A stretch of 64,000 bases of DNA from NCBI GenBank assembly GCA_018830885.1, contig JAHJRI010000078.1, positions 1-64,000 of the forward strand. The letters run 5' to 3'. Origin of the DNA: a bacterium. Lineage in GTDB: Bacteria; SAR324; XYD2-FULL-50-16. Of this stretch, positions 1-64,000 are shown piece by piece (position 1 is the stretch's first letter; every line of letters begins with the position of its first letter). The translations under genes were made by a program, and so were the position numbers. Below the pieces are notes generated by a model. The model searched no databases. It saw nothing but the letters and a program-made list of their open reading frames with translations, and was not told where the DNA came from.

Positions 1-90
1 CCAGGATAACGGCTACATTGCCCCGGGACGGACCATCTCCTGTCCTGGATTGCGCCTGCCGCGGCATAGGGGGATAGCTGAGGATCCGGT

Positions 91-119
91 GCCTGCTCCC
101 CCTTGAATTGGGAGCAGGC
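91..119 (-). terminator. Hairpin downstream of the Clp ATPase gene
   Basis: A perfect 10-bp inverted repeat (91-100 against 110-119) with a 9-nt loop lies 34 nt past the stop codon of the minus-strand AAA+ gene. There is no clear U-tract, so it may be a 3'-end stabilising hairpin or a Rho-assisted end rather than a classical intrinsic terminator. Confidence 0.4.
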
Positions 120-152
120 GGATCAAGGACAGGGTCGGGAAGAAACGACTGA

Positions 153-2507
153 TCAGACCGGGATCAGTTCCAGGTGATTGTGACTATCCTCTCGCAGTTG
201 GTAGTTCCCCTTCAGATGGGGGTCAGCCAGCAGAATCTTGGAAAGGGGCCTGATGACCAGCCGGTTGAATGCATTTTTCATGGGCCGGGCACCATATTTT
301 TCATCAAACCCGGCCACCTTGATTTTTTCCCGCAGTTTTTCCTCCAGAACCAGCGTGATATCCTTGCCCAGCAACTTTTCGTTCAGCAACCCCAGCTCAC
401 GATCCAGAATCAACTCGACGGTTTTCTGATCGAGATGCTTGAAATAAAGGACCCCATCCAAACGCCCGATGAGCTCGGTCTTTAAATATCCCTCATGGGT
501 CGGCAGGTTCGAGGTGGCAAACACAACGGTATTCTTAAAATTCACCGTCCGCCCATGGGTATCGGTCAGACGTCCGTCATCCAGGATCTGCAGCATGATA
601 TCGCTGAAATCCGGGTGGGCCTTTTCGATCTCATCAAAAAGGATCACACTGTAAGGATTGTGTCGCACTGCTTCCGTCAGCACACCCCCCTTATCATATC
701 CGACATAACCGGGAGGTGCACCGATCAGCTTGGCGACAGAGTGCCGCTCACTGTACTCACTGAGATCGATCCGGATCAACAGCTTTTCATTACTGAACAG
801 AAATTCGGTCAACGCTTTGGCCGTCTCCGTCTTGCCGACACCGGAGGGCCCCATCAACAGAAAACTGCCCAGGGGACGGGTTTGATCCGAAAGGCCTGCA
901 TGGGCGGCAATCAACGTGTCGGAGATTTCCGTCAGCGCTGCTTCCTGCCCCAGCACTCTGCTGGTCAGATAAGACTCCAGATCCAGCAGGTTTTCCTGTT
1001 GCGAGCGCAATACCCTCTCCACCGGCACCCCGGTTGCCCTGGAAATCACTTCACCCACATTCTGCCGGGTCAACTTCCAGGAGATTTCAAAATGGGACAA
1101 CTCCTCATCCAACTTGGGGATCTCACCATACTTCAACCGGGAAGCCGTCTCATAATCCCCTTCCGTTTCCGCCTTCTGCAGGAGAAAATTGGATTTATCC
1201 AGCTGTTGTTTGAGTTGGGCAACCTTTTTCAGATTGAGGATCTTTCCATCCCACTCTTTTTTCTGAATACCGAACTTTTCCTCCAGTTTCTCGATTTCAC
1301 CGGTAAGCTTTTTGTCCTGCGGATTGGCCTTGGACAGGATTTTCTTGCTGCGAATCAGGGCATCCAGCTCCTGGAGTTCAGGCGGCATGGAGTCCGCACT
1401 CAGTTTGAGCCCGGAAGCTGCTTCATCCACAATGTCAATCGCCTTGTCCGGCAGATTTCGATCGGATATATACTGATCTGAAAGATATACGGCTGCAACG
1501 ATGGCGTCTTCCGTAATTTCAACCCCATGATGAATTTCAAGTTTTTCTTTCAACCCCAGTAAAATCTGAATGGTATCCTCCTTACTGGGTTCGACCACAT
1601 TGACTTGGTGAAACCGTCTCTCCAGGGCGGAGTCCGTCTCGATATACTTTTTGTACTCTTCATAGGTTGTTGCACCAATACAGTTGAGTTCCCCCTTTGC
1701 CAGGGCCGGTTTGAGCAGATTGGCCGCATCCATGGCACCATCGGTTTTTCCAGCACCGATCAGCAGATGGATTTCATCGATAAAGACAATCACATCCCGA
1801 CCATGCTTCTTGAAAAACCGGATCAGGTGATTGATCCGTTCTTCAAACTCGCCCCGGTATTTGGTACCCGCCATGAGTGACCCCATATTGAGCCGATAAA
1901 TAATCTTCCCCTGGATAATATCGGGAACCTGGTTCTTTTGAATCAGATCTGCCAGACCTTCAACAATGGCTGTTTTTCCCACACCCGGGGCTCCCACCAG
2001 GACAGGGTTGTTCTTGGTCCGACGACAGAGGATCTCCTGAACCCGCCTGATTTCCATAGCTCTGCCAATCACCGGATCCAGCTTGCCACTGTCGGCCAGT
2101 TCATTCAGATTTTCCAGAAATTCAGGGACTTCCTCTTCATCACCGTCTTCGGGCATTTCAAATTGAAGTTGCGGATAGAACTTCTTCAGGTGTCGCAGCA
2201 GATCCGCTTCAGCAATGTTTTCACGACTCCCTTGAATTGCGTCCGATGAAGCCAGGGTCAGCCATTCCGAAAATTTCGAAGAGGGTTTGATCTCATTTAA
2301 ATTGACCCGCTCCAGTGTCGGAAGCTGGTCCAAAAGACCCTTGAGGACTTTTTTTTCGCCCTTCAGGTGCTTGGACGAGACGGACGCCGGATTACTGATC
2401 AATCCCCAGAGCAGGTGATGTTCCGTCAACTCGCTGTTTTTACGTTTCAGAGCCTCGGCCTGAGCCAGTTCGATAGCTCCCATGACAACCGAATCAAAAT
2501 TATTCAT
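153..2507 (-). CDS. ClpB-like AAA+ disaggregase/ATPase with two AAA modules
   Basis: A 784-residue Clp/Hsp100 ATPase that would remodel or disaggregate proteins in the cytoplasm. A Clp N-domain is followed by AAA-1 (Walker A GAPGVGKT near residues 172-179, Walker B FIDEIH near 242) and AAA-2 (Walker A GPSGVGKT near 553-560, Walker B ILFDEIEK near 623). Between them, about residues 380-480, lies a coiled-coil stretch resembling half of the ClpB M-domain. The region after AAA-2 Walker B lacks the IGL/IGF loop that docks ClpP, so it is probably not a protease subunit. At 784 residues it is shorter than typical ClpB (about 860). The start has a strong AGGAGGAG ribosome binding site. It stands alone, with no clpP or clpS beside it. 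Confidence 0.85.
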
Positions 2508-2731
2508 AGTCTCCTCCTAATATCCTAATATATTATAATAGTTGGTTCTGTAGGGTGTTTATTTTTCTGTATCTGTAACGATTCTCTTCTTCCCCTCGAC
2601 AGCGTTGAAATGAATCGTTCTATTTTTTTAATTACTTATCTACTTTCAGGGCTGAATATGATAAAAACCTGTCATAGATGCCACCGCCCTGCCAGACCGG
2701 CGCGGGCAGCGGCCGGAAAACCATAGTGGCC

Positions 2732-3721
2732 CTACCAGGACAGATTCAGATCCCGTTCCTTCTGTATGGTCTGCAGCCGCTCAATCCTGTCCGTTGTATT
2801 GGGATGGGTGCGCAGCAACTCCGGAACCGTCGTCGCGTAAGGTGCATACAGGCGCTGCCAGAAACTGTTCTGCACATTGATCTTGTTCAGGGCGGATGCC
2901 AGACCGGCAGCATCGCCGGACAACACGACCGCATCCAGATCCGCCTTGAATTCCCGGTTACGGGAGATCGCAATTTGAAAAAGCAGACTCACGGATGGGG
3001 CCGCAATCAATACCAGCATCAGTGTTAAGGGAATCGTTACCTGGTTCAACAGCATCAACGGCAGATAGAGCACCAGCAGAATCTGTCCGGCAATGGCCAT
3101 CAGGCCTGTCAACCGACGGACCTGATCTGAAAAGAGCATGATCCCGATGTCATTGTTTTTCAGGTGAGCAATCTCATGGGCCAGCACTCCCCTGATTTCC
3201 CGCGCATTCAGACTGGTCAGCAGCGATTCTGAAAGGACAATCGCCGATCGGTTTCTATCCTCAACCGTATAGGCGTTAATCGTAGGCCGCCTGTCCAGAA
3301 AAAGCCGGGGGGCCTTTTCAAGACCGGCCTCGTCTGAGAGCTTATTGACCATACCATACAGGGCGTAGCCCTCTCCCTCACCAATGGCCCGGATATACCG
3401 GGCTTTCAATAGTCTTTCAATACCCGTGTTGGACATGACAATGAATCCGATTCCGCCTGCCACACTGATGGCCAGCAGACCCACCATACCGGCAATGGCA
3501 AATCCCACATACGCCAGAAGCCCGATCATGCCCGCCAACATCAGCGTAAACTGCAGAATGTTTTTGGCCTGATAGGCCCGCCATTGACCCCGTCGATCCC
3601 CATCAGGGACAGAAACGGGCTGTCGGATTGTATTCGTCGGTATTACGATATAACCATTTTTCGAAGGAATCATTAACTCGTCAGGTTCACGGTATTCATT
3701 ATCTCTACGCTTTACTACCAT
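2732..3721 (-). CDS. M48 family (HtpX-like) zinc membrane metalloprotease
   Basis: A 329-residue membrane peptidase expected to degrade damaged or misfolded membrane proteins. Hydrophobic segments at about residues 56-98 precede the catalytic domain. The zinc motif HEIAH is at about 182-186, two more hydrophobic segments follow (about 200-250), and the third zinc ligand is the Glu in NREFKADLDA near 256. The frame stays open 132 nt further upstream, but I place the start at 3721 because an AAGGAGA site lies 6-8 nt before that ATG and homology-like sequence begins there. It is transcribed separately from the Clp gene, with about 220 nt of AT-rich DNA between them. Confidence 0.85.
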   Translation of the reverse strand: MVVKRRDNEYREPDELMIPSKNGYIVIPTNTIRQPVSVPDGDRRGQWRAYQAKNILQFTLMLAGMIGLLAYVGFAIAGMVGLLAISVAGGIGFIVMSNTGIERLLKARYIRAIGEGEGYALYGMVNKLSDEAGLEKAPRLFLDRRPTINAYTVEDRNRSAIVLSESLLTSLNAREIRGVLAHEIAHLKNNDIGIMLFSDQVRRLTGLMAIAGQILLVLYLPLMLLNQVTIPLTLMLVLIAAPSVSLLFQIAISRNREFKADLDAVVLSGDAAGLASALNKINVQNSFWQRLYAPYATTVPELLRTHPNTTDRIERLQTIQKERDLNLSW

Positions 3722-4190
3722 TCTTGTCTCCTTGGATAAACCTTGATCGTGTGAACGATTGAACGTGCACCAAAATAGTAACCCCTGCCCGCACTTGAAC
3801 CGACCGAAGCCTTTAATCTTGGCGTTCAGGGCCTGATATATTACTAATTGCATTTTGTATGCCAGTGATTTTTGGGTATTGTGGGGCCAGAATGGCCGGG
3901 TTTCCGAAGGACCTCATGAACCTTCTGCCACCCATCCATCACAGATCAATTCGCCGCTCACCCCTTTGGAGAATGGACTTCATCCAGACAGCAGTTCGGG
4001 ACAGCTGGAAAATCTTCCGGGGTTGCATAAACCTGAGGATTGTCAAGGCGTTTGCCGAAAACAGCATCGACGAGACGATGCCCATGCCGACCATGCGTAA
4101 CCCACTCCCCGAACGACAGGAATTTCTTCTGAAACGGCGGCGGTTTCTGAGCACCCGTCCTTGATTTTGATTTGTGACCAGGAAACGGGC
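3722..4190. other. Gene-poor stretch upstream of the M48 protease
   Basis: Several short overlapping frames exist on both strands, but none shows a recognisable domain, a good ribosome binding site or a codon pattern like the neighbours. It holds the promoter region of the protease gene and probably the eroded 5' part of the amidohydrolase relic that follows. Confidence 0.4.
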
Positions 4191-4211
4191 GGCGAAATTC
4201 ACACCGGAAGG

Positions 4212-4578
4212 GGGTCTCATGTTCCCCCAAAGATATCGTGGGATCGATAGAGACCTTGTAAAACTGGCTGATCACGGAAGTCATTCATGCCCATCCGGAT
4301 CGTTTTCTGGGCTGGTTGATGGTAACCCCCGGAGGTCAAAATGACCCAGTCGCTACCATCGCAGTGATTTTCTCACCCTGACCGATCAGTTTCCGCAACT
4401 GAAACTGACCCTGGCCCATGCCGGGTTCCCGGAGTTTGCCGAACCCTGGAAACGGATCAAAGGAACCCGCATTGAGAACCTGTTCCCGGATACCGGTGTC
4501 CAGAAGCGACTCCTGGGGGAGAACTGCAGGGAGATCATCCGCAGACGCTTTGACCGGACGAGAACTGATCCGCAATAA
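4212..4578 (+). pseudogene. Decayed amidohydrolase (amidohydrolase-2 type) remnant
   Basis: Two pieces in different frames read like an amidohydrolase-2 family enzyme. One (about 4268-4378) gives HAHPDRFLGWLMVTPGG, the usual mid-domain segment. The second (about 4350-4578) gives LKLTLAHAGFPEFAEPW followed by LFPDTGVQKRLLGENCREI, the typical C-terminal block ending in the LG.NA/C helix. Stops and frame changes separate the pieces, no start is visible, and the tail overlaps the 3' end of the TetR gene on the other strand. I infer a dead gene; a sequencing frameshift is the alternative. Confidence 0.5.
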
Positions 4579-5146
4579 TCCGGGCCAGACGCATCGTATG
4601 GCGCCTGGTCTCTTCCCGTGAGCGTCCCGGATACCGCGCATAACTGATCATCGTCCCGTTGATGGCTGAAAAAAGAGCATGCGCCTTCAATCGCGAATCC
4701 GTCACCAGTCCTGCCAACCTGAGAATCTGCTCAAGTCTGTCAAAAAGATCCCGCATAATAGGGTCAATTCTGGTGGCGTTTTCGGAGGGTAGACGACGAC
4801 CCAGCATGAAATGGGACATCATCTGGTAAAAGGTCATGTTCTCGTTCAGATACGCCACCTGGATTTCACAGAACCGGAGTACGGAGCATTGGGCATGACG
4901 CCCAAACTCCTCATCGATCAGACTGCTGATATGACTGACATGGTTGAGGAAAATATCCACAAACAGGTCATCCATGTTCCGGTAGTAGCGATAGATCGTT
5001 CCCGGGCTGACCTGGGCTGTTTTTGCGATCTCCCGCACCGTCACCTGCCTGAAATCCTTATCTGAAAACAGCTGCTGGGCCGCTGTCAGGATCAATTCCC
5101 GCCGTGTCTCTCTCTCTTTTTCTCTAAGCGCCTTCAGTGCCGACAT
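4535..5146 (-). CDS. TetR/AcrR family transcriptional regulator
   Basis: A 203-residue repressor-type protein. The N-terminal helix-turn-helix (about residues 15-60: LILTAAQQLF, then VTVREIAKTAQVSPGTIYRYY) is a textbook TetR DNA-binding domain, and the rest is an all-helical ligand domain. A TTG three codons upstream is possible, but the AAGGAGG site sits 9 nt before the ATG at 5146 and abuts the TTG, which favours the ATG. The start lies 29 nt after the stop of the acyl-CoA dehydrogenase gene on the same strand, so the two are probably co-transcribed. An acyl-CoA or related ligand controlling that operon is a reasonable inference. Confidence 0.9.
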   Translation of the reverse strand: MSALKALREKERETRRELILTAAQQLFSDKDFRQVTVREIAKTAQVSPGTIYRYYRNMDDLFVDIFLNHVSHISSLIDEEFGRHAQCSVLRFCEIQVAYLNENMTFYQMMSHFMLGRRLPSENATRIDPIMRDLFDRLEQILRLAGLVTDSRLKAHALFSAINGTMISYARYPGRSREETRRHTMRLARIIADQFSSGQSVCG

Positions 5147-5175
5147 GACATCCAACCTCCTTCCGTTGCAACCGT

Positions 5176-6450
5176 TTATTGAGACACAGGGGCATCATGC
5201 ACCTGCCACATATCAGTATCCGTAAAACAGCGTTCACTTTCGTCGGGTTTCATCGCATCCTGCTCCATCTTACGCCGCTGGTACCCTTCATCCAGGACCT
5301 CGCTGTAATATTCATGCTGAATCATCAGGTTCATGATCTCGCTGGTGCCGGTCCAGATCAGACCCAGCCGTGTGTCCCGCAGGGCACGTTCAATGGGATA
5401 TACCGTTGTATACCCGATCCCGCCCATCACCTGCATGGCATTGTTGACAACATGCCATGCGGTCTCGGTGGCATGCCGCTTGGCTTCGCTGACCAGTCTC
5501 CGGCAGTTGGGCGCATCTTCATCAACAGAGCGGGCAGCCATATAGGTTAAGGCTCGGGCGGCATCCAGCTGGGTGATGGCATCCGCCACCAGAAAATTGA
5601 CCCCCTGGTACCGTCGGATCGCTTTTCCAAAAGCCGTCCGTTTATCTGAATACCGTACCGCCAGATCAAGCGATCCCCAGACACCCAGACACCCGGCAGC
5701 CGATGTGAGTCGTTCCGGGATCATCATCTGGTTGAAACAGATGGCACCACCATGGAGCTCCCCGATAATATTCTCCCTCGGGACCTTGACATCACGAAAC
5801 ACCAGACGTCCGGTCCCGCCACCCCTGCACCCCATCAACTCATAGAGGTATTCTGTCTCCACCCCCGGACCGCGGTCGACGATCAGCAGACTGATCCGGT
5901 TGTATTTATGAGCCTCCGGCTCGAAATTGGTCCGGCAGTATACGAGAAAAAAATCGGCCCCCTCTGCACCCACCACAAACCGCTTCTGACCATTGAGAAT
6001 AAAATGGTCCCCTTCCAGCACCGCCCTGGTCGTCGCTCCAAAAAAATCGGACCCCCCTCGAGGCTCTGTCAAGGCTTCGGCCGCAATCAGCTTTCCCTCA
6101 AGATAGGGTTTCAGATACTTCTGCTTCTGGGCCTCTGTTCCAAAATAGTTCAGGGCCTCACCCACAATCGACGGCATTACAAAGGCGCACCCCAGAGCCA
6201 TGCCCAGACAGCCTATTTCTTCGGTAACCGCAACCTCCGCTACCCAACTCATCTCACGCCCCCCATAAGCCTTGGGAAACCGGATTCCACGAAGATTGAT
6301 CGCCGCCAGCTGCTCAACAAAATCCCTGGGATAGACAATCTCATCCTTGTCCAGTTTCCGTAGAAAATCACTGGAGATCTCCTCCCGGACAAACTGACGC
6401 ACCTCATCCCGAAGTGCCCGCTCCTCCGCCGTTAATAGAAAATCGTACAT
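5176..6450 (-). CDS. Acyl-CoA dehydrogenase
   Basis: A 424-residue flavoenzyme of the acyl-CoA dehydrogenase family, which introduces the alpha-beta double bond in acyl-CoA thioesters and passes electrons to ETF. The N-terminal helical domain starts at residue 1. The mid beta-domain contains AAEALTEPRGGSD, and the C-terminal domain ends in the conserved IWTGTSEIMNLMI helix. The final 30 residues are an extension beyond the usual domain. The ribosome binding site is AAGGGGGG. It is first in a two-gene operon with the TetR regulator. Chain-length specificity cannot be told from the sequence. Confidence 0.9.
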   Translation of the reverse strand: MYDFLLTAEERALRDEVRQFVREEISSDFLRKLDKDEIVYPRDFVEQLAAINLRGIRFPKAYGGREMSWVAEVAVTEEIGCLGMALGCAFVMPSIVGEALNYFGTEAQKQKYLKPYLEGKLIAAEALTEPRGGSDFFGATTRAVLEGDHFILNGQKRFVVGAEGADFFLVYCRTNFEPEAHKYNRISLLIVDRGPGVETEYLYELMGCRGGGTGRLVFRDVKVPRENIIGELHGGAICFNQMMIPERLTSAAGCLGVWGSLDLAVRYSDKRTAFGKAIRRYQGVNFLVADAITQLDAARALTYMAARSVDEDAPNCRRLVSEAKRHATETAWHVVNNAMQVMGGIGYTTVYPIERALRDTRLGLIWTGTSEIMNLMIQHEYYSEVLDEGYQRRKMEQDAMKPDESERCFTDTDMWQVHDAPVSQ

Positions 6451-6744
6451 CGTCCCCCCTTATCAATGGTTCAAGTTGATATTAATGTTCCAAATAGTAA
6501 ACACTGTTCATTTTATAGAATCAATGTTTCCTGTCAAGTACTATCCACCATGACGGCATTCTATCTGGCACCCCCTCGGGTAAGGAACATGGCTCCTCAA
6601 GGGGTGGACAGAAGCATGATGATTGACATAACCCGAAGGCGTGGTTTTCTCTGCAGGTTGCTTTTTCACCAGCTGTCAGTTAGCCTTGGTACAAGGGCGT
6701 CTGCCTGGATCACAACCACCAAACCTTTTGCTAGCCTGTCACTG
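6451..6744. promoter_or_regulatory. Divergent promoter region between acyl-CoA dehydrogenase and recX-like genes
   Basis: A 294-nt spacer. Its left 90 nt are AT-rich (around 6480-6540) and should carry the promoter of the acyl-CoA dehydrogenase-TetR operon and possibly the TetR operator, but I find no convincing perfect palindrome. The open frame that continues upstream of 6745 through this spacer has no domain match and is unlikely to be translated. Confidence 0.4.
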
Positions 6745-7551
6745 ATGATGAAACGAAAGCCGTTGAAGATCTCCTGGCGTGCCTGGTGCCTGAGTAAACT
6801 CGGGAAAAGAGATTTTTCAGCCCATGAGATGCGGCAGATGATCGTGAACCGCGCGGCAGAATCGGAACAGGCCGTAAATGCTGATGCTGTGGTTGATGAA
6901 CTGGTTGGGCAGGGTATTATCGACGATACCCGGTATATTGAAAGTCAGATTGGGATGCACACCGGAACCTTCGGGCTGAAAGGTCCGAAGGAGCTGGAGA
7001 AGAAACTCCGGATCAAGGGAGGCATTCCGACGGAGATGATCGCCGAGTATATCAACCCGGAAGACCCCAAATGGTATTCCCTGGCAAGGGATTTCTGTCT
7101 GAATGCGCTCTCCGGAAAGGCAGATCCGATCGCGTCAACAACCGACATTCCGGAAAAACAGTATTTCAAACTGAAGAGCAGTCTCTATCGAAAAGGATTC
7201 ACACAGAGCCAGATTGAATTTGCACTGGAAGGCTTCAAACCGACCCGGGAAATCCACACGGATGATAATCCGGGGGCGTTGCAGCGATGGATCGAAAAAC
7301 GGATGAATGACGGCAGAGGGCCCTATGATATTCTGGCCTTTTTAAAACAGAAGGGCTTTGATGGTAAAGAGATCCAAAAACAGTTGCAGTTTCCGGATGA
7401 AGTATGGATCGAACTGGCAGTGAAAGAGCGGGAAAAGCGGTTCGGTCAGGGAATCCCCAAAACGGCCAAGGAAAAAAGAAAACAGATCGATTTTCTCCAG
7501 AGACGGGGGTTCTTATTTGAACATATCAACGCTGCGTTCAATAAACGATAG
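6745..7551 (+). CDS. recX: RecX-family protein with extra repeats
   Basis: A 268-residue relative of RecX, the modulator of RecA filaments. The N-terminal half reads like canonical RecX: a helical repeat with DAVVDELVGQGIIDDTRYIE, then GLKGPKELEKKLRIKGGIP, then the third repeat ending KGFTQSQIEFAL. After residue about 165 the pattern resumes (WIEKRMNDGRGPYDILAFLKQKGF, then RKQIDFLQRRGFLFEHINAAF), so the protein appears to have about six three-helix repeats instead of three. The frame is open to 6466, but conserved sequence only begins after the tandem ATGs at 6745/6748. No strong ribosome site marks the start. No recA is nearby. Confidence 0.75.
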   Translation: MMKRKPLKISWRAWCLSKLGKRDFSAHEMRQMIVNRAAESEQAVNADAVVDELVGQGIIDDTRYIESQIGMHTGTFGLKGPKELEKKLRIKGGIPTEMIAEYINPEDPKWYSLARDFCLNALSGKADPIASTTDIPEKQYFKLKSSLYRKGFTQSQIEFALEGFKPTREIHTDDNPGALQRWIEKRMNDGRGPYDILAFLKQKGFDGKEIQKQLQFPDEVWIELAVKEREKRFGQGIPKTAKEKRKQIDFLQRRGFLFEHINAAFNKR

Positions 7552-7698
7552 CCTGGGGTAACTGTTTAAGTGCGGGGTCCTGTTCAAACAGGAAAATCCG
7601 GGGTGCAATCGAACCTGATCCAACGAAAACCGGACATCAGAGAAATTTCGAACTTGCTTGTTCAGTTTGGAAATGGTTGGCAGGGGGGGGATTGTTTG

Positions 7699-7726
7699 AA
7701 TCCGACCGATTTCGGTCGGATTTTTT
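7699..7726 (+). terminator. Intrinsic terminator between convergent recX-like and csp genes
   Basis: A perfect 10-bp stem (7699-7708 with 7713-7722, extendable by an A-T pair) with a tiny loop is followed on the plus strand by a run of six T. It fits Rho-independent termination of the plus-strand gene. It also lies just after the stop of the minus-strand cold-shock gene and could serve both. Confidence 0.75.
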
Positions 7727-7732
7727 CAAGAA

Positions 7733-7933
7733 TTAAACGATAACGACGTTTGCTGCTGCGGGACCTTTCTGGCCTTCTTCAACATCGAAAGTCACCTTGT
7801 CACCTTCGTTCAAGGATCTGAAACCATTTGAGTTGATCGCTGAATAGTGAACAAAAATATCCGTTCCATCTTCGTTTTCGATAAAACCGTATCCTTTATT
7901 ATCGTTAAACCATTTTACTGTTCCATTAGCCAT
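7733..7933 (-). CDS. Cold-shock domain protein (CspA family)
   Basis: A 66-residue single cold-shock domain, the normal family length. RNP1 is GYGFIE and RNP2 is DIFVHY. These proteins bind single-stranded RNA and DNA and act as RNA chaperones during cold shock or general growth. The start has a GAGGAG site. The upstream region (7934-8190) is AT-rich and could give a long leader mRNA, as is common in this family, but I cannot define its structure. Confidence 0.95.
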
Positions 7934-8193
7934 TGTGGATTGCTCCTCATTAAATCGTTTTTTTTTGTTATATCATCTCTAATTTCCAGCATCCACTTAT
8001 AGCAACAACAAATGGCACTTTCTATCAGATTGGAACCGGGCCCTGACTGGTCCGGCAATTGGTTTCGGAAATGCATCTCGCGCTCCAAAACAACAAACTA
8101 TCGCAAAAGATCAATTTGCACAACCGGTTTTTTTACTCTTTATGAAAATTTATGGTTGTGACATGGTTCCTCGACGCCAGAAAACGCAGCAGA

Positions 8194-9207
8194 TCAAATG
8201 ACATCGCCACCACCCGACCCACTGATAATAATTTTCCCCTCTTCTTCCAGTTTGCGGGCGATTTTGACCACTTTCTGCTGGGCGATGTCCACATCAGCCA
8301 CCCTGACCGGTCCCAGTGCATCCAGGTCGTCCCGCACCATATCCGCCGCCCGTTCCGACATGTTACTGAATATATGTTCCCGCACTGCATCAGACGCGGT
8401 TTTTAGGGTCAACACCAGTTCGTTCTGGGGAATCTCCTTGAGAATAGCCTGCATTCCGGTGGGATCGACCAGTACCAGATCCTCAAAGGTAAACATCAGT
8501 TCCCGGATCTGCTCGGCTAGATCCGGATTGGATTCTTCAATCGTCGCCAGGATACGACTTTCCGTGGTCTTATCCATGGTATTGAGCATTTCCGCCACCG
8601 CCTCGACACCCCCGACTTTTGCCGCGGATGAGGCCCCCGATGCTTTCAGTTCTTTTGAAAGCACCTCTTCGATCTCCTTGACGACCCCTGGTGGGATGGA
8701 TTCAAGGATTGCCATGCGATATGTGACATCGGCCTGAAGGTTTTCAGGCAGCTCTTTCAGAACCTGGGCTGTTTGTTCCGGGTCTTCAAGATGGGCCAGT
8801 ATCAGGGCGATGGTCTGGGGATGCTCGTTCAGAATATGGCTGGCAACCATTTTGGGTTCAAGCCATTTGAGGGAATCCAGTGACCCCTCGTCCTGAGACG
8901 ATTGCAGGTTGTCAACCAGGGTCTTGGCCTTGTCATCTCCCAACGCCTGCGTCAGTGCATTTTTGACAAAATCACCACTGGCATTGATGGTGACGCCCTG
9001 ATCCTGCATGGCCGCTTTCCGGTAGAACTCCTCCAGCACGTTGTCCAGTTCTTCCGGGGAGACATCTGTAAAGCGGGCCATATAGTATCCGACCTGCTGA
9101 ATTTCACGGTCTTCCAGGTTCTTCAGAATTTCAGCCGCCCCTTCCTCTCCGAGAGCTAACAGGAGAATAGCTGCTTTTTTGGGGCCCGTTAATTTCCCTA
9201 CACTCAC
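8194..9207 (-). CDS. fliG: Flagellar motor switch protein FliG
   Basis: A 337-residue FliG, the rotor protein that links the MS ring to the C ring and interacts with stator MotA. The N-domain begins LTGPKKAAILLLALGEEGAA. The middle domain contains EHPQTIALILAHLEDPEQ, and the C-domain holds FTFEDLVLVDPTGMQAIL with charged torque-generating residues. The frame runs upstream to a TTG at 9303, but the GTG at 9207, preceded by AGGTG, gives the usual FliG length and start. No other flagellar structural gene is in the window, so this is an isolated copy. Confidence 0.9.
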   Translation of the reverse strand: MSVGKLTGPKKAAILLLALGEEGAAEILKNLEDREIQQVGYYMARFTDVSPEELDNVLEEFYRKAAMQDQGVTINASGDFVKNALTQALGDDKAKTLVDNLQSSQDEGSLDSLKWLEPKMVASHILNEHPQTIALILAHLEDPEQTAQVLKELPENLQADVTYRMAILESIPPGVVKEIEEVLSKELKASGASSAAKVGGVEAVAEMLNTMDKTTESRILATIEESNPDLAEQIRELMFTFEDLVLVDPTGMQAILKEIPQNELVLTLKTASDAVREHIFSNMSERAADMVRDDLDALGPVRVADVDIAQQKVVKIARKLEEEGKIIISGSGGGDVI

Positions 9208-9756
9208 GGTTGCACCTACTGAATGCGTTATCGAATATGAGTCTGGATAATAGATTATTGGCGATTCAGCCTCTGATGTATGAGCAAGAACTGTACCTGT
9301 CAAAGTGAACCGATCCCTTTTTCCAACATTTCAACCCGGGATTAACACCGGATCCCTGGAGCGGAGCCTGAGCAGACACGAAACGGAAAAAATCTGAGCT
9401 ATCTGCACCCGCTACTATAGTTGACGTCTCAGATTCTACTCCCGAAAGTCGCAGAGATCGATTCTCCATTCTCAAGATCTATTTTATCGAATTATCCACC
9501 CATAATCAAGCTGTTTGGTTTGGTCGAAATCGATGACAAGTCAGTCAGGGATTGACATTAGCCAGAAACATCGGCGGTATTTTTTGCCTGTGGGGCTATT
9601 GACAGACCGACGTTTTCACAGATCCGGAAACAGATAAACGGGACATCCATTCGGACGCTGGCGCATTGCTTTGCCATGAGGGATTATCGGAAAATAATGC
9701 GTCTGATAGACCGGGCTGGATGAAAAAAAAGGGGGATGAGATACTATCGCCAGTGT
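9208..9756. other. Intergenic region between fliG and the DUF302 gene
   Basis: About 550 nt with no convincing gene. The only clear structure is an 8-bp inverted repeat (9391-9398 with 9428-9435) with a 29-nt spacer, which lies upstream of fliG and could be a regulatory or leader element. Confidence 0.4.
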
Positions 9757-10161
9757 TCAGAGCTGCTCCAGAGCCCGGAACAGGATAGACTGGATCTCCA
9801 GAGAAAACGCGATCACATCTTCCTGTCCCGTAATCCGCATCATCGCGGTGGGGTCCACGACGGTGACGAACACCTCGCCTGTTTCCGGCGATTCGTAGAC
9901 GACAACGTTGCAAGGCAGCAGGAGACCCGTATCCAGATTCGCCTTGAGAATATCCAGAGAGAGGTGGGGGTTGTAGGCACCGAGAATGACGTAATTGGAA
10001 AAGTCCTGATCCAGTTTTTCCTTGAGTATCTGTTTGACGTTGATTTCGGTCAGGACAGCAAAGCCCTCACTTTTCAGACAGGCTGTGGTTTTTGCAACAG
10101 CTTCTTCAAATGAATAGGAGACTTTTCGTTTGATCCCATAAACGAGGTTTTCACTGTCCAT
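9757..10161 (-). CDS. DUF302 family protein
   Basis: A 134-residue protein with the DUF302 fold: KVSYSFEEAVAKTTACLKSEGFAVLTEINV near the start, YVILGAYNPHLS in the centre, then LPCNVVVYE and VVDPTAMM. The biochemical role of DUF302 is not established. The start at 10161 is chosen over the upstream in-frame codon because AGGAGGAG precedes it at good spacing. The gene sits just downstream of a multi-hairpin intergenic repeat (10291-10372) in its leader or promoter zone. Confidence 0.85.
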   Translation of the reverse strand: MDSENLVYGIKRKVSYSFEEAVAKTTACLKSEGFAVLTEINVKQILKEKLDQDFSNYVILGAYNPHLSLDILKANLDTGLLLPCNVVVYESPETGEVFVTVVDPTAMMRITGQEDVIAFSLEIQSILFRALEQL

Positions 10162-10290
10162 GGTTACTCCTCCTGGTTCTTCTGGTGTTTGAGATTCACG
10201 ATCTTTCAAGATTGATTATTTCATATCCGGGGATAGTCTGCAAACGGATAAAAAAACAGGGTGCACCAAAAACCTGTGGGCAACATTGAA

Positions 10291-10372
10291 GGTGTGATCG
10301 GTCTTTTCGAAGCTTGCAGCTTCGAACACGGATGTCTGCCGAGAATGAGTTCAATGACAGACTGATCATACC
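10291..10372. repeat. Multi-hairpin intergenic element, copy A
   Basis: An 82-nt element bounded by a 14-bp imperfect inverted repeat (10291-10304 with 10359-10372; all positions pair if G-U is allowed). Inside is a perfect 9-bp hairpin (TTCGAAGCT with AGCTTCGAA, loop TGC) and a small CGG/CCG hairpin. Both ends (TCGGTCTTTTCGAAGC and CGAGAATGAGTTCAATGAC) recur in copy B at 44359-44514 in the same orientation. It lies upstream of a minus-strand gene in both places. Confidence 0.7.
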
Positions 10373-10556
10373 CACACAAACTTGCTGCATCCAAAAAAAA
10401 TCCCTGGATTAAGGGCTGAAAGCCTGGCGACGATCCAATTCGGCGATAATGGGGCCGACCGCATAAAGAAAAAAGGGCCGAACCGGAAGCGGATCCGGAT
10501 TGTCGTCAGCGCCCGCAGACATGCCCTCCTGATCGGTCAATCCGGCCGGGGGTCAT
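10373..10556. other. 3' region of the L,D-transpeptidase gene
   Basis: No gene. An 8-bp inverted repeat (10495-10502 with 10538-10545, loop 35 nt) follows the minus-strand L,D-transpeptidase stop and may help define its transcript end. Confidence 0.3.
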
Positions 10557-12233
10557 TCACTGTTTGGGAGCCGCCAGCTCGGCTGCCAGTTCAGGTTCCA
10601 GATTGTATATATCGGGTAGAAAGCGCAACTGACCTTTTCTATCAACATCGACTGTCCAATAAACCACATAGATAGGAACAGGTTCTTTGAAAACCAGTTT
10701 GCGCTGATCTCCCGATTTCATCAAGGACCATATTTCTGATCTAGACCATTTTTGATCCCCCTGCAGCAGAAAGGCAGCCAGTTCAAGCGGATGTTCCACT
10801 CTGACGCACCCAGAACTCAGCGCTCGCAGAGAGTGCTGAAACAGTCCCTTTGACGGCGTGTCGTGCAGGTAGATATGCTGCTGGTTTGGAATGACAAATT
10901 TAACAGCTCCCAGGGAGTTGTCCCAACCCGGTTCCTGTCTAAAATAGAAATCGATCTCGTCAGGATCCAATGATAACCAGTCAACCGAATCAGACGCTAT
11001 CTCTTCCTCATCTGCACTCATTTTTCTAAACAAGCGGATCCCTTTGGAAGCCAGGTAATCCGGATTTTTTTTCACGGCAGGCAGAATCTCACGTTCGGCG
11101 ATGTCCGGAGGAATATACCAGTAGGGATTAATTACCAGGTAGGGAACCTCGGCATTGAAAACGGGGGTTTGTTGTTCGGGTTTGCCAACAACGACCCGCA
11201 TCTTCAAGGCGGTTTTTTCATCCTCAACGGCCCTTAATGCCATCTCGGGGATGTTGACAATGAGGTAACGCTCCCCCAGATCACGGGGAAGCCGGCGGCG
11301 CTGATTGATGTTGATCCGGATCTGCAGAAGCCTTTTTTCAACGGGCTCGTTCAAAACAAAGCGGGTTCTGTGATCCAGTATCCCGCTTTTCCGCAGACCA
11401 TGACGCCCCTGAAATCGCTGGACAGCAGATTCAAGGACTGTATCAAAGACGGGCGACAACCGCTCATCCGGAGCGTCGGGGTTAGATTCAGAAACCAGAT
11501 CGCCAGTCAGTTGGAGACGCTTTCTCAGAATGGGGATTTTAGGGTCACGGTCCCCTTTCGCCATTTCGTTTCCCGGGGGAATCACCGGCCAACCCCCTTC
11601 AGCTTCAATGCTCAGATATCGGCCCAATGCCTGTCTCAGGACCTCTTCATCTTGTCTGGCAGTTTTAAAGCCTTCGAGCACGTCAGAAATCCGTTCCGTC
11701 CACAATGCTTTTTCCAAACCGGCCAGAAGATGGCTTGCAACAGCCGCCGGCAGGGATTCCTGTCCGGGTTGCTGCCCCTGATACAGATGCAGACTGATTT
11801 GCAGAAACGCATCCGTCAACAACAGGTCAAGGTCGGCAGGGGTATCCACCCGATCCTGAGTCTGATTGGTCTCGTCCAGCATGGAAATACGGTTGCGGAT
11901 AGCATCAATATGATAGCGCGCCGGGTCCAAGCCCTCAAATCGGGATTGTTGAATCGCAGTCACCATATCCCGGGCAAGGGGTATCACCCCCCAATCGTCC
12001 AGCCAGGTCGGTCTGAAATCGTGCTCCTGATAAAACCGGTAGAGCAGCTCGCCTGACTGAAGACGCTGTTTCTGAATCAACAGTGGTGCCGGGGATTCAA
12101 CCGCTGCCAGCCTGGCACGGATCTGGTCTGATATTTGCTGAAGCGATGGGAAGGCCTGGATCTGCGCAGGCAAGACCCCGGCAATGGTCAATCCCAGCCA
12201 GATAATGATTCCCTTAAACCATTGATTAAGCAT
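10557..12233 (-). CDS. L,D-transpeptidase, LdtD/YcbB type
   Basis: A 558-residue periplasmic enzyme that makes 3-3 crosslinks in peptidoglycan. An N-terminal signal peptide or anchor (residues 1-27, hydrophobic WLGLTIAGVL) is followed by a helical region and a peptidoglycan-binding domain (about 232-297, VQRFQGRHGL). The YkuD catalytic domain runs from about 322 (RYLIVNIPEMALRAVE) to about 500. The active site is complete: HDTPSKGLF and then SSGCVRVEHP with the catalytic Cys near 476. Length matches the LdtD/YcbB subgroup rather than short YkuD proteins. It is a single-gene unit. Confidence 0.92.
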   Translation of the reverse strand: MLNQWFKGIIIWLGLTIAGVLPAQIQAFPSLQQISDQIRARLAAVESPAPLLIQKQRLQSGELLYRFYQEHDFRPTWLDDWGVIPLARDMVTAIQQSRFEGLDPARYHIDAIRNRISMLDETNQTQDRVDTPADLDLLLTDAFLQISLHLYQGQQPGQESLPAAVASHLLAGLEKALWTERISDVLEGFKTARQDEEVLRQALGRYLSIEAEGGWPVIPPGNEMAKGDRDPKIPILRKRLQLTGDLVSESNPDAPDERLSPVFDTVLESAVQRFQGRHGLRKSGILDHRTRFVLNEPVEKRLLQIRININQRRRLPRDLGERYLIVNIPEMALRAVEDEKTALKMRVVVGKPEQQTPVFNAEVPYLVINPYWYIPPDIAEREILPAVKKNPDYLASKGIRLFRKMSADEEEIASDSVDWLSLDPDEIDFYFRQEPGWDNSLGAVKFVIPNQQHIYLHDTPSKGLFQHSLRALSSGCVRVEHPLELAAFLLQGDQKWSRSEIWSLMKSGDQRKLVFKEPVPIYVVYWTVDVDRKGQLRFLPDIYNLEPELAAELAAPKQ

Positions 12234-12389
12234 AGTGTCCGCAACGGTTAGATGCCAAGATTGGTTGACATGGCCATCTGAAGTGGATACCCTTCAAATA
12301 GTGCATTTGCAGATACCTGCATGTTTCAAAAACCTGTCTGAGCAGGTATCGCTCTCTAATCAGAATGACCCAGTTTCGATGTTAGTAAC

Positions 12390-13397
12390 ATGTCCAGGAT
12401 CATAATCGGGATTCATGGTTTAGGCAATAAGGTCCCTGAAAATATACTGTCCAGATGGTGGGAGTCATCAATCATTGAGGGGCTCAACAAGACGGTGCAG
12501 AAAAGCCCCGACTTCGATTTTCAGCTGGTGTACTGGGCCGATTTCCTTCATCCCGTGCCCCTGGATCCAGCCATCCAGGATAAAAAACATGACCTCTATG
12601 TCGAGGACCCGTATATTCCGGCTTCAAGCGCCTACCAGATTGAGAAAAGCAGTGATTTCAGGAAGAAATTACTGGACTACATGGGTGGTCAACTGGACCG
12701 TATTTTTCTGAACGAAGATCTCTCCATCAACTTCACATCGATCAGCGATTTTATCATTCACCATTTCTTTAGTGATCTGGAGATCTACTATTCAGCCGAT
12801 AAACAGGCACACCTGTCTGCCAGCGATCCGATCCGGGAACAGGTTTGTCAGCTTCTGGCAAGGATCCTGAGGCAGCACCGTCGCAAGGAGATATTTCTCA
12901 TCGCCCACTCGATGGGGTCTATCATCGCCTATGACGTACTGACACGGTATGCCCCGGAGATTGAGATTGATACCCTGGTGACAATCGGGTCCCCCCTGGG
13001 ACTGCCCATTATTCGAAGCAAAATAGCCGCTGAAATGGCGAAGACAGACACGTTCATCCCGGGATTGAAGACCCCGGAAAATATAAAAACCAACTGGTAC
13101 AACCTTGCTGATCTGCGGGACAAAATCGCTTTTTATTACCACCTGAAAGAGAGTTTCGCCCCTAATACAAGGAACGTGCAGGTCATCGATCAACTGGTGG
13201 TCAACAATTATATGTACAAGGGGGAGAAAAACCCCCACAAAACCTATGGCTATTTGAGATCACCCGAAATGGCGACGATCATCGACGCGTTTTTATCTCG
13301 CAAGCCTGCTTCATCCCTGATGCGATTTCAGGCGTTTCTGAAAAATGCCGCTCAACACTGGTCGGGGATTTTCCAGAGTCCGACAGGCAGCCAATAG
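12390..13397 (+). CDS. Alpha/beta hydrolase, lipase-like
   Basis: A 335-residue cytoplasmic alpha/beta hydrolase. The first strand with the oxyanion region is IIIGIHGLGNK (residues 4-14) and the nucleophile elbow is AHSMGS with Ser near 174. The following TLVTIGSPLGLP resembles lipase and PGAP1-like proteins. There is no signal peptide. The substrate is unknown; an ester of a lipid or a small molecule is possible. It is divergent from the L,D-transpeptidase gene and 126 nt upstream of the selenoprotein gene. The start has no strong ribosome binding site. Confidence 0.75.
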   Translation: MSRIIIGIHGLGNKVPENILSRWWESSIIEGLNKTVQKSPDFDFQLVYWADFLHPVPLDPAIQDKKHDLYVEDPYIPASSAYQIEKSSDFRKKLLDYMGGQLDRIFLNEDLSINFTSISDFIIHHFFSDLEIYYSADKQAHLSASDPIREQVCQLLARILRQHRRKEIFLIAHSMGSIIAYDVLTRYAPEIEIDTLVTIGSPLGLPIIRSKIAAEMAKTDTFIPGLKTPENIKTNWYNLADLRDKIAFYYHLKESFAPNTRNVQVIDQLVVNNYMYKGEKNPHKTYGYLRSPEMATIIDAFLSRKPASSLMRFQAFLKNAAQHWSGIFQSPTGSQ

Positions 13398-13523
13398 CTA
13401 CCGCAATCGAAATTCGACCCGGAAGGGCGTTCTTTCGACAAGCCCCCTCCCTTCCGACTGGCCGTGCCCGGCAAGTCGGAAAGGTCGGATGTCACCATTA
13501 ACCGTCAACAAAGGATAGGTAGA

Positions 13524-14150
13524 ATGTCTGATCAACTGACGCTGGAAATATTCTCCGATTATATCTGACCCTGGTGCTATTTCATCACCGGGCGTGCTGA
13601 GAAACTGAAACAAAATTATGAGATCGGGATCCAGTGGCGGGCTTTTCCCCTGCACCCCGAAACCCCAGCGGAAGGCCAATTGCTGACCGACCTCTTCAAG
13701 GGCTATCCGATGGATATTGAAGGCATGAAAGCGAGACTCAGGGAAACCGCCATCGGACTGGGTCTGCCCCTCGGAGAGCGCGACAGAACCTATAACAGTC
13801 GTCTGGCCCAGGAACTCGGTCTGTGGGCAGAGGAGGAAGGCGCAGGGGATGCATTTCATATGGCAGCGTTCAAGGCATACTTTGCCGATGGACATAATAT
13901 CGGGCAGATATCTGTTCTGCTTGAGCTCGCTTCTGCCGTTGGTCTTTCCGTCGAAACAGCCGCAGATGTGCTGAACAAACGCCTTTTCCGGGAAGCCGTA
14001 GACCAGGATTGGGACTATGCCAGGAAACTGGCGATCACAGCCGTTCCGACATTTCTCATCAACCGGGATCGTTTGGTTGGGGCACAGCCTTATGAAATGC
14101 TGGAGAATTTTGTTACCACCCATGGCGCGGCCAAGCGCCGCCGGAATTAA
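13524..14150 (+). CDS. DsbA/FrnE-family thiol oxidoreductase, selenoprotein (in-frame TGA at 13566)
   Basis: Reading through one TGA gives a 208-residue DsbA-like protein of the FrnE type. The start ATG at 13524 has an AAGGATAGGT site. The frame begins with strand LEIFSDYI, then TGA as codon 15, then PWCY. In this family the motif here is CPWC, so TGA falls exactly on the first catalytic Cys and predicts Sec-Pro-Trp-Cys. The frame then stays open for 193 codons, includes the cis-proline loop TAVPTFLI (Pro175) and ends at TAA. A SECIS-like hairpin follows the TGA. Conventional callers would truncate the gene to start near 13680. There is no signal peptide, so it should act in the cytoplasm as a disulfide oxidoreductase or isomerase. 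Confidence 0.85.
13579..13603 (+). promoter_or_regulatory. Candidate bacterial SECIS element
   Basis: The mRNA just after the Sec codon can fold into a hairpin: CAC (13586-13588) with GTG (13594-13596), one T/C mismatch, then TTTCA (13580-13584) with TGAGA (13598-13602) including one G-U pair. The apical loop is CGGGC. It begins 20 nt after the UGA and carries G at its second position, matching the known loose rules for bacterial SECIS (apical loop about 16-37 nt from UGA, G in the first two loop positions). The lower stem is weak. Confidence 0.55.
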
Positions 14151-14516
14151 AACGGCAGGCCGTCCGACTGCAGTTCAGAAAGGATGGCCAGTCCAAATCC
14201 TGAACTGCCGAAATTCACAGTTCTGACCAGAGATCTGCTGTGCGGCGGTCTCCGTCTCTCGGTCCCTGGTAAACCCCCTGGAATTAATGGTTGACGCCCA
14301 CATTCAGAACCCCACCCGGATGCCCTGCTCAGAAAACAACAGGGCGTGCAAACAGGTCAGCGGGTTCCGGGTGGACCTGGCTGTTTACCAGCGGGTGATG
14401 GCTGATTTCAACGTATTTCTTCCTTGTTTTCATTGATGACCTGTGCTAGTTTCGGTTTGACATCAATCTCATCCTAATTAATATCCCGTGGATCACTCAG
14501 AAAAGGAAACCGGAAC
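14151..14516. other. Intergenic region with nested inverted repeats
   Basis: There is no confident gene in 366 nt; a 49-codon frame at 14287-14436 lacks a ribosome site and any match. The notable part is 14312-14374: an outer 9-bp stem (CCACCCGGA at 14312-14320 with TCCGGGTGG at 14366-14374) encloses an inner stem (GCCCTG 14322-14327 with CAGGGC 14340-14345). The region precedes the TerB-like gene. Confidence 0.45.
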
Positions 14517-14906
14517 ATGGAACTTTTTGACAAGAGCACGCTGACGACAACCATTTTCCTTGCGGCGTTAATGTCTGCAGTTGACGGCGATATTGATAAA
14601 GAGGAGTGGAATGTTATCAAACAGTTCATCAAGCTGCACTGGGTCCCTGCATTTGGCGATTTTAAGGAGGCACAGTCACAAATCATCTCCCATGTCAAAA
14701 AACTGGTTCACAATCCTGAGGCGCTGAAGAAGAAGGTCAATCAGCTGGTGGGTATCCTGCGGCCAAAGCTGTCGATGAAACAGAAAGAGGTATTGTTGAA
14801 CCTGGTTCGCGAAGTCATGATGGCAGACAGGGAGATTGATGAACAGGAAGAGAAACTGATCGATCAGCTGATGCAGATAATGGAAGTCAAGAAAAAAGAG
14901 ATGTAA
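14517..14906 (+). CDS. TerB-like (tellurite resistance TerB family) protein
   Basis: A 129-residue, wholly helical protein. Two helical repeats carry acidic motifs: AALMSAVDGDIDKEEWNVI (residues 16-34) and EVMMADREIDEQEEKLI in the C-terminal part. This arrangement is typical of TerB/DjlA-N domains, where the acidic clusters bind metal. The role is probably stress-related or envelope-associated, but is not established. No other ter genes are present. The stop lies 10 nt from the convergent stop of the receiver-domain gene. Confidence 0.7.
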   Translation: MELFDKSTLTTTIFLAALMSAVDGDIDKEEWNVIKQFIKLHWVPAFGDFKEAQSQIISHVKKLVHNPEALKKKVNQLVGILRPKLSMKQKEVLLNLVREVMMADREIDEQEEKLIDQLMQIMEVKKKEM

Positions 14907-14916
14907 GAGCCCCCCC

Positions 14917-15345
14917 TTATCCTTCTGTCAAAGACGGCGTTTCAACAGAAAGCGGTTCCGGATATCCCAGTTTCTGCATGACATCAATCACCCCCTGTTT
15001 CCGGATGGGCTTGGTCATGTAATTGTCACACCCCTCCCTGACACTGGAAAAGATATTTTTTGTATCCTTCATGGCGGATACCATCACGATTTTCGCCCCC
15101 GTTTCCGGTGCCAGATTGTCCTCTTCCCAACCTCGAATATTCACCAGCACTTCGTGTCCGTCGATCTCCGGCATGATGATATCCAGAAAAATCACATCAA
15201 ATGGTTCCTGCGCCTGATGGGCTTTGAGGAATTGGTCATAGGCCGTTTTCCCGTCCTCAGCGAAGATGCAGGTCCCGTATCTCTCAAGACGTTTCTCAAG
15301 CAGCCGGCAACTCTCGATATCATCATCAATTATCAGAAATTTCAT
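14917..15345 (-). CDS. Stand-alone response-regulator receiver domain protein
   Basis: A 142-residue single receiver domain with no output domain, like CheY. Acidic pair IIDDD at the start, phospho-acceptor Asp in VIFLDIIMPE, the switch residue in VMVSAM, and Lys in MTKPI are all present. The frame extends to 15399, but the protein should start at the ATG at 15345 (or 15348), directly before KFLIIDDD. It could take phosphate from an unlinked kinase; the chemoreceptor divergently encoded next to it suggests a chemotaxis-like circuit, which is inference. Confidence 0.88.
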   Translation of the reverse strand: MKFLIIDDDIESCRLLEKRLERYGTCIFAEDGKTAYDQFLKAHQAQEPFDVIFLDIIMPEIDGHEVLVNIRGWEEDNLAPETGAKIVMVSAMKDTKNIFSSVREGCDNYMTKPIRKQGVIDVMQKLGYPEPLSVETPSLTEG

Positions 15346-15449
15346 CATTTTTTCCAGCAGCCTCATAACAGTGCGATTGAGCCGTTTTTTCCAATTCAAT
15401 GTCTAGCATGCTCCACCCATTCTGACCAGTGAAACCAGATGTCAAAACA

Positions 15450-15511
15450 GGCCGGACACAGCTGTTTTCCGCCTTTGGAAAGGCTCCGCAGGCCATCCGG
15501 CCCCGCTTTTT
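15450..15511. promoter_or_regulatory. Structured leader candidate between receiver and chemoreceptor genes
   Basis: A 7-bp perfect stem (15450-15456 with 15496-15502) encloses a second hairpin, GCCTTT with AAAGGC, and on the plus strand is followed by CCGC and five T. It resembles an attenuator or terminator in the leader of the chemoreceptor gene. It does not match any riboswitch consensus I know. Confidence 0.35.
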
Positions 15512-15624
15512 AGGATTGACGAAACGATCAGGGGAAGAGTAGCACTGAAAGTCGAAACAGGGGCGGACTGCTGTTTCACACCGGTGAGTCCCCCATAAAC
15601 CAAGAAACAAGCAAAGGGTGCAGT

Positions 15625-17778
15625 ATGTTCAGAAATCGCGTCAAAACAAAGATAATTCTGGCAGTAATCGGTATTATTGCCGTGACCATGATCATTTCAT
15701 CAGCCATTGTATCATTCATTATTTATCAGCAGAACAGGGATACCTCCTACAGTCTGTTGCGGCAGTCAGCAACTATTCTGCGCGACGATATCGATGGTTT
15801 AACACAGAAGCTGCTGAAAAACGCACGTCAGGCGGCGACAGCCAACGACATGGGAGCCAACATCGAATTCGCCGCGTCCGTAAGCTACAAAGAAGGGGAA
15901 TCCATGGGTATGAAAAGTACTTATCAGGCCATGTCCCAGGGACTCTATAATATCAGTCAGGCCGGCAACATCTGGAAAGCAGCCATTTACAATAAAAAAA
16001 ACCAGCTGTCCGGATTCACGGTCATCGAAGGCGATCAGGGATTAATCGGCTTTCCCCGGACCAGCGATTTTTTGGTGGTCAACCTGAACCGGAATGAACA
16101 GGTCAACCCCGATGCCTGGAAACCACTGGCTGATTTTTCAGGATTCGACCGGGTTTATCAGGGCGAGATCCCCAAAACGGAAACCGTCAGCTTTAAGCGT
16201 ATCGACGCCTATATCACCCTCGTCGCCAAAGTCCCCATTGTCACAACAGCTATCAACGAGAAGACCCAGGCAACCGAGCAGGTGCCGGTCGGCATCATTG
16301 TGGCCGTATTTCGATTTGATCAGGGGTTCATCGAGCGTCTTTCTAAAATTACCGGGAACCGCATCGGAATTATCAAACCGGATAACACCACCATTGGAGA
16401 TCTCTCCGGGTATCCCGAATTGAACCCGGATACATTTGGTCCGGTGGACAAAGCGTGGCGTATTCAAAAACAGCCGGTGATCCTGAACGATATATCCCTG
16501 GAAAAAGAGCGCTATTTCCAGGGTCTGCTGCCGATCTACGCTGAGGACGGATATGTGGGGGCATTGACCATGCTGCATTCCATGAATGTCTCCATGAACA
16601 ACACGCTGCATGTGGTGAAGGTTCTCAGCCTGGTTTCCCTCGGGTGTATTATCCTGTTTTTCCCTCTGGCTTTTTTTGCATCCAACTCCTTTTCGAAACC
16701 GCTGGAGGAGTTGTCCCGTGTCCTTTCAGACGTTGAACAGACCGGTGATTTTTCCCATCGCGTCAGCGTCAACAGCAGGGACGAAATCGGTCAGACCTCG
16801 GAAGCATTTAACCATCTGATGGACGCATTGCAGGAAGCGATCGGCAATGTCAACAATGTCCTGGCCGCCGTCGCCAAAGGGGATCTTTCCCACAGCATTG
16901 CCGGAAACTACAGGGGTGAACTCAGTCGTCTGCAGACCCATACCAATGACTCCATTGTCATGCTGGGACGCTTGATGTCCCAGGTGATAGAAGCCAGTCA
17001 GCAGGTCAATACCGGTGCGCAGGAACTGTCCCATTCGGCACAGGTGCTGGCCAACGGGACCACCCAGCAGGCAGCGACGCTGGAGGAGGTCGCCTCTTCC
17101 ATGGATGAAATCGAAACCCGCACCAAAACCAACCGGGATAATGCCAATCAGGCCAGGGTATTAACAGATCAGACCATCGAAATCGTCAAGAACGGCAACC
17201 ACCAGATGGAAAGTATGCTGGCATCGATGAAGCGGATCAATGAATCCAGTTCCCAGGTTTCCAGGGTTATCAAAACGATTGACGAGATCGCCTTCCAGAC
17301 CAACCTGCTGGCTTTGAATGCAGCTGTGGAAGCCGCCAGGGCCGGGAAATACGGCAAGGGATTTGCGGTTGTCGCCGAGGAGGTTCGAAATCTCGCTGCT
17401 CGGAGTGCAGCAGCGGCCAAGGATACGACAGAGCTGATCGAAAGTTCCATCAAGGAGGTGGAAAAAGGGGTGCAAAACGCTGACAGCACTGCCTCTGTGC
17501 TTGAAAGAATCACCGAAGGGATCAATCAGTCCAACGCGCTGATCAATGAGATATCCGCTGCCTCCGTGGAACAGGCCAACAGTGTCACAGAAATCAACAA
17601 GGGACTGACGAATGTCAACAACGTGGTCCAGCAGAACTCATCAATTTCAGAGCAGGCCGCCGCTGCTTCAGAGGAACTCTCCGGCCAGGCCGCCCGACTG
17701 CAGGAAATGATGAACCTCTTTATCCTGTCAAAGCAATTGCTGGACTCAGACACCGTATTGCTGATCGAGGAGAGCTGA
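15625..17778 (+). CDS. Methyl-accepting chemotaxis protein with periplasmic sensor
   Basis: A 717-residue transmembrane chemoreceptor. TM1 lies at about residues 10-34, then a large periplasmic Cache-like sensor domain of about 300 residues, then TM2 near 330-355 (VLSLVSLGCIILFFPLAFF). A HAMP domain follows (SFSKPLEELSRVL) with a second HAMP-like segment (about 410-455). The cytoplasmic signalling hairpin tip is EIAFQTNLLALNAAVEAARAG, which is highly conserved for CheA/CheW contact. The ligand is unknown. No CheA or CheW gene is in the window. It is divergent from the receiver-domain gene. Confidence 0.93.
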   Translation: MFRNRVKTKIILAVIGIIAVTMIISSAIVSFIIYQQNRDTSYSLLRQSATILRDDIDGLTQKLLKNARQAATANDMGANIEFAASVSYKEGESMGMKSTYQAMSQGLYNISQAGNIWKAAIYNKKNQLSGFTVIEGDQGLIGFPRTSDFLVVNLNRNEQVNPDAWKPLADFSGFDRVYQGEIPKTETVSFKRIDAYITLVAKVPIVTTAINEKTQATEQVPVGIIVAVFRFDQGFIERLSKITGNRIGIIKPDNTTIGDLSGYPELNPDTFGPVDKAWRIQKQPVILNDISLEKERYFQGLLPIYAEDGYVGALTMLHSMNVSMNNTLHVVKVLSLVSLGCIILFFPLAFFASNSFSKPLEELSRVLSDVEQTGDFSHRVSVNSRDEIGQTSEAFNHLMDALQEAIGNVNNVLAAVAKGDLSHSIAGNYRGELSRLQTHTNDSIVMLGRLMSQVIEASQQVNTGAQELSHSAQVLANGTTQQAATLEEVASSMDEIETRTKTNRDNANQARVLTDQTIEIVKNGNHQMESMLASMKRINESSSQVSRVIKTIDEIAFQTNLLALNAAVEAARAGKYGKGFAVVAEEVRNLAARSAAAAKDTTELIESSIKEVEKGVQNADSTASVLERITEGINQSNALINEISAASVEQANSVTEINKGLTNVNNVVQQNSSISEQAAAASEELSGQAARLQEMMNLFILSKQLLDSDTVLLIEES

Positions 17779-18068
17779 TCCGGCGGAAACCCTTTTTGAC
17801 CGGCTCACCCTTTCCTGCTGCGGGCATCGCAGCCGGTCTGTTCCAACATATCTCAGGGTGTTCCGAAAAAGCCCCTGCATCCTGAGAACAGGCCTCTGCC
17901 CAGACTATTGCCAATTTGAAGTTTGACGGAATTTTACCGATCCCGGTAAGCTGAAACTGGTTTTTTACTGGAACAGTCTTCACTGCCTTCCACTTCTTCC
18001 TCACATTCCTGTAAACGGTTGAACAACAGAACTGGAACCGATCATCATTCATATTTAAAGAGAACCCT
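17779..18068. promoter_or_regulatory. Intergenic region upstream of the aldehyde oxidoreductase operon
   Basis: An 8-bp inverted repeat (17798-17805 with 17831-17838) follows the chemoreceptor stop and may mark its transcript end, though it lacks a T-run. A short palindrome TTACCG-ATCC-CGGTAA (17934-17949) overlaps a TTGACG-like sequence and could be an operator for the downstream operon. Confidence 0.35.
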
Positions 18069-19778
18069 ATGAAAATACTCCGCGTAAACATGAGCGACCT
18101 GACCATTTCTTATGAATCCGTTTTAGACCGCGATCTGATTATCGGTGGCAGGGCTCTGACAGCCAGAATTCTGAATAAAGAGGTCCCACCGAAAACCGAT
18201 CCGCTGGGACCGGACGCAAAATTGATCATTGCCTGTGGGGCACTGGCCGGAACCAAGGCCCCGTCAGCCGGGCGCTTCTCCATTGGTGCGAAAAGCCCGC
18301 TGACCATGGGCATCAAAGAGGCCAACAGTGGCGGTCCGGCCGGTCAAAAGCTGGATCTCCTGGGGTATCGGGCTGTTATCGTCGAAGGACAGGCAAAGGA
18401 TGGGAAACTGTATCTGCTGAAAATCAGCTCGGAGGGCGTTGAACTCAAAGATGCGGAAGCCTACCGGGGAATGAAAAACTACACACTGGCATCCAAGCTG
18501 TACCAGCAGTTTGATGCAAAAGCCGCCATCATCTCCATCGGCATTGCCGGAGAAAAGGGCTGGAAAGCCTCTGCCATCACAATGACTGACAATGACGGCC
18601 ACTCCTCTAGACACGCTGCCCGGGGTGGTCTGGGGGCGGTTATGGGATCCAGAGGGCTGAAGTGTATCGTGATTGATGACAGCGGCACGCAAAAGGTGGA
18701 GATAGCACACAAACCCGCTTTTCAGGCATCCGTAAAGAACTGGGCCAAAATCACCAAGGAGGACAAAAACCTGAAAGGAACCATGAAGCAGGGGACAACC
18801 GCGGTGATCGGCACGTTGAGATGGCTGGGGGCCATGCCCGCCTTGAATTACAGCAACGAAAAACTGGAGGGAATTGAATCCATCAACGGCGATGCCATCG
18901 AGAAGTTGAACCAGTCCCGGGGAGGCAAAATGGCTGGGTGTATGCCCGGCTGCATCGTCCGCTGCTCCATCGTCTTCAATGACGAAAAGGGAAAACATGT
19001 GACCTCCAGCTACGAGTACGAAACCATCGCCCTGATGGGAACCAACCTGGGTCTCGTGGATCCGGATGTGGTGGCAAAACTGGATTTTCTGGCCGATGAT
19101 ATTGGCATCGATACCATCGAGGTCGGTGCTGCGATGGGGGTAGCCGCCAGTGCCGGGAAGATGAAGATGGGGGATGCGGCTTCCGCGCTGGCTTTGCTGG
19201 ATGAGATCGAAAAGGGAACAGAACTGGGTGTCATGCTGGCAAACGGCGTTGAGGAGACCTGCCGCAAACTCGGTATCGACCGGATTCCGGCATTCAAAGG
19301 CCAGGCGATTCCCGCCCACGATCCCAGAATTACCAAACCAACCGGTGTCAGCTACCATACCAGTCCCATGGGTGCCGATCACACCGCCGGTATCTCCTAT
19401 GATGATTTCAGCTCCAGGGAAGGGCAGATCGAACGATCGCTCGCGTCCCAGGTATTCAATGCCACGCGTGACGCCATGGGCTACTGCATGCTGGCCACAC
19501 CGGCCGACAATAAACTGCTGCTGACCTTTCTCAAGGAGCTGATAAACGCCCGGTACGACCTGAATGTATCGGAAAAAGACATCATCGAAGTCGGTAAAGA
19601 GACGTTGAAGAACGAACTGGCATTTAACCAGGGCAGCGAATTCTTTTCCGCTCATGAACCTTCTCCGGCGTTTATCCGAACAGAACCCATGGGGCCTAAC
19701 AATGCTGTTTTTGATATCGATCCTGCTGAAATAGAGACCCTTTGGGGAAAACTGGACGCTTACCAGATGGAACTCTGA
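18069..19778 (+). CDS. Aldehyde:ferredoxin oxidoreductase (tungsten/molybdopterin family)
   Basis: A 569-residue AOR-family enzyme that oxidises aldehydes to carboxylic acids (or reduces acids) with ferredoxin, using a bis-pterin tungsten site and one [4Fe-4S] cluster. The N-terminal pterin-binding barrel shows GPAGQKLDLLGYRAVIVEG and HAARGGLGAVMGSRGLK. The cluster cysteines appear as GCMPGCIVRC (residues 291, 295, 299), spaced Cx3Cx3C rather than the classical Cx2Cx3C. The last Cys is probably in GYCMLATPADN near the C-terminus. Its stop overlaps the next start (TGATG), so it is co-translated with the acyl-CoA synthetase alpha subunit. Together they would take aldehyde to acid to acyl-CoA, or the reverse. 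Confidence 0.9.
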   Translation: MKILRVNMSDLTISYESVLDRDLIIGGRALTARILNKEVPPKTDPLGPDAKLIIACGALAGTKAPSAGRFSIGAKSPLTMGIKEANSGGPAGQKLDLLGYRAVIVEGQAKDGKLYLLKISSEGVELKDAEAYRGMKNYTLASKLYQQFDAKAAIISIGIAGEKGWKASAITMTDNDGHSSRHAARGGLGAVMGSRGLKCIVIDDSGTQKVEIAHKPAFQASVKNWAKITKEDKNLKGTMKQGTTAVIGTLRWLGAMPALNYSNEKLEGIESINGDAIEKLNQSRGGKMAGCMPGCIVRCSIVFNDEKGKHVTSSYEYETIALMGTNLGLVDPDVVAKLDFLADDIGIDTIEVGAAMGVAASAGKMKMGDAASALALLDEIEKGTELGVMLANGVEETCRKLGIDRIPAFKGQAIPAHDPRITKPTGVSYHTSPMGADHTAGISYDDFSSREGQIERSLASQVFNATRDAMGYCMLATPADNKLLLTFLKELINARYDLNVSEKDIIEVGKETLKNELAFNQGSEFFSAHEPSPAFIRTEPMGPNNAVFDIDPAEIETLWGKLDAYQMEL

Positions 19779-21235
19779 TGACCGCATTGAACCTGGACAG
19801 ACTCTTCAATCCCAGGACGATTGCCATGATCGGCGCCTCCGCAACGCCGGGAAAATGGGGAAATATTATTCTGCTGAATATACTTAAAGGCAATTTCAAA
19901 GGCAGAATCTTTCCGGTCAATCCCAAAGCGGAAAAAATTCTGGGATATCCATGCTACGCGAGTGTACAGGATATCCCGGAGACGATTGACATGGCCCTGA
20001 TCACCACGCCATCTCAATCCATTCTGCCCCTGATCGATGCCTGCGGGGAAAAACAGATCCCTTTTCTGGTCGTGGTCACCTCCAATTTCAGCGAAACCGG
20101 CGATGCGGGAGCGAAGCTGGAAAAGGAGATGATCGCCAGGGCGGCCACCTACGGCATACGGATCGTCGGACCCAATACCATGGGTATATACAGCGCCGAA
20201 TCAGAACTGCACGCGCTGATGCCGATGCTGATGCCCCTGAGGGGTTCTGTCTCCATGTTCTCCCAGAGCGGAAACGTGGGGGTGCAGATGATGGACTACG
20301 GGCAGAAGGAGGGTGTCGGATTTGAAAAATTCGTCAGTAGCGGAAACGAAGGCGACCTGAACAATGTCGATTACCTGAAATATTTTGCAAATGACAAAAA
20401 CACCCGGGTGATTCTCGGCTATATCGAAGGGGTGGATCCCGGGACCGGTTTTCTGCCAACCGTCAGGAGCATTTCAAAATCCAAGCCCATCGTCATGTTC
20501 AAGGGTGGCCGGACTGAAGTCGGGTCACGGGCGGCGGCCTCCCACACCGGCTCCCTGGCCGGTACCCGGGAAATCAACCGGGCTGCCTTTCGACAGGCAG
20601 GGATCATGGAGGTACAGTGCAGCCTGGAACTGATTGACTGCGCCAAGGCTTTCGCCAACTACCCCATTCCAAAGGGAAATCGCGTCGGAATTATTACCCG
20701 GGGCGGCGGTTGGGGCGTCATTACCGCCGATTCCTGCGAGGAAGCGGGGCTGGTTGTCCCCCCCCTTCCAGACGATATGATCCGGCGGATCGACCGGATT
20801 CTCCCAGACTACTGGAATCGCGGGAATCCCGTCGATCTGGTGGCAACGGTTGCGGACGACCCCATGCCGGAGATTCTGACCATGCTGGCCGAATGGGATG
20901 GTGTCGATGCAGTGATTGCCCTCGGGGCAGGATTCAGGTCCTTCAATTTTGAGTACTCCTCTGATGTGACCGGACCACCGGAGCTGATTGAAACCATGCG
21001 CTTCATGAAAAGCCTGTTTGATAACACCTCCAACGCGCCTGACAAAATCCTGCAGCTGATCGCAGACCTGGTCAAAAAGACCGGCAAACCCATCATATCT
21101 GTCTCCACCGGCTCCCAATACTCGCACAAGGAGTTCACGGAAAGATACAAGATCGTCTCCTTTCCCACACCGGAAAGAGCGGTCAAGGTACTGAAAATCA
21201 TGTGCGAATACCATCAAATCAGGCAATCCAGATAA
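19778..21235 (+). CDS. acdA: ADP-forming acyl-CoA synthetase, alpha subunit
   Basis: A 485-residue alpha subunit of acetate/acyl-CoA ligase (ADP-forming), which interconverts acyl-CoA + ADP + Pi and acid + CoA + ATP. The CoA-binding Rossmann domain starts NPRTIAMIGASATPGKWG. A succinyl-CoA-synthetase-like domain follows, carrying the phospho-histidine loop AAASHTGSLAGT (His256). The start overlaps the AOR stop. The beta subunit is 187 nt downstream with its own promoter. The residue preference for acetyl, aryl or branched substrates cannot be read from the sequence. Confidence 0.9.
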   Translation: MTALNLDRLFNPRTIAMIGASATPGKWGNIILLNILKGNFKGRIFPVNPKAEKILGYPCYASVQDIPETIDMALITTPSQSILPLIDACGEKQIPFLVVVTSNFSETGDAGAKLEKEMIARAATYGIRIVGPNTMGIYSAESELHALMPMLMPLRGSVSMFSQSGNVGVQMMDYGQKEGVGFEKFVSSGNEGDLNNVDYLKYFANDKNTRVILGYIEGVDPGTGFLPTVRSISKSKPIVMFKGGRTEVGSRAAASHTGSLAGTREINRAAFRQAGIMEVQCSLELIDCAKAFANYPIPKGNRVGIITRGGGWGVITADSCEEAGLVVPPLPDDMIRRIDRILPDYWNRGNPVDLVATVADDPMPEILTMLAEWDGVDAVIALGAGFRSFNFEYSSDVTGPPELIETMRFMKSLFDNTSNAPDKILQLIADLVKKTGKPIISVSTGSQYSHKEFTERYKIVSFPTPERAVKVLKIMCEYHQIRQSR

Positions 21236-21315
21236 AACAGAAACTTCGCCGTTCCTGAATCGCATGTCCACCATGCCCGATGGAACCGGCTGTCTGTTCA
21301 GAGGAAGCGCTGGAT

Positions 21316-21345
21316 TTGACATAGCCGATCCGTCGGGGTTATAAC
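21316..21345 (+). promoter_or_regulatory. Sigma-70 type promoter for the acyl-CoA synthetase beta subunit
   Basis: TTGACA (21316-21321) and TATAAC (21340-21345) are separated by 18 nt, close to the vegetative consensus, about 75 nt before the beta-subunit start. It suggests that beta can be expressed apart from the AOR-alpha transcript. Confidence 0.6.
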
Positions 21346-21422
21346 TTGATGGAACAAAAGACGACTGACAAAAAAGAGACCCACACGAATCGCTGAACTG
21401 CCATTTCAACCAGGAGGAATAA

Positions 21423-22094
21423 ATGGAGATTATCAAACAGGCACTTAAGAATAACCAAACAACGCTATCCGAATTTGATTCTAAAAGAGTGCTGACTGAA
21501 TACAAAATCCCGGTCACAAGAGAAATCGTTGCCAAGGATGTCAACGAACTGAAACAGGCAGTGGAAAAAATCGGCTTTCCTCTCGTTCTGAAGGGAAGTT
21601 CCGCCGAAATTGCACATAAAACTGAAAAAGGCCTGATTAAAATAGATATCAGAACGTTGGAAGAAGCCACCGCCGCATTCGAAGAGATCACCGCCAAAAT
21701 GGGGGACGACAAGGGCGGCGTGCTGGTGCAGGAAATGATCAAAGGCCAGCGCGAACTCGTTGTCGGTCTGACCCGTGATCCCCAGTTCGGTCCCTGCGTC
21801 ATGTTCGGTCTGGGTGGGATATTCACCGAAATACTGAAGGATGTGGCTTTTCGTGTTGCTCCCCTCACACGTAAAGACGCCATGGATATCATGGATGATT
21901 TCAAGAGCAAAAAAATACTGGATGCCGTTCGGGGGATGGAAGCTGTGGATCGGGAAATCCTGGCAGACATCCTGATTGCTGTTGGCCAGATCGGGCTGGA
22001 TCACGAAGAGATCCAGGAGATCGATATCAACCCCTTGAAAATCCTCAATGGAAAACCAGTGGCTGTCGATGCCCTGGTCGTACTGAAAGCATAA
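21423..22094 (+). CDS. acdB: ADP-forming acyl-CoA synthetase, beta subunit (ATP-grasp)
   Basis: A 223-residue ATP-grasp subunit that carries ATP/ADP in the ADP-forming acyl-CoA synthetase. Visible blocks are GFPLVLKGSSAEIAHKTEKG, VLVQEMIKGQRELVVG, and FGLGGIFTEILKDVAFRVAPL, ending with the EIDINPLKI strand. Length fits the separate beta subunits seen in two-gene systems. It has an excellent AGGAGGAATAA ribosome site. It partners with the alpha subunit upstream. Confidence 0.92.
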   Translation: MEIIKQALKNNQTTLSEFDSKRVLTEYKIPVTREIVAKDVNELKQAVEKIGFPLVLKGSSAEIAHKTEKGLIKIDIRTLEEATAAFEEITAKMGDDKGGVLVQEMIKGQRELVVGLTRDPQFGPCVMFGLGGIFTEILKDVAFRVAPLTRKDAMDIMDDFKSKKILDAVRGMEAVDREILADILIAVGQIGLDHEEIQEIDINPLKILNGKPVAVDALVVLKA

Positions 22095-22121
22095 TCCGAT
22101 ACCTCCCCGACCACACATCTG

Positions 22122-22152
22122 CTCGCGGCTGGTCGATTACCCATGCCGCGAG
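22122..22152. terminator. Hairpin between convergent acdB and pyk
   Basis: A perfect 8-bp stem (CTCGCGGC 22122-22129, GCCGCGAG 22145-22152) with a 15-nt loop sits between the two convergent stop codons. The T-tract on the plus side is only three bases. A shared bidirectional transcript end is likely. Confidence 0.5.
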
Positions 22153-22164
22153 GGGTTTCCCGCT

Positions 22165-23562
22165 TTATTCAATACGCCGCACCTGAATTGTCGGTACCAG
22201 TTTGTCCTGGGCTTTGATTTCGTGAATCACCACCACCCGGTCTCCCGGGGCAAAGTCATCTGCCGCGCGCAGCACATGCAGTGCCTTCTGGACCGTTTCC
22301 TCGAAATCCGTTTCAAATTGGATCAGGATCGGGTACACCGCTCGATAGAGAATCAGTGTCTTCTGGGTTTTCGCTGAGTTGGTAAAGGCAAAAATCTTGA
22401 TATTCGCTGGCCGGCAGTTGGATACAATGGCCGCTGACCGGCCGCTTTGGGAAAAAGTGACAATGCCTTTGAGCTTGAGGTCTCCCACCAGTTGCACGGC
22501 GGCCAGGGCAATATGCTGAAGATCGTTGTCCCGGATCATCTGCCGGGCATAGGCCACACCGGGAGACTGTTCCGCTTTGCGGGCCGTCCGCACCATGTAG
22601 TCAATTGCTTTGACCGGATATTTTCCGCTGGCGGTTTCACCGGAGAGCATGATGGCATCCGCCTCTTCAAACACTGCGTTAGCAATATCGGTTATCTCAG
22701 CACGGGTGGGAATAGGATTCTCAATCATCGATTCCAGGAGATGGGTAGCGATGATGAGACATTTCCCGTGAATGGCACAGAGGTAAGCGATCTGTCGTTG
22801 AATGGTGGGAAGATCCTCCATATCCACTTCAATCCCAAGGTCACCCCGGGCCACCATAATACCATCCACCTCGCGAATAATCTCCTCCAGATTATTGACC
22901 CCCTCGTAGTTTTCAATCTTGGCGATGATCTTGGTCTGGCGACCTTTCTCCCCGAGCAGTTCCCGCAGTTCAACGATGGCGTTTTTATCCCTCACAAATG
23001 AAAGAGCAATAAAATCAATATCATTTTCGATTCCAAAAAGAATATCGGATTTGTCCTTATTGGTCAGCGCCGGAATTTGCACATGGATTCCCGGCAGATT
23101 GACATGCCGCCGGGGTTTGATCTCACCCCCATCCAGGACCTTGCACCACAACTGATTGTCCTCTTTTTTTGTTACCTGCAGATTGATCAGACCGCTGTCA
23201 ACGGTGATCCGGTCACCGATATTGACTGTGGACGGAAGATGGGGATAGTTGACAAACAGGACATTGCTGTTGTCATCGGCCTGGGGAGGGACGACAATGG
23301 CAATGGTTTTTCCCTCAGTCAGAATCATCCCGGAAACACCGGTTCTGATCTCGGGACCCTGGGTATCGAGCAGAAGACCTACCGGATAATCCACCTCCTG
23401 ATTCAGCTGCTGAACCATGTTGATCACCTCAAGATGGGAGGGTTGATCACCGTGGGACATATTCAGCCGGACAATATTCATACCCGCCTGGGACATCTTT
23501 TTTAAATCCGCAAAAGTATTGCTGGCCGGTCCGATGGTACAGATGATTCTGGTGTTGATCAT
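22165..23562 (-). CDS. pyk: Pyruvate kinase
   Basis: A 465-residue glycolytic enzyme converting phosphoenolpyruvate and ADP to pyruvate and ATP. Key blocks are RIICTIGPAS at the start, NIVRLNMSHG, the substrate motif KIIAKIENYEG, DGIMVARGDLGIE, and the metal and substrate loop DIANAVFEEADAIMLSGET. The start at 23562 has GAGGAGATC before it and gives the normal N-terminus; upstream codons to 23625 are unlikely to be used. It is divergent from the phosphohexomutase gene, which suggests a small central-carbon block. Confidence 0.96.
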   Translation of the reverse strand: MINTRIICTIGPASNTFADLKKMSQAGMNIVRLNMSHGDQPSHLEVINMVQQLNQEVDYPVGLLLDTQGPEIRTGVSGMILTEGKTIAIVVPPQADDNSNVLFVNYPHLPSTVNIGDRITVDSGLINLQVTKKEDNQLWCKVLDGGEIKPRRHVNLPGIHVQIPALTNKDKSDILFGIENDIDFIALSFVRDKNAIVELRELLGEKGRQTKIIAKIENYEGVNNLEEIIREVDGIMVARGDLGIEVDMEDLPTIQRQIAYLCAIHGKCLIIATHLLESMIENPIPTRAEITDIANAVFEEADAIMLSGETASGKYPVKAIDYMVRTARKAEQSPGVAYARQMIRDNDLQHIALAAVQLVGDLKLKGIVTFSQSGRSAAIVSNCRPANIKIFAFTNSAKTQKTLILYRAVYPILIQFETDFEETVQKALHVLRAADDFAPGDRVVVIHEIKAQDKLVPTIQVRRIE

Positions 23563-23897
23563 GCCGATCTCCTCATGGGTTGCTTTTGATCCCGGGCCTG
23601 ATGGGTGATGTGAATACGCCCGCATTCTGGGTCCAGCATACCATGGTTTCCTGTTTGAAAAAAGGTTAATTTCATGTATTTAATGGCACGACAAACCGGA
23701 TCTGAGCACCCTGCTTGTTTCCCGGTGTATAGGATAAATGACGGTATCCTTTAAAAAATAGGGATCGTGATGCAAAAGAGGGCATATCCGAAATTGACGT
23801 TTGACGAAGAGAAATGTAGAATCAGCTATGATAAAAAGTACCTGTCAATAGTTGAAGCAGAAACCCCGATTGCGGATCCCCGATGGACGAGGCGATA

Positions 23898-25610
23898 ATG
23901 AGTAAGGCCCGGGAGTGGGCTGCCAACGAGTATTTTGATACTGCATTTCGAGACGAAATTCAGCATCTGCTGGACGACAACGATGAAAGCGAGCTGATCG
24001 ATCGGTTTTATAAGGATCTGGAATTCGGTACGGGCGGATTGCGGGGGATCCTGGGAGCCGGGTCCAACCGCATGAATATCTATACCGTTCGCAAAGCCAG
24101 CCAGGGTCTGGCCAACTACCTGCTCAAAAACAGTGTTCAACCGCCCAGCATAGCGATCGCTTACGACAGCCGGCGGTTTTCCGATCTCTTCAGCCGTGAA
24201 ACGGCCTGTGTGTTTGCGGCAAACGGCATCCAGGTTCATCTTTACAAAAAGCTGCGTCCGGTGCCGATGCTCTCTTTTGCGGTTCGTGAACTGGGAACAA
24301 CGGCCGGGGTCGTGGTGACCGCCAGCCACAATCCGGCAGAATACAATGGTTACAAGGTATACTGGTCCGATGGGTGCCAGGTCACGCCACCCCATGACGA
24401 AGGTATCATCGATGAGGTCAACTGGATTAAGGATTTTACAGCCGTCAAATGGATGACTTTTGAAGCAGCCCTTGAGCAGGAACGGGTGTGGTTTATTCCC
24501 GACAGCGTCGAGGAGGCCTATTTTACAAAAGTGGAAGCCCTTGCCATGAGGCCGCGGGAAGGTAATCGGGATATCGGCATCGTCTACACCCCTCTTCATG
24601 GGACGGGGAACTACCCCGTCAGGGAGATCTTACGGCGGCGCGGTTTTGAGAAGGTTCGCGTGGTCAAAGCACAGGAGGAACCGGACGGCGCATTTTCCAC
24701 CGTCACATCTCCCAATCCGGAAGATCCCAGTGCGCTGAAACTGGCGTTGGAAACCGTCGGTGACAATGATCACCTGATTGTGGGAACAGATCCGGATGCA
24801 GACCGTATCGGCGTGATGATCCGGCATAAAAACGAATGGATCAAAATCAATGGCAACCAGATCGGTCAGCTGCTACTCGCCTATTATCTTGAGAAACTCC
24901 GTGAACAGAAAAAACTGCCTGACAACGGCGTCTATATCACCACCATCGTGACATCCGACCTGGGTCGGGAGATCGCTGACAGCTACGGTGTCCAATCCCG
25001 GGAAACCCTGACCGGATTTAAATATATCGGTTCCGTCATTCGGGAACTGGAGGAGACAGGGACCGGTAAGTTCATCTTCGGAACTGAAGAGAGTCATGGC
25101 TACCTGTTTGACGACTTTGTCCGGGACAAAGACGGGGTCATCGCCACCATGATTTTTTGTGAACTGTGCGCCGAGCTACATCAAAAAGGGATGTCGGTCA
25201 TTGATCAACTGGTGGCCATCCACAGCCGATACAGCTTCCACACGGATTCCCTCATAAACAAGGTGATCAAGGGACATGAAGGTGCCGCAAAGATCGCACA
25301 GATTATGGAGTCACTGCGAAACCATCCGCCGGCAGAGATCGCCGGTACCAAAGTGATGACAGTCAGGGACTACCTGAAGGGGGAAATTCTGGATCGCCGC
25401 ACCGGAAAGGTGACCGGTCAAACCAGACAACCACAATCGAATGTGCTGGCTTTTTATATGGCCGATGGCAGCCGCATTACCGCCCGGCCATCTGGGACGG
25501 AACCGAAAATAAAATTCTATTTCAACCTGAAAGGCACCGATGAAGCGGCGCTGAAAAGGACAAAATCTGCATACGAAACAGATTTCTGCAAGCTGGTTGA
25601 TGGCATTTGA
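23898..25610 (+). CDS. Phosphoglucomutase/phosphomannomutase
   Basis: A 570-residue alpha-D-phosphohexomutase that interconverts hexose 1- and 6-phosphates. The four-domain family signatures are present: FGTGGLRGILGAG, active-site phosphoserine loop VVTASHNPAEYNGYK (Ser near 143), metal loop GTDPDADRIG, sugar loop FGTEESHGYL, and phosphate loop RPSGTEPKIKFYF. The length fits the longer PgcA/PGM2-like group. An ATG at 23883 is in frame, but GAGG lies correctly before the ATG at 23898. It feeds sugar phosphates for cell envelope or storage. Confidence 0.93.
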   Translation: MSKAREWAANEYFDTAFRDEIQHLLDDNDESELIDRFYKDLEFGTGGLRGILGAGSNRMNIYTVRKASQGLANYLLKNSVQPPSIAIAYDSRRFSDLFSRETACVFAANGIQVHLYKKLRPVPMLSFAVRELGTTAGVVVTASHNPAEYNGYKVYWSDGCQVTPPHDEGIIDEVNWIKDFTAVKWMTFEAALEQERVWFIPDSVEEAYFTKVEALAMRPREGNRDIGIVYTPLHGTGNYPVREILRRRGFEKVRVVKAQEEPDGAFSTVTSPNPEDPSALKLALETVGDNDHLIVGTDPDADRIGVMIRHKNEWIKINGNQIGQLLLAYYLEKLREQKKLPDNGVYITTIVTSDLGREIADSYGVQSRETLTGFKYIGSVIRELEETGTGKFIFGTEESHGYLFDDFVRDKDGVIATMIFCELCAELHQKGMSVIDQLVAIHSRYSFHTDSLINKVIKGHEGAAKIAQIMESLRNHPPAEIAGTKVMTVRDYLKGEILDRRTGKVTGQTRQPQSNVLAFYMADGSRITARPSGTEPKIKFYFNLKGTDEAALKRTKSAYETDFCKLVDGI

Positions 25611-25680
25611 ACCACCGTTCATCTTTTGAATTCAGACTCCGTCAGGAGCTATACGACCAACCCAAAACAAGGAGGGAGAT

Positions 25681-25899
25681 TTGGAACAAGCCGATCTGGA
25701 AATCATCGAAAAGCATGCAAAGGACAATAACAAGCTTGATCGCCTGTATAAGGAACATCTGAGACTTGAAGCAGAGATTGAGAAAATCCAGTCCATCCGC
25801 ATCAAGAGTCACGATGAAGAGAAAAAGCTGAGGCAACTCAAAAAATTGAAGCTGGAGGGCCGTGATCAGATGGAGCTGATTTTCCAAACCTTGCGGTAA
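25681..25899 (+). CDS. DUF465 (YdcH-like) small coiled-coil protein
   Basis: A 72-residue, highly charged helical protein. The pattern LDRLYKEHLRLEAEIEKIQ followed by DEEKKLRQLKKLKLEGRDQM is the DUF465/YdcH signature. Initiation is at TTG, supported by AAGGAGG five nucleotides upstream. The function of this family is unknown. It lies 70 nt after the phosphohexomutase gene and may be co-transcribed. Confidence 0.85.
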   Translation: MEQADLEIIEKHAKDNNKLDRLYKEHLRLEAEIEKIQSIRIKSHDEEKKLRQLKKLKLEGRDQMELIFQTLR

Positions 25900-26094
25900 G
25901 CGGGCCTTAAAACCCCGCAAAAAGCCTTTGCTTTTGTCAATATGGGGATTGCCTGAATGATTCGATTCAGATACTTCTGAGACTTGGTCCCGGTATCCCG
26001 GCCGGAGGGCATCTCCATTCCGTTTCCGAAATACTGCGGTTAGTGGGGTAACCGGTCCGGTTCACCCGCTGAAAATCTGTCTCGATATCGTGGT

Positions 26095-26874
26095 ATGGTG
26101 GTTCAGGATATTTTCGTCGTTATATTGGGACTCGTGTTCGGGTCCTTCCTCTATACGATGACGCTGCGCCTCCAGCATCAGACCCCCGTCAGTCGCCGGT
26201 CATCCTGTGATCACTGTGCGGCAGTCATTGGCATCATCGGGCTGATACCGCTTGTGGGGTTTGTTGTTTCAAAAGGGAAGTGCAGAAACTGCGGCGGTTC
26301 TATATCCTGGGCATATCCTCTGACAGAGGTGCTGAATGCCGGGCTGGTGTATACGATTTTCCTCAGGACCGGCTGGCAGCTGGAATTCATCCATGCCTTC
26401 CTGATATTTGAATCGCTGTTGCTGATCGCATTTCTTGATTTCAGGACGCACTGCATCTATCCACAGCCGGTCATATTCGCCTTTCTGGTTCAATGTGTCT
26501 GGCTGGCCGGGGTCCGGAGCACCGATCTGTTGGACTCTCTGTTCGGGCTGTTTATGGGAGCGGGTGTATTTCACTGGATCGGCTATCTCTACCAGAACCT
26601 TCGCAGACGGGTCGGTCTGGGGGAAGGCGATGCAACCCTGCTCGGACTGATCGGATTTGCTTTCGGCTGGAATGTGCTTTTTGCCACCATTTTCTGGGCA
26701 GCCGTCTTCGGCATCCTCTTTGGGGGCACCCTGCTGCTGGTTCGACGGCAATCCTGGAAGGCCGAAATTGCGTTTGGCCCCTGGCTGGTGCTGGCGGCAT
26801 ATCTGATCTGGTATTTTCCGGATTTCTTCCAGAATGTACCATTTAAAACCGGGACCCAACTGATCCTGCGGTAA
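26095..26874 (+). CDS. Prepilin peptidase (type IV leader peptidase, A24 family)
   Basis: A 259-residue polytopic membrane aspartyl protease that cleaves and may N-methylate type IV prepilin or pseudopilin leaders. The cytoplasmic zinc-binding loop has two CxxC pairs (Cys38, 41, 63, 66). The first catalytic Asp is in IAFLDFRTHCIYP. The second is in the family motif as GLGEGDATLLG. About seven hydrophobic segments are visible. Its upstream DNA has no clear ribosome site. No pilin or secretion genes are next to it. Confidence 0.9.
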   Translation: MVVQDIFVVILGLVFGSFLYTMTLRLQHQTPVSRRSSCDHCAAVIGIIGLIPLVGFVVSKGKCRNCGGSISWAYPLTEVLNAGLVYTIFLRTGWQLEFIHAFLIFESLLLIAFLDFRTHCIYPQPVIFAFLVQCVWLAGVRSTDLLDSLFGLFMGAGVFHWIGYLYQNLRRRVGLGEGDATLLGLIGFAFGWNVLFATIFWAAVFGILFGGTLLLVRRQSWKAEIAFGPWLVLAAYLIWYFPDFFQNVPFKTGTQLILR

Positions 26875-26930
26875 GACCCGACCGTTGATAAAACTGATTT
26901 TAAAACAAACCACTTAACCCATTACCCATC

Positions 26931-27983
26931 ATGAGTGAGAGCAACTTGAAAAAAAAGGATTTGGCCTGGGGCAGTCTGGGATTTGACTATATAAAAACCG
27001 ATTATCGGTTTACCGCTACCAACAGGGACGGCAAGTGGTCTGATGGAGAACTCATCACGGATGAGATCATGAGGATCCACGAAGGCTCTCCGGCACTGCA
27101 CTATGCACAACAGTGTTTTGAAGGCTTGAAGGCACAGACCGCCAAAGACGGCAGTGTGCTGCTGTTCAGACCGGAATTGAACGCCGAACGTCTGCACATG
27201 ACAGCCGAGCGTCTGATGATGCCACCGGTACCCAGGGAGCTGTTTCTGAAAGGTGTGGAAGAGACGGTACGGGCCAACTATGCCTGGATTCCGCCCTACG
27301 GATCGGGAGCATCACTCTATATCCGGCCCCTGCTGATTGGCGTCGGGGAGAACATGGGCCTGAGACCGGCCAAAGAGTACGATTTTCGCGTCATCGTTTC
27401 TCCGGTGGGCCCCTATTACAAAGGCGGAGGTATCTCGCTGATATCACTTGCAGTCACAGAATTTGACCGGGCTGCCCCCCTGGGCACAGGAAAATTCAAG
27501 GCAGGTGCCAACTATGCGGGCGGTTTACTCTCGACCCAGACGGCCAAGGACATGGGAGCGAATGAAGCACTTTACCTGGACTCTGCCCAGCGCAAGTATC
27601 TGGATGAAGCGGGGTCGGCCAATATCCTGCTGGCAATGACCGGCAACCGGTTTGTCACCCCACGGTCCAATGCGATTCTTCCCAGCGTCACGCGCCGCTC
27701 CATCATGACGCTGGCCAAAGATGAATTGAAAATGACGATTGAAGAACGACCCGTCGCCATCAGAGAAGAGATGGCCGAGATCGAAGAAATGGCAGCCTGT
27801 GGAACCGCAGCGGTTATCTCTCCGGTCGGTAAGATCTGGATCGATGGGCAGTGGCATCTATTTTATGGAAACGGCGAAAAGGTGGGCCCCGTCATGAAAC
27901 GCCTGTATGACTCGCTGACCCAGATACAAAAGGGGGAGAAAGCAGACCCCTTTGGATGGACAACAAAGGTCAACATTGGTTAA
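26931..27983 (+). CDS. ilvE: Branched-chain amino acid aminotransferase
   Basis: A 350-residue class IV PLP aminotransferase that transfers amino groups between glutamate and the oxo acids of leucine, isoleucine and valine. It is of the longer group: the N-terminus begins LAWGSLGFDYIKTDYRF, with HYAQQCFEGLKAQ, then YIRPLLIGVG, the PLP lysine in GTGKFKAGANYAGGL, and the MTIEERPV and CGTAAVISPVG blocks. It begins 56 nt after the prepilin peptidase. It could supply branched oxo acids for the oxidoreductase genes elsewhere in the window. Confidence 0.93.
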   Translation: MSESNLKKKDLAWGSLGFDYIKTDYRFTATNRDGKWSDGELITDEIMRIHEGSPALHYAQQCFEGLKAQTAKDGSVLLFRPELNAERLHMTAERLMMPPVPRELFLKGVEETVRANYAWIPPYGSGASLYIRPLLIGVGENMGLRPAKEYDFRVIVSPVGPYYKGGGISLISLAVTEFDRAAPLGTGKFKAGANYAGGLLSTQTAKDMGANEALYLDSAQRKYLDEAGSANILLAMTGNRFVTPRSNAILPSVTRRSIMTLAKDELKMTIEERPVAIREEMAEIEEMAACGTAAVISPVGKIWIDGQWHLFYGNGEKVGPVMKRLYDSLTQIQKGEKADPFGWTTKVNIG

Positions 27984-28085
27984 TCCGTCCGGGATACCGA
28001 TCCGCCCCGAACTCTCCCGGGAGAGGGGGCAGATCCTGAAAATGGGAGCACCGCCGCTCCCTGTTCATGATTGGAAATTAGAACG

Positions 28086-28727
28086 ATGACAGCACTTTTC
28101 GGAATTTTAATCACCTCCTTTATCATTGCGCTCTCGGGCGCTCTGATGCCGGGTCCGTTTCTGACAGCGACCATCAGTGAAAGCGCCAGAAAGGGATTTT
28201 CCGCAGGTCCCCTGATGATTATCGGTCACGGGATTCTGGAGCTGCTGCTGGTGGTGGCTTTGATGCTGGGGCTCGCCCCTTTCCTGAAAAACGATACCGT
28301 TTTTGGGGCCATTGCCGTTTCCGGTGCTTTTATCCTGCTCTGGATGGCTTTCGGGATGTTCCGGTCACTGCCAACCCTGCAGATGGTGACAAAAACGGAG
28401 GATGCCCGTCGCGGCGGGCTGATCATGACCGGAATCCTGATGAGTGTCGCCAACCCCTATTGGGCCATCTGGTGGGCAACGATCGGCCTGGGATACATTG
28501 TTCACAGCCAGGGTTTTGGTTTTATCGGTGTGCTCTTGTTTTTCGTTGGCCATATTCTGGCAGATCTGGTCTGGTACTCCGCTGTTTCCTTTTCCATATC
28601 CAGGGGCAAATCATTTCTCAGCATACCACTGTATCGCAGTGTCATTGGTGTGTGTGCCTGTTTTCTGGTCGTGATGGCCGTCTATTTCGGTTATTCCGGT
28701 TTTGAAAAATTTGCGGTGATCAACTGA
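28086..28727 (+). CDS. LysE-family amino acid exporter
   Basis: A 213-residue inner-membrane protein with about six hydrophobic segments. The N-terminal GALMPGPFLTATISESARKG and the later SVANPYWAIWWATIGLGY are diagnostic for LysE/RhtB-type translocators, which export amino acids or related molecules. The start ATG at 28086 is preceded by GGAAA; a TTG at 28071 is less likely. It follows ilvE by about 100 nt and precedes yacG. The substrate is unknown. Confidence 0.85.
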   Translation: MTALFGILITSFIIALSGALMPGPFLTATISESARKGFSAGPLMIIGHGILELLLVVALMLGLAPFLKNDTVFGAIAVSGAFILLWMAFGMFRSLPTLQMVTKTEDARRGGLIMTGILMSVANPYWAIWWATIGLGYIVHSQGFGFIGVLLFFVGHILADLVWYSAVSFSISRGKSFLSIPLYRSVIGVCACFLVVMAVYFGYSGFEKFAVIN

Positions 28728-28801
28728 GGGACCACGGGTCGCGAAGCCGATTGCGCCAATCAATTTAACCAGGACCCATCTTCCGAGGGGATGGTTTTTC
28801 C

Positions 28802-29011
28802 ATGGAAAAACAAGATACCAAGCTGACCGTTAAATGCCCTACTTGCCGTCAACCCGCAGCCTGGCAGGGCAATGCGTTTCGTCCTTTCTGCAGCGAGCGA
28901 TGCAAGCTGATCGATCTGGGCAACTGGGCAGAGGGCCGTTACAATATCGAAAGTATCGAACCGCCTGACTTTCCCGAGGACGACACGGACGGAACCCTTC
29001 CCGAAAACTGA
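28802..29011 (+). CDS. yacG: DNA gyrase inhibitor YacG (zinc ribbon)
   Basis: A 69-residue zinc-binding protein. VKCPTCRQP and PFCSERCKLIDLGNWA carry the four zinc cysteines and the conserved helix; the acidic tail (PEDDTDGTLPEN) is also typical. YacG binds GyrB and inhibits gyrase in E. coli. The stop is one nucleotide before the dsbD start, so the two are probably coupled. Confidence 0.93.
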   Translation: MEKQDTKLTVKCPTCRQPAAWQGNAFRPFCSERCKLIDLGNWAEGRYNIESIEPPDFPEDDTDGTLPEN

Positions 29012-29012
29012 T

Positions 29013-30941
29013 ATGACAGGGAGACAGTTGCTGTTCCGGATGGCGATCTTGCTGGGCATGGTTCTCCTGGCACCGGGACTCAATGCAACAGAGCCTTTTA
29101 AATCCCAGATCCCCGGGGTGGAAGAGAATCCCGTTGACTTTCAGGCCCGTCTGGTTCCACCCGACGTCCGATCAGCAGAAAAGGTCCGGCTGGTTGTTGA
29201 ATCCCGTCTGAAACCGGGTTGGCATATTTACTCCGTGATCCGGTCAGAGGATCCCGATGCCCCCCCGCCGACCCGTCTTGATGTCCATGCCGGTCTGCTG
29301 ACCGAAGATGGACCGGTCTATGAAACACCCCCTGAAACTGAATTCATCCCTGTCCTGGGAATGAAGATCGATTATCACTCCGGGCAGGCTTTCTTTTATC
29401 AGAATCTACAGGTGGTCAAGGACGCCGCGCCCGCATCCCGTTCCCTGACAGCCGATCTGACCTATCAGCTGTGCACCGCTGCCATCTGCCTGCCACCAAA
29501 AACAGAAACATTCACAGTTGCCTACCGGATCGACCCGGGGGAGGCCAGAACCGCCTTTCTTCATCCCGATCGAACCATCAATACGCTGCCGGGAAAAGGA
29601 GACCGCAACGTCCTGGCGGAGTTTCAGGCAAGTGGTTTCTGGGCTTTTATCGCGCTGGCTGCGCTGATGGGACTGGTCTCACTCCTGACCCCCTGTGTAT
29701 TTCCCATGATTCCCATCACGGTCACCTATTTTTCCAAACAGGCCGAAGGAAAGCAGTCTCGTGTCATCAAACTGGCAACCCTGTTCGCACTGGGGATCAT
29801 CTTCACCTATACGGCTGTCGGGCTGCTGCTGTCAGGGCTGTTCGGGGCTGGCAGCGCCCTGCTGCTGGCGTCCAATCCGATAATCAACCTGATCATCGGT
29901 ATTGTGTTTATCCTGTTTGCCCTGAGTCTGATGGGTCTGTTCGAAATATCCCTGCCGGCCGGGCTGGAATCCTTTTTCGACCGGAAATCGCGATCTCTGG
30001 GGGGTATTGCAGGGGTGTTGCTCATGGGGTTTACCTTTACCCTGACCGCATTTACCTGCACGGTCCAATTCGTGGGAACCATGCTGATTGCCGCCGCCCA
30101 GGGAGAATGGATCTGGCCGCTGCTGGGGATGCTGGTTTTCTCGACAGTCTTTTCCCTGCCCTTTTTTCTGCTCGCCATCGCCCCCAGCCTGGTCAGGCAG
30201 ATCCAGGGACGATCCGGGGCCTGGCTGGGCAGAAGCAAGACGGTCCTGGGAATACTGGAAATGATGGCCTCGATCAAGTTTCTTTCCAACGCTGACCTGG
30301 TCTGGCAGACAGAGCTCCTGCCCCGAAATACCGCCATCGGCGTCTGGACTGCCCTGCTGCTGGCGATTGTGATCTACCTGATATGGACCGGTATCCGGCC
30401 AGTCCTGAACCGATCCCCCATCCAGTGGGCCGCCGTGGCCTTCTTTCTCTCCCTGACGATTCTTGTCAGCAGGGGCTGGAACGACCGTTCTCTGGGAAGC
30501 CTGGTTGATTCCGTCCTGCCGCCAGCCAGTGGTCTGCACCAGACAGCAGGTGAGATGGTTTCCGCGGAAGAGATCCGGGAGCTGCAGTGGCTGGATTCCT
30601 ACAGCGAGGCCCTGAAGCTGGCACAGCGGGACAAGCGGCCCATACTCCTGGAGTTCACAGGCTATACCTGCGTCAATTGCCGCTGGATGGAGCAGAATAT
30701 CCTGGCCCGCAAAAAGATCCATTACCACATTCGAGACGGATTTATTCCGGTGCGACTCTATACCGACGGCGGGAAAAACGCCCAGAAAAACCTGGATTTC
30801 CAAATCGACCGGTTTCAGACGGTCGCCCTGCCCTTTTATGCCATCCTCAGCCCCGACGGCCACCTCATCCGCAAACAAAACGGTATTACCCTGAATCCAA
30901 AAGCGTTCGAGCAGTTTCTGACCCTCAAACAAACAGAGTGA
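29013..30941 (+). CDS. dsbD: Thiol:disulfide interchange protein DsbD
   Basis: A 642-residue inner-membrane reductase that carries electrons from cytoplasmic thioredoxin to the periplasm. After a signal peptide (residues 1-26) comes the periplasmic alpha domain with its Cys pair (LCTAAIC, 154-159). Eight membrane segments follow, with the beta-domain cysteines in LLTPCVFPMIPI (about 228) and FTCTVQFVGT. The C-terminal thioredoxin-like gamma domain has GYTCVNCRWM. All three redox pairs are therefore intact. Together with the Sec DsbA-like protein it suggests active thiol chemistry in this organism, though the two genes are 15 kb apart. Confidence 0.94.
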   Translation: MTGRQLLFRMAILLGMVLLAPGLNATEPFKSQIPGVEENPVDFQARLVPPDVRSAEKVRLVVESRLKPGWHIYSVIRSEDPDAPPPTRLDVHAGLLTEDGPVYETPPETEFIPVLGMKIDYHSGQAFFYQNLQVVKDAAPASRSLTADLTYQLCTAAICLPPKTETFTVAYRIDPGEARTAFLHPDRTINTLPGKGDRNVLAEFQASGFWAFIALAALMGLVSLLTPCVFPMIPITVTYFSKQAEGKQSRVIKLATLFALGIIFTYTAVGLLLSGLFGAGSALLLASNPIINLIIGIVFILFALSLMGLFEISLPAGLESFFDRKSRSLGGIAGVLLMGFTFTLTAFTCTVQFVGTMLIAAAQGEWIWPLLGMLVFSTVFSLPFFLLAIAPSLVRQIQGRSGAWLGRSKTVLGILEMMASIKFLSNADLVWQTELLPRNTAIGVWTALLLAIVIYLIWTGIRPVLNRSPIQWAAVAFFLSLTILVSRGWNDRSLGSLVDSVLPPASGLHQTAGEMVSAEEIRELQWLDSYSEALKLAQRDKRPILLEFTGYTCVNCRWMEQNILARKKIHYHIRDGFIPVRLYTDGGKNAQKNLDFQIDRFQTVALPFYAILSPDGHLIRKQNGITLNPKAFEQFLTLKQTE

Positions 30942-31044
30942 TCCCGCCTCATTGAAAAACGGATCGCGTACTGCGTTCCAGCGTCTGCCCTCTCTCCACA
31001 TTTCCCTTGGCAACCAGACTGCCTTCAGAGTATATTTCTTTTAT

Positions 31045-31057
31045 CGAATACTATTCG
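31045..31057. promoter_or_regulatory. Short palindrome upstream of the SDR gene
   Basis: CGAATA-C-TATTCG is a perfect 6-bp inverted repeat about 45 nt before the SDR start codon, within AT-rich DNA. It is a plausible operator; no regulator gene is adjacent. Confidence 0.3.
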
Positions 31058-31101
31058 TTTTCAAGCGGGTAAAGTTTGTTTAATTTTCAAAAGGGGAAGC
31101 C

Positions 31102-31938
31102 ATGTATCTCGAACTCAAGAACAAAACAGCACTGGTGACTGGATCCGGAAAAAAAACAGGTATCGGATATGCGATAGCGGAAAAATTTGCAAAGAACGGA
31201 ACCCATGTAATCATCGCCGATCTGAACCGGCAGAAGCCGGATGATGGCGGGGTCAGGACAGCAACCTCAGAAGAGTCGCTGGAGATCGCCGCTGATTTGA
31301 GTCAGCGTTACGGAATCCGGACACTGGCCGTGGATGTGGATGTGACAAATAACGCTTCCATCGCCAGAATGGTGGAGACAATCAGCGGATCATTCGACTC
31401 TGTTGATGTGTTGTGTAATAACGCCGGGGCTACATTCGGGGTTCCCAATGCGGTGCATACCTATGATGAAGAGGCCTGGATGAAAACCATTGATGTGAAT
31501 CTGCACAGTGTTTTCAAGGTTTCCCGGGCGGTGCTGCCCCTGATGATGAAAAAAGGCGGCACCATTATCAACACCGCTTCCCGGGCTGGTAAGGTGCCCC
31601 CTCTGTTCAACGGGGCCTATGCTGTGGCAAAGGCCGGTGTCATCATGCTGACCAAGGTGATGGCTCGGGAATTGGCCGGTAACAACATCCGCATCAATGC
31701 TGTCTGTCCCGGTCAGATTATGACAGACCTGGAAAAGTGGCGCTTCGGTCTTGAAGCACAATTCTTTAACACCACCATAGAGGAACGCCAGGCTGAGATG
31801 TGCAAAACCATACCCCTCAACCGGATCGGCGAACCTGAAGAAGTTGCGAAGCTGGTTGTCTACCTGGCTTCGGATGAATCGTCCTACATGACCGGTCAGG
31901 CAGTCAACGTGACCGGGGGTCAGTTGATGGAATTGTAG
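31102..31938 (+). CDS. Short-chain dehydrogenase/reductase
   Basis: A 278-residue classical SDR. The nucleotide-binding loop is TGSGKKTGIGYAIAE, with NNAG, the catalytic Ser in TIINTASRAG and the YAVAK Tyr/Lys pair. The C-terminal MTGQAVNVTGG is typical. It probably acts on a hydroxyacyl-CoA or alcohol, but the substrate is unknown. The ribosome site is AAAGGGGAAG. It forms a single-gene unit convergent with comEA; the two stops are 5 nt apart. Confidence 0.92.
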   Translation: MYLELKNKTALVTGSGKKTGIGYAIAEKFAKNGTHVIIADLNRQKPDDGGVRTATSEESLEIAADLSQRYGIRTLAVDVDVTNNASIARMVETISGSFDSVDVLCNNAGATFGVPNAVHTYDEEAWMKTIDVNLHSVFKVSRAVLPLMMKKGGTIINTASRAGKVPPLFNGAYAVAKAGVIMLTKVMARELAGNNIRINAVCPGQIMTDLEKWRFGLEAQFFNTTIEERQAEMCKTIPLNRIGEPEEVAKLVVYLASDESSYMTGQAVNVTGGQLMEL

Positions 31939-31943
31939 CCGGG

Positions 31944-32252
31944 TTATTCCTTCTTCACATCGGCTGCCATTTCGTCCTGCACAATGATCATATCCTTGTT
32001 GGCTTCAAAGGTTTTGGAGCCGACACCCTGCACTTTCATGATCTCATCTGGCGCCTTAAACCCGCCGACTTTTTCCCGATATTCAACAATTCGCGCCGCA
32101 TAGGTTGGCCCGATTCGTTTCAGTTGACACAGCTGTTTTTCATCAGCGGTATTGATGTTAATCTTACCCTGATCAGCAAACACAGGCATACCCATCAAAA
32201 ACAGCAAGCCAAGCAAAAGGTGGATTCCTTTTTTCAATGTTCTGATTCGCAT
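31944..32252 (-). CDS. ComEA-like helix-hairpin-helix protein
   Basis: A 102-residue exported protein. A signal peptide (residues 1-26, LLLGLLFLMGMPVFA) precedes a double HhH domain with INTADEKQLCQLKRIGPTYA and FKAPDEIMKVQGVGSKTFE. Such proteins bind double-stranded DNA and take part in DNA uptake in competent bacteria, but stand-alone copies are common and untested. The start has AGAGGAG. It is not linked to other competence genes here, apart from the prepilin peptidase 5 kb away. Confidence 0.88.
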   Translation of the reverse strand: MRIRTLKKGIHLLLGLLFLMGMPVFADQGKININTADEKQLCQLKRIGPTYAARIVEYREKVGGFKAPDEIMKVQGVGSKTFEANKDMIIVQDEMAADVKKE

Positions 32253-32661
32253 GGTCTCCTCTTTTTCTGAAGTTAAAGAACAATGAGTACTCCTGGGGAA
32301 AATTTTTCCAATCTGCCATTGGAAAAAGCGGGTCTACTGTTTCAGAATTCGGTTCCAAAGTCAACAAAATCCTAAATTGGATGTCAAACAGCAAATAGTG
32401 AGCAACGAGGTGACCGTGGATTTCTTCCGTCAACAGGAATTCCGGAGTGAACAGCTCATTGTTCAATCAAAACCGGAAAATTCATCCTTTTTTGAAAACC
32501 TGAAATCCCATTGAAGTCACGGATATCAATAATCCATTGCAAAAAGAATCAAAATCGATAGAATCAGCTGACGTCAAAAACGTTTTTTCTTAATTTGGAA
32601 ATCCAGAGATCTGGTTGTTCCAGATTCATTTCCCACTGAAAAACAAACCAAGGAGAACAGG
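32253..32661. promoter_or_regulatory. Divergent intergenic region with hairpins
   Basis: About 410 nt, AT-rich, no supported gene. A perfect 10-bp hairpin (32303-32312 with 32318-32327, loop CTGCC) lies upstream of comEA. Another structure, ATCTGG-TTGTT-CCAGAT (32609-32625) with flanking GGAAAT/ATTTCC, lies 30-65 nt before the unknown membrane protein start and may regulate it. Confidence 0.4.
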
Positions 32662-33285
32662 ATGAATCACCCGGAAGCCACCCAGGCGGCACTCAATCTA
32701 TTGCGCAGCGGAGAACCGTTTCAATGGTATGTCATTACCCTGCTGGCACTGGTGATGTATGTGTATTTCAATGAGGTCTCCAAAGGGAACTGGAAGAACA
32801 TCGCTGCCGGCCTGTCGTTGTATATGGTCCACTGGTTTTTTGAGATCATGAACGGCCTGATCCAGCACTTCAGCGGACATGCCCTCTGGACCGTACCGAC
32901 AGGAACGGCATTTCTGCTGCTGGTAGGGGTTGGGGTTGAACTCAGCCTGATGTTTTCCGTTGCCGGGCTGATCTTCAGCAAAATTCTGCCGGCAGACCCC
33001 AGCATGAAAATCCTCGGTATCAATAACCGGCTGGTGATAGCGGTTGGAAACGCTGCATTTTTTTCCATCTTCGAGATATTCCTGGCAAAGACGCCGGCAT
33101 TTGTCTGGGTCTATCCCTGGTGGGGATCCCTGCCCGTGTTCATTTCGGTCTACATCCCCTTCTTTGTCATTTCGATGTTCAGCTATGATTGGCAGCCGAG
33201 GACACAAATCCGGGTGATTGGGACGCTGTTTGCGATCAATGCCGGGATGCTGGTTGTTTTTGCAGGAATGCTGAGCTGGATATAG
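32662..33285 (+). CDS. Unknown multi-pass membrane protein
   Basis: A 207-residue integral membrane protein that I do not recognise. About six hydrophobic segments can be seen (near residues 22-37, 47-63, 75-105, 121-142, 154-170 and 185-205). The third loop region is rich in Trp and Pro (FVWVYPWWGSLPVF). There is no signal peptide or soluble domain. The AAGGAGAACAGG ribosome site is very good, so translation is likely. It has its own upstream hairpins and a downstream terminator-like hairpin, so it is a single-gene unit. Confidence 0.8.
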   Translation: MNHPEATQAALNLLRSGEPFQWYVITLLALVMYVYFNEVSKGNWKNIAAGLSLYMVHWFFEIMNGLIQHFSGHALWTVPTGTAFLLLVGVGVELSLMFSVAGLIFSKILPADPSMKILGINNRLVIAVGNAAFFSIFEIFLAKTPAFVWVYPWWGSLPVFISVYIPFFVISMFSYDWQPRTQIRVIGTLFAINAGMLVVFAGMLSWI

Positions 33286-33699
33286 GGGAATTCGCAACCG
33301 CGGCTATCGAAATCAGCACCCCCTGGTTTTCATTCCCATGCGGCCATGTGATGGCCAGGTGTCCTGACACAACCGTCCCACACCCGGCACCGGCTAGCAC
33401 CGGGCATCCGGTTTTCTTTTGTCCCCCATGGAGATCGGCCCTGGTGTCATTCTTCTGGGCGGGCAGCGGGACATCAGCCTTTACCGTCGCAGGTAACTGC
33501 GGGATTCTCTATGGGAACGCGCAAAATTCCCAAAACGGGCAGGGCTCATTCCGAGTGACGCAACCCGAGAAAGAGTTCCGTTTTTTAAAGGCCTCTGGTA
33601 AGATGAAATATAAAAGATATCGGGTTTGTTATTGGCCGGGCTCAGGATGAACCTCAGCCAGGCTATGAACTGCACCTGGTCCAAGCACGAAGGGATGGA
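33286..33699. other. Intergenic region before surE
   Basis: About 410 nt without a supported gene. A terminator-like hairpin lies at 33389-33420. Further right, short hairpins such as GGGAA/TTCCC (33511-33530) are visible, but no known riboswitch consensus fits. Confidence 0.35.
33389..33420 (+). terminator. Terminator of the unknown membrane protein gene
   Basis: ACCGG (33389-33393) pairs with CCGGT (33408-33412), followed by TTTCTTTT. An alternative overlapping stem (CCCGG with CCGGG) is also possible. The position, about 100 nt after the stop, fits a transcript end. Confidence 0.4.
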
Positions 33700-34515
33700 A
33701 TGAACCGACCGAGAATATTTTTGAGCAATGATGACGGGATTGAATCCCCGGGCTTGCTGGCCGCAGTGGAAGCGGTCATGGACCTGGGAGAGATTATCGT
33801 CGTGGCCCCGTCCACCCAGCAAACCGGCATGGGCAGAAGTCTGAAAGGGGACCGACAGAGCCGCCTGATTCCCTATGATCTGGGTATCAGCGGGCACGAC
33901 ATCCAGGCCTTTCACTTCGACTGTACACCGGCCATGGCAGTCCATCATGGTCTGCTTGCGCTCTGCTCGGACCGCAAACCGGACCTGTTGATCAGTGGTA
34001 TCAATTACGGAGAGAACATCGGCACCGGGATCACCGCCTCGGGAACCGTAGGTGCGGCCATGGAAGGAGCCGGTCTGGGGGTTCCTTCCATGGCCGTTTC
34101 CAAGGAGACCGCGCCCGGGGACTATCATGAGTATACGGACCAGGATTGGGTGGCGGCAGCCCATTTTACCCGGCAGTTTGCCAGCGTGATGCTGATGGAG
34201 AAGCTGCCCGCCGATGTGGACCTGCTGAAAATCGATGTGCCCAGGCAGGCCTCCCCCGCCACACCGTGGCGACTGACCCGTCTGTCCAGGGATCGTTACT
34301 GGCATACGTTTCTTGCGGATCCAGGTCCCCACAGCAAGGTCGATGATGCCCAGGTAACGATTGATATCGATCACTCAAAACTGAACGTCCAATCCGATGT
34401 CTATGCCATTACCATTGACAGGATTGTCTCAGTAACGCCGTTGAGCCTGGATTTTACGAGTCGTACAGGATTCGAGCACATTCGCAGCCTTCTGTCAGCA
34501 GTCCGGGAGAACTGA
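33700..34515 (+). CDS. surE: 5'/3'-nucleotidase SurE
   Basis: A 271-residue SurE family phosphatase that dephosphorylates nucleoside monophosphates and is linked to stationary-phase survival. The metal-binding N-terminus is IFLSNDDGIESPGL (Asp-Asp pair), followed by VVAPSTQQTGMGRSL and the LLISGINYGENIGTGITASGTVGAAMEG block. The C-terminal half is the normal dimerisation arm. The length is standard. It is followed 55 nt later by an acyl-CoA dehydrogenase, but a functional link is unlikely. Confidence 0.95.
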   Translation: MNRPRIFLSNDDGIESPGLLAAVEAVMDLGEIIVVAPSTQQTGMGRSLKGDRQSRLIPYDLGISGHDIQAFHFDCTPAMAVHHGLLALCSDRKPDLLISGINYGENIGTGITASGTVGAAMEGAGLGVPSMAVSKETAPGDYHEYTDQDWVAAAHFTRQFASVMLMEKLPADVDLLKIDVPRQASPATPWRLTRLSRDRYWHTFLADPGPHSKVDDAQVTIDIDHSKLNVQSDVYAITIDRIVSVTPLSLDFTSRTGFEHIRSLLSAVREN

Positions 34516-34570
34516 CCGCCCGTACCCTGCAGAGAAAACTTGGTACTTAACCCTAACCCCCATATTGACC

Positions 34571-36064
34571 ATGAACGATTCTGAATTTCAGCAGTTTGTC
34601 CAAACATTCCAGGACCGGGTCAGGGATCGACTGTCCAAACAGGCGGCCTATGAAACCGTCAATTACCTGGAAGGATTGCCCCGTGATCTGCTGGATCCGC
34701 TGCTTGAATTGTCGCCGCTCTCCGTCTTTGTTCCCAAGGCATATGGGGGCGACGGCGGAACCCCTGCCCGCTGTCTGGCACTGCTCGAAGCCACATCTTA
34801 CGAATCGATTGCTGTCGGTCTGATGCTGGGTATCAGCGGATCCCTGTTTCTGGACCCGGTCGCCAAGTATGGCAACGAAACAGTCAAGGCGCATGTTTTC
34901 AAGCGGTTTCTGCAGGAGAAGGTGCTGGGCGGATTGATGATCACTGAACCGGATTTCGGGACAGACGCCCTTGCCCTGCAGACCGCCTACCAGGTGAGTG
35001 ATGGGTTATGCCACATCCAGGGGGAAAAACACTGGGGCGGCCTGACCGGACTGGCAGATTTCTGGCTGATGACAGCCCGCCAGCAAAAATCGAACGGAAA
35101 ACTGGCCCGGGATGTGGATCTGTTTATCTGCGAAATGGCACAACCGGGGCAACGCATCGTCGTTGAGTCATATTACCACAAACTGGGTCTGTTTCTGATC
35201 CCTTATGGGCTGAACCGGGTCGACATCAACGTCCCTCTCACATCGAAACTGAACTCCACATCCAGCGGTCTCAAGATGATGATGGACCTGCTGCACCGCA
35301 GTCGTCTCCGCCTGTCGGGAATCGGCATCGGTTTTATCCGGCGCATGCTGGATGAGGCGGTCAGCCATTGCCAGACCCGTTTCGTCAGTGGCAGCCGTCT
35401 GGATGAATATGATCAGGTTCAGCACCGATTGTCCGAACTTCAGGCGTGGTATACCATCAATTCAGGGATGTGCGCATTTACGGCCCGGGTATCGTCCATT
35501 GATTCCGATCTGTCCGGCCTGGGTCTGCAGGCAAACGCCAATAAGGCGATCCTGACCGACATGATGCAGGAGGCGGCCCAATCTCTGCTGCAACTGGTCG
35601 GGGCCAAAGGGTACCGCCGTGACCACATTGCCGGCCGGGCCATCGTGGACTGCCGTCCCTTTCAGATATTCGAAGGATCCAACGACGTCATGTACAGCCA
35701 GATAGCAGATGTGTTCCTGAAGGCGATGAAGCGGGCGATGGAACCCAATCTGCTCCGCTTCTGCACCACCTTTGAACCGGTATCGAAGGCAGCGGACCAT
35801 TACCGGGATCTGCTGGATATCAGGATCGATACCGAGGCCGTGCAGCGGCTCCGGGTTCGTATGGGAAAAATCGTGGCCTGGCTGATTTCAATCGGGTATG
35901 TCCTCGATCTAACCGGTCAACAGTTCAGACAGGATCTGATCGATAACGCGGTTGCCGTTGTCCGCACAAGGATCGCTGAACAGGTATCCGGGTTGAAACA
36001 GCCAAACCCGGTATCGCTGGTAGCGGACTACGCGAATGGAAGTGACTGGAAACAGGTACTCTAG
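34571..36064 (+). CDS. Acyl-CoA dehydrogenase family protein (long form)
   Basis: A 497-residue acyl-CoA dehydrogenase relative. The mid-domain substrate/FAD segment is MITEPDFGTDALALQ, and the C-terminal domain has VGAKGYRRDHIAGR and FQIFEGSNDVMYSQI, with Glu as the likely base. It carries about 110 extra residues at the C-terminus compared with standard enzymes. The start ATG at 34571 has no clear ribosome site; TTG at 34565 is an alternative. The stop overlaps the stop of the convergent Rieske gene by a shared CTAG. Its location next to the carboxylase cluster suggests action on the same acyl-CoA. Confidence 0.85.
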   Translation: MNDSEFQQFVQTFQDRVRDRLSKQAAYETVNYLEGLPRDLLDPLLELSPLSVFVPKAYGGDGGTPARCLALLEATSYESIAVGLMLGISGSLFLDPVAKYGNETVKAHVFKRFLQEKVLGGLMITEPDFGTDALALQTAYQVSDGLCHIQGEKHWGGLTGLADFWLMTARQQKSNGKLARDVDLFICEMAQPGQRIVVESYYHKLGLFLIPYGLNRVDINVPLTSKLNSTSSGLKMMMDLLHRSRLRLSGIGIGFIRRMLDEAVSHCQTRFVSGSRLDEYDQVQHRLSELQAWYTINSGMCAFTARVSSIDSDLSGLGLQANANKAILTDMMQEAAQSLLQLVGAKGYRRDHIAGRAIVDCRPFQIFEGSNDVMYSQIADVFLKAMKRAMEPNLLRFCTTFEPVSKAADHYRDLLDIRIDTEAVQRLRVRMGKIVAWLISIGYVLDLTGQQFRQDLIDNAVAVVRTRIAEQVSGLKQPNPVSLVADYANGSDWKQVL

Positions 36065-36477
36065 GGGACGTAATCCTCGTCATCGTCCTCGTCATAAGAT
36101 GCATAGGTTGCCTTGAGCTGGTCAAACGCTTCCTGTCTGATTTCCAGGAGCTGCTCCCGAATACGGCATTCGAACTTCTGTAGTCGGATGCCGGGTTCAC
36201 CTTCCAGATCCCCGGTATCCAGTCGGTAACGCCAGAGATGCTTGCTGCAGACAAGGTGGTTCTCCTCCAGGATGCCCTGCCCCATCGGCGCCTCCTGGTG
36301 CAGGCACCGACCCGCGAAAACAGCCAGGGAATCCCCCTTTTTAATCGTCACCAGCTCGGTAGCCTGGATCGTGACAGGATTGATTCCTTCGGAAAGGTCC
36401 TTCAAATCGGCGATTGGCAGCCAATCACCATCACCAGCTTCTGCATGGTTCATCGATTTTTTCTGAAAGAGATTCAC
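36061..36477 (-). CDS. Rieske-type [2Fe-2S] protein with acidic tail
   Basis: A 138-residue soluble Rieske ferredoxin-like protein. Cluster ligands are in GRCLHQEAPMG (Cys, His) and LVCSKHLWRY (Cys, His), the family arrangement. It would carry electrons for an oxygenase or another redox enzyme. The C-terminus YDEDDDEDYVP is strongly acidic. GTG at 36477 is used here; ATG at 36453 is an alternative. It lies 15 nt after the reductase gene, so the pair is probably one electron-transfer unit. Such pairs usually serve aerobic oxygenases, which is odd in this setting. Confidence 0.82.
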   Translation of the reverse strand: MNLFQKKSMNHAEAGDGDWLPIADLKDLSEGINPVTIQATELVTIKKGDSLAVFAGRCLHQEAPMGQGILEENHLVCSKHLWRYRLDTGDLEGEPGIRLQKFECRIREQLLEIRQEAFDQLKATYASYDEDDDEDYVP

Positions 36478-36492
36478 TCCCCACCGACATAT

Positions 36493-37650
36493 CTAAATAA
36501 GGATCTCCAGATCCTCAAGGGGATAGGAGACACAGGCGTGAACATAGCCGAACTGCCGATCTGATTTCCGGACCGGCGTCCCCTGGGGCTGAAAGACACT
36601 GCCGGAAAGGATTTTGACCCGGCACATGCTGCATTTGCCTGAGCGACAGGTCGACGGGATCACCAGCCCGTTTTTCTCCAGGGTCACCAGGATCGACTGG
36701 GCGGAGACACTTTCCAGACCGTGAGACCCGTTGACGCTGATCCGGCAGGGGTTATCCGGCTTGACACCTGCGGGCCACCCGGGATACTCCCAGATATTGA
36801 TCGGCGTACCAAACATCTCCTTGCGGATCTTGCGACCGGGAACATTCAATTTTTTCAACTCCGGCAGACAGAAGTTGTACATGGCCTGGGGACCGCAGAT
36901 GAAAAAACTTTTGCCACTGATCTCACCCACAGTCTCCCTGATCAGGTCGGCCGTGATATATCCGGTTTTTCCCTGGTAATCCGCAGCCGGATGCTCCACC
37001 ACCGGGAGATAGTGAAAATTGGGGTGCCGGTCAGCTATCTGGAGCAACTCCTCATGAAAAATAATATCGTCAACGGAACGATTACCGTAGAGCAGGTAAA
37101 GCGTCCTGTTCAGGCCACGGGCAACCGTATCCCGGATCATGCTCATCAGGGGCGTAATCCCGCTGCCACCGGCCAGCAGCACCAGGGTGTCGTCATGGAT
37201 AATCGGGTTATGATGAAAGGTTCCCTTGGGTCCCGAACAGACCAGGGAATCACCCACTTCGATCCGGTCCAGCAGGAAATTGGAGACCAGCCCCTTTTCC
37301 ATACGTCTCACCGTCAGGTCGAAGTAACCGGTTTCGCAGGGGGCGGAAGCGATGCTGTAAGCCCGGGAAGTTTTGATCCGATCGACTTCGACGGAGACCG
37401 AAACATATTGCCCGGCCTGGAATGGTGGCAAAGGCCCCCGGGTGCCGACCAGGCGAAATGTTCTGGTGGAGACGGTTTCATCAATGATTTCCGAAACCCG
37501 CATGGCGATTTGTTTTGGGTGCAGGCGGTCGATAAAGGATTTGACAGAGCCTTTTTCCCCGGTAAAGTCCCTGCCATATTTCCTGGCGATCTCGATCTCC
37601 CTGACGATATCTCCGTATCCCTCCAGTTGTTCGATGACTTCCTGTTTCAT
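36493..37650 (-). CDS. FAD/NAD(P) oxidoreductase with C-terminal [2Fe-2S] ferredoxin domain
   Basis: A 385-residue FNR-family reductase. A 50-residue leader precedes the FAD-binding barrel (RAYSIASAP, residues about 96-104). The NAD(P) domain follows (LVLLAGGSGITPLMSMI, and FFICGPQAMY). The C-terminal plant-type ferredoxin domain has CRSGKCSMC plus a fourth Cys in HACVSYP. This layout is that of phenol hydroxylase, benzoate dioxygenase and CoA-ester epoxidase (PaaE) reductases. It would pass electrons from NAD(P)H to the Rieske protein encoded next. AGAGGAG precedes the start. Confidence 0.88.
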   Translation of the reverse strand: MKQEVIEQLEGYGDIVREIEIARKYGRDFTGEKGSVKSFIDRLHPKQIAMRVSEIIDETVSTRTFRLVGTRGPLPPFQAGQYVSVSVEVDRIKTSRAYSIASAPCETGYFDLTVRRMEKGLVSNFLLDRIEVGDSLVCSGPKGTFHHNPIIHDDTLVLLAGGSGITPLMSMIRDTVARGLNRTLYLLYGNRSVDDIIFHEELLQIADRHPNFHYLPVVEHPAADYQGKTGYITADLIRETVGEISGKSFFICGPQAMYNFCLPELKKLNVPGRKIRKEMFGTPINIWEYPGWPAGVKPDNPCRISVNGSHGLESVSAQSILVTLEKNGLVIPSTCRSGKCSMCRVKILSGSVFQPQGTPVRKSDRQFGYVHACVSYPLEDLEILI

Positions 37651-37666
37651 GGGTACTCTCCTCTGG

Positions 37667-39163
37667 TCAGTTCAGTTCTTTGATAACCGTTTTGGCAGCG
37701 ACCACACCAGAAGTCAGCGTGGGTTGAAAACCAATCATTCCGAACCAGCCGCCGACACCGTGTAAGCCCTTAATGTGTGTCTGGTTGCGGATGAACAGAT
37801 CGGAATCCTTGATGAGATGATCAAAAGCATAGATGGAACCTTTCTGGGTTCCCAGATAGCGCATGCTGGTGATGGGGGTCGCGATTTCAATCTCCTCGAT
37901 ATGATCCCGCAGATGGGGATAGAATTCAGCCAGTCGGGTCAGGATCGCATCCGCACACTCATATTTCTTTGCCACATACTGAGCAGGAGGTACCTGCAGC
38001 CAGGTATCCCCGTATTTGAGGGTAACCACCGCGACCTGACTGGTTCCCTCCGGTGAAAAACCGGGATCGATCAGGTTGTAGCAGCTCATGAGCAGCATAT
38101 CATCCCGGGTGATCTCCAGGTTTTTCATCTGTTGATAGGAGCGGTCATAATCATCAATACCAAAGACAAAATTGGTCGTTTCCCGGATATCGACCGTCTC
38201 GGGAGGACAGTCCAGCCCCATGTAGAGGGTAAAAGCCCCCTGGGCAATGGTTGTCTGCCGCATCTCCCGGCTCACTTCGGCCGGAACATGCTCGGGATCC
38301 ATCATATCGACGAAGGTTGATATTTTTGACGCGTTGGAAATAACCACCCGGCTGGTGATCTCCTCTCCTTTCTCGGTGATGACGCCCTGGACAGCCCCCT
38401 CCCGAACGAGAATCTTTCTGACCCCGTCACTGTAACGGATCGTTCCGCCATGCTGCAGGATGGTATCCGCCACGGCATTGGAAAGCGCCTGGGACCCGCC
38501 CTTGATATGGGTGGGCTTGAACTCACAATATCCCACAATCACCGAGGTCAGGTCATGAAAACTCATCAGCCGCGGTGGCAGGCCGATATAACTCCAGTAG
38601 GGCGAAATGGCAAATTTGAGCCGGGGGTCCGTGAAGTACTCATCCAGAACCGCCTGGGCCGATTTGAGGGCATATTTGAAATAGAGCGGGTATTTTTCCG
38701 GTCCGGCATCCGGGTCCTGCATGTAGTAAGCACTGACCGCTTCCATGAAATAGGCGTAGCTGAAATCGATATATTTCTGAATGGCCTCCTTTTCATGGGG
38801 AAAGGCTTGCTGGAGGTCCGACACGAGCTGGTTCCGGTCCGGACGCAGGGTGATGTCGAGGTCGCTTCCGGACAGCTGCAACCGGTAAAGATCATTCATG
38901 GTGACAAAATCCAGCTTGTCAATCACATCCACACTGGACAGCATCCGCCAGAGGGGTCCCTGGTAGGCCTCCGTCCCCAGTCCGCTGAGCTGATGCAGGG
39001 CCACTTCAAATTCAAATCGACCCCGACAGAAGCTGGTGGCACACCCACCGGGGATGTTGTGCCGTTCCAGAACCAGCACCCGCACCCCTTTTTTCGCCAG
39101 CCTGGCTGCGGCCATCAGACCGCCGTTGCCGGCGCCGATGACAATGACATCATAGTCCGCCAT
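37667..39163 (-). CDS. Phytoene desaturase/CrtI-like FAD oxidoreductase
   Basis: A 498-residue flavoprotein with an N-terminal Rossmann FAD motif (DVIVIGAGNGGLMAAARL) and the second conserved segment VLVLERHNIPGGCATSF, which is typical of CrtI/CrtH-type carotenoid desaturases and isomerases and all-trans-retinol saturases. The C-terminal FAD motif is GLHGVGGWFGMIGFQPTL. No other carotenoid genes are present, so action on a hydrophobic isoprenoid-like substrate in the carboxylase pathway is an inference. The start at 39163 has AAGGGGAG; the upstream codons in frame are unlikely. Confidence 0.87.
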   Translation of the reverse strand: MADYDVIVIGAGNGGLMAAARLAKKGVRVLVLERHNIPGGCATSFCRGRFEFEVALHQLSGLGTEAYQGPLWRMLSSVDVIDKLDFVTMNDLYRLQLSGSDLDITLRPDRNQLVSDLQQAFPHEKEAIQKYIDFSYAYFMEAVSAYYMQDPDAGPEKYPLYFKYALKSAQAVLDEYFTDPRLKFAISPYWSYIGLPPRLMSFHDLTSVIVGYCEFKPTHIKGGSQALSNAVADTILQHGGTIRYSDGVRKILVREGAVQGVITEKGEEITSRVVISNASKISTFVDMMDPEHVPAEVSREMRQTTIAQGAFTLYMGLDCPPETVDIRETTNFVFGIDDYDRSYQQMKNLEITRDDMLLMSCYNLIDPGFSPEGTSQVAVVTLKYGDTWLQVPPAQYVAKKYECADAILTRLAEFYPHLRDHIEEIEIATPITSMRYLGTQKGSIYAFDHLIKDSDLFIRNQTHIKGLHGVGGWFGMIGFQPTLTSGVVAAKTVIKELN

Positions 39164-39281
39164 GATTTCTCCCCTTAACCTGGTTACAGTTTCGCATGAT
39201 TCCGTGTGCACGCCCCTGGCGTGCGGGTATGGATGACACCAGCAAACAAAAAAATCGCGCTGCGTATCGGGGGTGACCCCG

Positions 39282-40265
39282 TTATGCCAGGATCATGCTG
39301 TTCAGACGATCCATCAGCACATCGGCCTCCGCGATAATATCAGTGATGATCCGCTTGACGGATTTCACTTCATCCACCAGTCCCACTGTCTGACCACAGG
39401 CCAGGGGTGACGATTCGGCATCACCGGACATGTATGCCTGTTTCCCCTTGCCACCCGCCACTTTGTTGATCACCTCTTCCAGGGATGCCCCGGTGGACTC
39501 CAGTGCCAGGCACTCTTCTGCCAGCCGGTTTCTGGCAACCCGGATGGGATTGCCAATGGAATTCAGCAGCAGCAGGGTATCCGTCGCTTTCGTCTCAACC
39601 AGTTTCTGCTTGATCCCGGCGTGTATGGCCGTCTCTTCCGAAACGAAAAAGGCCGTCCCCATCAAGACCGCTTCCGCTCCCATCGCCAGGGCGCCCAGAA
39701 ATCCGGCGCCGCTGGCAATACCACCACCGGCAATGATGGGGATATTCAGCTCCCTGACAGCCAGGGGAATCTGGATAAAAGAGACCACATTTTCGGTTCC
39801 GATATGGCCGCCGGAACCATAACCGAGGATCGTTACGGCATCCACCCCCAGTTTTTCAGCCCTTTTGGCATGCCGTACGCTGGTGAGCTTATGAATGACC
39901 TTGACACCGCCCTGTTTCAGGACCGGCATCAACGGCTCAGGACTGCGTCCTGCTGTTTCGACGAATTTTATCCCGGCCTCACACACCACATCACAAAACT
40001 GCAGGGTCCGTTTGGGCTCACCAAATTCAGGAACCATGGAGAGGTTGATACCGAAGGGTTTATCGGTCAGGTCCCGTATTTTTTTGATCTCTTCTTTCAG
40101 ATCTTCCGGCTTTGCGAGGGATTCTGCCGTCATAAATGCAGTTCCACCCGCATTACACACAGATGCCACAAACGCGGCCCGGCTGATCCACTGCATACCA
40201 CCGGCAAGAATGGGATACTCGATGCCCAGCATCTCGGTTATTTTGGTCTGGTACCGTTTTGCCAT
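39282..40265 (-). CDS. Nitronate monooxygenase/enoyl-reductase-like flavoprotein
   Basis: A 327-residue FMN-binding TIM-barrel protein of the 2-nitropropane dioxygenase/FabK superfamily. Visible blocks are YPILAGGMQWIS, PFGINLS, the GSGGHIGTENVVSF loop, PIIAGGGIASGAGFLGALAMGAEAVLMGTAF. In anaerobes, members of this group act as enoyl-CoA or enoyl-ACP reductases or have unknown reductase roles. The context, between AtuA- and CrtI-like genes, suggests a redox step on an unsaturated acyl-CoA. AGGACATG precedes the start. Confidence 0.85.
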   Translation of the reverse strand: MAKRYQTKITEMLGIEYPILAGGMQWISRAAFVASVCNAGGTAFMTAESLAKPEDLKEEIKKIRDLTDKPFGINLSMVPEFGEPKRTLQFCDVVCEAGIKFVETAGRSPEPLMPVLKQGGVKVIHKLTSVRHAKRAEKLGVDAVTILGYGSGGHIGTENVVSFIQIPLAVRELNIPIIAGGGIASGAGFLGALAMGAEAVLMGTAFFVSEETAIHAGIKQKLVETKATDTLLLLNSIGNPIRVARNRLAEECLALESTGASLEEVINKVAGGKGKQAYMSGDAESSPLACGQTVGLVDEVKSVKRIITDIIAEADVLMDRLNSMILA

Positions 40266-40292
40266 TGTTTCATGTCCTGTATCAATGGGTTG

Positions 40293-42056
40293 TCATTTAT
40301 TGAGAAGCAGTTCAGGGATATCAATCATCTTGGCCCGCAGATATTCTCCCAGGGTTTTTGCCTGGGGATCGCTGCGCAGAGAAGCTGCCACGCCTTCGCC
40401 CAGGACACCTTTGATATAGAAATTCAGGGCATACAGGTTGGGGAGTTCATAGCGCTCGATCTCATACTCCCGCATATCCGGCAACAGTTCCTTCAGTTTT
40501 TCGGTTGTCAGAAAAGCATTCAGAAAGGCATAGGAAACCGCTGTTTTCCCCCAGACACCCAGGTTGGCATTTCCCCCCTTGTCCCCGGAGCGGGTGGCAA
40601 ACAGACGCCCCAGGGGCAGTCTGACGGTGTTTCCTGCCGGTACCGGCGGAATTTCAACCACCAGCGGCTCCGGTATCGGTGCGGAAGCATCCGAACCGGT
40701 GGGGTCAACCGTAAACTCCTCTCCCCCGACAACGATCTTCTGCTGGATGTTGGTTCCGGAAACCAGGGCCGGCCAGTGTTGAATCACCGGACTGCCTTTG
40801 CCGGGAGGGGCCGTGCCGGTAAAACCGGGGATACTGGCCAGTGCCAGCTCGATGATTTTTGCCGAGAACTTGGCCACTTTCTTGGGATCCGGATCCATTA
40901 CCCCCAGAGCAAGATAGGCAAATGCCTCCTCATTGCTGGTGGGGTCCTCCTTCTGGGACGCGGTCAGTTTCACATTCACCACCTGGAACTGCTCTTTGCC
41001 GCCGATGGCTGCAAAAAGCGTATCCTCAACAATCTTTGCCTTCTTCTCGATATCCAGGCCGGTCAGGAGAAGTGTCATGGCATTGCGATGACCATAGAGA
41101 TTGTTGATACAGACTTTGGTCGTATCCGGTGGGGGTTCGCCACAAACCCCGGCGACCCTGACACGGTCATCCCCCTCCTGGGAGATTTGAATGGTATCAA
41201 AACGGGCGGCCACGTCCGGGGTCAGGTATCTGGGGTCCCTTACCTCATACATCAGCTGGGCGGTAACCGTACCGACAGATACCAGCCCACCGGTTCCCGG
41301 GTGTTTGGTAATGACGAATGAGCCGTCCGCATGCATCTCGGCAATGGGGAAGCCGACGTTATGAAATGAGGGGACTTCATCGATAAAGGAGTAATTCCCC
41401 CCGGTCGCCTGTCCGCTGCACTCGATGATATGTCCAGCCACTGCTGCGCCGGCCAGCCGGTCCCAGTCATTCTTCTGCCATCCAAAATGCCAGGCGGCAG
41501 GTCCCATCACCACGCCTGCATCCGCAATCCGTCCACCGACAACGATATCGGCCCCCTCTTCCAGGGCCTTGACAATCCCCCAGCCCCCCAGGTAGGCGTT
41601 GGCTGTAATGGGTTGTGCCCCGGCTTCCTTGAGTGAGATGCCCTTATCCAGGTGATTGAAGGGCTCTCCTTTTTCCTGGAGTTCTGCCAGGCGCGGCATG
41701 AGATTGTCCCCTTCGATAAATGCGATCTTCGGTTTCAGTCCCAGGGTTTCGGCCACCTTTTGCAGTTGGGCCGCCAGGCTTCTGGGGTTCAAACCACCCG
41801 CATTGGAAACCACACGAATTTTTTTGTCCAGACACTGCCCCATGATCTCTTCCATCTGTTTCAGGAAAGTGGATGCATAGCCCAGGTTCGGATCCTTGAG
41901 GGTGTGCCGGAAAAGGATGGCCATCGTCAGTTCGGCCAGATAATCCCCGGTCAGAAAATCGATCGGACCCCCTTCAACCATCTCCCGCGCGGCGCTGAAC
42001 CGGTCTCCCAGGAATCCGCTGCAGTTGGCAATAATCAGTTTGTCTTTATCTTTCAT
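40293..42056 (-). CDS. AtuA-family (DUF1446) acyclic terpene utilisation protein
   Basis: A 587-residue protein of the AtuA family. The N-terminal IIANCSGFLGDRFSAAREMV, then VSNAGGLNPRSLA, then TANAYLGGWGIVKALEEGADIVVGGRIADAG are diagnostic. The C-terminal part (RSGDKGGNANLGVWG) is the small AtuA-associated domain, here fused. AtuA is required for citronellol/geraniol catabolism in Pseudomonas, but its reaction is not known. The start at 42056 has GGAG at six nucleotides. It lies 67 nt after the enoyl-CoA hydratase gene. Confidence 0.9.
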   Translation of the reverse strand: MKDKDKLIIANCSGFLGDRFSAAREMVEGGPIDFLTGDYLAELTMAILFRHTLKDPNLGYASTFLKQMEEIMGQCLDKKIRVVSNAGGLNPRSLAAQLQKVAETLGLKPKIAFIEGDNLMPRLAELQEKGEPFNHLDKGISLKEAGAQPITANAYLGGWGIVKALEEGADIVVGGRIADAGVVMGPAAWHFGWQKNDWDRLAGAAVAGHIIECSGQATGGNYSFIDEVPSFHNVGFPIAEMHADGSFVITKHPGTGGLVSVGTVTAQLMYEVRDPRYLTPDVAARFDTIQISQEGDDRVRVAGVCGEPPPDTTKVCINNLYGHRNAMTLLLTGLDIEKKAKIVEDTLFAAIGGKEQFQVVNVKLTASQKEDPTSNEEAFAYLALGVMDPDPKKVAKFSAKIIELALASIPGFTGTAPPGKGSPVIQHWPALVSGTNIQQKIVVGGEEFTVDPTGSDASAPIPEPLVVEIPPVPAGNTVRLPLGRLFATRSGDKGGNANLGVWGKTAVSYAFLNAFLTTEKLKELLPDMREYEIERYELPNLYALNFYIKGVLGEGVAASLRSDPQAKTLGEYLRAKMIDIPELLLNK

Positions 42057-42123
42057 GATGTTCTCCATCTTTGTGATCAGTGGGCAATTTGTCCCGTTCT
42101 GGTGAAATATTCCTGTTTCGGTC

Positions 42124-42897
42124 TTATTTGCCGGTAAAGTTGGGTTTTCGTTTCTCGATAAAAGCGGTGATTCCCTCCCTGGCATCGTCAGTCGCCGCCA
42201 CATCCTTCAGCCTGGCTGACAACGTATCCAGAGCCTCTGCAAACGGCATATCGGCCACTTCATAGAAGGCCTCCTTGCCAATTTTCATACCGATCGGGCT
42301 TTTTTCGACCAGGTTGTCTAAAATCGATTGAACCTCGCTGTCCAGCTGGTCAGCGGGAACAACCCGGGTTACCATCCCCATTTCGAAGGCCTTGCGGGCG
42401 GTCAATTTTTCACCCAGCAGAATCATCTCCATGGCGGTTTTCCTGAGGACGTTACGGAAAATCAGTGCTCCGATCATCAGTGGAAACAGCCCGACATTCA
42501 CTTCAGGGGTTCCGAACCGGGCCTCTTCCTTGGCGATGACAATATCGCAGGCCAGCATGAAGCCGGTGCCGCCGGCCAGACAGTATCCATTGATCTTTGC
42601 CACGGTGGGTTTTGAAAACCCCGCGATTCTCTTGAGCAGGTCGGCATACCGTTTGAAGGCGTCCTGCCCCCCGCCCTCGGTCATGGCACCGCTCAGATCG
42701 GCCCCGGAACAGAAGGCCTTGTCCCCGGCCCCGGTGATGCAGACGACCCTGACACCACTGTCATTTTCCGCCTGATCCAGGTATTTAAAAAACAGCTCGA
42801 TGGCCTGGGGACTGATGGAGTTGCGGTGCTGCTCCCGGTTGAGGGTCAGAAAAGCGACCCGGTCTTTGATTTCATACAAAACATCGATCTCATTCAT
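42124..42897 (-). CDS. Enoyl-CoA hydratase/isomerase
   Basis: A 257-residue crotonase-fold protein. The oxyanion strands are FCSGADLSGAM and INGYCLAGGTGFMLACD, the latter with Gly residues for CoA thioester binding, and the second catalytic position is near FGTPEVNVGLFP. It hydrates or isomerises an enoyl-CoA, and in a methylcrotonyl/geranyl-CoA type pathway would follow the carboxylase as the glutaconyl-CoA hydratase. Placed between biotin carboxylase and AtuA on the same strand. Confidence 0.92.
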   Translation of the reverse strand: MNEIDVLYEIKDRVAFLTLNREQHRNSISPQAIELFFKYLDQAENDSGVRVVCITGAGDKAFCSGADLSGAMTEGGGQDAFKRYADLLKRIAGFSKPTVAKINGYCLAGGTGFMLACDIVIAKEEARFGTPEVNVGLFPLMIGALIFRNVLRKTAMEMILLGEKLTARKAFEMGMVTRVVPADQLDSEVQSILDNLVEKSPIGMKIGKEAFYEVADMPFAEALDTLSARLKDVAATDDAREGITAFIEKRKPNFTGK

Positions 42898-42915
42898 GGC
42901 TTTTTCTCCCTGGTT

Positions 42916-44289
42916 TTATTCATCATCATCATCGTCATCGTCATCGTCATCGGGGATAAATTTCTCAATATAGCTGGTATCGAAGTTCCCCTTTTGAAAA
43001 TCGGCATCATCCATGACCTGGCTGTAGAGGGAAATCGTCGTTTTCAGCGGGCTGACATCGAACTCCGCCAATGCGCGCCTCATAATCCGGATCGCCCCTT
43101 CCCGGGTCAAATCAAAGGTGATCAGTTTGGCAATGAGGGAGTCGTAATAGATCGGCAACTCGTAGCCCTCATAGAGATGGGTATCCAGCCTGACACCGAA
43201 TCCACCTGGAGGACGGTAGGAGACAATCTTTCCCGGTGAGGGCATGAAGTTCATGGCGGGATTTTCGGCGTTAATCCGGCACTCTATCGCCCACCCCCGG
43301 ATATTCAGTTCCTCGTAGGTGTAACCCAGCAACTCGCCATACGCGAGACGGATCTGCTCCCTGACCAGGTCAATCCCGGTGGTCAGCTCCGTCACCGGGT
43401 GCTCCACCTGGATACGGGAATTGATCTCGATAAAATAGAAGTCGTTGTTTTTATCCAGCAAAAATTCCACCGTCCCGGCATTAAAATAGTTGAGGGCCTT
43501 TGCAGCCTTGATGGCAGCCAGACCCATCTCCTGCCTTAATTCAGGCGTCAATCCGGGAGACGGGGCCTCTTCGATCAGTTTCTGGTAGCGGCGCTGGATG
43601 GTGCACTCCCGTTCACCGAGATGAATCACATCCCCGGACCGGTCCGCCAGAATCTGGAATTCGATGTGCCGGGGCTGGACAATATACTTTTCAAGATAGA
43701 CGGTGCTATTGCCAAAAGCGGCCCCGGCCTCGGATTTCGCTATGGAGAACTCCTCGCTGAGGGTAGCTTCGTCACTGCAGACACGAATACCGCGCCCCCC
43801 GCCGCCACCGGAGGACTTGATCATCACCGGGTATCCGATGTCAACCGCGATCAGCCGGGCTACCGCAATGTCATCGACACCCCCGGGACTGCTGGGAATG
43901 ACCGGTACCCCGGCAGCCGCCACCACTTTCTTACCGGCGATTTTATCACCTGCCAGGCTGAGGTTGTGGGGAGTGGGACCGATGAAGACGATACCGCTGT
44001 CTGCACAGGCTTTGGCAAATTCCTCTTTTTCAGCCAGATAACCATACCCGGGATGTATGGCTTCCGCCCCGGTCTCCTTGGCAGCCTGGATGATACTGTC
44101 AATATTCAGATAGCTTTTGGCACTGATGGGCGGCCCGATACAGACCTGTTCATCGGCCAGCTTCAGATGCAGCGATTCGGCATCCGCCTCCGAATAGACA
44201 GCGACGCTCTGAATCCCCATCTCTCTGCAGGCACGGATGATCCGGACGGCAATTTCGCCCCGGTTGGCAACTAGAATCTTCGAAAACAT
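42916..44289 (-). CDS. Biotin carboxylase subunit of acyl-CoA carboxylase
   Basis: A 457-residue biotin carboxylase that charges biotin with CO2 at the expense of ATP. The N-terminal domain starts KILVANRGEIAVRIIRACREMG. The ATP-grasp loop is MIKSSGGGGGRGIRV, catalytic residues lie in YFIEINSRIQVEHPVTE, and the C-terminal ends with ISLYSQVMDD. It lacks a fused biotin carrier, which is encoded separately upstream. The last residues are a run of about ten Asp and one Glu, made of GATGAC repeats at 42916-42955. A terminator and a structured repeat lie between it and the carrier gene. Confidence 0.94.
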   Translation of the reverse strand: MFSKILVANRGEIAVRIIRACREMGIQSVAVYSEADAESLHLKLADEQVCIGPPISAKSYLNIDSIIQAAKETGAEAIHPGYGYLAEKEEFAKACADSGIVFIGPTPHNLSLAGDKIAGKKVVAAAGVPVIPSSPGGVDDIAVARLIAVDIGYPVMIKSSGGGGGRGIRVCSDEATLSEEFSIAKSEAGAAFGNSTVYLEKYIVQPRHIEFQILADRSGDVIHLGERECTIQRRYQKLIEEAPSPGLTPELRQEMGLAAIKAAKALNYFNAGTVEFLLDKNNDFYFIEINSRIQVEHPVTELTTGIDLVREQIRLAYGELLGYTYEELNIRGWAIECRINAENPAMNFMPSPGKIVSYRPPGGFGVRLDTHLYEGYELPIYYDSLIAKLITFDLTREGAIRIMRRALAEFDVSPLKTTISLYSQVMDDADFQKGNFDTSYIEKFIPDDDDDDDDDDE

Positions 44290-44314
44290 GGGTTCCTGTT
44301 ATAATGAAAAAAAA

Positions 44315-44584
44315 GTAACTATTCAGTTTTTAAGTTACACATTCAATTAACTAACTGAAGTCATGTTCGGTCTTTTCGAAGCTGCAAGTCTCGCTTCTCA
44401 TGAACGGATTGGAAGTGGCTAAGCATCGCCAGGATGGCGATGTCAACGACCGCCCTCGGAAGACGGCCATGGATGACCGTCGAGAATGAGTTCAATGACA
44501 GACTGATCATGACTGTTCGCGAACCTTCTGAGCAACTGCTTCGAATCGTGACAAGAATACCTTGTAAGTTAGCTGAATAGTTGC
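44315..44584. repeat. Outer inverted repeats flanking element copy B
   Basis: GTAACTATTCAG (44315-44326) is matched in inverse by CTGAATAGTTGC (44573-44584), 11 of 12 positions, so the whole 270-nt spacer between the biotin carrier and biotin carboxylase genes looks like a palindromic insertion with element B in the middle. It could be a MITE-like unit, but no target-site duplication is obvious. Confidence 0.45.
44359..44514. repeat. Multi-hairpin intergenic element, copy B
   Basis: A 156-nt relative of copy A (10291-10372). The outer stem AGTCATGTTCGGTCT (44359-44373) pairs with AGACTGATCATGACT (44500-44514) with one T/T mismatch and one G-U. Inside are GAAGC/GCTTC, CATCGCC-AGGAT-GGCGATG, and GACGG/CCGTC hairpins. 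The shared ends are nearly identical to copy A, while the interior is about 70 nt longer. Flanking bases of the outer stem differ from copy A but still pair. Confidence 0.7.
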
Positions 44585-44589
44585 AGAAG

Positions 44590-44644
44590 AAAAAAATAAG
44601 CCGAACGCCGTGACTGTTACAAAACTGTTTCAGCAGACACGGCG
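44590..44644 (-). terminator. Intrinsic terminator/attenuator after the biotin carrier gene
   Basis: On the minus strand, CGCCGTG and CACGGCG (44638-44644 with 44606-44612) form a 7-bp stem with a 25-nt loop, then seven T (44590-44596) follow about ten nt later. It lies immediately after the carrier protein stop, so transcription of biotin carboxylase and later genes may be partly separate. Confidence 0.6.
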
Positions 44645-44650
44645 AATATG

Positions 44651-44911
44651 TTAATCGGTCTCAAGAACAAACATGACATCGCCGTCACCCAGGGCTTTTT
44701 CATTTTCAGCTACAATCTCCACCACCGTGCCACTGGTCGGCGACTTAATTTTTTGAAACACCTTCATGGTCTCCAGCAGGCCCAGCACCTGCTTCTTCTT
44801 GACTTCCGTCCCAATCTCCACATAGGGGGGCTGGTCCGGTGCCGATTGACGGTAAAACACGCCTGACATAGGGGCTTTTACTTCAACTCGTTTACCACTG
44901 TTGTCTGCCAT
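44651..44911 (-). CDS. Biotin carboxyl carrier protein (short)
   Basis: An 86-residue biotinyl-lipoyl domain: VKAPMSGVFYRQSAP, then VLGLLETMKVF with the biotin-accepting Lys50, then the mirror half IKSPTSGTVVEIVAENEKAL. The acceptor motif is ETMKV instead of the usual AMKM, resembling AccB EAMKL. It lacks the N-terminal Ala/Pro linker of AccB and is a minimal carrier. AAGGATAAACAT precedes the ATG at 44911. It should serve both carboxyltransferase subunits encoded upstream. Confidence 0.88.
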   Translation of the reverse strand: MADNSGKRVEVKAPMSGVFYRQSAPDQPPYVEIGTEVKKKQVLGLLETMKVFQKIKSPTSGTVVEIVAENEKALGDGDVMFVLETD

Positions 44912-45128
44912 ATGTTTATCCTTGAATAGTCTGAGATTTATAATTACTGAAATTGAACGATCTCCCCCCATCCCCATCCTCATCCCCTTCCCTACAGGCA
45001 ATCATTCTTTCAGCCAGGAAGGGTGATCAAAAGGCTATTTCCTCTGTCACTGTTCCATTGGCATTCTGCCCTCAGTACGGCGAGCGATGTCAATTGCAGG
45101 GTATACCGTCCTTGCCTCCCTGTTTTCA

Positions 45129-46682
45129 CTAGGTGGGTGGCGTACCATGGATCTTTGCCCGTTCCGGCAGTTTCTCCACCTTGTTACGGGTGATATTCAG
45201 CGCCTCGATGATTTTCCTGCGGGTATCATCGGGATTGATGATTTCATCGACCACCTGGGCCGTGAACGTCCGGCCCACATCAAAAACATCCACTTTTTCC
45301 CGCGAACGATTGAGATATCCCTCGTACGCATCCTCCTCGATACCCTCAACAACCTTGCGATAATCCTGTGTCGATGCCTCCACGGCAAATCTGGCAATAG
45401 GCCAGGCATAGGTCAGGTCGGCACCCAGGCCCTTGACACCGCCCATGATCATGCTGCCGGCGTCGGAATAGGCTTCCCTCAGAATCACGCTGATCTTGGG
45501 GATGGTCGCCGTGGCGTATACATCCAGGATCTTGCCAAAATGCCGGAGCAGCCCGATCGCCTCCTGGTCCTCTCCCGGCACCACCGGTGGGGTATCCACC
45601 AGATTGACCAGCGGGATATTGTAAGCGTCCAGAACCTGCAGAAAACGATAATACTTGTCGCAGGAGTTGATTTCGAGAATACTGCCCGGTTCCGACGGGT
45701 TATTGGCAACCAGACCGACGGATTCCCCATTGAACCGGCAGAAACAGGTGATCAGGTTTTTGGCGTACTCCTTCTTGATCTCAAAATACACACCGTCATC
45801 CACCAGTGCCTCAATCACATCGTGCATGTCATAGGATTTTTCATAAACATCCGGAACGATCTCGACCAGCTCAGGCACCGCCCGCAGGGGATCGTCCTTC
45901 GGCTTGACATAAGGCGGTTTCTCCCGGAAGTTGGAGGGCAGATAGGCCATCAGCTCCCGGGTATACAGGATGGTCTCGGTATCATCCGCACCCACCACAT
46001 CACAGGTGCCACTCAGCGCCATGTGATAATCCGCACTCCCCACCTCCTTGTTAAACTTTTCCGATGTGGCTGCCTGGGTCTGACGGGGTCCTCCCAGCCA
46101 GAGATTGCCCGTCTCCCGGCACATCAGCAGAAAGTCGCAGAGGGTCGGCGCATAGGCCTGGCCTGCGATGCAGGGACCCATGAGCACATTGACCTGGGGG
46201 ATCACACCGGACACCTGGGACTGCAGCAGAAAATACCAGTCGATACCGGCAATGATGACGTCCTGGTGTCCCAGACGCCCTCCGGAGGAATCCAGCAACC
46301 AGATCATGGGATACCCCCATTTGGCGGACATCTTGATCAGCTCGGCCGTCTTCTGAATATGCTGGGCGCCAATCGACCCTCCCAGAACGGTAAAATCGCT
46401 GGCATACACGGTCACCATCCGGCCGTGAATCTCTGCAGTCCCCATTATGGCACCATCGCAGGGGGCTTCGCTTTTTTTCCCATCCATGCGCTGCCCGGTT
46501 GTGTTCACACAGGAGCCCAATTCGTTGAACGTACCGGCATCGATCAGGACATCAATCCGCTCCCGGGCGGTCAGTTTGTTGCGACCATGCTGTCTTTCGA
46601 TATGCTCGATACCGCCACCCATCAGATTTTGCTCCTGAATCCCTTTCAATCTTTCTATCGCTTTGTTCATTATCTCTGTCAT
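45129..46682 (-). CDS. Acyl-CoA carboxylase carboxyltransferase subunit (first copy in operon 3' order)
   Basis: A 517-residue carboxyltransferase of the propionyl/methylcrotonyl/geranyl-CoA family, which moves CO2 from biotin to an acyl-CoA. The CT N- and C-halves are both present. Signatures: KLTARERIDVLIDAGTF, VLGGSIGAQHIQKTAELI, LDSSGGRLGHQD, and VDTPPVVPGEDQEAIGLLRHFG. The start at 46682 is chosen because GGGG lies before it; 46694 is possible. It follows the second CT gene after a 22-nt gap and precedes the carrier by about 220 nt. Confidence 0.92.
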   Translation of the reverse strand: MTEIMNKAIERLKGIQEQNLMGGGIEHIERQHGRNKLTARERIDVLIDAGTFNELGSCVNTTGQRMDGKKSEAPCDGAIMGTAEIHGRMVTVYASDFTVLGGSIGAQHIQKTAELIKMSAKWGYPMIWLLDSSGGRLGHQDVIIAGIDWYFLLQSQVSGVIPQVNVLMGPCIAGQAYAPTLCDFLLMCRETGNLWLGGPRQTQAATSEKFNKEVGSADYHMALSGTCDVVGADDTETILYTRELMAYLPSNFREKPPYVKPKDDPLRAVPELVEIVPDVYEKSYDMHDVIEALVDDGVYFEIKKEYAKNLITCFCRFNGESVGLVANNPSEPGSILEINSCDKYYRFLQVLDAYNIPLVNLVDTPPVVPGEDQEAIGLLRHFGKILDVYATATIPKISVILREAYSDAGSMIMGGVKGLGADLTYAWPIARFAVEASTQDYRKVVEGIEEDAYEGYLNRSREKVDVFDVGRTFTAQVVDEIINPDDTRRKIIEALNITRNKVEKLPERAKIHGTPPT

Positions 46683-46704
46683 GGTATACCCCATTCACTG
46701 GTTA

Positions 46705-48252
46705 TCAGGCCGGTTTGATATAGCGTTTCTTGTCGGGCAGACCCTCCTTCTTGTTCCGGGTCGCTTTCAGGGTGCGGATGATCTTGGAGCGCGTATCCCT
46801 GGGATCTATCGGTTCCTGGATCATATAGTAGGAGGTCCATTCCCGGGCGTTCATGACGCTGAAATGCTCCTTCAGAATATTGAGATAGGAGTCGTAAACC
46901 TCCTGGTAATTTCCCGCTTCTTTGGCCTTGGCCAGCTCCTTGTGAAAGACGGCCTGAACCACGGCATCCGGTCCGGTGGGGGCAAACTCGGCGGTCGGCC
47001 AGCCATAGATGTTGTCCGGCTGCATCCGGGAACACCCCATCACGATATTGGCCCCGCCATAGGCCCGCCTCAGCACGATCGTCACTTTCTGGTTGGTCAG
47101 GTGGGAATAGGAGTGCAGGTTCTTGGCACCATGCCGGATAATTCCCACCCGCTCCCATTTGTCTCCCGGCACATAGGCCGTGGAATCCACCAGGTTGACC
47201 AGGGGAATACTGAACGCATCGAGAAAATTCATGAACCGGTCATACTTGTCCGATGAGTCGATTTCAAAAATACCGCTCAGTTCATCCGGGTTGTTCGCGA
47301 TAACCCCCACCACTTCCCCCGCCATGCGACAGAATCCGGTGACGAGATGCGTGGCAAAATCCGGCTGCAACTCAAAAAATTCACCGTTATCCACAATCTT
47401 TTCAATTATCTCGTGGATGTCATAGGTAAACTTGGGATTATCCGGCATCACCGCCAGAATTCCCTCCTCCCTGCGGTCCGGGTCATCCTTCGTATCCACC
47501 CAGGGTGCTTTTTCCCAGCAGTTCTGCGGCAGATAGGCCAGCAGCTGCTTCGTTTTATCGATCGCATCCGCATCATCTTCAGCAATCAGATCCACCTGGC
47601 CGGATTTCTCCATATGAAATTCGGCCCGACCCGCCTCCCCGGTCTTGATGTCACCCCCCAGCCACAGAAAACCGGTCTGTTCATTCATGATCAGAAAATC
47701 AGCCAGGACTGGCAGCGCAGCCATCGTCCCTGTGCAGGGACCCAGCAGCAGCATGATCCTGGGAATCACACCGGAATAGAGACAGTAGGCTCGAATCAAG
47801 CGGGACAGACCATTCAGGCCCGTCTGGCCATTCTTAATCCCCAGCCGCTCACCGGCCGAATCCATGATGCCGATGACAGGCATCCGCCGCTGACCGGCCA
47901 TTTCCACCAGTTCTGCTATTTTCCATGCGGCCTGGTCTCCCAGGGAACCCGACATGACCGTAAAATCCATGGAAAAAACCATCACCGGTCGGCCATCCAC
48001 CTCACCATAACCCATGACCACACCTTCCGCAGGCGTCGGTCTGAGTTTACCGTCATAAGGGGGACGCGTATCCCGCACCAGTGAACCCACCTCATCAAAA
48101 CTGCCCGGATCCAGTAAATGGTCGATTCTCTCCCGGGCTGTCAATTTTCCCAGGTCGCGCTGTACCTTGAGACGTGATTCGCCTCCGGCGTTGATGCTCT
48201 CCTGGCGATTGTTCTCCAGTTTGGCCAGATAACCATCCATCCATTGTCCCAT
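46705..48252 (-). CDS. Acyl-CoA carboxylase carboxyltransferase subunit, second paralogue
   Basis: A 515-residue carboxyltransferase. The same core blocks as its neighbour are seen in diverged form: KLTARERIDHLLDPGSF, VMSGSLGDQAAWKIAELV, MDSAGERLGIKNGQ, and VDSTAYVPGDKWERVGIIRHG. It is probably the first gene of the long minus-strand cluster; the start has AAGGAGATCAG. The two paralogues are about as different as subunits of a hetero-oligomer or enzymes with different acyl-CoA substrates. Which applies cannot be decided from the sequence. Confidence 0.92.
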   Translation of the reverse strand: MGQWMDGYLAKLENNRQESINAGGESRLKVQRDLGKLTARERIDHLLDPGSFDEVGSLVRDTRPPYDGKLRPTPAEGVVMGYGEVDGRPVMVFSMDFTVMSGSLGDQAAWKIAELVEMAGQRRMPVIGIMDSAGERLGIKNGQTGLNGLSRLIRAYCLYSGVIPRIMLLLGPCTGTMAALPVLADFLIMNEQTGFLWLGGDIKTGEAGRAEFHMEKSGQVDLIAEDDADAIDKTKQLLAYLPQNCWEKAPWVDTKDDPDRREEGILAVMPDNPKFTYDIHEIIEKIVDNGEFFELQPDFATHLVTGFCRMAGEVVGVIANNPDELSGIFEIDSSDKYDRFMNFLDAFSIPLVNLVDSTAYVPGDKWERVGIIRHGAKNLHSYSHLTNQKVTIVLRRAYGGANIVMGCSRMQPDNIYGWPTAEFAPTGPDAVVQAVFHKELAKAKEAGNYQEVYDSYLNILKEHFSVMNAREWTSYYMIQEPIDPRDTRSKIIRTLKATRNKKEGLPDKKRYIKPA

Positions 48253-48880
48253 AACTCTGATCTCCTTAATTCCTGGTGTTTGTCAAAACGGGTCGTAAAA
48301 TATGACGCACCGGTGAAGTTACCATTACTTACCCCATTGCCATCCAACGGTCCCTGAAACCGCTTCCTGAATCTTCAACCACAGGATCTCTTTGACTTGC
48401 TGATACGTGATGAATACCTGTTTTCAATCTTTTATCCGGGTCGTTGACCTCTGCAGTTACCGGTAAGACGCCCGGCGAACGGAAGGTTAGTATTCATAAC
48501 TGTCCCGGTCTCTGTCAAGAGCTATCCCTGTATTCAATACCGCTTGTGGAGAGTTGCTGAACAAAAATTTTATTTTGAATTAGATTCAGTATTTGAACAA
48601 AATAATAGGTAACATGATACAATCTGTCAAGTCCAAAGCATGGGATTTATCCGCATCAAGGTGTCAGCAGAAGACGGACCCCGATAACCGGAGCGTCATG
48701 CGCCTTGAAACGGGTGTCCTGGTTCAAAAAAGCGAGGTTTTTCGCCATCGTCTGTGCCACGAGCTTTCGATCAAAAGGGTCGCGGTGATTGATGGGCAGG
48801 GCAGTGGGTATCGATCCGGATGGTTTCGATCAGCCGGGAGATATCGAGGTGCTGGTCAATAAGCGGGTCATACCGTGGGA
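48253..48880. promoter_or_regulatory. Promoter region of the carboxylase cluster
   Basis: About 630 nt with no supported gene. An AT-rich block at about 48550-48615 contains two copies of TGAACAAAAT-like sequence (48558 and 48594) in direct orientation and could hold the cluster promoter and regulator sites. A 90-codon frame at 48593-48862 has no convincing homology over its length. Confidence 0.35.
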
Positions 48881-48909
48881 TGTCGAAATCAGCACTGCTG
48901 ATTTCGACA
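48881..48909 (-). terminator. Strong hairpin after the por-nuo operon
   Basis: TGTCGAAATCAGC (48881-48893) and GCTGATTTCGACA (48897-48909) form a perfect 13-bp stem with a three-base loop, 12 nt past the last stop codon of the operon. No T-tract follows on the minus strand. It is the most stable hairpin I see in the window. Confidence 0.6.
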
Positions 48910-48921
48910 GGATCCAGCTGA

Positions 48922-49635
48922 TTACCGGCAGTGGATGCAGGTATCAAAATGGTTTTCAGGCAGTTTGAATTTGGTTTGAAAATATTCCAGCTGCTTGATG
49001 GGGGCAATTTCCCGGCCGCAGGACTTGCATTTCTGCATGGGAAATTCGGTATCCCAGATGGTGCGGATGCCGTCCTTTTGTTTCAGGGGGATGACATCGA
49101 CCGGACAGATCTGGGAACAGGATCCGCAGGCGATACAGTCAATTGCCGGGCCCTCGAAGGGGGTTGTCACTTCACGGGTGTAGCCGCGACCCTTGTACCC
49201 GATTGCGTTAACGCCGACCACCTCCCGGCACACTCTGACGCACTGACCGCAGAGAATACAGCCCTTCTGTTCCAGTTCGAAACGGGATTTGCTGATCCCC
49301 AACCGTGCTGCGATCTCTTTGAGTTTGGAGCTGTATGGATTGCGAGCAATCAGCAGCTCAATGACCAGTCGACGCACGTTTTGAACCCGTGGGGTCTCGG
49401 TTTGAATGTCCAGGCCGGGGGCAACTTCGTAGATACAGGAAGCCACCATGCGGGTGCGGTTTTTCTGCGCTATTTCCACCATGCAGAGTCGGCATGAGCC
49501 GTAAGGATTCAGTTCATCATTATCGCAAAGGGTCGGAATATAGATATTGGCCGACTGCGCTGCCCTGAGGATGGTGGTCCCCGGTTCAGCCGGTATCTCT
49601 CTGCCGTTGATGGTAATTGTGATGGTTTCAGACAT
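48922..49635 (-). CDS. NuoG/HydA-like iron-sulfur subunit (N-terminal part only)
   Basis: A 237-residue Fe-S protein equivalent to the N-terminal cluster-binding part of NuoG or of [FeFe]-hydrogenase HydA, without catalytic domain. A plant-type [2Fe-2S] domain has LCDNDELNPYGSCRLCMVE and a further Cys in VASCIYEV. Two [4Fe-4S] motifs follow: CILCGQCVRVCREV and CIACGSCSQICPVDV. The C-terminus adds two CxxC pairs (CKSCG and CIHC), which suggest a zinc ribbon. It is the last gene of the operon and should form a complex with the NuoF- and NuoE-like subunits to link NAD(H) with ferredoxin or another partner. Confidence 0.9.
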   Translation of the reverse strand: MSETITITINGREIPAEPGTTILRAAQSANIYIPTLCDNDELNPYGSCRLCMVEIAQKNRTRMVASCIYEVAPGLDIQTETPRVQNVRRLVIELLIARNPYSSKLKEIAARLGISKSRFELEQKGCILCGQCVRVCREVVGVNAIGYKGRGYTREVTTPFEGPAIDCIACGSCSQICPVDVIPLKQKDGIRTIWDTEFPMQKCKSCGREIAPIKQLEYFQTKFKLPENHFDTCIHCR

Positions 49636-49688
49636 GATTTTCTCTCTTTTCTAAAAACTCCAGTTCACGGTTTCTGATTCTGACCCGG

Positions 49689-51542
49689 TTAACTCACTCT
49701 GACAGCATCGTCGTTGCAGACTTCAAAGCAGGCGCCGCATTGAATACACTTTTCCTGGTCGATAACATGCAGCTTTTTCTTCTCGCCACTGATCGCCTGG
49801 ACAGGACAGGGTTTAACGCACAAGCGACAGCCGGTGCAGGCATCAGCATCAATGGTATAGGTGATCAGCGCCTTGCAGACACCGGCCGGACATCTCTTGT
49901 CCTTGATATGGGCCTCATACTCCTCCCTGAAATAGCGAATGGTGCTGAGCACCGGAGAAGGTGCAGAACCGCCCAGTGCGCAGAGAGAGCCATCGGCAAT
50001 CGCTTCTCCCATCCACTCCAGGGTTTCAATATCACCCTCATGACCCCTGCCCTCGGTGATCCGGTCCAGAATCAGACGCATGCGGTGTACCCCTTCCCGA
50101 CAGGGGGTACATTTGCCGCAGGATTCCTCCTCGAGAAAGCTCAGAAAGTAGCGTGCCACGTCCACCATACAGTTCCGGTCGTCCATGACGATCATACCCC
50201 CGGAACCCATCATGGAACCCAGTTTGGTCAGTTCATCAAAATCCACCGGGCTGTCCAAATGCTCTTTGGGGATACAGCCACCGGACGGACCACCGGTTTG
50301 AACGGCTTTGAACTCCCGTTTATTCGGGATCCCACCACCGATTTCGTAGATGATTTCCCTCAGGGTCGTTCCCATGGGCACTTCCACCAGGCCGGTATTG
50401 TTGATCTTTCCCACCAGGGCAAAAATCTTGGTCCCCTTGCTGCCCTCGGTACCGATGGACTGATACCAGGCTGACCCCCGGTCAATGATCAGGGGAACGT
50501 TGGCCCAGGTTTCCACGTTGTTAAGGGTGGTGGGTTTGTCGTAAAGACCGCGATCCGTGGCATGGACATACTTGGCTCGGGGTTCCCCGCTGCGTCCTTC
50601 AATGGAAGCGAACAGGGCGGAGGACTCCCCGCAGACAAAGGCGCCGCCGCCACGAATGATCTTGATGTCAAAACAGAAATCGGTGCCCAGGATATTGTCA
50701 CCCAGCAGCCCCAGTTCACGGGCGTTGTTGATGGCCAGAGCGGCATTGGTCACCGCCAGGGGGTATTCGTTCCGCACATAGATATAACCCTGGGTGGAGC
50801 CGATGGCATAAGCCCCAATGAGCATCCCTTCAAGGATGGCGTGGGGATTTCCCTCCAGCAGACTGCGGTCCATGTATGCCCCGGGATCTCCCTCGTCAGC
50901 ATTGCAGATGACGTATTTGATATCGCCTTCCGCCTTGCGGGTCGCATCCCATTTCCAGCCGGCCGGGAATCCACCGCCGCCCCTGCCGCGCAGGTTGGCA
51001 TCGATGATTTCCTGGATAACCGCCTCCGGCGCCATGGTGCTGAGTGCTTTTGCCAGTGCCCGGTAACCGCCGTTGGCCATGTAGTCTTCCATGTTCTTGG
51101 GATCGATTTCCGGATTCTGGGCCAGCAACAGACGCATCTGCTTTTTGTAGAATGACACTTCGTCTTCGCAGGTGACTTTTTCACCGGTGAGCGGCTCTAC
51201 ATAAAGCAACCGATCGATGATTTCACCTTCGCAAACCGTTTTTTCAAGGATCTCCGCTGCGTCATCAAGTCCCACTTTCTGATAGAATATTTTCCGGGGA
51301 TTGATCACCACAATGGGGCCTCTTTCGCAGAAACCGTGACAACCGGACGTCCGCAGGTCAACCACGTCCTCCAGGTCACGTTTTCCGATTTCCTCTCTAA
51401 AGCTGTCGATCAACTGCTGGGTACCATACGCAAGACAACCGGTGCCGGCACAGATGGTGATGCAGGTTTTGTCCGGGTCCCGTTTGGCGACAATCGAATC
51501 CTGCAGCGCCTTTAATTGGTCAGGGGATGTGATTTTCTCCAT
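49689..51542 (-). CDS. NuoF/HndC-like NADH-binding flavoprotein subunit
   Basis: A 617-residue flavoprotein. The N-terminal thioredoxin-like ferredoxin domain has CAGTGCLAYG and SGCHGFCERGP. The NuoF core has the FMN/NADH loops GRGGGGFPAGWKWD and GGGAFVCGESSALFASIEG, and the [4Fe-4S] motif ESCGKCTPCREG. The C-terminus carries two more ferredoxin clusters (CTGCRLCVKPCPV and CIQCGACFEVCNDDA). This is the layout of HndC/HydB of bifurcating hydrogenases, but no hydrogenase gene is here. The start overlaps the NuoE-like stop by one base, so they are coupled. Confidence 0.93.
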   Translation of the reverse strand: MEKITSPDQLKALQDSIVAKRDPDKTCITICAGTGCLAYGTQQLIDSFREEIGKRDLEDVVDLRTSGCHGFCERGPIVVINPRKIFYQKVGLDDAAEILEKTVCEGEIIDRLLYVEPLTGEKVTCEDEVSFYKKQMRLLLAQNPEIDPKNMEDYMANGGYRALAKALSTMAPEAVIQEIIDANLRGRGGGGFPAGWKWDATRKAEGDIKYVICNADEGDPGAYMDRSLLEGNPHAILEGMLIGAYAIGSTQGYIYVRNEYPLAVTNAALAINNARELGLLGDNILGTDFCFDIKIIRGGGAFVCGESSALFASIEGRSGEPRAKYVHATDRGLYDKPTTLNNVETWANVPLIIDRGSAWYQSIGTEGSKGTKIFALVGKINNTGLVEVPMGTTLREIIYEIGGGIPNKREFKAVQTGGPSGGCIPKEHLDSPVDFDELTKLGSMMGSGGMIVMDDRNCMVDVARYFLSFLEEESCGKCTPCREGVHRMRLILDRITEGRGHEGDIETLEWMGEAIADGSLCALGGSAPSPVLSTIRYFREEYEAHIKDKRCPAGVCKALITYTIDADACTGCRLCVKPCPVQAISGEKKKLHVIDQEKCIQCGACFEVCNDDAVRVS

Positions 51543-52024
51543 TATGATTTACCTTCTTTGCTTTTTTGGCTCTCTTTGCTCAGCTTCTTCAGCAACCGAC
51601 TGGTTTTGGCAATGGTCATCTGTCCGTGGTATTCCTCGTTGACAACCATGACAGGCCCCAAAGCACAGGCTCCCAGGCAGTTGACGGTTTCAAAGGTGTA
51701 CTCCAGATCCTCGGATGTCTCACCTTCCTTAATATGCAGTTCTCTTTCAATATGATCAATAATCAAGGGGACCCCCCGGACATGGCAGGCGGTTCCCTTG
51801 CAGAGATTGATCTGGAACCGGCCTCTGGGAGTCAGGCTGAAAGCCTTATAAAATGTCGCCACTTCAAAGATACGGCTCAGGGAAACGTCCAGATAGGAAC
51901 TGACCAGATCCAGGGCTTCCCTGGGCAGATAGTTCAACTCCTTTTGGACATCCTGGAGTACGGGAACCAGAAACCCCTTGTCTCCGTCGTATCGATCGAT
52001 AATCGTTCTGATGGTTTTTTCCAT
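51542..52024 (-). CDS. NuoE/HndA-like [2Fe-2S] subunit
   Basis: A 160-residue NuoE-type thioredoxin-like ferredoxin. The N-terminal helical bundle contains GFLVPVLQDVQKELNYLP, and the cluster ligands are CKGTACHVRG and VNCLGACALGPVM (four Cys). In NADH dehydrogenases and bifurcating hydrogenases it pairs with NuoF. It starts 18 nt after the end of porB and is followed without gap by the NuoF-like gene. Confidence 0.94.
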   Translation of the reverse strand: MEKTIRTIIDRYDGDKGFLVPVLQDVQKELNYLPREALDLVSSYLDVSLSRIFEVATFYKAFSLTPRGRFQINLCKGTACHVRGVPLIIDHIERELHIKEGETSEDLEYTFETVNCLGACALGPVMVVNEEYHGQMTIAKTSRLLKKLSKESQKSKEGKS

Positions 52025-52041
52025 GATCTGTTTTCTATTGA

Positions 52042-52971
52042 TTAGGCTTTAGCCTGGGTTTTTGCCTGCAGTTTTTCGAAATCCTTGGTCACTCTTTTCT
52101 GGATGGTATCAATCAGATCGTCGGTCAGGTGCCTGAACCGACCCTGGGGCTTCAGATACTCTTTGACAGGTCTCAACGGCTCGTCAAAAGAGAGTTTGTA
52201 TTTACCGTTGGTGACCTCAAAAAGAGGGAAAACACCGGTTTCAACCGCCAGGCGGCCGATCCAGATGGCTTTTTTGGTAGGAATCCGCCAGCCGGTAGGA
52301 CAGACTGACAAAATATGCACATAAGCGGGTCCCTCAATACGGGCTGCTTTTTCCAGTTTCTGGATCAGGTCCATCGGATAACTGGCACAGGCAGTGGCAA
52401 CATAGGGTATTTCATGGGCAACCGCAATGGCCGGCATGTTCTTTTTCCATGTCAGCTGACCCGCACGGGCTTTGCCGGCGGGTGATGTGGTCGTGCTGGC
52501 GCCGAACGGGGTCGATGAGGAGCGTTGAATCCCAGTGTTCATATAGGCTTCGTTGTCATAGCAGACATAGACCATATTGTGTCCGCGCTCCAGAGCACCC
52601 GACAGTGATTGAAAGCCGATGTCCGCTGTCGCACCGTCCCCTCCCATACCCAGGATGGTTGTTTTCTGATCCGGAATTTTTCCTTTACGCACCAGGGCCT
52701 TGAAACCGGCTTCCACACCGGAAGCCACCGCGGCGGAATTCTCAAAGGCGACATGAATCCAGGGAACACCCCAGCTGGTGTGGGGATACGCCGAGGAGAC
52801 CACCTCCATACAGCCGGTGGCACAGGCCACCACCGTATTGGGTCCCAGCGCTTTCGCTACCAGGCGAACGGCCAGCGCTTCAGCGCAACCTTGACAAGCC
52901 TTGTGCCCCGGTGTGAAATACTCCTGTTTGTTAACCAGGCGGGTGGCATATACATTCAAAGGTTCCATCAT
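52042..52971 (-). CDS. porB: 2-Oxoacid:ferredoxin oxidoreductase, beta subunit (TPP-binding)
   Basis: A 309-residue beta subunit of pyruvate/2-oxoacid:ferredoxin oxidoreductase. The TPP/Mg2+ motif is GMGGDGATADIGFQSL with DNEAYMNTG, and cluster cysteines lie in ACQGCAEAL, ACATGCMEV and further on. The reaction is 2-oxoacid + CoA + oxidised ferredoxin to acyl-CoA + CO2 + reduced ferredoxin. The start overlaps the PorA stop (ATGATG), and the NuoE-like gene follows at once. Pyruvate is the likely substrate; a branched 2-oxo acid is the alternative. Confidence 0.93.
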   Translation of the reverse strand: MMEPLNVYATRLVNKQEYFTPGHKACQGCAEALAVRLVAKALGPNTVVACATGCMEVVSSAYPHTSWGVPWIHVAFENSAAVASGVEAGFKALVRKGKIPDQKTTILGMGGDGATADIGFQSLSGALERGHNMVYVCYDNEAYMNTGIQRSSSTPFGASTTTSPAGKARAGQLTWKKNMPAIAVAHEIPYVATACASYPMDLIQKLEKAARIEGPAYVHILSVCPTGWRIPTKKAIWIGRLAVETGVFPLFEVTNGKYKLSFDEPLRPVKEYLKPQGRFRHLTDDLIDTIQKRVTKDFEKLQAKTQAKA

Positions 52972-54146
52972 TCTCTGGCTCCATATATGGTATAGTCGTT
53001 CCGCTTCAGCATCTCTTCCGAAGCGCTGGTCGTTTCTTCATAAATCTTGATAAAGTCATCGGCGGTAATATCGCGACCCGCCAGACTGCAGATATAGTTG
53101 GTGACGAACGGCATGTTGTCCTGGTGATACAGGGCCGACCGGATTTCGCTGGCGACCGGTCCCCCGGGACCGCCAAAGGAGACCGCCCGATCGATGACAA
53201 TGATCTGGTCAAGACCCTTGACGACTTCTGCCAGCTCTTCAAACGGAAAGGGACGCCAGAGTCTCATCTTGAGCAGACCCACGGCCTCTCCTATTTCTCT
53301 CAACTCGTCGATGGCCAGTGAAAGGGTTTCACCAATACTTCCCATGGAGAGAAAGGCAACTTTTGCACCTTCGGTTTTGTATGACTCAATCGGATGGTAA
53401 TACCGGCCGCAGACATCCCCCAGTTCTTTCCAGGCGGCGAGTATCTGGGTTTTGGATCTCAGCAGCGCCTCGTTCTGGGATTTTTTGGCCTCGGTGAAGA
53501 TATCCGGCATGCCCAGGGCACCCATGGTGACCGGTTTATCCGGATGCAGCCGATGGAGGGGTTTGAAATCGGGCAGGTACCGGTCAACCATCTCCTGTTC
53601 CCAGTATTCGATCGGCTCGATCATATGAGAGAGCGAAAAACCGTCGATATTGATAATTACCGGTAATGACACCTTTTGATCTTCAGCCACCCTGAATGCA
53701 AAAAAGATGTTGTCAAACACCTCCTGGCCGTTTTCCGCAAACGTCTGGATCCAGCCGGTATCCCGAATGGACATGACATCCGAGTGATCGTTCCAGATGC
53801 TCAACGGTCCGGAGAGGGACCGATTGGCCAGGATCATGACGATGGGCAACTGCATGGAGGCAGCCAGAAAAACGATCTCGTTCATCAGGGCCAATCCCTG
53901 GGAACTTGTACAGGTAAATGTCCGGGCACCGGCCGCTGAGGCCCCGCAGGCGACGCTCATGGCTGAGTGTTCGGATTCCACCGGGACATACTCCGCATCC
54001 AGATCGCCGGCAGCCACCAGTTCAGCCAGATGTTCCACAATATGGGTTTGCGGTGTGATGGGATAAGCCGCCACAACGTCCACATTTGTCATCCCGATAG
54101 CATCAGCTGCCGCGACGGATACTTCGACACCAGTTTTTTTGGCCAT
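52968..54146 (-). CDS. porA: 2-Oxoacid:ferredoxin oxidoreductase, alpha subunit
   Basis: A 392-residue alpha subunit. It begins GVEVSVAAADAIGMTNVDVVAAYPITPQT, has EYVPVESEHSAMSVACGASAAGARTFTCTSSQGL, and the C-terminal domain includes VIDRAVSFGGPGGPVASEI. The frame is open for 51 codons upstream, but these overlap the delta gene; GGAGGAGGAG before 54146 fixes the start. It directly follows the delta subunit (TAATGG overlap). Confidence 0.94.
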   Translation of the reverse strand: MAKKTGVEVSVAAADAIGMTNVDVVAAYPITPQTHIVEHLAELVAAGDLDAEYVPVESEHSAMSVACGASAAGARTFTCTSSQGLALMNEIVFLAASMQLPIVMILANRSLSGPLSIWNDHSDVMSIRDTGWIQTFAENGQEVFDNIFFAFRVAEDQKVSLPVIINIDGFSLSHMIEPIEYWEQEMVDRYLPDFKPLHRLHPDKPVTMGALGMPDIFTEAKKSQNEALLRSKTQILAAWKELGDVCGRYYHPIESYKTEGAKVAFLSMGSIGETLSLAIDELREIGEAVGLLKMRLWRPFPFEELAEVVKGLDQIIVIDRAVSFGGPGGPVASEIRSALYHQDNMPFVTNYICSLAGRDITADDFIKIYEETTSASEEMLKRNDYTIYGARE

Positions 54147-54439
54147 TACTCCTCCTCCGCAACCATGGTGATACACCCGGTAAAACACTCTGCCGAGCAG
54201 ATACCACACCCTTTGCAGTAATAAAGATCTGCCTGAAAAAAGCCCTCCTCGGTCTTGGCGATGGCCATGTCCGGACAGAAAATGTAGCAGATACCGCATT
54301 TAATGCACTGGGATTGATCAACCACCGGACGTTCAGATCGCCAATCACCGGTTTTGTACTCTCTTGAAGTTCCCGGTTCGCGCATGACAAAGCCAGCGTC
54401 CAGATCCTTCCAGCCCGGTTCCGATTTTAATTTTGCCAA
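54146..54439 (-). CDS. porD: 2-Oxoacid:ferredoxin oxidoreductase, delta subunit (2[4Fe-4S] ferredoxin)
   Basis: A 97-residue ferredoxin-type subunit with two cluster motifs, CIKCGICYIFCPDMAI and CKGCGICSAECFTGCI. The C-terminal cysteine pattern is CSAECFTGC. It starts at TTG, supported by AAGGAG at six nucleotides. It relays electrons from the TPP site to ferredoxin. It lies 186 nt after the gamma gene. Confidence 0.93.
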   Translation of the reverse strand: MAKLKSEPGWKDLDAGFVMREPGTSREYKTGDWRSERPVVDQSQCIKCGICYIFCPDMAIAKTEEGFFQADLYYCKGCGICSAECFTGCITMVAEEE

Positions 54440-54625
54440 ATCATTCTCCTTCTTGCATACAGCTAAAACAACGGATCATGAATGATCCTGTTCCAAAATC
54501 CTGGTGAAACGCACCGTTCCGTATTCCAGGTCACTTCCATGAGACAGCAGCCTGATCCTCATTGTCGATTCAGAAGGCACCGTTTCCAGGGGTGTATTGA
54601 TAAATAACAGTGTTACCGTTCAGTG
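54440..54625 (-). other. Spacer between gamma and delta genes with a short palindrome
   Basis: A 186-nt untranslated gap in an otherwise tightly packed operon. It contains GGATCAT-GA-ATGATCC (54473-54488), a perfect 7-bp hairpin, which could be a processing or attenuation site. No gene is seen. Confidence 0.35.
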
Positions 54626-55171
54626 TCAGCCGATCTCCGTCTCCCGAAAGGCCCTTTTCAACGCGTTGATGTTCTTGTCTGCAATACGGCCGAATCGGTG
54701 TTTGAGCGGTCCAATCAGAGCTTCGATGGAGATCAGTTCATTGGCCTTGAGCAGGGACCCCAGCATGGTCGTATTGGTAATGGGCAGTCCCAGTTCTTCA
54801 ATGGCGATTCGATTTGCATCGACCGTACCCATTCGGTGACGGATACCCAGCTCTTCCCGCAGTTCGGCTGCGGTGTGTTTTGAGTTGGTGACCAGAATCC
54901 CATCCTCCTTCAGACCCGAGGTGACATCCACCAACCTGAGTATGGAAGGATCCAGAACCATGACCAGGTCAGGTGAGTGGATCATGTGCCTGTTGCGAAT
55001 CGGATGGTCATCAATCCGGATGAATGCCATCACGGGGGCGCCCCTTCTTTCCGGACCGAAATTGGGAAATGCCTGGGCATATTTCCCAATTCCAATCGCA
55101 GCAGTCGCCAGAAGCTCGGCAGAAGTAACTGCTCCCTGGCCACCCCGGCCGTGTAGTCGAATCTCAATCAT
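54626..55171 (-). CDS. porG: 2-Oxoacid:ferredoxin oxidoreductase, gamma subunit
   Basis: A 181-residue gamma subunit, the typical length. The N-terminal EIRLHGRGGQGAVTSAELLA and FPNFGPERRGAPVMAF are diagnostic, and the C-terminus ends in the usual basic helix. It helps bind CoA in this enzyme family. It is the first gene of the minus-strand operon por(G-D-A-B)-NuoE/F/G-like. The upstream region has no evident ribosome site close to the ATG. Confidence 0.93.
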   Translation of the reverse strand: MIEIRLHGRGGQGAVTSAELLATAAIGIGKYAQAFPNFGPERRGAPVMAFIRIDDHPIRNRHMIHSPDLVMVLDPSILRLVDVTSGLKEDGILVTNSKHTAAELREELGIRHRMGTVDANRIAIEELGLPITNTTMLGSLLKANELISIEALIGPLKHRFGRIADKNINALKRAFRETEIG

Positions 55172-55903
55172 GTCAGTTTTATGGAATCGGATAAACGCTA
55201 AAATCGAATTAGTCTCTATGACCTGCTATTTCGAACACGAAGAAATGAAACTTGCAGCATTTAGTTGGATATCTTCAGTTTTGAAGGTTGAACCAAGAAT
55301 TTTCATGTCTGACTCGGGCTATCAAGCTTAACCTTCAAACGTCTCAGAATCTATCAGATGATGATCAGTTTAATCAACGTTAAATCCGTAAAAAGCTAAA
55401 AATAAATGATGTTTATCATTCCTGTAAAAAAACGGAGGTCAGTCATATCAACTGCATTTGGATACCAGCGGTCAGTATAATGAAACGTCTTTTTACCGTT
55501 TTGCCATCACGTATAGTTGTATGCCGTTTGGCGGTGTTGAACTGGAAAGTGTCCCTCCATCAAAATTCTCCCCCGGGTCCGGCCAAACCGTCATCGAATG
55601 TAGCGAATTCACAGAAAAGCTGAAAATATACAAAAATTCATCAAGATAGATTTCAAACAAGGGACTCATCCAGATGATATGGCAATTATGATGCCACTTT
55701 CCCGGAATGCATATTATAAACTGTTATTTCAGGTTACTATAAATTTTCGGGGCTGGTCCGCACGGACGGGTCAATTGAGATATATCTCTATTTGGTGATC
55801 TTTCTATAATTTGGTTTTTACAGAATTGGCGAAATTTGTCACAATTCAGGCTGAAAAACATCGCTTTTATCCCCTTTGCAACCGCACCCGATAAGGTCCC
55901 TTT
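55172..55903. promoter_or_regulatory. Divergent region between por operon and sigma-54 activator
   Basis: About 730 nt, AT-rich, with no supported gene; frames such as 55458-55649 have no match or ribosome site. It should contain the por promoter and the activator promoter. A 12-bp palindrome GAGATATATCTC (55778-55789) lies 115 nt before the activator start. I looked for a clear GG/GC sigma-54 promoter on both strands and did not find one. Confidence 0.4.
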
Positions 55904-58900
55904 ATGACAGTGACAACCGAATCGAACGAACTCCTGGCCAAAGCAGCGCTTTTCGACGGTGTTTTTTCCATTGACTGGCTGCTGAACCTGTCCAACATGA
56001 AAGTATCCCGTATCCTGGCCATTCTGGATGAGCATGTCCGGAGCGGGTTATTGGAAAAGGCGTCATCCGGGCTCTACAGTTTCTGCAATCACGAGCAACG
56101 CGAGCAGTTGGCCGGTATTGTCAGTGACAATCGGAAAGAGGAGCTCCATCGGGAGATCATCGACATCCTCAAGGCGGAAATACCGGCAGAGGAGCAGCGT
56201 GCGACCATTCTCTCCCGCCATTTACTCCATGTCTCAAACGATCTGGAGGGGTGCCAGTTACTGATCAAAGCTGGGGATCTTTATGCCGAAGAGGTGAAAT
56301 ACAAAGAGGCCATCCAGTGTTATGCCAAAACGATCAAGGATCTGGACAGTGTCCGGCACAATGAGGCCGATCTGTTATATATAGAAACGGTCAATAAGTA
56401 CATGAACCTTTTTTCAGTCAGGATAGACAGCAACTGGGCCACCACCATTCTCCAGAATGCGCTGGCGCGGGCCGAAGCTATCAACAACAACGGGTTTCTG
56501 GCCATCCTCAACATGCATATGGCGGTCAACCAATGGCAGCGCGCCCATTTTGATGTATCCAAGGTTCATTACGACCGGGGCTGGGCTGCGGCCCAGAGGG
56601 TGGAAGATCCCAAGCTGTTGAAATCCATTTATACCCTGAGCGCTTTTTTTTATTACCTGCAGGGACGGTTCCTCGATACTATCAAGGAGTATGAAAAATC
56701 GATCCAGAACGTGGAAAAATTCCCGGAGGACACCTCCCTGCTCTTTGCCATTGCGGCGATCGGCCGTTCCTATGCAGCCATTGGGCAGGCCAGTCAGGGT
56801 TTGGGGATGCTGGATGCCATCCGCAAGCATTGTCTCAAGATCAACCAGTTGCAGGTTGCCGAGTGGGCGGTTTTGCAGATTGGCTATATCCTGAAGGGGA
56901 TCGGTCGGATTGATGATGCCCACAAACTTCTGGCCGATCTGGGCGGCGAAACCATTAAATCCGGAGATGCCCGCCTCAAGGAGGACCTGAAATTACTGCA
57001 GGCACTGATTTACTACTGGAAAGAGAACAAGGAAACATCGGTCGAGCATCTCAAGGAGTATTTCAAGATCGTCGAGGAGAACGAGGCATTGGGGGTCCCG
57101 ACATCCTCCTATGGTTTTATGCTGCAGATCTGCTGGTCCATGGAACTGGAAAAATATCCCCGGATCAACGACATTTCCCTCGAGGAGGCCGTCAATCAAT
57201 CGATCAGCGGGAAAAACACCTTTTACAAGGGGTATGGATTCCGCTACAAGGCACTGTTGCAAAAACAGAACAACCACAGCCCGGAGGAGATTCTCAAAAC
57301 CCTGACCCTTTCTCTGCGCTGCCTGGAAAAATCCGGGCACCGCCTGGCCATCGCCCGCACCCGTATTGAGATCGCCCGCCAGTACCTGGCCATGGGGAAC
57401 CAGAATCTGGCCAGAAAAGAGGCCAAGAAGGCGGCGGCGACGATTCTCTCCCATAAGGAACTCCATTTCCCCGACGATCTGAAATTTCTGATCAAGGATA
57501 TACACATCAAGGATAACCTGCTGGAGGAGATTCTGAAGCTGGGGCAGGAGATCACCACGATCCGCAACACCAAGGACATTGAAAAGCATATTATCCTGAC
57601 CGCGATTCAGGTGACCGGAGCAGAACGGGGCGCCATTTTTCTGCTGGACAGGGAGCACAGACCCGGTGAATTCGAGCTGCGGGCAGCCAAGAACCTGACA
57701 GAGGAGGACATCCGGCGGTCCGATTTCCGGGAACAGATGGCAATGATGCGTGAGGTGGTTAAATCCGGAAAAGGGATCATTAAAAAATCGGATCCCCCCG
57801 AACAGAAACCCAACTCGCCCTATAATGTCCGCTCCTATATTTGTGTGCCCATGATCATTAAAAATGAAATCCTGGGGGTGCTCTATTTTGACAACCGGTT
57901 TCTGGCCTCGGCCTTTAAGAAATCGGATCTCAACATGTTTACCTATTTTGCCACCCAGACGGCGATCGCCATGGACAACGCCGAGGCCTACGACGAGGTG
58001 CAGCGTCTCAACAAGCGCCTGAAAAAGGAGAAACAGTATTATAAGGAGCGACATCTCGAAAGCCTGCGGTTTGATAAAATCATCGGTGAGAGTCCACCCA
58101 TCCTGAACGTATTGAACAAGGTCATCCAGGTGGCGGACACCGACACCACCGTCCTGATCACGGGGGAGACCGGTGTAGGGAAGGAGCTGGTGGCCAGAAC
58201 CATTGTCGATAAGAGTCCCCGCGCGGATAAGCCCTTTGTCTCGGTGAACTGCAGTGTCTTTTCAGAAACACTAATCGCCAGCGAACTGTTCGGACATGAG
58301 AAGGGCGCTTTCACCGGCGCCAATGAAAAAAAAGCGGGGCGGTTCGAGCTGGCGGATGGCGGAACCCTTTTTCTGGATGAGATCGGGGATATTCCCATGG
58401 AAGTGCAGGTCCGGTTGTTACGTGTACTGCAGGTCCAGGAATTTGAACGCGTCGGCGGCACCAAGACACTGCACTCGGATTTCCGCCTGATCGTGGCCAC
58501 CAACCAGAATCTCGAAAAAATGGTCAAAACCGGTCGGTTCCGCGAGGATCTCTTCTACCGGCTCAATGTCTTTCCCATCCAGGTACCGCCGCTGCGAAAA
58601 AGAAAGGAGGACATCCCCCATCTGGCCCTGCACTTTCTGAAAACGATCAGCCAGAAAATGGGCAAGCATTTTACCGAAATCCTGGAAAGCGAAATGGAAA
58701 AACTGGTCAGTTACAGCTGGCCGGGAAATGTGCGGGAACTCGAAAATGTCATTGAGCGCGGGGTGATCATGAGTTCAAAATCCAGTTTCAAGGTGCCGGA
58801 ATTGAACACGGACCAGCCCGGCGCCGGTGTCAACAACACCCTGTTGACCCTGGCGGAAAACGAAAAACAGCACATCCTGCAGGCCATGGAAAAAACAAAC

Positions 58901-59017
58901 TGGAAAATCAGCGGCCCTGGCGGGGCGGCAGAACTACTGGATATCAACTATGGCACTCTGCGGTCACGGATGGCCAAACACGGCATCCGCAAGAAGACCC
59001 GGGCGGCGGACGACTAG
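55904..59017 (+). CDS. Sigma-54 dependent activator with TPR-type sensor, GAF and Fis domains
   Basis: A 1037-residue regulator. Residues 1-60 look like a winged-helix end of a MalT/STAND-like module (SIDWLLNLSNMKVSRILAIL). Residues about 115-540 are helical TPR-like repeats. A GAF domain spans about 545-690 (ERGAIFLLDREHRPGEFELRA). The AAA+ domain starts near 723: Walker A GETGVGKE, the sigma-54 contact GAFTGA (about 801) and Walker B GTLFLDEIGD are intact. A Fis-type helix-turn-helix is at the C-terminus. There is no receiver domain, so control is probably by ligand or protein binding. It may drive the por operon or the downstream BKACE cluster. Confidence 0.92.
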   Translation: MTVTTESNELLAKAALFDGVFSIDWLLNLSNMKVSRILAILDEHVRSGLLEKASSGLYSFCNHEQREQLAGIVSDNRKEELHREIIDILKAEIPAEEQRATILSRHLLHVSNDLEGCQLLIKAGDLYAEEVKYKEAIQCYAKTIKDLDSVRHNEADLLYIETVNKYMNLFSVRIDSNWATTILQNALARAEAINNNGFLAILNMHMAVNQWQRAHFDVSKVHYDRGWAAAQRVEDPKLLKSIYTLSAFFYYLQGRFLDTIKEYEKSIQNVEKFPEDTSLLFAIAAIGRSYAAIGQASQGLGMLDAIRKHCLKINQLQVAEWAVLQIGYILKGIGRIDDAHKLLADLGGETIKSGDARLKEDLKLLQALIYYWKENKETSVEHLKEYFKIVEENEALGVPTSSYGFMLQICWSMELEKYPRINDISLEEAVNQSISGKNTFYKGYGFRYKALLQKQNNHSPEEILKTLTLSLRCLEKSGHRLAIARTRIEIARQYLAMGNQNLARKEAKKAAATILSHKELHFPDDLKFLIKDIHIKDNLLEEILKLGQEITTIRNTKDIEKHIILTAIQVTGAERGAIFLLDREHRPGEFELRAAKNLTEEDIRRSDFREQMAMMREVVKSGKGIIKKSDPPEQKPNSPYNVRSYICVPMIIKNEILGVLYFDNRFLASAFKKSDLNMFTYFATQTAIAMDNAEAYDEVQRLNKRLKKEKQYYKERHLESLRFDKIIGESPPILNVLNKVIQVADTDTTVLITGETGVGKELVARTIVDKSPRADKPFVSVNCSVFSETLIASELFGHEKGAFTGANEKKAGRFELADGGTLFLDEIGDIPMEVQVRLLRVLQVQEFERVGGTKTLHSDFRLIVATNQNLEKMVKTGRFREDLFYRLNVFPIQVPPLRKRKEDIPHLALHFLKTISQKMGKHFTEILESEMEKLVSYSWPGNVRELENVIERGVIMSSKSSFKVPELNTDQPGAGVNNTLLTLAENEKQHILQAMEKTNWKISGPGGAAELLDINYGTLRSRMAKHGIRKKTRAADD

Positions 59018-59358
59018 TCGATCCATCGACTGCGGGAGGCTTCCTGAAAGCAGCAGCCACTGCCTCCCGGAGCCATCCCCCGGCAGCCCTGTTCACGCAG
59101 CTGGGGTCAAATACCACCCGGTCAGATAGGGGTCGTTCCAGGCATGTCCTATTACCGGCAGCAGGGATAGGTCGCAGGTCTGGATAGATATTGACTGATC
59201 CACCCGTCCTGAATAGAATGGTTTTCCAGAAGGACCCATCCCCCGACGCGCCCTTTCCGTCAAAGGGCATCCGGTGAACCGGCGTCGCCGCGATCGCCTT
59301 CAAGAACTGATCAATCGGACGGACAGTGACGTCAAAACAGAATAGGAGAACACAAATT
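59018..59358. other. Intergenic region with two hairpins after the activator gene
   Basis: About 340 nt without a gene. AGTCGAT-CC-ATCGACT overlaps the stop (59016-59031). CGGGAGGC (59033-59040) pairs with GCCTCCCG (59062-59069) as a perfect 8-bp stem. No T-tract follows. No GG/GC sigma-54 promoter could be recognised before the next gene. Confidence 0.4.
59033..59069 (+). terminator. Hairpin after sigma-54 activator gene
   Basis: An 8-bp perfect stem with a 21-nt loop 15 nt past the activator stop; it lacks the U-tract of an intrinsic terminator. Confidence 0.4.
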
Positions 59359-60297
59359 ATGGCAAAAAGAACAAACAAGGTCATTATCAGCTGTGCGATG
59401 ACAGGGGCGATTCATACGCCCACCATGTCGGACTATCTGCCCATCACACCGGAAGACCTGATCCGGCAGGGTGTTGATGCGGCCGCAGCCGGCGCGACGA
59501 TTCTGCATCTGCACGCCCGGGACCCCAAAACAGGCATGCCGGTCGGGGACCCGGAAGTCTTCAAGCAGTTTCTGCCCCAGCTGAAAGCCCAATGTAATGC
59601 GGTGTTGAATCTCACCACCGGGGGCGGCCTGAACATGCAGCTTCAGGATCGATTGAAAGCAGCCGTCTGGGCCCAGCCGGAGATGTGTTCACTCAATATG
59701 GGGTCCATGAATTTCGGTCTTTTCCCGGTTGCCCGACGGTACACCACCTGGAAATATGACTGGGAAAAACCGTACCTGGAAGGAACCGACGATTTTATCT
59801 TCCGCAACACCTTCAAGGATATCGAGGGCATCCTCAAAACCCTGGGCGAGGGGTTCGGAACCCGATTCGAATATGAGTGCTACGATATCGGCCATTTGTA
59901 CAACCTGGCCCATTTTCTGGATCGCGGGCTGGTCAAACCGCCCCTGTTTGTGCAATCCATTTTCGGAATTCTGGGAGGGATCGGTGCCGATCCGGACAAC
60001 CTGATCTTCATGAAACGCACAGCAGACCGGCTCTTTGGCGATGATTATATCTGGTCGGTCCTGGCCGCCGGCAGGCACCAGATGTCTTTCTGCACCCAGG
60101 CTGCGCTGCTGGGCGGCAATGTCCGGGTCGGGCTGGAAGACAGCCTTTTCCTCGGAAAAGGAGAACCGGCCAAAACCAACGCGGAACAGGTCGCCAAAAT
60201 TCGCCACCTGCTGGAGACCCTCTCGCTGGAAATCGCCTCCCCGGACGAGGCCCGTGAGATGCTGGATCTGAAAGGGGCTGACAACGTCGCGTTTTAA
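59359..60297 (+). CDS. BKACE-family enzyme (DUF849, beta-keto acid cleavage)
   Basis: A 312-residue TIM-barrel enzyme of the BKACE family, whose founding member cleaves 3-keto-5-aminohexanoate with acetyl-CoA. The first strand is KVIISCAMTGAIHTPTMS, the zinc ligands are in GATILHLHARD (HLH), and the middle shows LNLTTGGG and FEYECYDIGHLYNL. The C-terminal GNVRVGLEDSLFL is strongly conserved. BKACE enzymes act on many beta-keto acids, so the substrate here is open. The start at 59359 has an AGGAGAAC site. The M20 peptidase gene converges on it. Confidence 0.9.
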   Translation: MAKRTNKVIISCAMTGAIHTPTMSDYLPITPEDLIRQGVDAAAAGATILHLHARDPKTGMPVGDPEVFKQFLPQLKAQCNAVLNLTTGGGLNMQLQDRLKAAVWAQPEMCSLNMGSMNFGLFPVARRYTTWKYDWEKPYLEGTDDFIFRNTFKDIEGILKTLGEGFGTRFEYECYDIGHLYNLAHFLDRGLVKPPLFVQSIFGILGGIGADPDNLIFMKRTADRLFGDDYIWSVLAAGRHQMSFCTQAALLGGNVRVGLEDSLFLGKGEPAKTNAEQVAKIRHLLETLSLEIASPDEAREMLDLKGADNVAF

Positions 60298-60334
60298 AGG
60301 ATCTGCCGGTAACAACGGGAATTAAAGACCGTCC

Positions 60335-61594
60335 CTAAAAAGCCATAAAGTGCACCAGCTCCTTGGTCTGCAGAATGAGATCCTCGATGAAGACATGCTC
60401 ATCCGCAGCGTGGGCCAGGTTGTTGGTTGCACGCACCAGACCGAAACAGGCGACTTCCAGTTTCTGGGGTTTGAGGGCTTCGGCTACAAACCCCAGGTCC
60501 GTGGAAGCACTGACCCCGCCATAGATAAATTCCTCAAACCCCATGATTGCTTTTTTCCCCGCCAGCATTTTCCGGATGGCCGGGTTGTCCGGATCAATTT
60601 CCACAGGTGGATAGGCGTGGATAATCTCGGTTCTGACATCCAGCAGCTTGGACTGTTCCTTTCCCCGTTGCACGGCAGCATCGATTTCGGCAATCACCTC
60701 GTCATATTTTTCATCGGGAAGGTAACGTCGGTTGATGGACAGATCGCATTCATCGGGAACGATATTGTCCTTCATACCGCCCCGGATAATGTTCAGGTTG
60801 AACATGGGCGTCATCATGGCAGAAGGTGCCCCGGGCACAGGAAAGGAGGGAATACGGGACTCTCTGCTTTCCACCGTCTTTTTCAGTTTCATCAGTTCGT
60901 TGAGAATGGGGATCATCTCCTCAACGGCATTGACCCCCAGGTAGTTCATCCCGGAGTGACAGCTTCTGCCGATGGATTTGATATCGTATGACAGACAACC
61001 CGCGGCACCGATCGTGACGATGGGTTCCATCGCCGACATCTCCAGCCACATGAGGTGGTTGGAAAAATAGCCCTGTTCGGCCAGGTAGCGGGCGCCCGGA
61101 TAAATTCCCATTTCCTCGTCCGTGCAGAGACAGCAGTTGACCGAATAGTTCGGTTCAATACCCATGTCCGATAGCACCTTCGCCGCCCCCAGAAAACAGG
61201 CGATCGACCCCTTCATATCAATGGTTCCCCGGCCGTACAACCTGCCATCGATCACTTTCCCGCCAAAGGGGTCCTGGGTCCACTTGTCATCAACCGGTAC
61301 CACATCCATGTGCGCATATGCGGATACCCGGGGTTGATCGTTTTTCAGGGTAGCCACCAGGTTGACCCTTTCGCCGGTCAGTTTCCAGGGCATGAGTTGG
61401 ACCTTCTCCTCGGGGACAATCACCCGCTCGGTCTCAAAACCGAAGCGGCGAAATTCCGGTTCAACAATATCCACGAGTTTGCCGTAGTTCTCCCCCGGTG
61501 GCACAGTGGTGTCAACAGCAATGATTTTCTGGAGGATGTCGATAATATAATCCTCGTTTTTATCAACTGCCAGAAATGCGTCCTTTGCAATCAT
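60335..61594 (-). CDS. M20 family metallopeptidase/deacylase (ArgE/DapE-like)
   Basis: A 419-residue binuclear zinc hydrolase that removes acyl or amino-acid groups from amides. The metal ligands appear as SAYAHMDVVP (His, Asp), GRGTIDMKGS (Asp), CTDEEMGIYPG (Glu catalytic base and ligand). The dimerisation lid (about residues 185-300) carries the CHSG motif. The start has AGGAG. It is followed on the complementary transcript order by two membrane protein genes ending immediately before it (61610), suggesting co-transcription with a transporter for its substrate. Confidence 0.9.
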   Translation of the reverse strand: MIAKDAFLAVDKNEDYIIDILQKIIAVDTTVPPGENYGKLVDIVEPEFRRFGFETERVIVPEEKVQLMPWKLTGERVNLVATLKNDQPRVSAYAHMDVVPVDDKWTQDPFGGKVIDGRLYGRGTIDMKGSIACFLGAAKVLSDMGIEPNYSVNCCLCTDEEMGIYPGARYLAEQGYFSNHLMWLEMSAMEPIVTIGAAGCLSYDIKSIGRSCHSGMNYLGVNAVEEMIPILNELMKLKKTVESRESRIPSFPVPGAPSAMMTPMFNLNIIRGGMKDNIVPDECDLSINRRYLPDEKYDEVIAEIDAAVQRGKEQSKLLDVRTEIIHAYPPVEIDPDNPAIRKMLAGKKAIMGFEEFIYGGVSASTDLGFVAEALKPQKLEVACFGLVRATNNLAHAADEHVFIEDLILQTKELVHFMAF

Positions 61595-61609
61595 TTATAG
61601 CTCCTGTGA

Positions 61610-62305
61610 TTAAATCATCCCTTTGCCTTCGATCCATTTCTTTTTATACATGATCCGGGCGGATACGATGGAGATAATGACCATCGGAGGTATGACAACG
61701 GAATAGGGCAGGTCGCGCTTCAAAAAAGCGATGATAAAAGCCAGCCCCAGGGGGACGATGCCCAGTTTGGGCACCTTTGACAGAAAAACGGCTCCCAGGG
61801 CGCCAAAAAGAGCTGGCAACACCTGGTTCAGACCAACTTCGGCTGCCATTCCCGATCCCTGTATCCGGTTGATTAATGGCAGCAACAGCAAGATCCCCAG
61901 GATCATGACCAGTTGACTGGCCACCAGAGAACCGGCGATACCCAGCGTTGAGACAATCTCAGCCTCCGGCGTACCCTCCCTGGTCCCCAAGACCTGTTGC
62001 ACGGTGGCAGAAACGGGAACCCGCAGATTCATGATGTTACCCACCAGAAATGACATGTAAGTACCACCAAAGCCCAGGATCGGATAGTAAACGATCGGTT
62101 CCAGGATGCCCATCACGATCATGAAGGACCAGACAGCCGCCACAGATCGCCAGAGGGGCCCGAAGGGCGGCAGCAGCCCGTGAAACACAAATAGGAACAG
62201 ACCCGGCAGAAACATGCAGACAATGGCCGCCAGCAGGGTGTACTTTCCGGTTTTTTCGACCGGTGTCAGGAAATGTTCCTGGAAGATGGTTTTTTTGTCT
62301 GTCAT
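61610..62305 (-). CDS. Membrane protein, putative partner of a DUF5058 transporter
   Basis: A 231-residue polytopic membrane protein with six or seven hydrophobic segments. It shows GILEPIVYYPILGFGGTYMS and VGNIMNLRVPVSATVQ. I do not recognise it as a characterised family, though it looks like the partner seen beside DUF5058 proteins. The start lies two nucleotides after the stop of the upstream membrane gene, with its AGGAGG overlapping that stop. It is most likely one subunit of a two-component permease. Confidence 0.75.
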   Translation of the reverse strand: MTDKKTIFQEHFLTPVEKTGKYTLLAAIVCMFLPGLFLFVFHGLLPPFGPLWRSVAAVWSFMIVMGILEPIVYYPILGFGGTYMSFLVGNIMNLRVPVSATVQQVLGTREGTPEAEIVSTLGIAGSLVASQLVMILGILLLLPLINRIQGSGMAAEVGLNQVLPALFGALGAVFLSKVPKLGIVPLGLAFIIAFLKRDLPYSVVIPPMVIISIVSARIMYKKKWIEGKGMI

Positions 62306-62306
62306 C

Positions 62307-63029
62307 TCAACCTCCTATCCCAAAATAGTGAAAACCAACCCCGGCAGCGACCATCCCCAGGACAATGGCCAGGGCCAGCGCCCACTCCTTGAGCCAGCCC
62401 TGTCGGCCGACAGTGATCATCACACCGATCAGGACCATGGAGAAAAAACCACCCAACAGGGCAACCAGTGGCGCTCCACCCTTGATCACCGGTTGCGCAA
62501 CCATATAGGCGACCGCTCCAAAAAAAGCAGCGGCTGTCATCACCTGCATCCACACCTCATCACCACCGGCAACCTTGTTTTTGAGCTTGTGGATACTGGG
62601 CGTGAAGAAGGCCACCACGATCAATCCCAGTACAGCACCCAGCGACATGGTCCAGACAATGGTGGTAAAGATCACCTGGTTGATATCGGTCGTCAGGCCT
62701 TCCAGACCGAACTCCCCAGCCGCGATACCGGCTGCAATCAGTTCGTAGCTGACAGAACCGATGACCGACAGGCGCATCCAGGGAAAGGGGAGTCCCAGAC
62801 GCGGAATTAACAGCGCCAATCCCAGCAGGATAGCAATCGCCGGCACCAGGGAGGTGGTGAAACCGATACGGAACGCCTTTACCATATCCTGTTTCGACAT
62901 GCCGATTTCCCGACCCGCCTTGAAAGAGATCCGGGTCAGACGGACGACCTGCACCAGCACCACAACAATGATTGCCGAGCAGGCCAGCCACATACCGGGG
63001 CTGTTTGCAATCTCAAGATAATTATCCAT
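62307..63029 (-). CDS. DUF5058-like membrane protein
   Basis: A 240-residue integral membrane protein with about seven hydrophobic segments. The N-terminal IANSPGMWLACSAIIVVVLVQ and the following AFRIGFTTSLVPAIAILLGLALLI resemble DUF5058 proteins, which are often encoded beside M20 hydrolases. The function is not established; transport of the M20 substrate is an inference. It is the first gene of the transcript that continues with the second membrane gene and the M20 hydrolase. GGAGAGTGACGC precedes the start. Confidence 0.72.
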   Translation of the reverse strand: MDNYLEIANSPGMWLACSAIIVVVLVQVVRLTRISFKAGREIGMSKQDMVKAFRIGFTTSLVPAIAILLGLALLIPRLGLPFPWMRLSVIGSVSYELIAAGIAAGEFGLEGLTTDINQVIFTTIVWTMSLGAVLGLIVVAFFTPSIHKLKNKVAGGDEVWMQVMTAAAFFGAVAYMVAQPVIKGGAPLVALLGGFFSMVLIGVMITVGRQGWLKEWALALAIVLGMVAAGVGFHYFGIGG

Positions 63030-63473
63030 GCGTCACTCTCCATTGGACCTAATTTTGGGTAAACCATCAATGCCGTTCACTTAAACACCCTTTTCCTGCT
63101 CAGCACCTTGAAACAGGATCCGCAGACAATCGCATCCGGCAGGGCTGACTCGCGCCGGTTCAGCATCCCTGGTCATCCACCGGTTCTGCCCCACGACATA
63201 TTCAGGGGGCAGATACCGGTTTCAGGACATCTTCGGGGGCGATATCTGGCAACATCATAGAATCAGGCCAGCAGTTCGTCAAACCTATTTATGGCTTGGA
63301 TCCTGATTCTCAGCGGGTTGTTGTTTATCTTTTCTGGAATCTGATGTAGCGTCGGGTTAGCAAACCGGTCAATCATCGACAATGGTCATCCGCCTGCCGG
63401 AGGTCCCCTCTGGCGTCCCTTTCTCCCTGAATGTGCCATTGATGACGATTGTCCCAGACAAGGACCCAAACCC
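63030..63473. other. Intergenic region upstream of fetB-like gene
   Basis: About 440 nt with no supported gene. A 31-codon frame ending in the overlapping TGA at 63475 has no match. The FetA-type ATPase that usually accompanies FetB is not encoded here on either strand. Confidence 0.4.
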
Positions 63474-64000
63474 ATGAACAGTACCGTACAGATTATACCC
63501 CTGACCCATCTGGCGCTTTCCTTTGCACCCGGTCTGGTGGTTATCATCGTCCTCTATAAATGGCGCATGGACTACCGCAACGCCATCTATGCATTTTCCC
63601 GCATGCTCGGGCAACTGCTGCTGATCGGCTATTTTCTGGCCTATATTTTCCGCTCGGAAAACGGGATGATTATTTCCCTCGTGCTGGCTGTCATGCTGAT
63701 TGCATCCAGTCTGATTGCTCTGCGCACAGCCGGGAAGGAACGATACAGCCTTTTCCCCATGGCATTGATCGCCATCACGCTGGGTGGAGGGCTGACCTTG
63801 ATCCTGATTACCCAGGCCGTGCTGGAACTCAGCCCCTGGTATTATCCCCGGTTCATGATTCCCCTGGCAGGAATGATTTTCGCCAATGCGCTGAACAGTA
63901 TCAGCCTGGCTGTGGAAAGACTGACTTCGGAACTCGATCGGGGCGTAGCATTTCAAGAAGCGAGGGGGATCGCTTTCCGGGCCTGCCTGATCCCCATTAC
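63474..64000 (+). CDS. fetB: FetB-like ABC-type permease (UPF0014), 3'-truncated by window end
   Basis: The first 175 residues of a polytopic membrane protein of the FetB/YbbM (UPF0014) family, which in E. coli exports iron with the ATPase FetA. Visible are KWRMDYRNAIYAFSRMLGQLLLIGYFLAYIF and MIPLAGMIFANALNSISLAVERL, both family signatures. The ATG at 63474 is preceded by AAGGAC. The gene continues past the end of the window. No ATPase precedes it. Confidence 0.88.
   Translation, partial: MNSTVQIIPLTHLALSFAPGLVVIIVLYKWRMDYRNAIYAFSRMLGQLLLIGYFLAYIFRSENGMIISLVLAVMLIASSLIALRTAGKERYSLFPMALIAITLGGGLTLILITQAVLELSPWYYPRFMIPLAGMIFANALNSISLAVERLTSELDRGVAFQEARGIAFRACLIPI

Follow-up and report, generated by a model that had tools for sequence, protein, structure and literature searches.

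The locus and its product

Within the 64,000-nucleotide stretch of DNA analyzed here (the window), an interrupted reading frame lies on the forward strand at 13524-14150. A Shine-Dalgarno-like AAAGGA (13510-13515) stands 8 nt 5′ of an ATG at 13524, which is followed by 14 codons, a TGA at 13566-13568, 193 open codons, and a TAA at 14148-14150; start, ribosome site and frame are thus as the original prediction had them. Read through with the TGA as Sec, the gene yields a product of 208 residues with Sec at position 15. Under table 11 the sole ORF left is one of 156 aa with a TTG start at 13680, and therefore a gene caller would lose the active site, as had been foreseen. A long open frame behind a TGA is not rare in itself, at least 190 open codons being found behind 45 of the window's 2688 TGAs. 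The weight of the Sec case lies in homology across the TGA, conservation, and the hairpin described below, not in frame length. Among the window's remaining in-frame TGAs that are followed by a long open frame, none was seen by eye in a UxxC or CxxU context, and an Rfam scan of the whole window gave no match at gathering scores.

Pfam assigns residues 6-196 of the read-through protein to its DSBA domain (PF01323; E 1.6e-35, 123 bits, cut-off 25.6), and since the match spans that range, residues ahead of the TGA belong to the domain. Its best PDB match by phmmer is to the FrnE structures of Deinococcus radiodurans (5cnw, E 1.2e-20), and on the strength of that sequence match the fold is settled. 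FrnE is the family that we take COG2761 to denote. In the phmmer alignment, the active-site codons U-P-W-C (13566-13577, comprising TGA for Sec15, Pro16, Trp17, and TGC at 13575-13577 for Cys18) fall on the CPWC of FrnE, and so the proposed family, the placement of the TGA on the first Cys, and the retention of the resolving Cys all stand. UP(W/F)C is present in 25/25 full-length Sec genes. A VPTF-type motif supplies the cis-proline of the thioredoxin fold; here it is VPTFL at residues 174-178 (14043-14057, forward strand), and every full-length Sec gene has VPTF or something close to it, apart from three that the search pattern missed. With a DSBA domain, a CPxC-type active site, and a cis-Pro, the protein falls within the DsbA family and its FrnE subfamily. 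Cys18 is its only Cys, which leaves it without the C-terminal CxxxxC of a D. radiodurans-type FrnE disulfide reductase, and most of its Sec relatives likewise have no further Cys. Inspection by eye reveals no signal peptide. NCBIfam gives a single match, NF041057, far under its cut-off; no model there covers the protein, and automatic pipelines will therefore probably keep truncating it. Genes around the Sec loci, also read by eye, look mutually unrelated and give no functional hint.

Conservation of the TGA and of a downstream hairpin

Phylum homologues at E<=1e-20 are uniform: in 25/25 genomes, that of the window included, the gene has exactly one internal stop, always a TGA and always at the same codon, so that Sec is the rule for this DsbA/FrnE-like gene in the phylum. 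When the fetched loci are aligned by codon, query codon 15 is TGA in 27 genes (the window gene, those of 24 other phylum genomes, and two more, L048 and L054) and TGC or TGT in 31. No other codon occurs there; homologues with neither Cys nor TGA, which the original prediction had counted as evidence against itself, were not seen. An in-frame UGA where homologues have Cys or Sec is what is expected of a bacterial selenoprotein. The other TGA genes share ~32-70% identity with the window gene, and in them the frame is kept both before and after the TGA; because identity runs as low as ~32%, a shared sequencing error is excluded. Two of the homologous loci are themselves broken elsewhere. In L040/L047 (G038:C3:273202-273787) the frame breaks in two near residue 129, and the L054 match (2001-2562) lies in two frames with a break between residues 61 and 81; in each case the frameshift may be real or come from assembly.

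Just after the TGA, the window carries a bSECIS-like hairpin at 13582-13600 on the forward strand, with arms at 13582-13588 (TCATCAC) and 13594-13600 (GTGCTGA) around the loop CGGGC (13589-13593). A hairpin just after the UGA, with a small apical loop containing a G, is the form taken by the SECIS of bacterial selenoproteins. Six of the seven pairs are formed, the mismatch being U-C at pair 4, and outer pairs can extend the stem. A hairpin had been predicted to begin 20 nt after the TGA; that holds for the loop, which opens with the 21st base past the TGA, but the stem starts earlier, at about 13582. Folded without constraint, the RNA prefers a rival hairpin that begins right at the TGA and is more stable in free RNA (-9.2 to -10.9 kcal/mol, against -5.2 kcal/mol for the SECIS-like hairpin). 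The latter becomes the best fold once at least the first 3 nt after the TGA are omitted, as the ribosome would cover them.

Taken singly, the window gene gives moderate evidence from pairing, 40/2000 synonymous recodings pairing as well as the natural sequence. Across the TGA genes the hairpin is found at a fixed position, with 5-7 of 7 pairs, in 26/27, and the mean of 6.2/7 pairs compares with 3.9 in synonymous recodings, of which 0/1000 reach 6.2. The Cys genes, most of them without the hairpin, stand near chance, with a mean of 4.35 pairs versus 4.13 in recodings (95/1000 reach it). Both sides change in three of the seven pairs (C-G/U-A/G-C, A-U/G-C, and U-A/C-G), and the covariation score is 0.338 versus 0.169 in shuffles; 0/500 of these reach the observed score, which is also above that of all slid registers. 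RNAalifold recovers the same helix unprompted. In L042, a distant TGA gene (33% identity), the hairpin is absent at the SECIS position. A free-energy test for any SECIS-like hairpin did not separate TGA from Cys genes (p 0.97), as the Cys genes that are rich in GC fold well in any case; the two classes separate only with the fixed-position hairpin and the synonymous-recoding and covariation controls.

Probable selenocysteine decoding and its alternatives

The source genome is a MAG (G000) of 496 contigs with 6.4% contamination, and all four sel genes, which the original prediction had proposed to look for, are found in it above curated cut-offs: selA (C277:43490-44767, 533 bits versus 267.9), selB (C409:3820-5712, 368 bits versus 242), selC, the tRNA-Sec gene (C29:280-374, 61.5 versus a gathering score of 47; anticodon UCA, ARAGORN tca), and selD (C29:1823-2749, forward strand, 377 bits versus 125). 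A genome lacking selB or selC, which would have spoken against the prediction, is thus not what was seen. The window lies on another contig, C16, and its link to the sel genes is by binning only; given the different contigs and the contamination, linkage does not prove that gene and machinery reside together. The selD gene, which shares its contig with the tRNA-Sec gene and lies ~1.4 kb away from it, has an in-frame TGA of its own, within the motif GAG*ASKLSPGDL, at a position where Cys is usual, and it probably encodes a Sec-containing selenophosphate synthetase.

We regard it as nearly certain, from the comparative sequence evidence, that the window gene is translated whole, SelB and the hairpin directing Sec15, into a cytoplasmic oxidoreductase of the DsbA/FrnE type whose active site reads Sec-Pro-Trp-Cys. 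The opposite reading, in which the TGA is a true stop and the locus is either a pseudogene or makes just the downstream ORF from the TTG, agrees with table 11 and could appeal to the sequence errors possible in so fragmented a MAG. However, neither decay nor error would strike the catalytic Cys codon repeatedly, and the idea is already refuted by recurrence: the same-codon TGA in 24 other phylum genomes and in L048 and L054, with frames open around it, and the conserved, covarying hairpin of the TGA genes leave it very improbable. Decoding of the TGA as Trp or Cys by an altered code or a suppressor would keep the frame open equally well, since all it asks is that TGA be a sense codon. Yet TGA is an ordinary stop elsewhere in the window, terminating 15 of its 40 large ORFs, the homologues carry Cys and never Trp at codon 15, and the genome has the full Sec pathway; the chance of such decoding seems to us negligible. 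Hardly any more credence attaches to an antisense gene. An ORF of 241 aa is indeed open on the reverse strand at 13398-14123, but long shadow ORFs are frequent in the window, this one has no Pfam match, and the forward-strand product matches DSBA and FrnE along its length.

For a Sec-containing product, a plausible course of synthesis and catalysis can be drawn. SelB, carrying selenocysteyl-tRNA(UCA), would recognize the hairpin downstream of the UGA, and Sec would be inserted at position 15. Sec15, exposed at the N-end of the first helix, would then attack the substrate as the nucleophile, with Cys18 resolving the selenenyl-sulfide intermediate and VPTF providing the cis-proline. A separate partner, perhaps a small thiol or a protein of the thioredoxin or glutaredoxin type, would reduce or re-oxidize the Sec15-Cys18 pair; because there is no Cys besides Cys18, this task should fall to an external partner and not to a C-terminal CxxxxC as in Deinococcus FrnE. 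The protein presumably acts in the cytoplasm, where FrnE proteins are predicted to reside (PMC8945050), and a signal peptide is not apparent in it. Most likely it would reduce or isomerize disulfides, serving thiol redox repair and the defence against oxidative stress.

Relation to known families and the exchange of Sec and Cys

A 2005 report on the Sargasso Sea described DsbA-like selenoproteins with UxxC, assigned to COG2761 (PMC1088965), and such proteins were also found in genomes of anaerobic delta-proteobacteria and others (PMC1794560) and as DsbA 1-3 in GOS (PMC2398784); a 2026 review lists "DsbA-like protein form 1" with PF01323 and UxxC (PMC13188914). The window protein, with UPWC inside PF01323, belongs to this family. 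Set beside form 1 ("DsbA 1" in GOS) by published description, it shows no categorical difference: the domain is the same, Sec comes first in UxxC, a hairpin with a small G-containing loop likewise follows the UGA, and Cys homologues are widespread. A search of the literature for FrnE and selenoprotein together found nothing relevant; the family goes under the name "DsbA-like". Hence "hidden selenoprotein", the label first given to the locus, is fair for the window gene but not for its family, which was known (PMC1088965, PMC13188914), and the gene is an addition to a described family, an annotation fix and not a surprise.

The nearest solved structure by sequence, FrnE of D. radiodurans (5cnw, DR_0659), is a cytoplasmic disulfide reductase/isomerase, also with no evident signal peptide. 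In contrast to it, the window protein has Sec for the first Cys, is shorter (208 residues; the solved FrnE chain has 260), and lacks the C-terminal CxxxxC. That motif has been proposed to regenerate the active site in D. radiodurans FrnE, and some other FrnE homologues are also without it (PMC8945050). The same fold family includes 2-hydroxychromene-2-carboxylate isomerase (2imd) of the DsbA-like superfamily, but its match to the window protein is much weaker (E 2.5e-4, versus 1.2e-20 for FrnE).

On an unrooted tree of the homologues, the Sec and Cys states require 7 changes. The window gene clusters with L048 (a Thermodesulfovibrionia MAG, Sec) and L049 (Desulfobulbaceae, Cys), with support of 100/92 for the trio, and its nearest homologues (L048, L049, and L054) come from other named groups, not from among the Sec genes of its own family (L035, L036, and L039). 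This placement outside its own family points either to horizontal transfer or to misbinning of the contig. Inside the small clade shared with the window gene and L048, L049 combines Cys with a decayed hairpin. Three further Cys genes retain much of it: 7/7 pairs with loop CGTGA in L056 (Geobacteraceae; match 2001-2576), 6/7 pairs in L050 (Desulfosarcina cetonica; match 2001-2600), and 5/7 pairs in L057 (Geobacteraceae; match 2001-2597). These look like fossil SECIS elements, possible relics of reversion from Sec to Cys, with the caveat that some unrelated Cys genes attain 6 pairs by chance, that the tree is unrooted, and that other orders of events are possible. A broader proposal, that a phylum-centred FrnE subfamily has long had Sec as its default and that L049, L050, L056, and L057 acquired Cys by reversion, several of them with a fossil SECIS, would seem to have an even chance of being right; if it is, the stages of Sec loss could be read within one gene.

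For the more practical matter of annotation, reading the TGA as Sec gives back to a redox enzyme the active site that it would be denied by ordinary annotation, here and in at least two dozen relatives, and the mixed Sec/Cys set with its variously decayed hairpins is a small natural series on Sec/Cys exchange. Elsewhere in the window (18069-22094, forward strand), an aldehyde ferredoxin oxidoreductase gene adjoins genes for an acetate-CoA ligase alpha-like protein and an ATP-grasp subunit, probably an aldehyde/acid-to-CoA energy module.
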